Virus record (IMG/VR): IMGVR_UViG_3300031963_000562 | Span: 1 to 33,415 of that record | Reading direction: 5' to 3' (one strand) | Length of the DNA stretch: 33,415 bases | From: a virus | In this document: in pieces, positions 1 to 33,415 of the stretch | Layout of the letters: the number at the start of each line of letters is the position of its first letter | Position numbering within the stretch: the stretch's first letter is position 1 | Position numbers and translations under genes: made by a program | The notes under the pieces: generated by a model | Databases searched by the model: none | What the model was told of the DNA's origin: nothing | The model's input: only the letters and a program-made list of their open reading frames with translations

Positions 1-1009
1 CACCCTGTGATCCAGTGAATCCAGTAGCACCAGTATTTCCTACTGAACCAGTGAAGCCAGTAGCACCGGTTCCACCAGTTCCACCAGCAGTACCCTGTGA
101 ACCAGTAAATCCAGTAGTACCAGGATCACCAATGGTTCCTCGTGAACCGGTAAAGCCAGTCCCACCGTTTGTTCCAGCAGTACCCTGTGATCCAGTAAAT
201 CCGGTAGCACCAGTAGAACCAGGATCACCAATGGTTCCTCGCGATCCAGTAAATCCAGTTCCACCAGTTCCACCAGCAGTACCTTGTGATCCAGTAAATC
301 CAGCGCCTACTGATCCAGTAAATCCGGTTCCACCAGTTCCACCAGCAGTACCTTGTGATCCAACAAATCCTGTAGATCCAATAGAACCAGTAAATCCAGT
401 TCCACCAGTAGAACCAGCAGAACCAGTCCAACCAATATTACCCTGTGATCCAGTAAATCCTATAGATCCAGCCGATCCTGTAAAGCCTATTGAACCTGTA
501 AAACCAGCGCCTTGTACCCAAGAAACGTTGAATCCATCAGTTTTTAAATAATAACCTGGTAAACCTGTTTGAGTTGGCAAAAGATTATTAATTGCAGTAA
601 CTGCTGTATTTCCACCGGTGCCACCACGAAGAACTGGTAAAATACCATCACCAACTGATGATGCATTTACATAAAGCCCGGTAGAATTTGCTATAATACC
701 AGATTGCGCTCTGATATTAATTAAAACACCGTTTGCAGTAACAATAGAATTAGCGAAATAGAGATTTCCAGCATAAACATCAAATGTTCTACTAGTGTTA
801 CCCAGAGCTTTACCGTTAGCAGTAGGAATTAAGTCGCCTGCAATAGATGTGTTACTATAGGTAAGATTCCCAGTAACGTTTAAGTCACCTTCTACACTGA
901 GCGTTTGCTTAACAATGGCGTGAGCATTGATCGTGGCGTTTGCTTGAAACAGCGAAACACCATCTGTTACTAACAATCCATTATCGATTTTAAAATTAGT
1001 ATTCGCCAT
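1..1009 (-). CDS. Collagen-like tail fibre protein, 3'-truncated by window edge
   Basis: The frame is open from an ATG at 1009 to the left edge with no stop, giving 336 codons. The N-terminus reads MANTNFKIDNGLLVTDG and continues with fibre-type motifs such as LGNTSRTFDVYAGNLYF and RGGTGGNTAV..NLLP, which I know from T4-like tail fibres. From about residue 167 it becomes a Gly-X-Y array built from GFTGS(Q/I/V/R)G blocks, so a collagen-like triple helix is likely. It is the last gene seen in the baseplate/fibre operon and starts 7 nt after the stop of the 613-aa fibre gene, with AAGGT as a ribosome-binding site. The role is probably adhesion or a flexible shaft at the tail tip; the receptor-binding end lies outside the window. 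The true length is unknown. The complementary strand also has an open Pro-rich frame, which is only a shadow of the repeat. Confidence 0.85.
   Translation of the reverse strand, partial: MANTNFKIDNGLLVTDGVSLFQANATINAHAIVKQTLSVEGDLNVTGNLTYSNTSIAGDLIPTANGKALGNTSRTFDVYAGNLYFANSIVTANGVLINIRAQSGIIANSTGLYVNASSVGDGILPVLRGGTGGNTAVTAINNLLPTQTGLPGYYLKTDGFNVSWVQGAGFTGSIGFTGSAGSIGFTGSQGNIGWTGSAGSTGGTGFTGSIGSTGFVGSQGTAGGTGGTGFTGSVGAGFTGSQGTAGGTGGTGFTGSRGTIGDPGSTGATGFTGSQGTAGTNGGTGFTGSRGTIGDPGTTGFTGSQGTAGGTGGTGATGFTGSVGNTGATGFTGSQG
2..512 (-). repeat. Collagen-like Gly-X-Y repeat array
   Basis: The coding strand repeats variants of a GGATTTACTGGATCA block linked by GGTACTGCTGGTGGAACTGG. There are twelve FTGS motifs plus one WTGS and one FVGS before the window ends. 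Several blocks are nearly identical at DNA level, which favours slipped-strand or recombinational changes in copy number. The array continues past the left edge. Confidence 0.85.
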
Positions 1010-1016
1010 GTTGACC

Positions 1017-2858
1017 TTACTTGATTAGATGTGCTACAACTTTTACTGCTGAGTTTGCTACAGATTGTACAAGATATAGATTAACATTGGCAGTATCTGT
1101 GTTTGCCGTAAATGTTCCGAGTGGAGATGAACCACCATTTGATGATACAGTACCGTATACAGTTATAAATGCACTGGAAGAATTATCATGAGCAAGAACT
1201 AGTTCAGAAAGTTGTGTGTTTCCATTTTTGACTTGTACTTCAAATTTACCAGAAGAATATGTTGCTTTCGGGAATCTATAAACTAATACTGATCCAATTG
1301 TAGATCCGACATCAGCGTTTGCAGCTACATCAACAACATAATCTGTTTGGAATGTTGTTGTGTTTGCAATACTTAATGTATTTGATAGAGTCGTAGTACC
1401 AAGAACCGTAAGAGTTCCGTCAGTCTCAATAGCAGTTGAAGTAATAAACGTATTAACTGTTGTGTTGCCAACATTAATTCTAGCGGTTGTTAAGTTGACA
1501 TTCGCGCCGACGTTGATTGTCGATGAAGCGTTAGCTGTAGGAGTATTAATATTACCTGACGCTGTAGTGAGACCGGTAATGCCGAGTGTGCTCAGAGCAT
1601 TCGCTGCGCCTGAAACTCCAAATGTACTTAATGCATTGGCTGCACCAGAAACTCCAAACGTACTTAATGTATTAGCTGCACCGGTCACTGAAAGAGTATT
1701 TGATAAGACGGTTGCACCAACAACAGTAAGTGTGCCATCGGTTTCAATAGCAGTTGAGGTGAGGAATGTATTAACTGTAGTATTACCAACGGTAATTCTA
1801 GCAGTTGTCAGATTTACGTTTGCGCCGACGTTGATTGTCGATGAAGCGTTAGCTGTAGGAGTATTAATATTACCTGAAGCTGTAGTGAGACCGGTAATAT
1901 TTAATGTATTTGATAATGTAGCAGCTCCGAGCACAGTGAGTGTGCCATCGGTTTCAATAGCAGTTGAAGTAATAAACGTATTAACTGTTGTGTTGCCAAC
2001 ATTAATTCTTGCAGCTGTCAGATTTACGTTTGCGCCGACATTTACCGCGGATGACGCGTTAGCCGTCGGAGTATTAAGATTACCAGAAGCGGTAGTAAGT
2101 CCAGTAACAGTTAATGTATTTGATAACGTAGCCGCACCAGTCACTGCAATTGTGTTTGCAAAGTTGGCATTCGAAACTACATTTGCAGCACCACTAATAG
2201 TTAGATAGCTGGTTGGTGTAATTGTAAGATTTGCTGTGCCAGTCCAAGATCCATTGCCAACTACACTGCTGAATGTTGAATTGCCGACATAAAGAGATGT
2301 AGCATTTCCATAAACATTAGCACCAATGGCTACAACTGTAGTATTACCAACAAAGAGACCTGTGTTAAAAGCAGTCGGTGTGATGTTTGCTGTAGATGTA
2401 GTATTTGCAATTTGAATGCGGCTAGGTGAAATATTTGTGTTGACAGTACTGCTAGATTGTGTTATAATCAGACTACTGTTTACAATAGAATTAGCTGTTC
2501 CTAAGCCGAGATAGATACCAACAGGACCTAAGAAGCTATTGGAAGTGGTGTTACCAACTAGTACTCGTATACCAGCATCAGCAGCAACGTAAGCAGTAGC
2601 ATTTGTAGTTATAACTAGATTTGCTGAAAGACCGTTAACATTGCCGCCACGCAGTGCATTAGTAACAACTAAGGTGTTTGCTCCAAATGTACCCCACAGC
2701 TGACCAGTTCTACTGATTGTAGAATTGCCAGTGCTGCCAACAGTGGTATTTGCTGTAACAATTTCAGTCGACAGAGAGTTTAGTAACTCATTTGTTTTGA
2801 GTAACCATATTTCAAAGCTGTCAGTAATGATATCAACATTAGCTACTTGTCTAGACAT
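1017..2858 (-). CDS. Repeat-rich tail fibre / virion structural protein (613 aa)
   Basis: This is a protein rich in Asn, Thr, Ala and Val with no enzymatic motif. The N-terminus (SRQVANVDIITDSFEIW, about residues 2-18) looks like an attachment segment of T4-like fibre proteins. The middle (about residues 245-495) holds three 70-residue repeats, the last preceded by three 12-residue units. The C-terminal 110 residues, containing SGKFEVQVKNGNTQLSELVL and VKVVAHLIK, match a beta-rich module that I recall at the ends of several marine T4-like virion proteins. The start ATG overlaps the stop of the 69-aa gene (TAATG), so translation is probably coupled. It is most likely a fibre or a baseplate-attached spike; the exact role is unknown. 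A 282-codon plus-strand frame inside it has the repeat pattern of an antisense shadow. Confidence 0.75.
   Translation of the reverse strand: MSRQVANVDIITDSFEIWLLKTNELLNSLSTEIVTANTTVGSTGNSTISRTGQLWGTFGANTLVVTNALRGGNVNGLSANLVITTNATAYVAADAGIRVLVGNTTSNSFLGPVGIYLGLGTANSIVNSSLIITQSSSTVNTNISPSRIQIANTTSTANITPTAFNTGLFVGNTTVVAIGANVYGNATSLYVGNSTFSSVVGNGSWTGTANLTITPTSYLTISGAANVVSNANFANTIAVTGAATLSNTLTVTGLTTASGNLNTPTANASSAVNVGANVNLTAARINVGNTTVNTFITSTAIETDGTLTVLGAATLSNTLNITGLTTASGNINTPTANASSTINVGANVNLTTARITVGNTTVNTFLTSTAIETDGTLTVVGATVLSNTLSVTGAANTLSTFGVSGAANALSTFGVSGAANALSTLGITGLTTASGNINTPTANASSTINVGANVNLTTARINVGNTTVNTFITSTAIETDGTLTVLGTTTLSNTLSIANTTTFQTDYVVDVAANADVGSTIGSVLVYRFPKATYSSGKFEVQVKNGNTQLSELVLAHDNSSSAFITVYGTVSSNGGSSPLGTFTANTDTANVNLYLVQSVANSAVKVVAHLIK
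1370..2127 (-). repeat. Three 70-aa fibre repeats
   Basis: A marker sequence, GCGCCGACG/A (plus strand), recurs at 1504, 1822 and 2032. The 210-nt spacing between the last two equals 70 codons. The 318-nt spacing between the first two equals 70 plus 36 codons, and the extra 36 codons are exactly the three 12-residue units at 1585-1692. Each copy carries GLTTASGN(I/L)NTPTANASS and VGNTTVNTF(I/L)TSTAIETDG. The frame is kept throughout. Confidence 0.85.
1585..1692 (-). repeat. Three tandem 36-bp (12-aa) units inside the 70-aa repeats
   Basis: Units at 1585-1620, 1621-1656 and 1657-1692 encode variants of SGAANALSTFGV. They sit between the second and third 70-residue repeats and look like a local expansion. 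Confidence 0.85.
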
Positions 2859-3067
2859 TAATTTCTTCCGTTAACTAACTGTAATAATAGACTTTTGATA
2901 TCACGAAGATCGTTTTCAACTTCATCTATTCTTTTACATAAACTGTTATTCTTTTTATTCGCCTCACGAGCAGCTACGAACTTTTTATATTCTTCTTCAT
3001 TGGTGTTTATAATAACACCACTGTTAGTGTCTTTAACATAACCATGGTGATCTGTTTTCGCTAGCAT
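2858..3067 (-). CDS. Small coiled-coil virion-operon protein (69 aa)
   Basis: The N-terminal half contains GYVKDTNSGVIINTNEEEY, a motif I associate with small conserved proteins of T4-like marine phages. The C-terminal 30 residues (CKRIDEVENDLRDIKSLLLQ) have a heptad pattern suggesting a coiled coil. The ATG overlaps the stop of the 691-aa gene by one base (TAATG), and its own stop overlaps the next ATG in the same way, so the gene is embedded in a coupled set of three. No function is known to me; a connector or assembly factor for the flanking fibre proteins is an inference from position and from the coiled coil. Confidence 0.75.
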   Translation of the reverse strand: MLAKTDHHGYVKDTNSGVIINTNEEEYKKFVAAREANKKNNSLCKRIDEVENDLRDIKSLLLQLVNGRN

Positions 3068-5142
3068 TATGCGGACACTCCAATTACCTGAAGCTGTTCT
3101 ACTCTTGGTATAACATGTGTTGTTTCAGAAAGTAGAACAACTTTAAGTTGCATTGTATTATACGTATCAAATTCAGTATAAGACGAAGTTACATATCTAG
3201 CAACATTATCATTAGCAATGTTATTCCATGCTGTATTCTTATATTTTAATTGATCAACATTAACATCACCAATAATGTTCACATTAGTGATTGGTTTAAA
3301 CGTTGTAATAGCTGTGGTGTTAACACTAGCAACTGGAAATACTTGATGATTTTCTGTAGTAAGAACACTGTATACTCGAATAAGATCTCCAACAGCAATA
3401 TTACCAACCTGAGAGAGAGTAGTAGTAATTGTATTGCTACTCAGAGTAGTCTGGAAGTTTCCAGCTAAACTTGAACTGACTTCAGGGTATTGTGGAAGTG
3501 AATAAGTATATTCCCAAATATCTCTAGGATCTTCAGTACTATATCGAGCAGTGTTATTCTTTAACTCTAATGGCGACCATGACTTATCATCAAATGCTTC
3601 TTTGTCAGCCGAGTTATGAAGCTTGGCGTAAACTTTAATCTGAGTTCCTGCAGGGCGATACGCTGCAAGATATACAACGACGTCTTCAGCATATCTACCT
3701 TCACCAAACTGAATCTTCTTAGAAACATATTTAGATTTAGCAAGTCCATTGCGATCTACTTCAGTATCATAATTAGCAATTCCACCACGCGTGGTTGTAG
3801 TTACATTATTAATATCATTCTGATAGAAGAAGAAATCTAATTCGCCGGTATCAATATATGGCACAGAGAATCGATTAACATCAGATGTAGTTACATTGAA
3901 TGTTATATTAGCAACAGCAGATTTTCTGTTTGCACCATATAGATTAGAGTTATCTACTTCTAAAGATCTTGAAAGAATATATGATGCTCGAGGAGCACTA
4001 TTGAATTTTAATAGTTCTAAATTAGTAGAAGTTGCTGGCATTTGATTAGACGAATTAGCAATATTGTAGTTCATAGTATATGTAGAACTAATAGGATTTC
4101 CAACTAAGAAGCTCGGTTTGAAGTTATCTACTTGGAATCTATCAATTGTTGCAACATTAGCAGAAGCGCCGGATCGAATTCCAGTAATTCTTGTTCCGAC
4201 TGCAAATTTAGAAGTAGTATTAGCTGAAGAATCGACTAAATACACTTTATATTTACTATAATCTGTAAAATACACAGTGGCCACCGGTGGAACTTTAAAT
4301 CCAATACCAGTTGCATTAAAACTAGGATATCTGTCAACGGTGATTGACGTGTCACTATTAATATTAGTGATAGTGACAATATCTCTATTACTACCATCAA
4401 TTAATACAACCTTATTATCAATAGCATAATTGGTAAAAGTTGTTGTAGTTCCAGTGATTATATTATTTGAGTTTGTGAATGTTACTGTGCCTGTAGCATT
4501 AGCAACATTCGAATATACCCACTCACCACCAATAAGAGAACCAGAAGAAGTATTGTCAATTGTAAAGAATTCATATTCTTTATTCACTAGTGGAATTGTT
4601 ATATTATTAGCAACAAATTGTGCTACTTTAACTCTAAATTTAAGATCTTTATCACTTAACTTATCATAACTATCAAAGTTTGTTGATTTATAAAGATACC
4701 CATCAAATCTAGATTGTGAACCAGGAGAAGCAATATTAGTTGCTCCTCCTGCACTAATTATTCTATCACCCTGAACGTTAGTCCAAATATCATACGCTGG
4801 ATCGTTATACTTTATAGCAATTCCATAAAAGCTACCAGTCTTAACTCTGACCGGATTAGAAAATCCAACTACTGTAGGAGTCTGAGCATCATTACTAATA
4901 TTAACAGAATCGTATTCAATAAACTTTACGGAATTTAATAGTGTAGAATTTGGAAGTGGCGCATCATTTTCTACAGTACAAATCCAGACGTTCAGTCCTG
5001 GTTTTGCAGTACCACTAATATTAGCATTTTCTACTGGCTTTGCTTTAAAAAATAAATCAATAGACGTTAACATGATTTCAGTCGCGTTAGCAACTGTTTC
5101 AGGATTTACGTAAAACGTTTGGATGTAGTCAAAATTAGACAT
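3067..5142 (-). CDS. Virion structural protein, baseplate/fibre (691 aa)
   Basis: The N-terminal region (FDYIQTFYVNPETVANATE, then GLNVWICTVEND and GSFYGIAIKYNDPAYDIW) resembles a conserved structural protein that follows the DUF4815 gene in marine T4-like phages. About residues 215-300 hold a VTFTNSNNIITGTTTTF beta-module, a type common in phage fibres. The C-terminal part has EDVVVYLAAYRPAGTQIKVY, YAKLHN and DPRDIWEYTY, a module also seen by me in other myovirus fibre proteins. No catalytic motif is visible. A perfect late-promoter octamer lies just upstream at 5165-5172 and AAGAGGAA is the ribosome-binding site, so it may be expressed separately as well as from upstream. Its position after gp8 and the DUF4815 gene is where T4 has genes 9-12, so a peripheral baseplate or fibre role is likely. 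Confidence 0.7.
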   Translation of the reverse strand: MSNFDYIQTFYVNPETVANATEIMLTSIDLFFKAKPVENANISGTAKPGLNVWICTVENDAPLPNSTLLNSVKFIEYDSVNISNDAQTPTVVGFSNPVRVKTGSFYGIAIKYNDPAYDIWTNVQGDRIISAGGATNIASPGSQSRFDGYLYKSTNFDSYDKLSDKDLKFRVKVAQFVANNITIPLVNKEYEFFTIDNTSSGSLIGGEWVYSNVANATGTVTFTNSNNIITGTTTTFTNYAIDNKVVLIDGSNRDIVTITNINSDTSITVDRYPSFNATGIGFKVPPVATVYFTDYSKYKVYLVDSSANTTSKFAVGTRITGIRSGASANVATIDRFQVDNFKPSFLVGNPISSTYTMNYNIANSSNQMPATSTNLELLKFNSAPRASYILSRSLEVDNSNLYGANRKSAVANITFNVTTSDVNRFSVPYIDTGELDFFFYQNDINNVTTTTRGGIANYDTEVDRNGLAKSKYVSKKIQFGEGRYAEDVVVYLAAYRPAGTQIKVYAKLHNSADKEAFDDKSWSPLELKNNTARYSTEDPRDIWEYTYSLPQYPEVSSSLAGNFQTTLSSNTITTTLSQVGNIAVGDLIRVYSVLTTENHQVFPVASVNTTAITTFKPITNVNIIGDVNVDQLKYKNTAWNNIANDNVARYVTSSYTEFDTYNTMQLKVVLLSETTHVIPRVEQLQVIGVSA

Positions 5143-5164
5143 TAATTCCTCTTAATCTTTTGTT

Positions 5165-5172
5165 TATTTATA
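5165..5172 (-). promoter_or_regulatory. T4-type late promoter octamer
   Basis: The minus strand reads TATAAATA, the exact T4 late-promoter element, in the 34-bp gap before the 691-aa gene. With T4 spacing the transcript would start near 5159, leaving a leader of about 17 nt that includes the ribosome-binding site AAGAGGAA. The match is perfect and well placed, but the region is AT-rich and chance cannot be excluded. Confidence 0.6.
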
Positions 5173-5176
5173 TTAA

Positions 5177-8100
5177 TCAAACTAACTGCTCGTAGTTATC
5201 AGATAAAGATTTAAACCCACCTGAGTAAGTAACGTTTTTAGTATCAATAGCATCATTGATAGCTTGTGAAGTATACGTATCAGTTGTTTGAGTAGTTATG
5301 GTATAATCAGTTGTGGTTGAGGACATCGTGGCAGTTTGTGTTGAATTCAAGCCAGTTGTAGTTCCATAGTCATATGGAATATAGCTGTAATATTTAATGC
5401 CAATTGAACCTGATGCATCTGAGTTGCCATCATATGATTGTACAGAAAATACTTTAGTTCCTGCAGCAGCAGCAGCGAGCTTGTTTCTTTGCTGTAAATC
5501 AGATGTAGCTTCATCGATTCCAGCATCATAGTAGAAGTCGAAATTAAGAATACCATTGACATCTGATAGTAGACCAGATGTATTAGTTGTAGATGTTCTT
5601 GTCTGTGAACATTTACTTGTCTTATCTTCATTGTCAAATATAAATTTGTGATATGTATTCGGTTTTAGTCCAGTAATCGAAATACTAAATCTTTGTGCAT
5701 CAGCTATATAATCACCAAGGTTTATCGAACCATAATAATCAAAGTATGCAAATTGATTAGAAAGCATAATCGTAAAATCTGCTGGACTGACTTGATAAAC
5801 TAGACCATTGTAGTCAAAGTTAGCTGCATTTGGCACAATCTTTGTAACAGTTGTTACTACATCTGATGGATAGTATAGTTTAAATCCAAATGTACCGGCT
5901 TTGGCATCCTGGAATAGACCACTATCAAACTTACCTTTATAAATGCGTAACTTATAGTAAATACCATCATTTGGACTATGAGTCCAAAGAAGTTTGAAGT
6001 GATCCTGAATCCATCCACCAACTGGACCAGTTGATTTGCGCTCCATAGAACCAGGGTGTTCGATCTTTCTTCCATCATTTAGAACAGACAGATTCTTTGC
6101 AGTAATATCTGTTGTAGTGATAGGAAGAGCTGATGCTGAGTTGTATGTTGAAATATACTCTCCACCAGCAGTTGAAGATTGGAATACTTCAAGAGCAAGA
6201 TCATTATCGCGCCCGTTAATATAAAATTCTACTGGACCTGATAGTGCACTAAACGTATAGAAGAACTCTTCATAAACTGAACCAGTGCTACTCAGAGAAG
6301 TACTGCGCTGAGACTGAAGTGCAATAGATGTCTGTTGAGTCACAGTGGTTACTGTAATTGGACCTTCTACAGTACCATCAGTTGCATCATTTTGAGAAAT
6401 AAGAGTAAATTCATTGTATGGAAGAGTCACAACTCCGGATGATCCATCATCCGGACGGAAAGAAAGATTCAATTCTGACAGCCGCGGCCAAAGTTGATCG
6501 TCTTTAATTGTAGCATAAAACTCAGGATTACCAAGATCTGCATAGTTATAATCTGTGAATGGATCAACAAAGAAACCAAAGCGGAAGCGATCTATCAATG
6601 AATCAGCTGAAGAAGGAATAAATCTAGACTTGGCTAGAGCTTCTGCTAATGTGAATGATACGTAATATTCAAGATCTTTGATTCTCTTTTCAAGAGAAGC
6701 GATGTCAGCCATTTTGTACCCCTTGACCTGAATACGCGATCGGTCAGTGGTACCAATATTAGAAGTTACAGTGTAAAGCCCTATTCTACGCCCATAAGAT
6801 TCTGTTGCTATCTTTGTATCAATGATTTTTGCCATATCATTTGAAAGAGATTGCGGCAATGAAGGGTACGGAGGAATAGTTAGAATTTGTAGTGTTAAAC
6901 TATTCTTTGGCTCCGGTGGAATATCACTAATAAATCCACTTTTACCAGTACGAACAATAAATTGTCCTGTGCTGCTTAGAACAACACGATCTGATCTACC
7001 AAGATAATATTCTATGCTTGCAGTTAGATCTGTATCCGGCGTTGGGAAATACTTTTCAGATGCTGTAAAGCGATCCGCTGAAGCCGGTTCACCGGGGTTA
7101 ATAATACTAGCAGCGTTTGCTCCAGCAGCAACTGTTGAAATTTCTTTAATTAAATTAATTGTATTTGCTGAGCGCGGCCGGAAATCATATTGATCACGAA
7201 GATCATAATAAACTCCACTTGTTCCAAGCATTTCTGGAATTTCTAGTGTGTGAATGCTCGATGATACAGAAAGAGCATCAAAATTTAAAGTATCATCGAT
7301 AGTATAAGAACTAACAGTTTTTACACCAATATCACCGCCACTAAATACATCATATTTTATAAGTAGTACAACATCAGTTCCAAGTTCAACGGCCCGTGGC
7401 TTTCTATATAGATAAGAAGTATCTAGATAGTCTTCTTTCTGATTGGTGTCAATGTAGAAATCATTTGTAATATCTGTTACACCATATGTATTAGCAGTAA
7501 AGAAGATTGGTTGACCTGTGAACGTATGATTTTCTGAGGTGGCAGAAGCAGTAATAGTTAAATTGGCTCCACCACGAGTAGAAGCAAGAGCCATACCAGT
7601 ACTATTTGCGTATACAGCATAATATGTTGCTGCTCCAGAAAGTCCTCCAAGCGTTGTAGTAGAGTTTGCATAAACAAAAGAATCTCCATTAGCAAAAGGA
7701 TTGTTGCTGACTTGAATAAACGCGTTTGCTGTAGCTGAATTTATAACACCAGTATTTGCATTGAAAGTCTTAGCTACTGAAGCGCCATTGGCCGAATATA
7801 CTTTTGTTAAGCGGAACGCATCAGATACTCCAAGAGCCCATGGTCCACGAACTGAACCAGAATTATTAGAGCAAACTACACGAGTATAAACTCCACGTTC
7901 ACTAGTTTTACCAGTTGAGCTTACATTTACTCGAGTAGCGTTATATGTAATCATTAGATTTGCAGATGATGATGCATTACTCGTATTAGCAATATTACTT
8001 CCCAGATAAATTGTCATCTGTTGGCTATTAGACACATTTACGTTTGCCCATCGCGTAGATTTTGTCGACAATGATATAGGAACATTCTTAGGGAAGTACA

Positions 8101-10507
8101 TTGTAGCACTACCACCAGTGAACGTTTGTCCTGGCCCAGCTGTAAGAATCATTGATGACGTATTGGTAACTTGTGCAATTTGTTTGATTGTGACACTGCC
8201 ATTTGTGGAATTAGCAAATCTAACAAAGTCGCCCGCGCTAAATGTAGCAAGAAGATTAGCACCACCAGTTCCAGTGACAATAGTATTTGATGTACTGCCT
8301 GTACCAACAGAAACAGTTCCCGTTATTGGCGTTGATGATTGATAATCAGCAGTTGGAACAATAAGAAGATCTTTTTCTGCTGCTTGGCTTAATGCGCCAG
8401 TATATGGGAAATTGATATCGGTAGCAGTTGTTAAACTAACATATCCAGTAGTATTAGATGTAGCACTTTCATTTGTTGTTCTGTATGTATATGAAATATT
8501 TGAAACAGATTTAAGAGCAGGCACTGAACTGTATAGCAGCGAATTACCAGAAGAATCTTCAAGTACTGCAAATCCTCCATCACCAATTACTATATCAGCA
8601 ACACCATCATTAGTGCCATTGTAATAAACAGAGCGAGTTGCACCAAAGTTTTGCCCGCTGTTCATTACTATATCAAATAGATATAATCTATAGACAGCGT
8701 TAGCTGTGCCGGGTTCTCCAGATTCTAATATCATAGAGCGAATACGAGCTTCGCCAATCTTATTTGCTGGTGAAGAAATTGCACTTCCGGCCGACGACGT
8801 AATATACGTAACGGCTGCAGAATGAAGTTCTATTAAACCACCAATGTTAAATCCAAAATATCCACCGAGTTCTTTTACACGAACAAAGCTACCGATACCA
8901 AGACGAATCTTAGCACTGGTGTTTGTAGTAGTAGAAGTTCCTTTGTTGATATTAGATCTATACTCGTATGTTTCTACTCGATGCCCATTAATATATGCTT
9001 TACCCGGATCAATATTAATCTTAAATAGTGAAGACGTTTCAGAAAATACTGACGAATCTCTTGTAGAAACAATAAACTGATCGAGTACGTAATTGCCAGA
9101 CTCTTCATATGTTCTCTTGGCCATTTCATCGCCAATTACATTATAAACAGTACTCTGACTTTGTCTGTATGGTCTACCACCAGCAAATTCCAAAATTGGA
9201 AGAAAGTCAGTATTAGCATCTGCAATATCTTTATCAAGAACAGTAAGTTCTGGAGTTAACTTAAGTCTATCAGCGCCCGGCGCAGCATAGTTATATGTTC
9301 CAGTTGCATTATCAAGAAGAGAAGTATCTTCGTTGCTGTCGATCAGATCTTCAGCAGTATAAAAACCAACAGATTTATCAAAATCAGTATTTGAATATTT
9401 ACTTACAACTACGAGTTGAGAAGATACTCGCGAGAAGAATCCCTTCTGGTAAATAGTACCCTCGTCAACAGTTACACCATATCCAGCACCAATTGGTTGA
9501 AGTGATGCATTAGCAACAGAAATAGTAGCAGCATAGTTAAGAGCTGTTACATTTAGTGTATCAATTTGAGTACTAGTTAAGCCTGATGTTGTTAACTTCA
9601 TAACAGTGGTATGTGGTTCTACATAATAACCAGAGCCCTGACTAGTAACAGAAATAGATGTAATCTTACCAAGACTGTCTGTTAATAGTGAACCACCAGC
9701 ACCAGTACCAATAACAGCTACAACTTTCGCACTGTTTGCAGTAGTTGCATTTAAAATTGATTCTCCAGCAGAAACTCTCCATTTTATTGTATTTGCTGTG
9801 ATAAGATCAGCAGAAAGAGGTTTTACTTTTAGAACAAGTGCACTAGTATTTGCTGTTGTATTAGCTTCAATAATAGTTAAATTAGCAACACCATTTTGAA
9901 TTACTTGACCGGCAACAAACGCGTTTGTTGGAAACGTTTTACCACCAGTAGTATTTTGCACAGCAAGAGCAGAAACAAAAACGACTCCATCATTATTACT
10001 AAATGTTGAAGAACCATTAATAACAAGAGTTTCAAATAAAGGATACTGTGGACTATATACAGTAAGCGTCTCGCCGGCTGAGAATGTTGCAGTGTTAGAA
10101 TTGTCACCAGATGAATTATATTTTACATACAGTGTATTTAGATCTGGAACTCGAGTTTCAAATCCAGCAACCGTTTTTACAATATAACCTGTTACATTAG
10201 AACTATTACGAACTGATAACCCTTCAAATGCAGTTACATTAACTTGAGTACCATCTGTTTCAACGTCTTTAATTTTTACATAAGGAAGAACGGGATGGCG
10301 AACAATATTACAGCCTTCAATAATCGTGCCGCGCTTGAAAATATTATCACCAAATTTTTCAATTTGATTTTGTAAAATTGACTGTAACTGATTCAGTTCT
10401 CTGGCCTGCACCGCGACACCCGGCTTAAAAAGAACGCGATAGTACTTATTAGTCGGATCGTAGTCGTCGTAATATGGAAAGGTGTTTAGGTCTGTCTGCA
10501 GAGCCAT
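5177..10507 (-). CDS. Large DUF4815-type baseplate/tail-fibre structural protein (1776 aa)
   Basis: The first 90 residues carry the signature of the DUF4815 family: FPYYDDYDPTNKYYRVLFKP, AVQARELNQLQ, then QIEKFGDNIFKRG. This family is, to my knowledge, found in very large structural proteins of T4-like marine phages. Later recognisable parts are YYDLRDQYDFRPRSA in the middle and GGWIQDHFKLLWTHSPNDG near the C-terminus. Around residues 930-1000 (7520-7715) it contains one copy of the FANGD...GL...YY module that is repeated in the gp7-like protein, and near residue 290 an ISVTSQGSGYYVEP motif shared with gp8 and gp7-like. The start is supported by TGGAG about 10 nt upstream. The gene follows gp8, so it is probably a peripheral baseplate protein or fibre anchor; the exact structural role is not known to me. 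Confidence 0.8.
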   Translation of the reverse strand: MALQTDLNTFPYYDDYDPTNKYYRVLFKPGVAVQARELNQLQSILQNQIEKFGDNIFKRGTIIEGCNIVRHPVLPYVKIKDVETDGTQVNVTAFEGLSVRNSSNVTGYIVKTVAGFETRVPDLNTLYVKYNSSGDNSNTATFSAGETLTVYSPQYPLFETLVINGSSTFSNNDGVVFVSALAVQNTTGGKTFPTNAFVAGQVIQNGVANLTIIEANTTANTSALVLKVKPLSADLITANTIKWRVSAGESILNATTANSAKVVAVIGTGAGGSLLTDSLGKITSISVTSQGSGYYVEPHTTVMKLTTSGLTSTQIDTLNVTALNYAATISVANASLQPIGAGYGVTVDEGTIYQKGFFSRVSSQLVVVSKYSNTDFDKSVGFYTAEDLIDSNEDTSLLDNATGTYNYAAPGADRLKLTPELTVLDKDIADANTDFLPILEFAGGRPYRQSQSTVYNVIGDEMAKRTYEESGNYVLDQFIVSTRDSSVFSETSSLFKINIDPGKAYINGHRVETYEYRSNINKGTSTTTNTSAKIRLGIGSFVRVKELGGYFGFNIGGLIELHSAAVTYITSSAGSAISSPANKIGEARIRSMILESGEPGTANAVYRLYLFDIVMNSGQNFGATRSVYYNGTNDGVADIVIGDGGFAVLEDSSGNSLLYSSVPALKSVSNISYTYRTTNESATSNTTGYVSLTTATDINFPYTGALSQAAEKDLLIVPTADYQSSTPITGTVSVGTGSTSNTIVTGTGGANLLATFSAGDFVRFANSTNGSVTIKQIAQVTNTSSMILTAGPGQTFTGGSATMYFPKNVPISLSTKSTRWANVNVSNSQQMTIYLGSNIANTSNASSSANLMITYNATRVNVSSTGKTSERGVYTRVVCSNNSGSVRGPWALGVSDAFRLTKVYSANGASVAKTFNANTGVINSATANAFIQVSNNPFANGDSFVYANSTTTLGGLSGAATYYAVYANSTGMALASTRGGANLTITASATSENHTFTGQPIFFTANTYGVTDITNDFYIDTNQKEDYLDTSYLYRKPRAVELGTDVVLLIKYDVFSGGDIGVKTVSSYTIDDTLNFDALSVSSSIHTLEIPEMLGTSGVYYDLRDQYDFRPRSANTINLIKEISTVAAGANAASIINPGEPASADRFTASEKYFPTPDTDLTASIEYYLGRSDRVVLSSTGQFIVRTGKSGFISDIPPEPKNSLTLQILTIPPYPSLPQSLSNDMAKIIDTKIATESYGRRIGLYTVTSNIGTTDRSRIQVKGYKMADIASLEKRIKDLEYYVSFTLAEALAKSRFIPSSADSLIDRFRFGFFVDPFTDYNYADLGNPEFYATIKDDQLWPRLSELNLSFRPDDGSSGVVTLPYNEFTLISQNDATDGTVEGPITVTTVTQQTSIALQSQRSTSLSSTGSVYEEFFYTFSALSGPVEFYINGRDNDLALEVFQSSTAGGEYISTYNSASALPITTTDITAKNLSVLNDGRKIEHPGSMERKSTGPVGGWIQDHFKLLWTHSPNDGIYYKLRIYKGKFDSGLFQDAKAGTFGFKLYYPSDVVTTVTKIVPNAANFDYNGLVYQVSPADFTIMLSNQFAYFDYYGSINLGDYIADAQRFSISITGLKPNTYHKFIFDNEDKTSKCSQTRTSTTNTSGLLSDVNGILNFDFYYDAGIDEATSDLQQRNKLAAAAAGTKVFSVQSYDGNSDASGSIGIKYYSYIPYDYGTTTGLNSTQTATMSSTTTDYTITTQTTDTYTSQAINDAIDTKNVTYSGGFKSLSDNYEQLV

Positions 10508-10523
10508 TTAATTAAAACTCCAA

Positions 10524-12890
10524 TTAAAATTCTAAGATTATTTTTATAATTTCTGATTTGTTGCCAGCTCTAGTAATAGCATCTAAGTTTTCAATGTATA
10601 GAACTTGCCCACTGCCAACAACAAAGTCTCCAGGATATTTATTAGTTAGATTTGTTAACGATGCTAGAGATGTTGTGCCAGAAATATTTCTATTCAAATT
10701 GAATGTGCTAAATTTATTACTGATATACATAATATCATCATCAACACCGCCATTAATTTGAATACTGTGAAAAGCCCCTCGCGGCTTTGCATATTCAATA
10801 AGGCTGTCCTGTTCAATAACTTCATCATTCAAGAATGGTGTACCACCGGGATAATTTCCTACAAGTCTAGTAAGCTGCACAGCTGTAGTAAAAGCACCGG
10901 CTGTTTTACCATTTACTTGAATGGGAGTCGTTTCAATAATACTAGTAGCACCTGAAGATACACCAACAATTTTTGACTCAGCAGCAAACACTCCAGTAAC
11001 GTTTGACAAAGTAAGTAGCCCAGCACTAACTGAAGTTACTTCACCAAAAGCCTGCAACTTTAAAGCTGAAATTTCGCAGTTATTAGCTGTAAAGTGAGAA
11101 TTAGTAGTAGCAGTAATTTGATAGTCTTGTGGAACATTACTCACAACAGAAAGATAGTTATTACTTCCTGATGTAACTAAAACATAATCATTAACAGAAA
11201 AACTGTCTTTAAAAGTAGGAGTCTGCGGATTAGCTAATGAAGCTAAAAGTTGACCACCAGATCCAGAAGTGGCAGTAACTAGTAAAGTAGGAACACTAGT
11301 ATAATTGTTTCCCTGATTCGTAACAGTGACCGATGTAATTACATTTGCTGTTAAACTAACAGTTGCTGCAAACCCTGACCCACCGGTTCCGGTATTATTT
11401 GCGGTTACAGCCACGTCACTCGAATAAACACTTCCTCCATTTGCTATAGCAACTGTTGAAGAAATGCGGCCTTGATCTGTTTTAACAATATTAGTGCTAT
11501 CAGTAACAACACTTACATTTCCATTCAGCTTAAGTTGCTTAAACTGATATACGTACTCACCGATTTGGAAGTTACCAATAGTATTAGCTGATCTAAGAGT
11601 AAGATCAACATTCGTATAAAGCGGATTTTTAATTAACCCGACCTGTCTAAAATCATTTTCGGTCGGTATTGCTCCGCCTTCACTATCTGTAAAAGCAGTA
11701 CTAATACAAATTCTTTTAGCGCCGAATTCTGTTACTGGATCAGATCCATGTCCACCAATTGGCGAAATAATTGGCTGTAATACAGCTGCCTCGAAAGTGC
11801 TTGCTCCAGAAATAGACGCTGGTAAATTAATAAAGACGCTATCAATAGTTATTGGAAGTGTATTAGGAGTCTTACCGACATATGATTCACCATAGCGATA
11901 TCCAGCTCCAACTTTAAGCATTTCAACTTGCATAATACTGTTTGAAGAACTACTATCGATAATAGCCATTCCTTCAGCCGCTGTTGTTTCACTTCCGTCA
12001 CCCCATACGTATATGTATGGATATATTTCATACGTATCACCAGCAGCTGGAGCTGTTGTAAATGCAGAATCTAGTATAAAGATCTTTTGTCCACCTACTC
12101 CACGATAATCTACAATTCGACGATGTTGTCCAGCAGCACCCGCACTCGATGTTTTGATATTGATTACGCATCCAGCATAATAATCATCTTCTGCTACAGC
12201 GTCGTCCGGAGCTCCATATATGTTATTCACACCTCCAACGGCAAGATCTGTTGTTCTAAATGTAGCATCTTCAATATAATTGTCATATCCCTTTCCAGCA
12301 CTAACAATATCTATAACTTCAATTGTGCCCGGAACTGCCGCTGCTTGTATCGTAGTATTAGCAATAATTGGAATATAACTCTTTGTAGCAAAATTTTCAT
12401 ACTGTGTTTTTGTAATGCTATACATGTACTTCCAAATATAACCATCTCCAGTTGGATACGGAGTTGTTATTTTTAGTGAAGGAGCACTAGTAGAATTTGT
12501 TTGAATTGTTGCATTACTAGAATTAAATATACACTTAAAAACGTTATACTCTGTACCCTCATCGATTAAAGTATAAAATTTCTTACTGTAGAGATCTCCA
12601 TCTGTATGATCATACTTATTATAAAATGTATTTGCTGTCCAAAGATATTTAGGAATACAGTGCACAACATCACTTGAAGAAATTCTTTTAGCAAAAATCA
12701 TGTTATCATAAACATCTAAGTTTGTAGACTTAAGACTGTCTGTAGGAGTTGTCAGAGTTGTATCACTTCCAGGATAAGGAGTGTGCTTGCCTGCGAAGAC
12801 AAAGTAGTCGTTATTAGCAAAAGAATCGACAAACGACGCTGCGCTTTCAACATTAAAATTAGTTGTTACAAGTTTCTGAGTAACTGACAT
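10524..12890 (-). CDS. 8: Baseplate wedge protein gp8, enlarged (788 aa)
   Basis: Three segments line up with T4 gp8 as I remember it: GDGYIWKYMYSI (T4 GDGYVWEYLFEI), FRQVGLIKNPL (T4 FRQISIITNPL) and a C-terminus SGQVLYIENLDAITRA...EIIKIILEF (T4 SGEMIYMENRPPIIMA...EINILFTF). T4 gp8 is 334 residues. Here about 300 extra residues lie between the FRQ motif (near residue 412) and the conserved tail, made of beta-rich segments such as AIANGGSVYSSDVAV and TNQGNNYTSVPTLLV. gp8 dimerises and joins gp7 and gp10 in the T4 wedge. The ATG directly follows the TAA of the gp7-like gene, and its ribosome-binding site GAGGAA lies in that gene's last codons, so the two are probably translationally coupled. 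Confidence 0.85.
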   Translation of the reverse strand: MSVTQKLVTTNFNVESAASFVDSFANNDYFVFAGKHTPYPGSDTTLTTPTDSLKSTNLDVYDNMIFAKRISSSDVVHCIPKYLWTANTFYNKYDHTDGDLYSKKFYTLIDEGTEYNVFKCIFNSSNATIQTNSTSAPSLKITTPYPTGDGYIWKYMYSITKTQYENFATKSYIPIIANTTIQAAAVPGTIEVIDIVSAGKGYDNYIEDATFRTTDLAVGGVNNIYGAPDDAVAEDDYYAGCVINIKTSSAGAAGQHRRIVDYRGVGGQKIFILDSAFTTAPAAGDTYEIYPYIYVWGDGSETTAAEGMAIIDSSSSNSIMQVEMLKVGAGYRYGESYVGKTPNTLPITIDSVFINLPASISGASTFEAAVLQPIISPIGGHGSDPVTEFGAKRICISTAFTDSEGGAIPTENDFRQVGLIKNPLYTNVDLTLRSANTIGNFQIGEYVYQFKQLKLNGNVSVVTDSTNIVKTDQGRISSTVAIANGGSVYSSDVAVTANNTGTGGSGFAATVSLTANVITSVTVTNQGNNYTSVPTLLVTATSGSGGQLLASLANPQTPTFKDSFSVNDYVLVTSGSNNYLSVVSNVPQDYQITATTNSHFTANNCEISALKLQAFGEVTSVSAGLLTLSNVTGVFAAESKIVGVSSGATSIIETTPIQVNGKTAGAFTTAVQLTRLVGNYPGGTPFLNDEVIEQDSLIEYAKPRGAFHSIQINGGVDDDIMYISNKFSTFNLNRNISGTTSLASLTNLTNKYPGDFVVGSGQVLYIENLDAITRAGNKSEIIKIILEF

Positions 12891-15800
12891 TTATTCCTCG
12901 ACCGTCTTTGTTAAATAGTGGCCAGATGATGGAGCTCCACTATCTGTAGTATTAGCTGTTATATTTATAGGAGTTCCATTGGCAGTTAATGATAGTTTAA
13001 CTGTTGTACCAGAAGTCTGAACAATATAATAACTAGTATTATTAGCAAGGCCAGACAATACAGTATTTGATGTAGCAGTTGTGTATTTTACTTGATCGCC
13101 GTTGGCAAATGGATTAATTGTACCAGTACTAATAGTTTCATTTCCTGAATTTACATCACTGTATGAGTTAAATTTAATTTGCTGACCAGTAGAGATCTCA
13201 GATAATGTAACTGGTAAACTGTCTTCTTCTATAATCACGGCCGATCCAAAGAACTTAGTACCAGCAGTATGCATAACTTTCTTAAACATATCAGCATAGT
13301 AATCAACCGATATCTTAGATAGAATTTCGTATGAATATTCTTGATAGTAATCACCATCATGTACGTACATATCTTCTGAAAGGAAGCCTTTAGTACTCTT
13401 ATAATATCCCTTGCTTATTCCATTTCCATCATTCACTACTTTAATAGTACCAGATCGCAGTCCATCTGCAGAGGTGTATTGCACAACATCTCCATTAGAA
13501 TAACCAATTCCAGAATCGATTACTTGTAATGAAGTAACTTGTCCACTAGCTGTAATTACGTTTGCTTCAATTATGGCATTTAATCCAATTGGATATACAA
13601 GACTAAGATCTTCCTCTACTCCAACAACATTAGCAGTAACACCAGAAACAGAACCGACTAAAAGAGTATTTGCTTGAAATGTGTTTTCAAAGGTGAGTCT
13701 TTTTACGTGTACTGTAGTTGTATTTGCAGCTTTAACAATTCCCTTTGCTGTAGAAGTAATTTGATATAAAGCAAAGCTTTGTACATTTCCAGTGACATAT
13801 GGATTTGTGTAAGAATATAATGCGTTAGCAGTAATAGTTCCTGTATTACCAGAAATTCTTACATAATTATTTGATCCAATTGTATAAACTGATTGAACTA
13901 AAGCATTTACAACTGGAGCACTGTTAACATACACGGAATCGCCTGGTAAGAATCCAGGAATAGTAGAGAAGTTATGTGATTCTGCAACACCAGCTGTAGC
14001 ATTGATTGCTAAAGCAGATCCACCCACTGTAAGAGAAAGCTTAAATCCTACACTATTAGCACCGACAATATAATATGCCGTGTTATTAGCAAGACCGGCG
14101 ATGACAGTATTAGATGTTGGAACTCGGTATATGATTCTTTGATTATCAACAAATTCACTCGCATACTTTGCTAAATTATGACCATTTGAGGCTGCATTAT
14201 AATATCTTAGATAGTGTCCTGCATCTCCTGGATTTAAAGCAGTAATATCAACATTCGCTCCACCAGCACTCGCTGATAAAGCTAAACCAGAACTATTTGC
14301 ATAACGAACATAATACAACTCATTATTTGACAAGCCAATAACAGCGGTACTTCCATTAGCAGTAAAGTATCTTACTTGATCACCATTTGCAAAGAGTGTA
14401 TTTGCAGTAGCAATTGTAATAAAATCTGTTGTTCCATTTACTGCAGTATTGGAATTGAATATAACTACATTTGATGCTTGTGTAATATTAATATTTGCTG
14501 CACCCGCCGTACTAGAAAGTGTAATGCCGGATGAGTTTGAATGAGCTATATAATAGAACGAATTATTTGATAGTCCAGTTAAAGCCGTGTTTCCAGCAGC
14601 TGTATAATAGCGAACATAAGTATTTGATGGATAAGATGTATCAGCGCCAGCGATCGCAATGAAATCAGTATTGGAATTTACATCATCTGTAGTATTAAAT
14701 ACTACTGTGTTTGATATATAAAGAACAAAATCATTAGAACTTTGAATTTCATCTTTTGTGTTGACATTGAAGTTCTTTTCACTGTACGTATTTCCATAAA
14801 CACCATTATCTACTTTAAGGTCATAATATATTAGATTTGCAAATGTCTGTTGAACTCTTTCGCCGACAGCATATACGCCAGTAGTGTTTGCAATACTAAT
14901 AATAAAATCTTTACGACCAAATGCAGAAATGTATGGTTGGTATGCTAGAACATAAGGATCAACATTATAACCAGATCCAGGGTCGACACCACTCAATGAT
15001 CCAATTGTACCAATGTTGAATTGACCAAATGTTAAACATGAATATATTGTATTCTTAGCATCACCCTGTGGATTCTTTGGAAATCCATATGCTGCGGCTG
15101 TAACTGGAAGAGGAGTGTATGCTTGATTTGCAATTGCTAGTGTAGTATAAGCCGTGACTGCACTGATTGCAGTATTAGTGGTGGCGCCATACTTGATAAT
15201 GTTGCTGTTAGCGTATACAGTATTGCTTACTGCGCCGCCCGTAATACTTAAAGTATTATGATTATCTTTAGTGCGAAGTACGCCAGTGCCAACTTCAAAT
15301 ACTGTAGCATGAGCTAACTTATAAAAATAATGGCCTTCTTGAGTTATTTTATTATTAGCAAAAGTAGAGTAGTTTGTTGTATTAATATGAGTAGTTTTAT
15401 TTGCTGGATATGATAAAATAAGACCGGTTGTATTAGTTGATACAACATAGTAATAGTCATCGCTGACTAGGCCATTTAATGCGGTATTACCAGTAGCTAC
15501 TTCGTACTTAACAATATCACCAATTGTAAATTTAGAATTGGCTGTTGGTATTGTAAAGAATCCAGACGTTGCGTTTACTGCAGTATTACCATTGAATGCA
15601 ATTTTATTGATAGTTTGATATACTCTATCGCCGATGGCAAATCCGGTGTTTGATGCAACAGTAAGAATTTTTCGATCATAATCAAGTGTGGCAACACCAT
15701 TAGAATTAAGAAGATCGGTACCAATGAATATCGATTCTTGATCACCAAGAGTACCAACATTAAACCCAGCGCCAGATCCAAAACTTGTAGATACTGGAAT

Positions 15801-17567
15801 TCCAGATGTATTTGTTGTCTGTGTGAATATTCTACTATACTCTGAAGCTACATAATCGCCACCAGAAACATTAGATGTATATGTTTCTATAGTTGCAATA
15901 GAAGTATTTGCGTCCGTGTATAGTTTTTCTGTTTCTGTAAAGTATCCAGTAATAGGAACAAATGTAAGATTACCAGTGTTAGTACCAGCGTCGTGCGATA
16001 CTGTTAATAGAAGGCCTTCAGCAACCTTCTGCCCACTAGAATTATAACGATAAATTCTTTTACTATCAGGCAGCTGATTATTATTAGCCGATGAATATTT
16101 TATAGTGCTAATTGATTTTCTGATTTCGTAAACACCGAGTGTTAAATCTACTTGATCGACGTTTGCAGAAATAGATGAATCACTTGTTACTTCTAATCTT
16201 TGGCCGGGCGCAAATGATCCAGCTGCACTATTAACAACAAGAGTATTGCCGGCGTCGATCTGTACAATACTCTGAATTGTTGCAGTAGCAATAACATCAG
16301 AAGTATTCTTATAAAGAATTGATTGACCGACTTGTAGTGTACCAATTTGATCTTTAACAAATACAGAATATGTTTGTGGAATTCCCATTACTTTACCAGT
16401 AATGGTTGCATCCAATGTAGAGTTTGCGTATAATGATTTAGTATTTGCTGAAGTATAATACGTTACAGAATTGGTGAATACGCCATTTACATGTGAAATT
16501 ACTGCTGTGCCATTTGCGTTATTCTGAACTATACTCAGAATATTGCCGGCTCCAGATAGTGCTCCATTAGCAGCATATCTATAAACAGTTTCGCCTACGG
16601 CAAGATTTGCAGTAGCACTAGTAAATGTCATATTAATAAGAGGCTGTACAGCCTGATCAAACAGCTTAAAGTAAGAACCACCGCTAGTAGTAGTGGTGTT
16701 TTGTAGAGATATTACTTTTTCAGAAATAATAGAATCGGCATCTACCGTGTATCCATAACCACCATCAATAAAGATAAAGTCAATAATTCCAGAAGCTTCG
16801 CTCACAGCTTCGACTCGAGCTAAGCCACCTTCTCCAGAAACAGATCCGCTAAATGATACAATATCACCAACACTAAAATCGCGACCACGATCTTGAATAA
16901 TAACTCTTTTGATAGAACCAAGAAGTTGAGCTCTTTTAGTTCTATCAAATACAGGTGTGTTGTTAATATTTAAACCGAGAAGTTCACCATTTATGAATTG
17001 GCTCTGTATATTACTAATGTATAAAATATCTATATAGCCAACTGCAGTACGACGACGAATATACTTTTCAACAAAAGCTTTAGCACCAGAGATAGCACCA
17101 ATAATTTGCTTTCCGACGTAATCGATATTATAACGATTATGAGTAACTTCTAAATACTGTGGTCTTTCCCATACACCATCTGAAGTGCGCAGAATATTAT
17201 CAGCAGGATAGCGAATTTCGGCTGATGTACCATATACTAATTTAAAGAACAAGTCAATTGATCGTTCTGTGCCTTTTGACCGATATAGATCTAAAGCATT
17301 TTTGACAAGCAGTTGTTTATTTGTAGCAGTATCAAATTGAATGTTGTTTAGATATTTTTCTTTGAACTGTAAAATAAACTCATCAATAGTAGTATCAATA
17401 TCTCTGTATTCTGGTAGTTTACGGGCTTGATAGATAACATTATTTGAAGTTTCTAACCACTCGTAATATGCTTTGACAAAAGCAATAAACTGTGGGCCCT
17501 CTTCTTTATAAAAAGAAGGAAACTGGTTCTCTACAAGAGGAGAAATAAGTGATTCTATTTTCTTCAT
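12891..17567 (-). CDS. 7: gp7-like baseplate wedge protein with repeat domains (1558 aa)
   Basis: The N-terminal 150 residues (FPSFYKEEGPQFIAFVKAYY, LVKNALDLYRSKGTERSIDL, FFKLVYGTSAEI) resemble the C-terminal part of T4 gp7 (DSNFEAFCEAYIQYL..., FYSTKGIEASYKFLFKVLYN), from memory. The position between gp6 and gp8 is that of T4 gene 7. The rest is not like T4 gp7: it consists of beta-rich segments, including GxGY motifs (GGYGYTVDAD, DSGIGYSNGD) and five copies of an approximately 80-residue FANGDxVxYxT...GLxNNxxYY...GHYL module. The ATG overlaps the gp6 stop (TAATG). In T4, gp7 connects the wedge core (gp6, gp25, gp53) to the periphery (gp8, gp10); the same role is inferred. The remote similarity needs a profile comparison to be certain. 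Confidence 0.7.
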   Translation of the reverse strand: MKKIESLISPLVENQFPSFYKEEGPQFIAFVKAYYEWLETSNNVIYQARKLPEYRDIDTTIDEFILQFKEKYLNNIQFDTATNKQLLVKNALDLYRSKGTERSIDLFFKLVYGTSAEIRYPADNILRTSDGVWERPQYLEVTHNRYNIDYVGKQIIGAISGAKAFVEKYIRRRTAVGYIDILYISNIQSQFINGELLGLNINNTPVFDRTKRAQLLGSIKRVIIQDRGRDFSVGDIVSFSGSVSGEGGLARVEAVSEASGIIDFIFIDGGYGYTVDADSIISEKVISLQNTTTTSGGSYFKLFDQAVQPLINMTFTSATANLAVGETVYRYAANGALSGAGNILSIVQNNANGTAVISHVNGVFTNSVTYYTSANTKSLYANSTLDATITGKVMGIPQTYSVFVKDQIGTLQVGQSILYKNTSDVIATATIQSIVQIDAGNTLVVNSAAGSFAPGQRLEVTSDSSISANVDQVDLTLGVYEIRKSISTIKYSSANNNQLPDSKRIYRYNSSGQKVAEGLLLTVSHDAGTNTGNLTFVPITGYFTETEKLYTDANTSIATIETYTSNVSGGDYVASEYSRIFTQTTNTSGIPVSTSFGSGAGFNVGTLGDQESIFIGTDLLNSNGVATLDYDRKILTVASNTGFAIGDRVYQTINKIAFNGNTAVNATSGFFTIPTANSKFTIGDIVKYEVATGNTALNGLVSDDYYYVVSTNTTGLILSYPANKTTHINTTNYSTFANNKITQEGHYFYKLAHATVFEVGTGVLRTKDNHNTLSITGGAVSNTVYANSNIIKYGATTNTAISAVTAYTTLAIANQAYTPLPVTAAAYGFPKNPQGDAKNTIYSCLTFGQFNIGTIGSLSGVDPGSGYNVDPYVLAYQPYISAFGRKDFIISIANTTGVYAVGERVQQTFANLIYYDLKVDNGVYGNTYSEKNFNVNTKDEIQSSNDFVLYISNTVVFNTTDDVNSNTDFIAIAGADTSYPSNTYVRYYTAAGNTALTGLSNNSFYYIAHSNSSGITLSSTAGAANINITQASNVVIFNSNTAVNGTTDFITIATANTLFANGDQVRYFTANGSTAVIGLSNNELYYVRYANSSGLALSASAGGANVDITALNPGDAGHYLRYYNAASNGHNLAKYASEFVDNQRIIYRVPTSNTVIAGLANNTAYYIVGANSVGFKLSLTVGGSALAINATAGVAESHNFSTIPGFLPGDSVYVNSAPVVNALVQSVYTIGSNNYVRISGNTGTITANALYSYTNPYVTGNVQSFALYQITSTAKGIVKAANTTTVHVKRLTFENTFQANTLLVGSVSGVTANVVGVEEDLSLVYPIGLNAIIEANVITASGQVTSLQVIDSGIGYSNGDVVQYTSADGLRSGTIKVVNDGNGISKGYYKSTKGFLSEDMYVHDGDYYQEYSYEILSKISVDYYADMFKKVMHTAGTKFFGSAVIIEEDSLPVTLSEISTGQQIKFNSYSDVNSGNETISTGTINPFANGDQVKYTTATSNTVLSGLANNTSYYIVQTSGTTVKLSLTANGTPINITANTTDSGAPSSGHYLTKTVEE
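12910..15560 (-). repeat. Five copies of an ~80-aa beta-module in gp7-like protein
   Basis: Approximate copies lie at 15320-15560, 14460-14660, 14205-14410, 13970-14163 and 12910-13116. The consensus is FANGDxVRYxTAxGNTAxxGLSNNxxYYI, then NSSGxxLSxTAGGANINIT, ending in most copies in (G/S)-H-(Y/N)-(L/F). Three copies are in near-tandem. A sixth copy lies in the DUF4815-type protein at 7520-7715. Boundaries are estimates read by eye. Confidence 0.75.
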
Positions 17568-19363
17568 TATTCTCTGATCTGCTCAATTGTAATATTTAAA
17601 TCTGGTTCAATAATATTTAATATTACATTTTGAATAGCAGTAATATCGCGTGAGCGCGGTTCAGCATATATTTTAAATGATGTGCCAAAATAATTTTGAA
17701 TAGTTAGATTGTTTAATCTTACTATGCCAGCATCATAGTCAACAGTACCAATATCGATAATTTTTTTATGATTACTTCCAACCTGAGTAACAATTCTTAA
17801 TAGCCCGTCACCATTATCTTCAATAACACAGTTTTCAATTCCATTATATGTAAATGGTGTAGAAGTAATAGCATGAACATCAATAACAGGATGCTCATCT
17901 GCAAGAAGTGGAATTTCTTGAGTTAAAGCATTTTTAAAGTCTACTGTAAGATTTAACGGTATATTTAAATCTGGAGTAAGATACTTTACTAGCAATACAT
18001 CTGTTTCATTACTAATAATACTAGAATCTGTAGAGTCTATTGCTTGTACTAGTTTAGAATATCTGAAAGTTCTAGAAAAACTATTTAAACTAGTCGAAGC
18101 ATAGTTTAAAATAGTATCGATAACATACGTACGAATATCTTCTGGGTTTAAGCCAGTGCGGTTAATATTGTATCTTATGATACTATCAATTTTAAGATAT
18201 GTATAATCTGGATTAATAAAGATTGGTTCCATTGCCACAGATGATCTAGATCTTAAAAATCTTTTATATTCATCTTCTTTGATTTTTGGCAACCCATCAA
18301 TCTCTGTAAGATCAACAGACACAAAGATGCGGCCATACTGAGGAGGTGTAGCATCTTCTCCACCGTATGCTGTGACTGTATTAATTTCAGGATAATTAGC
18401 TTTTAATAGATTTTCATAATCATCAGCAGTGATCGCTCGCTCTTGAGCAGTGAACGCTCTTGGCGCATTGAATTTAATAGAATTTAGATCTTCAGCAACT
18501 GCACCATCAGCAGCGCTACTAATTGTAGTAACAACTACATCTGCTTCATTATCAATTCTACCGGCGTTGATGAATCTAAAGCAACCATTCGGTAATTCAC
18601 CATTTGATATTCTATATTCAATAACAACGATTGCATTGTTTTTTGGCTTCCGGCCTACAACACCATCGCCAAAAACAACCTCGTATAAATCACCAACGCC
18701 CGGTTGAACAAAAAATACAGTAGAAGTTTCATCGTAACCAAACAATGAAGTTGCTCTAGAATATTCTATATTTACAGATCCATTGTCTTCAAGTACTGTA
18801 ACAGATAAACTTGATACATCTACATTTTTATTATTGATTTTATATATCAGAGGATTGCTATAGTTAATAGCATAAGTATCGCTTAAGTAGTTACCTTCGT
18901 AAATAGTAATAGTATCACTAACAAAAGCTCCATTTACTTTATTTGAAAGTATGATATTTTCTGTTGTATTAAATGAAAATGAATAATCATCTATTCTTGT
19001 TATAAAAGAAGTACCCTTTGGTATTACAATAGAGTTTTTATTCTGATCTGTTGGTGTAATTGATAATTGAATATCTGCTTTAGCGGATGTAAATGATCTT
19101 GGAAGATAATTAAGCTCTTTGGCGTGTGAAATAACGCTGTCGCGCAACTTCGCCGAGTCCAGAAACATTTCATTTCCGACCATATTTAAATAAAATGCAT
19201 TTTGATATGTGTTATATGCAAGAACGTCTAATAGAACTGACAGGTTACTACCATCAAAATCGTAATCTTTAAATTCTTCTTGTTCAGTCAAATAAGTTTT
19301 GAGCGAAGTTTTGATTGAATCAAAGTCTAATTGAGTTAAAGCTATACTTGAGTTTGCAGCCAT
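17567..19363 (-). CDS. 6: Baseplate wedge protein gp6 (598 aa)
   Basis: The N-terminus has the gp6 pattern FDSIKTSLKTYLTEQEEFKD, YDFDGSNLSVLLDVLAYNT, NEMFLDSAKLRDSVISHAKE, LNYLPRS. A Baseplate_J-like core follows, with FGDGVVGRKPKN, SNGELPNGC and PRAFTAQERAITADDYENLL. The length is close to T4 gp6 (660 residues). gp6 forms the inner dodecameric iris of the baseplate together with gp25 and gp53 and drives sheath-triggering rearrangements. The start overlaps the gp25 stop (TAATG) and the stop overlaps the gp7-like ATG, keeping the wedge-core genes coupled. Confidence 0.93.
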   Translation of the reverse strand: MAANSSIALTQLDFDSIKTSLKTYLTEQEEFKDYDFDGSNLSVLLDVLAYNTYQNAFYLNMVGNEMFLDSAKLRDSVISHAKELNYLPRSFTSAKADIQLSITPTDQNKNSIVIPKGTSFITRIDDYSFSFNTTENIILSNKVNGAFVSDTITIYEGNYLSDTYAINYSNPLIYKINNKNVDVSSLSVTVLEDNGSVNIEYSRATSLFGYDETSTVFFVQPGVGDLYEVVFGDGVVGRKPKNNAIVVIEYRISNGELPNGCFRFINAGRIDNEADVVVTTISSAADGAVAEDLNSIKFNAPRAFTAQERAITADDYENLLKANYPEINTVTAYGGEDATPPQYGRIFVSVDLTEIDGLPKIKEDEYKRFLRSRSSVAMEPIFINPDYTYLKIDSIIRYNINRTGLNPEDIRTYVIDTILNYASTSLNSFSRTFRYSKLVQAIDSTDSSIISNETDVLLVKYLTPDLNIPLNLTVDFKNALTQEIPLLADEHPVIDVHAITSTPFTYNGIENCVIEDNGDGLLRIVTQVGSNHKKIIDIGTVDYDAGIVRLNNLTIQNYFGTSFKIYAEPRSRDITAIQNVILNIIEPDLNITIEQIRE

Positions 19364-19800
19364 TATCTTGCTCTATAAAGTGTTAAATTAAGTGCGACAG
19401 GATTTACACTATTTATTATCTCAAAATAGATGTATATATCATAGGCGTGTCTAGATTCATTTGCCTGAACGATAATATCGACTATTCTAGCTCTTGGTTC
19501 ATATTGGCGAATAGTTTCATCTATAGTCTTTTTTATTTCTTCTGAAATAGCATTAGATATGTTTTCAAACAAAAGACTTTTGATTCTGCACCCAATTTCT
19601 GGCTGAAACATTCTATCATATTTTTCAGTAAGAATTAAATTACGAATAGAACGCTTTACAGATTCTTCATTAACATATTTTGCTAAGCGCTTGTTTTGAG
19701 GATGAGCATTAAAATTAGTATAAAAGTCACTGTAATACGGCTTCTTAGCAGAAGCTACTTCTGTTCTAGTAATTTTATTTATTCTGGTGACATCGACCAT
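19363..19800 (-). CDS. 25: Baseplate wedge protein gp25 (145 aa)
   Basis: The protein belongs to the GPW/gp25 family: an N-terminal strand region with DFYTNFNAHPQNKRLAKYVN, then EESVKRSIRNLILTEKYDRM, FQPEIGCRIKSLLFEN and the family's conserved EPRARI motif near residues 101-106. The length fits the family (T4 gp25 has 132 residues). gp25 has a sheath-like handshake fold; it sits at the core of the wedge and nucleates sheath attachment. It is separated from gp5 by 20 nt containing an AAAGAGAT ribosome-binding site, and it overlaps gp6. Confidence 0.93.
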   Translation of the reverse strand: MVDVTRINKITRTEVASAKKPYYSDFYTNFNAHPQNKRLAKYVNEESVKRSIRNLILTEKYDRMFQPEIGCRIKSLLFENISNAISEEIKKTIDETIRQYEPRARIVDIIVQANESRHAYDIYIYFEIINSVNPVALNLTLYRAR

Positions 19801-19820
19801 TTAAATCTCTTTTCTTTTAT

Positions 19821-20636
19821 TTATTTGACCGGAGGCGATCCAGAACGGCTATGCTTATGTTTTTGTAAAGAAATACCATCTGATATAATGTCACCATCAG
19901 ACTTTAATTCTCCTGTTAATTCAACATCTCCATCAATGTATATCTTACCGGTCATACCAATATCTGTTCCACTAATATTCACAACACCAGACTTAGATAC
20001 TAAATCAATGTCACCATCAGAAGTAATTTGGATCTTACCTTCATTTGATAAAATTTGAAGATCACCCTTGATAACACTAATAGAATGATCATTAATAGTC
20101 ACACTAGTAGAATCTTTTACTGACTTCGTAATAATGGTACCATCAGGAAAGATCTCAATATATGATCCAGACTTATGATAAACATGAACTCGCTCAGCTG
20201 TTGGAGTATCATCAAGTTCTAGAACATGCCCGCTTTCAGTTGTAATAGTTTTATTATATGGATATTTAGCAGCGTATTTGGTTTTCTTTTCTCCGAGTTC
20301 TTCTACATAATCTTTTTCAACTGGGCCGTTACCTCTAGCATAACTTGAAACCGAATGATTCGAATCATCTACCGCATAAGGAAAACTACCAATAATGTAA
20401 GAAAGCTTAGAGTCGACTCTAAAACCAAATACCTTTGAGTCTTTACTCAACCCAACGGCCGACACGCCTATTCCTTTTGCATTTGCTCCAGTGGTTGGCA
20501 TAACAATATGGCACCAAAATAGATTATTATTAGATTCTAAAGAATGACCAATAAGTTCTTTTACTTTGATCCGGCCCATCTTTTGTGGGTCATCGATGTC
20601 GACAACTTCACCCTGGAACCAGCGTTCAATATTCAT
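19821..20636 (-). CDS. 5: Baseplate hub spike gp5, without lysozyme domain (271 aa)
   Basis: The N-terminal OB-fold is recognisable from RWFQGEVVDIDDPQKMGRIK and the following strands. From about residue 150 to 250 a beta-helix-type repeat follows (TTESGHVLELDDT, KGDLQILSNEGKIQI, DGDIDLVSKSGVVNI, DGDVELTGELKSDGDI). It ends in GISLQKHKHSRSG. T4 gp5 has 575 residues because a lysozyme domain separates these two parts; here that domain is absent. The C-terminal His-x-His resembles the iron-binding tips of P2 gpV-type spikes, so this protein probably makes its own pointed tip. It acts as the trimeric membrane-puncturing spike with the gp27-like hub encoded just upstream. AAAGGAAT before the ATG supports the start. 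Confidence 0.9.
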   Translation of the reverse strand: MNIERWFQGEVVDIDDPQKMGRIKVKELIGHSLESNNNLFWCHIVMPTTGANAKGIGVSAVGLSKDSKVFGFRVDSKLSYIIGSFPYAVDDSNHSVSSYARGNGPVEKDYVEELGEKKTKYAAKYPYNKTITTESGHVLELDDTPTAERVHVYHKSGSYIEIFPDGTIITKSVKDSTSVTINDHSISVIKGDLQILSNEGKIQITSDGDIDLVSKSGVVNISGTDIGMTGKIYIDGDVELTGELKSDGDIISDGISLQKHKHSRSGSPPVK

Positions 20637-20648
20637 TCTATAATTCCT

Positions 20649-21932
20649 TTACGCATAAGCTCTTGGAGCCTCACCACCATAACCATCTTTTACAATCTCT
20701 AGTGCTTGCAAGTAATCAGAATTTTCACCAAATGTTAATAAATGCCGGCACTTAGTAACTAGATAATTACCAGCGGCTACAGAATTGGTATCAACATATG
20801 ATCTGTCTTCACCCAAGGTGAGTGCATTAAATTCTGGAATCTTTGCAGTAATCACGTCTCCGATAGTTATTGTAGTATCACCATATATTGTAATTTGTGC
20901 AATTGTATTAAACAAGAATGAAAGATAATATGGTCTTACTGCTGCAGCATAAGCAGACTCTGCTGTTTCTATAGTAGGATCATACCGGTATTCTATAATC
21001 CTACCTTCACTCTTTGACAACTCATTTTGTGCTGCTGTAGACGATGACTCAGAGCCTTTATTCAATTGAATGAAACTAAGCGTTTTTGGATTTACACTAA
21101 TATCTTCAATTTCTTGAGTATTAATATTAATCTTTCTTACTGTAACCTTTCCTGCGCCGAGAGCTCGAGTAACATTGGCATTCCCAGTTTGAATTGCTTT
21201 AAATGCTAAAATGTTTCTCCATGAAGTGCCTTCCATACTAATATTAGATACAGTAGATTGAGTGAAGAATTTATCACCAATTTTAGTAAGGCCCTCTTTA
21301 ACTAATCCTTCAAAAGATTTAAAATGGTATCCTTTAGTGTTTTCAAAGAATAAGAAACAGTGTCCCTTAAATTCTGAAGACATTGCTTTCAATCTAATTT
21401 CGTCGATTGCAGTAAAAGGATTCACAATAGTAAAATTAAACGCGTGAAGACCTTCAGTCTTTTCTAGGAAAATCGGTTTCTTCGTCTCTATACCATCTGC
21501 TGACTGAAGAATAGTTGCTATCATTCTTTCACATTCTATCTTTTTCTTTACCAGCGACATGTTCTTCTTTTGTGATGACACTAGAGCTTCTTTTGAAACG
21601 CACGTAATTTTGTAGACAATTCCCTTGTCATCAGGAAGAGTGTCTGCCGGATCTACAATAATAGGGTAAAAAGTATACTTTACTGAAGCTTCTGCGTTAT
21701 CATCATATGTAGTAAATTCAAGATCGATACTTTGCTCTAAAAAATTAAAATGATCAAACATGCCAACTTTATCTGATATAATAAATTCTGCAATTACAGT
21801 TGGCTCAAGTACACTTTCATATATGTCAGCCATCGCACAGTATGGTGTAAGCCCCAGTTTTCTTCCACCGGGCACACTCATTTTGAAGTTTATAAGTTTG
21901 AATTTACCTTCACGGTACTGCGTTGGCGTCAT
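20649..21932 (-). CDS. 27: Baseplate hub protein, gp27-like (427 aa)
   Basis: The sequence LEPTVIAEFIISDKVGMFDH, YKITCVSKEALVSSQ, FTIVNPFTAIDEIRLKAMSS and HCFLFFENTKGYHF matches a conserved hub protein of T4-like marine phages. The C-terminal part (TIYGDTTITIGDVITAKIPE) has the beta-barrel pattern found at the end of hub proteins such as T4 gp27 and P2 gpD. It sits between gp53 and gp5, and T4 gp27 forms a trimeric torus around gp5, so the hub assignment follows from both sequence pattern and position. The start overlaps the gp53 stop by 4 nt (ATGA). Direct identity to T4 gp27 is low by eye, hence moderate confidence in the number. Confidence 0.75.
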   Translation of the reverse strand: MTPTQYREGKFKLINFKMSVPGGRKLGLTPYCAMADIYESVLEPTVIAEFIISDKVGMFDHFNFLEQSIDLEFTTYDDNAEASVKYTFYPIIVDPADTLPDDKGIVYKITCVSKEALVSSQKKNMSLVKKKIECERMIATILQSADGIETKKPIFLEKTEGLHAFNFTIVNPFTAIDEIRLKAMSSEFKGHCFLFFENTKGYHFKSFEGLVKEGLTKIGDKFFTQSTVSNISMEGTSWRNILAFKAIQTGNANVTRALGAGKVTVRKININTQEIEDISVNPKTLSFIQLNKGSESSSTAAQNELSKSEGRIIEYRYDPTIETAESAYAAAVRPYYLSFLFNTIAQITIYGDTTITIGDVITAKIPEFNALTLGEDRSYVDTNSVAAGNYLVTKCRHLLTFGENSDYLQALEIVKDGYGGEAPRAYA

Positions 21933-22759
21933 TGTTTAAGTTGCTCAATAAATGTTTTTTCAATATCCGGAACATAACTAGACTTGATCATAGTAATATA
22001 CTTCTTAAGCTCATTTTGTTCTTCTTCATAATCATAAGCATACACAGGAGCCCAGAAATTCTGTTCTTCAATTGTAATATTTTCTTTCAGCGTTATAACA
22101 TCTGTAATATTTTCAGAGGTAGAAACTTCAAAATCACTTTCTATATGCTGAACAATAAGAATACCAGCATCATCGTCTTTAGATACTAGTGTTCCGGAAG
22201 CAGCAGTGGAAGTTTGGCTAATAATATCGCCAACATCAAAAGAAGAAATATCAATTGATACAGTTAACTGTACAATTCTATTTGTAGAAGCGATCCAATC
22301 TTCTTTTACTCGTTCATAGCCAACTATCTGTGATGTTATATTAAGTCTCGGCTTCCAGTATTTCTTGATGTTCGAACTTAGATTGTCATACACTGATTCA
22401 GAGATTAAACTTTCATCAGGAGCCCAGTCATTTCTATAAAATAAAATTAAGCTTCTAGCTAATTCTATAGAGCCATATTTGCCAATTATATAGTTGTTGA
22501 AGTCTTGATTTGATTTATAGTAATCATGATATGGATCTACAATACTATTGGCCATATAGATTAACCAATCGTACTGTGAAGAATTATAATAATTAAAAGA
22601 AAGAATGTCTGGTCTAGTACTACCTTCTTGAAGAACATAGTCAAAATTAACATAAATATCTTTTTTAGTTTTATCTGTAAAATCTACTCGCGCTAAAATA
22701 TTCTTAGCCGGAGTGCCATTATAATCAACAAGTGGAAATCTGTTAAAATACTTACCCAT
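21929..22759 (-). CDS. 53: Baseplate wedge protein gp53, with inserted domain (276 aa)
   Basis: The N-terminal half is characteristic of gp53: YFNRFPLVDYNG, NYYNSSQYDWLIYMANSIVD, PYHDYYKSNQDFNNYI, KYGSIELARS. The C-terminal helix region (KKYITMIKSSYVPDIEKTFI) is also typical. Between them, about residues 160-225, lies an extra beta-type segment (SFDVGDIISQTSTAASGTLV) resembling small modules in the gp7-like protein; T4 gp53 is 196 residues. gp53 clamps neighbouring wedges together around the hub. It begins 2 nt after the gp48 stop. Confidence 0.9.
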   Translation of the reverse strand: MGKYFNRFPLVDYNGTPAKNILARVDFTDKTKKDIYVNFDYVLQEGSTRPDILSFNYYNSSQYDWLIYMANSIVDPYHDYYKSNQDFNNYIIGKYGSIELARSLILFYRNDWAPDESLISESVYDNLSSNIKKYWKPRLNITSQIVGYERVKEDWIASTNRIVQLTVSIDISSFDVGDIISQTSTAASGTLVSKDDDAGILIVQHIESDFEVSTSENITDVITLKENITIEEQNFWAPVYAYDYEEEQNELKKYITMIKSSYVPDIEKTFIEQLKQ

Positions 22760-22761
22760 GA

Positions 22762-23979
22762 TTATTTAGCAACTCCTTTAGCAACACCTGTGTAAATACT
22801 TGCTACTAAGCCTTTACCTTCATCTATAGCCGATCCTAATCCTATTTTACGAGCCCCTGCCTCTGCAGCATCTTTAAAGTTCTCAAGATTATCTGGGCGG
22901 CCGCCGGACTGTAGTCCATAATCACGAGCCGTCTGAATTTCGGTTTCAAGTAACTGTATTTCTAATTGAATCATGGTAGGCTCTCTCGAGCCAGCAAAGA
23001 ATGAAGGTATACCGGCTGGAGCATAGTTAACAGACACACTTTTGATCAAACATTTTTTAAAGTTTATAAGTGGTTCGTTAAATCCCATCAACGCAATTTC
23101 AACCATAGGAGGATACTGGAGCGCTGCTGTACCCGTAGTACTGTAATTTGGTAAAGAATTCTTTTTAATCTCATTAACAATTGCTCTAAGATTTTTGCTT
23201 TCTGCTGGATTTCGCGGTGCAAATGTCCATTGGAACGAATGAGATCTCAGTTCAACACCAGAGAATATTGCTTGCAAATGTGGATTAGGAACTGCACCTA
23301 GTGCCTGACCGAGCGCATCAGCTCCAGGGCCTTCGAGTGCTTGAGCAAGCTTTGCGTATAAAATAGCAAACTCCGTGCCCTGCACAGCCGTCCCGGCGCC
23401 TCGAAGGAGATCAAAACCAGCATCTGCTAATCCACCAGCAACACCGCCCATTTTAGATGAATTAACATCCAGCTCGAACGTTTCTTTTAAATCTCTTGGA
23501 ACTGGAAGATGTATAGTTTTAAATCTTTTAAAGACTGCTTGCATCTGTGGGCTCGGTCTTTCATAGCTCTGAAAGTCTAAAGCCATGTAATATTGCCCCA
23601 TTTGATCTGGGAATTGCATCACCGCGGCCGAAGAAATATCTGTTGTGTTAATTTTTTGCATAGCATCTAAAGTAGTTTCAGCACTTCCTGCTAACATATT
23701 TTGTTCTATTTCTCTAGGCGAAACGCGATTTTGTTCCGATGTAGAAGTTCTGAAAAAATCATCTGCTCTTCCATTTGAAAACGCATCACCAAACCTAGAC
23801 GACAAATCCGAAGTCACAGCAGAAGACAGACCTACTTTATTTAGACCTTTTGCAAAAAGATCTTCTACCGCATTTTCAAGCTTTTGTTCCACCTTATTGA
23901 TAGCACTATTCACTAGTCTATTAGCAATACCTCCGAGATCTTTCTTAAAGCTTTTGATATTTAGATTGATAATTGCCAT
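22762..23979 (-). CDS. 48: Baseplate tail-tube cap protein gp48 (405 aa)
   Basis: The protein has the gp48 layout: an N-terminal helical region (LNIKSFKKDLGGIANRLVNS), a central segment with PDQMGQYYMALDFQSYERP and a tube-fold domain containing SHSFQWTFAPRN, YPPMVEIALMGFNEPLINFK and SVNYAPAGIPSFF. T4 gp48 is 364 residues and forms the ring on which the tail tube starts, below gp54. This is the first gene of the minus-strand baseplate operon and is preceded by a late-promoter octamer at 24008-24015. The putative ribosome-binding site, GAAGAGAAG, is weak but correctly placed. Confidence 0.85.
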   Translation of the reverse strand: MAIINLNIKSFKKDLGGIANRLVNSAINKVEQKLENAVEDLFAKGLNKVGLSSAVTSDLSSRFGDAFSNGRADDFFRTSTSEQNRVSPREIEQNMLAGSAETTLDAMQKINTTDISSAAVMQFPDQMGQYYMALDFQSYERPSPQMQAVFKRFKTIHLPVPRDLKETFELDVNSSKMGGVAGGLADAGFDLLRGAGTAVQGTEFAILYAKLAQALEGPGADALGQALGAVPNPHLQAIFSGVELRSHSFQWTFAPRNPAESKNLRAIVNEIKKNSLPNYSTTGTAALQYPPMVEIALMGFNEPLINFKKCLIKSVSVNYAPAGIPSFFAGSREPTMIQLEIQLLETEIQTARDYGLQSGGRPDNLENFKDAAEAGARKIGLGSAIDEGKGLVASIYTGVAKGVAK

Positions 23980-24007
23980 GACTTCTCTTCTTTGAAAGTT
24001 CTCTAGT

Positions 24008-24015
24008 TATTTATA
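24008..24015 (-). promoter_or_regulatory. T4-type late promoter for the baseplate operon
   Basis: The minus strand reads TATAAATA exactly. With T4 spacing, transcription would start near 24002, giving a leader of about 22 nt before gp48. It overlaps a second octamer on the plus strand, forming the palindrome TATTTATAAATA. Confidence 0.7.
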
Positions 24016-24019
24016 AATA
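24012..24019 (+). promoter_or_regulatory. T4-type late promoter for the gp4/tape-measure operon
   Basis: The plus strand reads TATAAATA exactly. T4 late promoters start transcription about 6 nt after the octamer, which here falls on the A of the gp4 ATG at 24025. The predicted transcript would therefore be leaderless or nearly so, and no ribosome-binding site is visible before gp4. Confidence 0.65.
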
Positions 24020-24024
24020 GATCT

Positions 24025-24465
24025 ATGGCGTATAAAGGCAAATTTAAACCAATTAATCCTTCAAAATATAGAGGTGATCCTACGAACATTGTTTATCGTT
24101 CGCGGTGGGAACTTGTTTATATGTCTAGATTAGACAAAGATTCAAGTGTTCTAGAATGGGCGAGTGAAGAACACGTGGTTCCTTATCGTTCGCCTATTGA
24201 TAATAGAATTCATCGATACTTCGTAGACTTCTATATAAAAAAGAGAATGCCAGATGGTAACGTCAAGTGTGCTCTCATTGAGATTAAACCTAAAAGCCAG
24301 ACAAAGCCTCCAGCTGTAATAAATAAACCAAACAAGCGTTATATCAATGAAGTGATGACGTGGGGAATTAATGAAGCTAAATGGAAAGCTGCTACAGAAT
24401 TCTGTAGAGATCGTGGCTGGGCATTTGAAATTTTAACCGAAGATCATTTAGGACTGAAATTCTAG
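24025..24465 (+). CDS. 4: Head completion protein gp4, nuclease-like (146 aa)
   Basis: The N-terminus AYKGKFKPINPSKYRGDPTN and the segment IVYRSRWELVYMSRLD are typical of T4 gp4 (also gp50/gp65; 150 residues in T4), which is needed to finish DNA-filled heads before tail joining. Residues E29, D68 (in YFVDFYI) and E86-x-K88 (ALIEIKPK) form the pattern of a PD-(D/E)XK nuclease of the TnsA-like type, so a DNA-cleaving or end-trimming role is plausible. It is the first gene of the plus-strand operon. Its TAG stop overlaps the GTG of the next gene. In T4, gene 4 lies beside gene 53; here it is divergent from the gp48-gp53 block. Confidence 0.92.
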   Translation: MAYKGKFKPINPSKYRGDPTNIVYRSRWELVYMSRLDKDSSVLEWASEEHVVPYRSPIDNRIHRYFVDFYIKKRMPDGNVKCALIEIKPKSQTKPPAVINKPNKRYINEVMTWGINEAKWKAATEFCRDRGWAFEILTEDHLGLKF

Positions 24466-25064
24466 TGGCAACTATATTTGATACAATCATCACTCAGGGT
24501 GTTCGTTCTGGACAGATTCCGGCGCGTACTCAAGCGTCACGTGATTGGTTTCGCGATACTGCTGCTAAAATGAGAACCGTAAATGAAAGATCACTTATGA
24601 AGGGTGATCAGGGTAGATTGGTTGCTAAACCAATTATTGGCTCGATGTATATGTTTAATTATGATCCTAAGTGGAAAGATGAACTTCCATATTATGATAG
24701 ATTTCCTATGGTCTTTCCATTTCGTAAAGTTCCAGGTGGATTTTATGGAATCAACCTTCACTATCTTCCACCGCAACTCAGAGCAAAACTAATGGATGCT
24801 CTGTATGATTATGCCAACAACACTCGCTACGACGAGTCAACAAAGATCAAATTAAACTATCAGCTTCTCACAAGCATTTCAAAGATGAGATTCTTTTCGC
24901 CTTGTGTAAAGCATTATCTAGATGAGCATGTACGTTCTCGTTTTATGTATGTGTACCCTTCTGAGTGGGACATTGCTCTCTTCTTACCAACAGAACGTTT
25001 CGCCAAGAAGTCGAAGACTCAGGTATGGAACGATTCAAAGAGAATGTTAGGGATTAGAAAGTAA
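24465..25064 (+). CDS. Conserved T4-like phage protein of unknown function (199 aa)
   Basis: I recognise the segments YYDRFPMVFPFRKVPGGFYG and INLHYLPPQLRAKLMDALYD as conserved in marine T4-like phages, but know no function for them. The protein is basic at the C-terminus (RFAKKSKTQVWNDSKRM) and has no signal peptide, membrane segment or clear catalytic motif. It starts with GTG overlapping the gp4 stop (TAGTG), so it depends on coupling to gp4, and its stop overlaps the next ATG (TAATG). Position between gp4 and a tail-tube-fold protein fits either a head-tail completion factor (such as the gp2 DNA end protector) or a hub component; neither can be chosen from the sequence. Confidence 0.8.
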   Translation: MATIFDTIITQGVRSGQIPARTQASRDWFRDTAAKMRTVNERSLMKGDQGRLVAKPIIGSMYMFNYDPKWKDELPYYDRFPMVFPFRKVPGGFYGINLHYLPPQLRAKLMDALYDYANNTRYDESTKIKLNYQLLTSISKMRFFSPCVKHYLDEHVRSRFMYVYPSEWDIALFLPTERFAKKSKTQVWNDSKRMLGIRK

Positions 25065-26437
25065 TGGCAGGATTACGCGAACAGGCTGAAAGTGGATCCA
25101 CTACGAGTGCTCTTAATGCACTGCCAGGTGCTAACCAGAGTGTGGCTAAATACGGCCGCGAAAAATATGGGGCGGCTGCTGGAAAAGAATTTGATAAGTG
25201 GGCTGCGACCAAAGAAGGCCAAGCACAAATTGCTAAAGCTGAAAAAAATCTTAGAGCAGGGTCAAATACTCGCGGGAATGCTCGTGGATCAGTTAATTAT
25301 CGAGCTCAAGCTGTTGCAAACCAAAGATCTGTTTTTGAAGAAACGTACATAAAAGAAAAAGTTAGACTTGGTGCAACAACAACTAATAAAGGCGCTGGGC
25401 GAGGGTCTGGTGCGACTGGGGCTAGCAGTTCATCTTCTCCAAGTAAAAATCAACTTCCACAACCAAGCACTGAAACACTTCCTCCAAGTTTAGAAAGTCT
25501 TTCTAAGTCAGAAATAAATCAAAAAAGTAGAATTGAAACATATGGCTCTAGCCAGACTCAGGTTTTCAATATAAACAGTTTCAGATCAGAAATTAATAAT
25601 AACGATGTTTTGCCGTCACATTCATATTTAGTTACTTTTTCACCGTTTAAAATGGGATTTCCGGAAAATGAACCTCTAACTAATTTTGTAATAAACAAAA
25701 GAAGTACATTGATGATGAGATGCGAAAGTATTGTTCTTCCAACTCCATCATTACTAGAAGAAGAAAATATTCGTAGATATGGATATGGTCCGGTGGAAAA
25801 GGTTCCATATGGTGTTCAGTTCAGTGATGTTTCAATAACATGGTTAGTTGATGGCAATTCTGAAATTATTGATTTCATGCACCAATGGATGAACACAATT
25901 GTTATGCATGACTCACCAAATGCTAATATGTTACAAAGTACTAATGAAGGTGCTTTCCGCGACGGACTGGGCACATATTTCCCATTTGAAGTTGGATATA
26001 AAGACGGATATGCTAATCCAATTGTTAGAGTTTATGTTTATAATAGACAACAACAGACTGTAACTGAATACGAAATGTTTGATGTATTTCCAATGAATAT
26101 TCAATCACAAAATCTTGCCTGGGCAGACGAAAATCAAGTTCAAAAGCTTACAGTGAATTTTGCATACACAAATATGAGAGTTAAAGCTCCTCGTGCGACT
26201 GATGCATCACAACAGTATGATAATATTGAAGCTTTAGTGAGTCCATTAGAAGAAAGAAAGCAACCAACTGATAAGGGCGGCCGGGCTGCGGCAGATAGAT
26301 TTGATTCGCCAACTATGGAAGTTATACAAAATTCTATAAATTCTAGTAGCCCAAATTCAAATGAGAATATACCACAATCACCAACATCATCACAATCCGC
26401 TGTGCAAGGCTTAATTGTTCGAACCTTCAGCGCTTAA
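25064..26437 (+). CDS. Tail-tube-fold protein, gp54-like tube initiator candidate (457 aa)
   Basis: The first 165 residues are low in complexity (Ala, Gly, Ser, Gln; GAGRGSGATGASSSSSPSKN) and probably flexible. From about residue 170 to 380 a gp19/tail-tube-like domain follows: LPSHSYLVTFSPF, MMRCESIVLPTPSLLEEE, YGVQFSDVSITWLVDGNSEI and EYEMFDVFPMNIQSQNLAWA. In T4 this fold is shared by tube gp19 and the baseplate junction proteins gp48 and gp54. gp48 is encoded separately here, and the gene stands next to the gp26, gp51 and tape-measure genes, so gp54 (baseplate-tail tube initiator) is the best guess. The C-terminal 70 residues are again Ser/Asn/Pro-rich. It overlaps its upstream neighbour (TAATG). 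Confidence 0.7.
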   Translation: MAGLREQAESGSTTSALNALPGANQSVAKYGREKYGAAAGKEFDKWAATKEGQAQIAKAEKNLRAGSNTRGNARGSVNYRAQAVANQRSVFEETYIKEKVRLGATTTNKGAGRGSGATGASSSSSPSKNQLPQPSTETLPPSLESLSKSEINQKSRIETYGSSQTQVFNINSFRSEINNNDVLPSHSYLVTFSPFKMGFPENEPLTNFVINKRSTLMMRCESIVLPTPSLLEEENIRRYGYGPVEKVPYGVQFSDVSITWLVDGNSEIIDFMHQWMNTIVMHDSPNANMLQSTNEGAFRDGLGTYFPFEVGYKDGYANPIVRVYVYNRQQQTVTEYEMFDVFPMNIQSQNLAWADENQVQKLTVNFAYTNMRVKAPRATDASQQYDNIEALVSPLEERKQPTDKGGRAAADRFDSPTMEVIQNSINSSSPNSNENIPQSPTSSQSAVQGLIVRTFSA

Positions 26438-26464
26438 TTATTGAAAACATAATGGAGTATTATA

Positions 26465-27172
26465 ATGCCTCTACCAAAAATTGACCAGCCACTATTTGAT
26501 ATGATTATTCCTTCAACTGGAAAGAAGGTTACATTCCGACCTTTCCTGGTCAAGGAAGAGAAGATCCTTCTCATTGCTCAGCAAAGTGGTAATGATAGTG
26601 AAATCATCAGAGCTATTAAGCAGATTTTAAACAACTGTATTCAAGATCATCTAGATCTAGATACATTAGCGATCTTTGACCTTGAGTATGCTTTTCTTAA
26701 GTTGCGTTCAAAGTCAGTAAACAATGTTGTAAAATTATCTTATCGTGATACTGAAGACGATGAAGTATATAATTTTGAACTTGATCTTGATACTATTGAA
26801 ATTGAAATGCCAAAAAACATTAATTCTAAAATTGAAATCAATGATTCTGTTGGTATGACTATGAAGTATCCATCCGCATCTATTACTGATAAAATGAGTG
26901 GTTTTGAGAATGAAGTTGATCTCATGACATTCTTCATTGTTAATTGTATCGACACAATCTATGATGAAGATACCGTGTATGTTGCTGATGATTTTAGTGA
27001 AGAAGAGATCTCTGAGTTCTTAGATGGATTAGATGTTAAGACATTCGAAAAGATTCGCGAGTTCTTTGAGAACGTTCCACGTCTATATCATAAGATTGAA
27101 TATACTAATTCTATTGGAAGTGAACGATCAATTGAATTGGCGAGTCTCAAAGATTTTTTTATGTGGGGCTGA
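26465..27172 (+). CDS. 26: Baseplate hub assembly protein gp26 / tail assembly chaperone (235 aa)
   Basis: The protein carries the T4 gp26 family pattern: PLPKIDQPLFDMIIPSTGKK, VTFRPFLVKEEKILLIAQQS, IKQILNNCI and FDLEYAFLKLRSKSV, with an acidic middle and a C-terminus ending LKDFFMWG. T4 gp26 is 208 residues and is followed by gene 51, as here. A TGGAG ribosome-binding site lies 8 nt before the ATG. The last codons contain a run of seven T (27154-27160) placed in phase as a -1 slippery site, and the next frame overlaps. A frameshifted product would be about 293 residues. This layout mirrors the G/GT tape-measure chaperones of lambda-type phages. Confidence 0.85.
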   Translation: MPLPKIDQPLFDMIIPSTGKKVTFRPFLVKEEKILLIAQQSGNDSEIIRAIKQILNNCIQDHLDLDTLAIFDLEYAFLKLRSKSVNNVVKLSYRDTEDDEVYNFELDLDTIEIEMPKNINSKIEINDSVGMTMKYPSASITDKMSGFENEVDLMTFFIVNCIDTIYDEDTVYVADDFSEEEISEFLDGLDVKTFEKIREFFENVPRLYHKIEYTNSIGSERSIELASLKDFFMWG

Positions 27173-27223
27173 GTCATACGACTTTAGCAAGATACTATTC
27201 TATGATATTTTCTTTAGCTCAGC
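27154..27223 (+). promoter_or_regulatory. Candidate -1 programmed frameshift site, gp26 to gp51-like
   Basis: The heptamer T_TTT_TTT at 27154-27160 is in the gp26 reading phase required for simultaneous -1 slippage of both tRNAs. The -1 frame is open from 27136 and leads straight into the gp51-like frame, which has no visible ribosome-binding site. Seven nucleotides downstream, GCTGAG (27168-27173) can pair with CTCAGC (27218-27223) across a 42-nt loop with one extra wobble pair; this could be a stimulator, although a 6-bp stem can arise by chance. Confidence 0.55.
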
Positions 27224-27345
27224 ATCATAAATATTCGATCAGTGAAATTGAAGGTTTGATACCATACGAGAGGGATCTCTATGTTGATATGTTATTAGAA
27301 TTTTTAGAACAACAAAAACAAGAGATAGAGAGTAGAAAGACGTAA
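27163..27345 (+). CDS. 51: gp51-like second domain of the tape-measure chaperone (60 codons, probably made by frameshift)
   Basis: The frame opens with GTG at 27163, inside the end of gp26, and is in the -1 phase relative to it. The conserved part is SLAQHHKYSISEIEGLIPYE followed by RDLYVDMLLEFLEQQKQ, a short helical domain that I recall following gp26 in marine T4-like phages and labelled gp51-like (T4 gp51 is the baseplate hub assembly catalyst). Neither the GTG nor the internal ATG at 27202 has a recognisable ribosome-binding site, which favours synthesis as a C-terminal extension of gp26 by -1 frameshifting. Independent initiation by coupling to the gp26 stop at 27172 remains possible. 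The stop overlaps the ATG of the tape-measure gene (TAATG). Confidence 0.7.
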   Translation: MGLSHTTLARYYSMIFSLAQHHKYSISEIEGLIPYERDLYVDMLLEFLEQQKQEIESRKT

Positions 27346-29420
27346 TGCTCGGACAGATCGCAGCAAAATTAGGAATAAAAGCTGTAGGCACTGCCGAAAG
27401 TGCTTTAGCTGGAGCCGCAGGTGCTGTAGTTAAAGCCGGTCAAGCATTTGGAATGGCTGGTAGAGCACTTGCCAGGGCTGGCCAGAGTACTTCTAACAGA
27501 GCTTCAACATCATCGAGTAATAGAATTACTAGCAATCTGGGAATGGCTGGAACTGCTGGAAAACAAAAGATATCTGGTGGTGGAACTTTGCCGGCTCCGA
27601 AATCTATTGCAAAGCCACAAGTATCTACAAAGATGCCAACAGAAGCTCTATTAGATACGGCTGTAAAATATCTAGTATCGATCGATAAATCGCTTAAATC
27701 ACAGCTCGAATTTGAGAGACGTTCTTACCAAGAGCAGACTCAGATTGAAAGAGAAGCAATTATTGAAAGTAAGCCAGCCACCACTTTTACAGATATTAAA
27801 GACAGACTATCTGGTTTGAAATCAGATGTTAAAGACAATGCTAGTGCGGCAGCGTCAATCGCCAAGTTTGCTTTAGTACTCGGCGGTGTTGGTGCTTTAA
27901 TTGCTAGTGCGTTAGACCAAAAAGAACTTAATGCATTAAAAGAAAATGTTGAACAATTCAAAACAAAATTTAGCTGGTTAGGCGATCTAGCTGCTATGAT
28001 TCCTGCGGGTGGTATTTTCGGATTCTTATTTGGCGGTAAAGGTCTCAAGGGAAGATTAAAGGGTGGATTAATCGGCATTCTTGCTGAAGCAGTTGCTTTA
28101 ACTGTATACAACCGAATGACTGGTCAAGGTGGAGGAGATAATACTGCTGTAAACTTGGCCGCGGCTGGTGGTATAGGCTACCTTGGATTCCGAGGAGCAA
28201 AATCTGCTGTTGGTATTTCACGAAAAGTGGCTGCTGCACGAGGAACAGGAGCTGCGCTTCAGGCAGCTACAGGGTTTGCTGGAAAACGAGCAGCAGTAGG
28301 ATCAGTAGCATTCTTAAAGGGACCAATGTGGAGAAAGTTTTTAGCCTTTCTTCTAGCGCGTGGTAAAAAAGAACTTGTAAGAAAAATAGAACAACGTATA
28401 GCTATTAGTTTAGCATCAGGCGCAGTAGCTGCTACTGGTGTTGGAGCCGTCTTTGGAGCTATTGGATTTCTAGTGAATCTTGGATTTAGTTTATATTTGA
28501 TGTATGAAATTTATGGGTTGTGGAAAGAGTTTATCGCAGGAAGCCAAGCTGACAAGGCTGGTGTTGGTGATGCCGAGATAGTAAAAGAGATTAACAGCCC
28601 AGATGCCATGGCAACTAAGGGATCTATTTCTGGTGCGCCACAAGGAACTGGAAATCTTCCACCGGTTCCAGCAGATATTCAAAAGATTTTAGCTGCAATT
28701 AGAACAAACGAATCTAGTGGAAACTACGGTGAAAATTCATACAAAGCTGGAAGCAGTGCTTCTGGTGCTTATCAATTTTTAGATAGCACTTGGAAATCAC
28801 AAGCTGCTAAAGCAGGAATTGGAACAGAATATTCTAGAGCGTATTTAGCACCTCCGGAAGTTCAAGACGCCGTCGCTGCTAACTATGTAAAAAATATCTT
28901 AAGCATGCCAGACGTAGCTGGTGATGTTTCTAAAGTTCCTCTTGTTTGGTTTACTGGTAATGCGCAAGGTAGGATATCTGCTCGAGCACAGAGTGTGAAC
29001 GCTGTAACTCCTCAGCAAGTACAAGCCAAATTTATGAAAACATATGATGGTGGAAAATTTGCTTCTTCTTCATACAATTCTTCACCGGGTGTATCTGGAA
29101 TGATAAATGCTGGAGTTGAAAAGATGGGCGAAGTATTCGGTATGCTTGGTTCAGCTATTATTAAGCCAGGTGTGCGTAGAGATTTTATTCCAGCTACTCC
29201 TAATGCTTCAGAAAAAATCAACAGCGAGTCAATGAAACTTCAGAACGATATTACGTTTGGTATTAAAAAAGAAAAGAGCAAATCTGCAATTACATCTCCT
29301 ACAATTCCAGCTGGAATATCGCGTGGAGGTTCTGTAAAATCTATATCTAATTTAGATCCTAATTATAAAAATGCTAATGTTTTAACAAAATATTTAGCAC
29401 ACTTTAGGTATGCCGAATGA
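27345..29420 (+). CDS. Tape-measure-like protein with transglycosylase/lysozyme-like domain (691 aa)
   Basis: The protein sits where a tape measure (T4 gp29) is expected, directly after the gp26/gp51 chaperone genes, and its length would suit a tail of about T4 size. The N-terminal 170 residues are Ala/Gly-rich with helices (KYLVSIDKSLKSQLEFERRS). Hydrophobic segments lie near residues 168-190, 220-255 and 352-392. About residues 445-570 form a lysozyme-like or SLT-type domain: RTNESSGNY with probable catalytic E456, then SASGAYQFLDSTWKSQA. A C-terminal segment GVEKMGEVFGMLGSAIIKPG (about residue 590) and the end TKYLAHFRYAE recur in the next protein, so the two are paralogs. The likely role is to set tail length and open the wall after ejection. 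It overlaps the next gene by 4 nt (ATGA). Confidence 0.8.
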   Translation: MLGQIAAKLGIKAVGTAESALAGAAGAVVKAGQAFGMAGRALARAGQSTSNRASTSSSNRITSNLGMAGTAGKQKISGGGTLPAPKSIAKPQVSTKMPTEALLDTAVKYLVSIDKSLKSQLEFERRSYQEQTQIEREAIIESKPATTFTDIKDRLSGLKSDVKDNASAAASIAKFALVLGGVGALIASALDQKELNALKENVEQFKTKFSWLGDLAAMIPAGGIFGFLFGGKGLKGRLKGGLIGILAEAVALTVYNRMTGQGGGDNTAVNLAAAGGIGYLGFRGAKSAVGISRKVAAARGTGAALQAATGFAGKRAAVGSVAFLKGPMWRKFLAFLLARGKKELVRKIEQRIAISLASGAVAATGVGAVFGAIGFLVNLGFSLYLMYEIYGLWKEFIAGSQADKAGVGDAEIVKEINSPDAMATKGSISGAPQGTGNLPPVPADIQKILAAIRTNESSGNYGENSYKAGSSASGAYQFLDSTWKSQAAKAGIGTEYSRAYLAPPEVQDAVAANYVKNILSMPDVAGDVSKVPLVWFTGNAQGRISARAQSVNAVTPQQVQAKFMKTYDGGKFASSSYNSSPGVSGMINAGVEKMGEVFGMLGSAIIKPGVRRDFIPATPNASEKINSESMKLQNDITFGIKKEKSKSAITSPTIPAGISRGGSVKSISNLDPNYKNANVLTKYLAHFRYAE

Positions 29421-31237
29421 CTCCAGTAACAATTGGCGATCAAAAATTTATTAAAGACTTTAACAAAGGCTGGATTGATTCTAAAACCAAGCAGCCAGCT
29501 GATAAGGGATTAATTCGCCTACTCGACAGTTTGGTTATAAATGAACCTGTTTTAAAAAAACTTCGAGTGAAGATTGATACTACTGTAGAACCAGTATTAA
29601 TCAATGGGCAGAAGTTTGTTTATGATGTTAATCAGGGATGGATTGACCAAAAGACAAAAACTCCAGTTCCACCAAGTTTTCAAATCACACTGAATAATGC
29701 CGTAGGAAAACCAACTGTTCCTAATGTGTCAGCTTCGATGGGCATGGCTGGCATTGCGGGGATGCAACAAACAAAAACGACAGTAACTCCACAAGTTCAA
29801 AAGACTGGTGGAGGAACATTAGTTTACAGTAATGTGAATATCAATAAACCTATCGTAAAAATGATAGGAGCTCTAGCATCGATTGATGGGTTCTTAAAGC
29901 AAAGACTAGATAATCAAAAAAACATTGCTAAAAATAACTTATTGTCTATTAGAGAAGCTCAAATTGAGAATATAAGTCAAGATGCACAAACACAAAGTGT
30001 AAAACCAGATGCTGAAAGAATAAGTGGATCTTCAGCCGGTTTACTCGGTCTTGGAGCTTTAGCTTTATTAACATTAGATCCAGTACAAGAAGCAATAAAG
30101 AGTGTTGTTAATGGTGTTGTAGAAACTGGCAAGTTTATCACCGGTGTTGTGTCAACCATAAACAAAGCATTTACATTTCTTCTTGGTAGTAGCGCTGTTG
30201 ATCCTACTGCAACAGAATCACAATCTGAAAATGGTGCTAAAACACCGACTCCCGATGCGCAGCCAGTTACTACAGAGCAAAAGCCTTCATTCTTTGCGAG
30301 TGTAGGAGCGGGTGCAGCAACAGGAGCAGTAGTTGGATCTATAGTTCCAAGAGTGGGTATGGTTGCCGGCGCAGTTGTGGGTGGCGGAATTACTGCTTAT
30401 AAGCATTTTACTTCTAGTGGATCTACAACAAGTAATAGTTCCTCAACGTCGTCATCTGCGCCGCAAGCAACTCCAGCACCAAATGCTACACCACAAACAA
30501 CTTCAACTCCAGCACCAAATGCTACACCACAAACACAATCAACAGCATCAGCACCAGGACAAATTCCTAAGAATGATATTGTAGCTCTTGGAAATTACTT
30601 AGCATCAATGGGTGCTGACAAGAGTAAGATGGAACATCCAACTCTGAGCGGAAGAGTTGGAGATCATAGTCAAAACTCAAGACACTATAGAGGCATGGCG
30701 ATCGATGTCAATTTTCCTGGCCCGAACGAAGGTGCAATTCTTGATGCTTTAGAACCACAGTTAAGAGCTGCTGGCTATAATACTATTTGGCGCGCCAAAG
30801 GCCATGAGACACATATGCACGTGTCTGTGGGCGGTCGCGAAGGTCGTGGAAGCAGTACTACTGGCGATGCCAATAGCCTTATGAGCGTGGCATCTGATAC
30901 TGTTAACATGGGCATGGAAAAGATCGGCGAGTTGTTTGGCATACTAGGTTCGACTATTATTAAGCCGGGGGTTCCTCGAGGCAAAGTAGACTATTCAGAA
31001 GCAATCGGTGCTGCAGCTGTACAAACAAATGCTGAGATAGCAGTATCTAAAACACCCAAAGCTCTGCCTAAAATATCAATTCCACGAGCTCCAAATATTA
31101 ATAGATCTAATACTGGCACAACACAAAATCCGGCAACCTCTACAGATAAAAATAGCGTCTATTATTATTTGAGACGCTTTGGTTATCAAGATTTAAATGT
31201 TGGCGAGTCGCCATTAGTTAAAGCAACGGTAGCTTAA
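29417..31237 (+). CDS. Tape-measure-like paralog with M15-type zinc peptidase domain (606 aa)
   Basis: The first 95 residues hold two copies of an I(G/N)xQKFxxDxNxGWIDxKTK motif (about residues 5-33 and 60-90). After that, it parallels the upstream protein: GMAGIAG, GGGTL, ASIDGFLKQRLDNQ, Gly/Ala-rich hydrophobic segments (about 206-225 and 295-328) and a C-terminal GMEKIGELFGILGSTIIKPG followed by YYLRRFGY. A Ser/Thr/Pro/Gln linker (about 340-385) leads into a domain at about 390-475 with SRHYRGMAIDV and GHETHMHVSVGG. H423, D430 and the H466-x-H468 pair, with E464, fit the zinc and catalytic residues of M15/LAS-type peptidases, which cut peptidoglycan stem peptides. It is probably a virion-associated wall hydrolase working with the transglycosylase-bearing neighbour. 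Confidence 0.8.
   Translation: MTPVTIGDQKFIKDFNKGWIDSKTKQPADKGLIRLLDSLVINEPVLKKLRVKIDTTVEPVLINGQKFVYDVNQGWIDQKTKTPVPPSFQITLNNAVGKPTVPNVSASMGMAGIAGMQQTKTTVTPQVQKTGGGTLVYSNVNINKPIVKMIGALASIDGFLKQRLDNQKNIAKNNLLSIREAQIENISQDAQTQSVKPDAERISGSSAGLLGLGALALLTLDPVQEAIKSVVNGVVETGKFITGVVSTINKAFTFLLGSSAVDPTATESQSENGAKTPTPDAQPVTTEQKPSFFASVGAGAATGAVVGSIVPRVGMVAGAVVGGGITAYKHFTSSGSTTSNSSSTSSSAPQATPAPNATPQTTSTPAPNATPQTQSTASAPGQIPKNDIVALGNYLASMGADKSKMEHPTLSGRVGDHSQNSRHYRGMAIDVNFPGPNEGAILDALEPQLRAAGYNTIWRAKGHETHMHVSVGGREGRGSSTTGDANSLMSVASDTVNMGMEKIGELFGILGSTIIKPGVPRGKVDYSEAIGAAAVQTNAEIAVSKTPKALPKISIPRAPNINRSNTGTTQNPATSTDKNSVYYYLRRFGYQDLNVGESPLVKATVA
30470..30541 (+). repeat. Two tandem 36-bp units in the linker of the M15 protein
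   Basis: 30470-30505 and 30506-30541 are near-identical and encode TPAPNATPQTTS and TPAPNATPQTQS. They form part of the flexible linker before the peptidase domain. Confidence 0.9.
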
Positions 31238-31270
31238 AAAGAAAGGGGACCGGTTTCCCAGCCCCCTTTC
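31236..31270 (-). terminator. Intrinsic terminator for gp32
   Basis: GAAAGGGG (31241-31248) pairs with CCCCTTTC (31263-31270). On the minus strand the stem is followed by TTTTT (complement of 31236-31240), so it fits a rho-independent terminator for gp32, 8 nt after its stop. On the plus strand no T-run follows, so it would be a weaker terminator for the convergent tape-measure operon that stops at 31237. Confidence 0.8.
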
Positions 31271-31277
31271 CCACCGA

Positions 31278-32186
31278 TCAATCTTCGTCAGAAAGCCACT
31301 TCATGAAGACGGCATCTTCTTCATCATCTTCGGTACCGAGCGCTGCAGTCGCTGGAGCAGTAGTTGCTGCTGATGTCGAAAAGGTTGGAGCCGGAGCCTT
31401 ATACTCTTCTTCATCAAGAGCAACTCCACGAACCTTTGGTGCTGCGACAGAAAGTCCTAGGACATTGTTGAGACGCGTCTTTAACTCATCATATGACTTA
31501 AAGTGCTTTGGATTGACAAGATCTTGCAATGGATGCTCCTGCTTGTAAATCGCTTCAAGCTCAGCGTCATCATTCGACAGTGGTGCGGGAGAGTCGAATT
31601 CAGACTTATCGTAGTTGCGGTAACCCTCAACCTTACGGATCTTGAGCTTGAAATTAGCACCCGTCCAAAGATCGAACGGATTTACTGGCTTCTCGTCCTG
31701 AAATTGAGGGTTCATCAGATCGTTCAGCTTGTCAAAGATCTTCTTGCCATACTTGTACAGGAAGACCTTACCTTCGTTATCACGATTTCCCGGATCACTG
31801 ACAACGTAGATATTAGAAGTATAAGAAAGGCGGCGCTTCTGTTCACGTGCCTTTTCCTTATCGGACTCAAGGCCCGTATTCCATAGAACGGAATTATGCT
31901 CAGAAACTGGATCGTTCTGGCCAAGAGTGGTCAGAGACTTTTCAATATACCAGAGACCGGTTGGTCCTTTAAAACCATGATCCCAGATGCGAACAAATGG
32001 GAGATCCTCACCACCCGGAGGCGGAAGGAAACGAATGACTGCATAACCATTTTCAGCCTTATCGAGAGTAGGCTTCCAATACTTATCATCATCACCACGG
32101 TCATATGTGGTAGTCTGCTTTTGTAGCTCCTTAGTGAGCTTTTCAAACGAGGTTGCAGACGAACGCTTAAGATCAGCAAAAGACAT
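31278..32186 (-). CDS. 32: Single-stranded DNA-binding protein gp32 (302 aa)
   Basis: The length equals T4 gp32 (301 residues) and the three parts are visible: a basic N-terminal cooperativity region with a LAST-like motif (DLKRSSATSFEKL), an OB-fold core (NGYAVIRFLPPPGGEDLPFV, KSLTTLGQNDPVSEHNSVLW, YTSNIYVVSDPGN, KLKIRKVEGYRNYDKSEF) and an Ala/Pro/Thr-rich acidic tail ending DDEEDAVFMKWLSDED for protein contacts. The protein has no cysteine at all, so the zinc site of T4 gp32 (three Cys and one His) is missing. gp32 coats ssDNA in replication, recombination and repair. AAGGAG (32194-32199) is a strong ribosome-binding site, and the leader has features of autogenous control. It has its own terminator. 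Confidence 0.95.
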   Translation of the reverse strand: MSFADLKRSSATSFEKLTKELQKQTTTYDRGDDDKYWKPTLDKAENGYAVIRFLPPPGGEDLPFVRIWDHGFKGPTGLWYIEKSLTTLGQNDPVSEHNSVLWNTGLESDKEKAREQKRRLSYTSNIYVVSDPGNRDNEGKVFLYKYGKKIFDKLNDLMNPQFQDEKPVNPFDLWTGANFKLKIRKVEGYRNYDKSEFDSPAPLSNDDAELEAIYKQEHPLQDLVNPKHFKSYDELKTRLNNVLGLSVAAPKVRGVALDEEEYKAPAPTFSTSAATTAPATAALGTEDDEEDAVFMKWLSDED

Positions 32187-32193
32187 AATTAAT

Positions 32194-32251
32194 CTCCTTA
32201 TATGTCGTTATATTTCGTTATATTCGTTGTATTTGTCGAGAACTTCTCAAC
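32194..32251 (-). promoter_or_regulatory. gp32 leader: hairpin, A/T repeats and ribosome-binding site (candidate autogenous operator)
   Basis: Reading the minus strand: a 7-bp hairpin (32251-32235, arms GTTGAGA and TCTCGAC, loop AGT, one G-T wobble) is followed by an unstructured AT-rich stretch with three spaced copies of (A/T)AACGA (ACAACGA, ATAACGA, ATAACGA) and then AAGGAG. In T4, gp32 represses its own mRNA by binding an unstructured A/U-rich leader adjacent to a 5' pseudoknot; the layout here is similar. A CGTTG at the hairpin base could alternatively pair with the CAACG in the first repeat. Confidence 0.5.
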
Positions 32252-32258
32252 GTCTTAT

Positions 32259-32951
32259 TTATCCAACTCTGTAGCTAAAAACATTAGGATTTAATTTTCC
32301 TACTGCTACATAAATTGAATCTAGGAATGATTGATCTGTGTATTGATATCCAAGATCATTCATAAACTGTTGTTGCTCAGGGCTGTTAAACCTTTCTGCA
32401 ATAATTACTGGTTTATACTTTTCAATAGTGGCTTTAGCGCCCTCAAGAACTCCTTGCTCAAATCCTTCTACATCGAGTGCAATAAGATCACATTCGGCCA
32501 AATTTAAAGAATCGATTGTCATCATAGGAATATTAAACTGCTCAGATGGCGGTTGAAGAATATTCATTCCGATGTTTAAATCATTAGTACCAGGTCCTTC
32601 TTGAGGAACACGATATAAACCAACAATACCATGGCCATGACCAAGAGCTGCATTCAGCTTAATAACGTGATCGTATGGATTGTTGTTCACCATGCATGTG
32701 AATGCAACTGGTTCTGGTTCAAAAGCAAAAACGTGCTTGAATCGCTTAGCATACAGTCTAGCATACATTCCACAGTTTGTACCTGCGGTTACTACTGTAC
32801 CATAATTAGTAATGTGTGTAAAATACTTGTGTACGTGATGATTGTTCCAGTGTTCAATTACTGATTCAAAGCACACTTTATCTTCTTTGATCCAGTACCA
32901 ATTGGTTTCACCTTCAATCTCAACATCACGAATCTCTATATTAGCAAACAT
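32259..32951 (-). CDS. FkbM-family methyltransferase (230 aa from the preferred start)
   Basis: The SAM-binding region is visible as GTVVTAGTNCGMYARLYAKR followed by HVFAFEPEPVAFTCMVNN. The later part (TIDSLNLAECDLIALDVEGF, EQGVLEGAKATIEKYKPVII) is the classical FkbM-type methyltransferase pattern. Such enzymes methylate sugar or similar hydroxyl groups in glycans and secondary metabolites; a phage copy may modify host surface glycans, phage glycans or another small target. An ATG at 32999 would give 246 residues but lies inside the upstream gene; the ATG at 32951, 2 nt after that gene's stop, is more economical and gives MFANIEIRDVEIEG. The 72-bp gap to gp32 holds the gp32 leader. The substrate cannot be inferred from this window. 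Confidence 0.8.
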   Translation of the reverse strand: MFANIEIRDVEIEGETNWYWIKEDKVCFESVIEHWNNHHVHKYFTHITNYGTVVTAGTNCGMYARLYAKRFKHVFAFEPEPVAFTCMVNNNPYDHVIKLNAALGHGHGIVGLYRVPQEGPGTNDLNIGMNILQPPSEQFNIPMMTIDSLNLAECDLIALDVEGFEQGVLEGAKATIEKYKPVIIAERFNSPEQQQFMNDLGYQYTDQSFLDSIYVAVGKLNPNVFSYRVG

Positions 32952-32953
32952 AA

Positions 32954-33415
32954 TTAAATCACTGATTTTGCTGAAAGATATTTTGCTCCTCCATCCCATG
33001 GCATAAATGGGATGTCAGTATATTCAATTGTTCGATTTTCTTCAATTTGAGGAATAAAAACATCTCGAATATACTTCTCATTGTCAATACCAAAAATCTG
33101 ATTAGAGTAAGCAATGAGCCAATTCTTTGTTTCACCGATCTTTAGCATAATTTCATCGCGAAGTTCAAGTGGCATTTCAGTAAATGACCAAGTGCCAATC
33201 ATTAGATCTGCATTGCACAGATCATTCACATCAGAAGTATGCACGATGTTGGTATGACCTAGTTCATTGTGATACCACTTCTGAATTGCTCCAACTTCAG
33301 CAAAATCATAAATGATATACTTACCCTTAAATCCAAGCTTGTAGACGATATCGGCCATGTCGCCAATGCCACCACCAAGTTCTACAATTGTATCGAGCTT
33401 TTCTAGTGACTCTGG
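32954..33415 (-). CDS. SAM-dependent methyltransferase-like protein, 5'-truncated by window edge
   Basis: The frame is open to the right edge, so the true start is outside the window; the ATG at 33358 is internal. The upstream codons read DTIVELGGGIGD, a clear SAM-binding motif I, continuing into MADIVYKLGFKGKYIIYDF with an acidic residue after the second strand. Later parts include NADLMIGTWSFTEMPLELRD and a Trp/Pro/Gly-rich end (DIPFMPWDGGAKYL). This resembles putative sugar O-methyltransferases. It lies directly upstream of the FkbM-type gene with a 2-nt gap, so the two are likely co-expressed and could act on the same substrate. At least 153 codons are present. Confidence 0.7.
   Translation of the reverse strand, partial: PESLEKLDTIVELGGGIGDMADIVYKLGFKGKYIIYDFAEVGAIQKWYHNELGHTNIVHTSDVNDLCNADLMIGTWSFTEMPLELRDEIMLKIGETKNWLIAYSNQIFGIDNEKYIRDVFIPQIEENRTIEYTDIPFMPWDGGAKYLSAKSVI

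Follow-up and report, generated by a model that had tools for sequence, protein, structure and literature searches.

The window analysed here, that is, the whole 33.4-kb virus record of 33,415 nucleotides, comes from an uncultured phage and carries T4-type baseplate genes; its annotated relatives are chiefly cyanophages. A gene at 26465-27172 (+ strand) codes for a gp26-like short tail assembly chaperone (TAC-N, 235 aa, the zero-frame product), which matches Pfam PF12322 with an E value of 7.6e-57 and PHROG 150 (phrog_150) with one of 3.5e-60; its identity to gp26 of the closest annotated isolate among the matches listed is 41.5%. The gene ends in ...AAA GAT TTT TTT ATG TGG GGC TGA, and these codons contain a slippery heptamer, T_TTT_TTT (27154-27160, + strand), 16 nt before the gp26 stop and in the X_XXY_YYZ phase for -1 slippage. 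The -1 frame is preceded by a TGA codon just before 27136 and is therefore open from that position only, running to a TAA at 27343-27345. Translated over 27136-27345, it matches phrog_634, 'baseplate hub assembly catalyst' (gp51), with an E value of 9.9e-22. Slippage at the heptamer would add a gp51-like module (27160-27345, + strand; 61 codons after the shift plus the stop), and the predicted fusion has 293 aa with the junction LKDFF-YVGLSH. The preliminary description had claimed the exact -1 phase of the heptamer, the opening of the -1 frame at 27136 and a fused product of about 293 residues with this junction, all of which are borne out, the phase by direct reading of the gp26 frame. An in-phase X_XXY_YYZ heptamer inside an overlap of two frames is a hallmark of -1 programmed ribosomal frameshifting. 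In-phase TTTTTTN is found at 3 of 10,789 codon positions in the main genes of the window, and its chance expectation within the 12-codon overlap is about 0.003.

The next gene (27345-29420, + strand, 691 aa) starts within the stop of the gp51 frame (TAATG) and codes for a candidate tape-measure or tail-lysozyme-like protein. Its product contains hydrophobic stretches, and its match to a transglycosylase is weak (6e-5, below the Pfam cut-off). Size, position and the hydrophobic stretches make a tape measure plausible, and no profile in our searches identifies one. Of the order chaperone, shifted extension, tape measure that had earlier been likened to lambda G-GT, the first two members are supported and the third is plausible. 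The gene that follows (29417-31237) has a weak match to a tape-measure PHROG, and either of these two large genes may be the tape measure.

We compared the junction between gp26 and the gp51 frame across relatives drawn from IMG/VR loci and annotated isolates. In the first set, which comprised 77 distinct junctions, gp51 without exception occupies the -1 frame relative to gp26, and 76 of them have T_TTT_TTT, T_TTT_TTC or T_TTT_TTG in phase within an open -1 frame. The odd one (L004) has the heptamer, but its -1 frame contains a stop; this locus and L048, which belong to the same contig, come from a close relative of the window and have a TAG in the -1 frame (TATTAG, against TATTCG in the window), which may be genuine or a sequencing error. 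In the enlarged set, an in-phase T_TTT_TTN heptamer is present at the same place in 177 of 179 gp26 loci (171 distinct), mostly 10 or 16 nt from the stop, and gp51 lies in the -1 frame at all 176 distinct junctions where it is detectable. An alignment of gp26/gp51 junctions had been proposed as a check on whether relatives keep the heptamer, and nearly all of them do. The two loci without it are those of T4 and of Vibrio phage K355, and a search of the latter detected no gp51 extension. The K355 locus (L137, 2130-2400), a gp26 homologue, may rely on a different slippery site or on a separate gene.

The codon preceding the heptamer differs among loci (GAT, AGT, AAT, TCT, GCT, ACT, CAT), but its final base is always T. 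Similarly, the first Phe codon is always TTT, even in GC-rich phages that otherwise avoid it (elsewhere in gp26, TTT is used for 0 of 12 Phe codons in ACP17 and 1 of 14 in pf16). Taken together over 21 isolates, ACP17 included, these synonymous choices have a probability of about 10^-13.6 (log10 P -13.6) under each phage's own codon usage, a value that ignores shared ancestry. The site is conserved beyond the needs of protein sequence and codon usage, as is expected of a programmed frameshift. Homology in the -1 frame begins at the slip site, upstream of any start codon, and the two Phe residues are invariant in A1.

In T4, the two products predicted for the window exist as two genes. T4 gp51 (249 aa) consists of a PF12322 domain (residues 1-201) followed by the gp51 module (about 200-244) in one frame, while T4 gp26 (208 aa) has only the PF12322 domain and ends in ...GLKEFFELL. 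The -1 frame extension of the window is colinear with the C-terminus of T4 gp51, and the same families, PF12322 and phrog_634, are involved on both sides. Because T4 gp51 is colinear with the predicted fusion, the predicted product of the window exists elsewhere as a single chain; the extension is carried in frame in seven gp51 proteins. In six phages with a separate in-frame gp51, gp26 is without the heptamer even where the two Phe residues are kept, as in T4 and Klebsiella phage VAC36, whose gp26 genes encode them as TTC TTT. A short and an extended isoform that share an N-terminal domain define the G/GT (TAC-N/TAC-NC) arrangement; the two frames of the window fit it, and T4 gp26 and gp51 are exactly these forms. 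T4 itself thus has one gene for each form, whereas phages of the window's type are predicted to use a frameshift, a natural contrast in which the same dosage problem is solved in two ways.

Folding z-scores were obtained against shuffles that preserve the protein and the phage codon usage, for the 63 nt starting 3 nt after the heptamer. In 50 dereplicated phages the mean z was -3.11 +/- 0.27, compared with -0.18 to -0.72 for nine control segments along gp26/gp51, and the excess was replicated in 38 new independent loci (-2.08 +/- 0.30). RNA structure downstream of the heptamer is therefore well supported in general, and the excess found just downstream across phages is of the kind that a stimulatory RNA element provides. 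The window's own z is only about -1.6 to -2.1. In many cyanophages, AGTATGGCTC...GAGTCATACT form a stem of some 10 bp located 5-6 nt past the heptamer, and in S-SKS1 this stem has GGCGC/GCGTC in place of GGCTC/GAGTC.

In the window, the 6-bp pairing noticed earlier 7 nt after the heptamer does exist (27168-27173 with 27218-27223, GCTGAG/CTCAGC), and when lengthened to nine positions it is the best candidate for a stimulatory stem in the window's group. The 5' arm spans 27168-27176 and the 3' arm 27215-27223 (both + strand), with 27168-27174 paired, 27175 mismatched and 27176 paired. Of 29 dereplicated relatives, 20 are predicted to form this stem. It has a mean pair probability of 0.75 in the window and shows the highest covariation in the downstream scan, above that of 500 shuffles (7 cells with changes on both sides, against 2.5 expected). 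The covariation is modest, since about 84% of cells stay paired through protein conservation alone, and the observed pairing is 87%, against 84% from shuffled columns. Since RNAalifold gave no consensus structure for the 29 dereplicated relatives, the exact stem in the window is not claimed; the nine-position stem is moderately supported.

The product of the first gene was also modelled. The AlphaFold model of gp26 has a mean pLDDT of 84. With a Z of 8.0, its N-terminal domain best matches 3fgx, an uncharacterised protein from Bacillus stearothermophilus; the HK97 tail chaperone 2ob9 comes second at Z 7.1, and the next match reaches 3.0. The tool itself rates a Z of about 8 as borderline. The likeness of the modelled fold to the HK97 chaperone appears specific, though borderline. 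Foldseek against the PDB gave no significant match for the model, sequence searches of solved structures found none for gp26 and, for gp51, nothing above chance level, and no NCBIfam model matches either protein. Together with the G/GT-like layout, the chaperone-like fold points to a tail assembly chaperone pair, with the tape measure as a presumed partner.

We interpret these features as programmed -1 ribosomal frameshifting at the tail assembly chaperone locus of a cyanophage-related, T4-like myovirus, a reading of the sequence to which we give a probability of roughly 0.93. We infer the occurrence and rate of slippage and the role of the products as follows. Most ribosomes would terminate at 27170-27172 and release the short chaperone gp26 (235 aa). 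A minority, with TTT TTT (27155-27160) in the P- and A-sites, would slip back one base, aided by the downstream RNA structure, and read on through the gp51-like frame to give the 293-aa long form. In T4, the equivalent products come from genes gp26 (short) and gp51 (long), with no frameshift. If lambda G/GT is a guide, the short and long forms may cover the tape measure protein and bring in tail-tube subunits. The one-frame gp51 of T4 and the HK97-like fold of gp26 suggest that the arrangement works like lambda G/GT, probably for the adjacent putative tape measure. In lambda, Xu, Hendrix and Duda reportedly described the G/GT -1 frameshift in 2004. The window resembles it in having a short chaperone with a predicted -1 extension near its 3' end, just upstream of a presumed tape measure, and two predicted products. 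The lambda slippery sequence is GGGAAAG, whereas that of the window is T_TTT_TTT, and the likeness of gp26 to the HK97 chaperone fold is one of structure only.

Alternatively, gp51 might be made as a small free protein, either from a start of its own (GTG at 27163 or ATG at 27202) or by termination-reinitiation after gp26. Database records annotate it as a separate CDS, and the gp26 stop lies in TAATG or TGATG in KVP40 (L120), RHph_I34 (L128) and Ps15 (L134). But start codon positions vary among relatives, with none within the first 30 codons in 7757 and Aeromonas G2, and a strong Shine-Dalgarno sequence is found in only 8 of 75. In the window, GTG 27163 and ATG 27202 each have a Shine-Dalgarno match of at most 3 bases, while gp26 has GGAG. 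This agrees with the earlier remark that the gp51-like frame has no ribosome-binding site, and among the relatives neither a conserved start codon nor a conserved Shine-Dalgarno sequence precedes gp51. Moreover, the conserved residues (the invariant FF and those that follow) begin at the slip site, upstream of these starts, and a free gp51 leaves unexplained both the heptamer in 177 of 179 loci and the single-frame fusion of T4. A gp51 produced solely as a free protein from 27163 or 27202 had been named as what would refute the frameshift; the constant -1 frame, the lack of a conserved start and the continuous chain in T4-type phages argue against it, and we consider it very improbable. KVP40, RHph_I34 and Ps15 have the heptamer and the stop-start together, and might make free gp51 via reinitiation as well.

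The frame could also be changed by RNA polymerase slipping on the T-run rather than by the ribosome, with much the same products, and a run of seven T residues (T7) could slip. However, the runs are only 6-8 T long (6 in 103 of 171), TTTTTTC is common, and the reading phase is identical in all of them. Polymerase slippage needs neither this phase nor a downstream RNA structure, yet the RNA just downstream is structured, and we regard this explanation as highly improbable. An assembly error or a decayed fused gene, in which a one-base indel would join the frames, has a negligible probability and is refuted by the recurrence of the break at every distinct junction where gp51 is detectable (176 of 176), in isolates and metagenomes that are independent of one another.

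The predicted frameshift of the window is not new in kind, as the trick is known in many tailed phages, T4-like ones included. Vladimirov, Gautam and Davidson (Virology 566:9, 2022), whose work we know via citing papers, are said to have described gp26 and gp51 as the short and long tail assembly chaperones of T4-like phages. The paper on PRFect, citing Vladimirov 2022, states that some T4-like phages have a short gene and a long fusion gene (PMC10885494), and the paper on Pseudomonas phage Adele credits the same study with poly-T slippery sites in T4-like short-chaperone genes (PMC12846349). The Atkins 2016 review gives the G-T frameshift as conserved 'except T4' (PMC5009743). The preliminary description held that the frameshift is not a standard annotation for T4-like gp26/gp51. 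This agrees with the GenBank records of relatives that we examined, none of which annotates a joined gp26/gp51 CDS, but poly-T sites in T4-like chaperones had already been credited to the 2022 study. Adele (Vandenendeviridae) itself is described as having a GTTTTT chaperone frameshift (PMC12846349). It shares with the window a T-rich slippery site, a -1 shift and a chaperone locus upstream of the tape measure, but differs in its motif (GTTTTT against T_TTT_TTN) and belongs to a separate phage family. In hundreds of genomes of cyanophages and relatives, "gp51" is either left unannotated or listed as a tiny free gene or a mispredicted fragment, which the frameshift would explain: gp51 would form the C-terminal half of a fusion that equals T4 gp51.

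The conserved downstream structure and an internal Shine-Dalgarno sequence in cyanophages are apparently the less described parts of this system. Among 92 loci with Glu-Gly upstream of the slip site, Glu is encoded by GAG in 74 and by GAA in 18, whereas overall Glu usage in the same genes is 1366 GAA and 629 GAG. This places the end of a Shine-Dalgarno-like GAGGG exactly 9 nt upstream of the heptamer, or that of a GGAGG exactly 10 nt upstream; the window is without such a GAGGG or GGAGG element. In dnaX, an internal Shine-Dalgarno sequence lies at this spacing upstream of the slippery site, and the cyanophage element is like it in this respect. We tentatively suggest, at somewhat less than even odds, that an undescribed, lineage-specific cassette drives gp26/gp51 frameshifting in T4-like phages. 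It would consist of a downstream hairpin in most lineages with, in cyanophages, an additional dnaX-like internal Shine-Dalgarno sequence, and would have disappeared when the two forms came to be encoded by separate genes in the T4 lineage. Examples of the GAGGG or GGAGG element are seen in L123, L142, L145, L153 and other Kyanoviridae-type loci.
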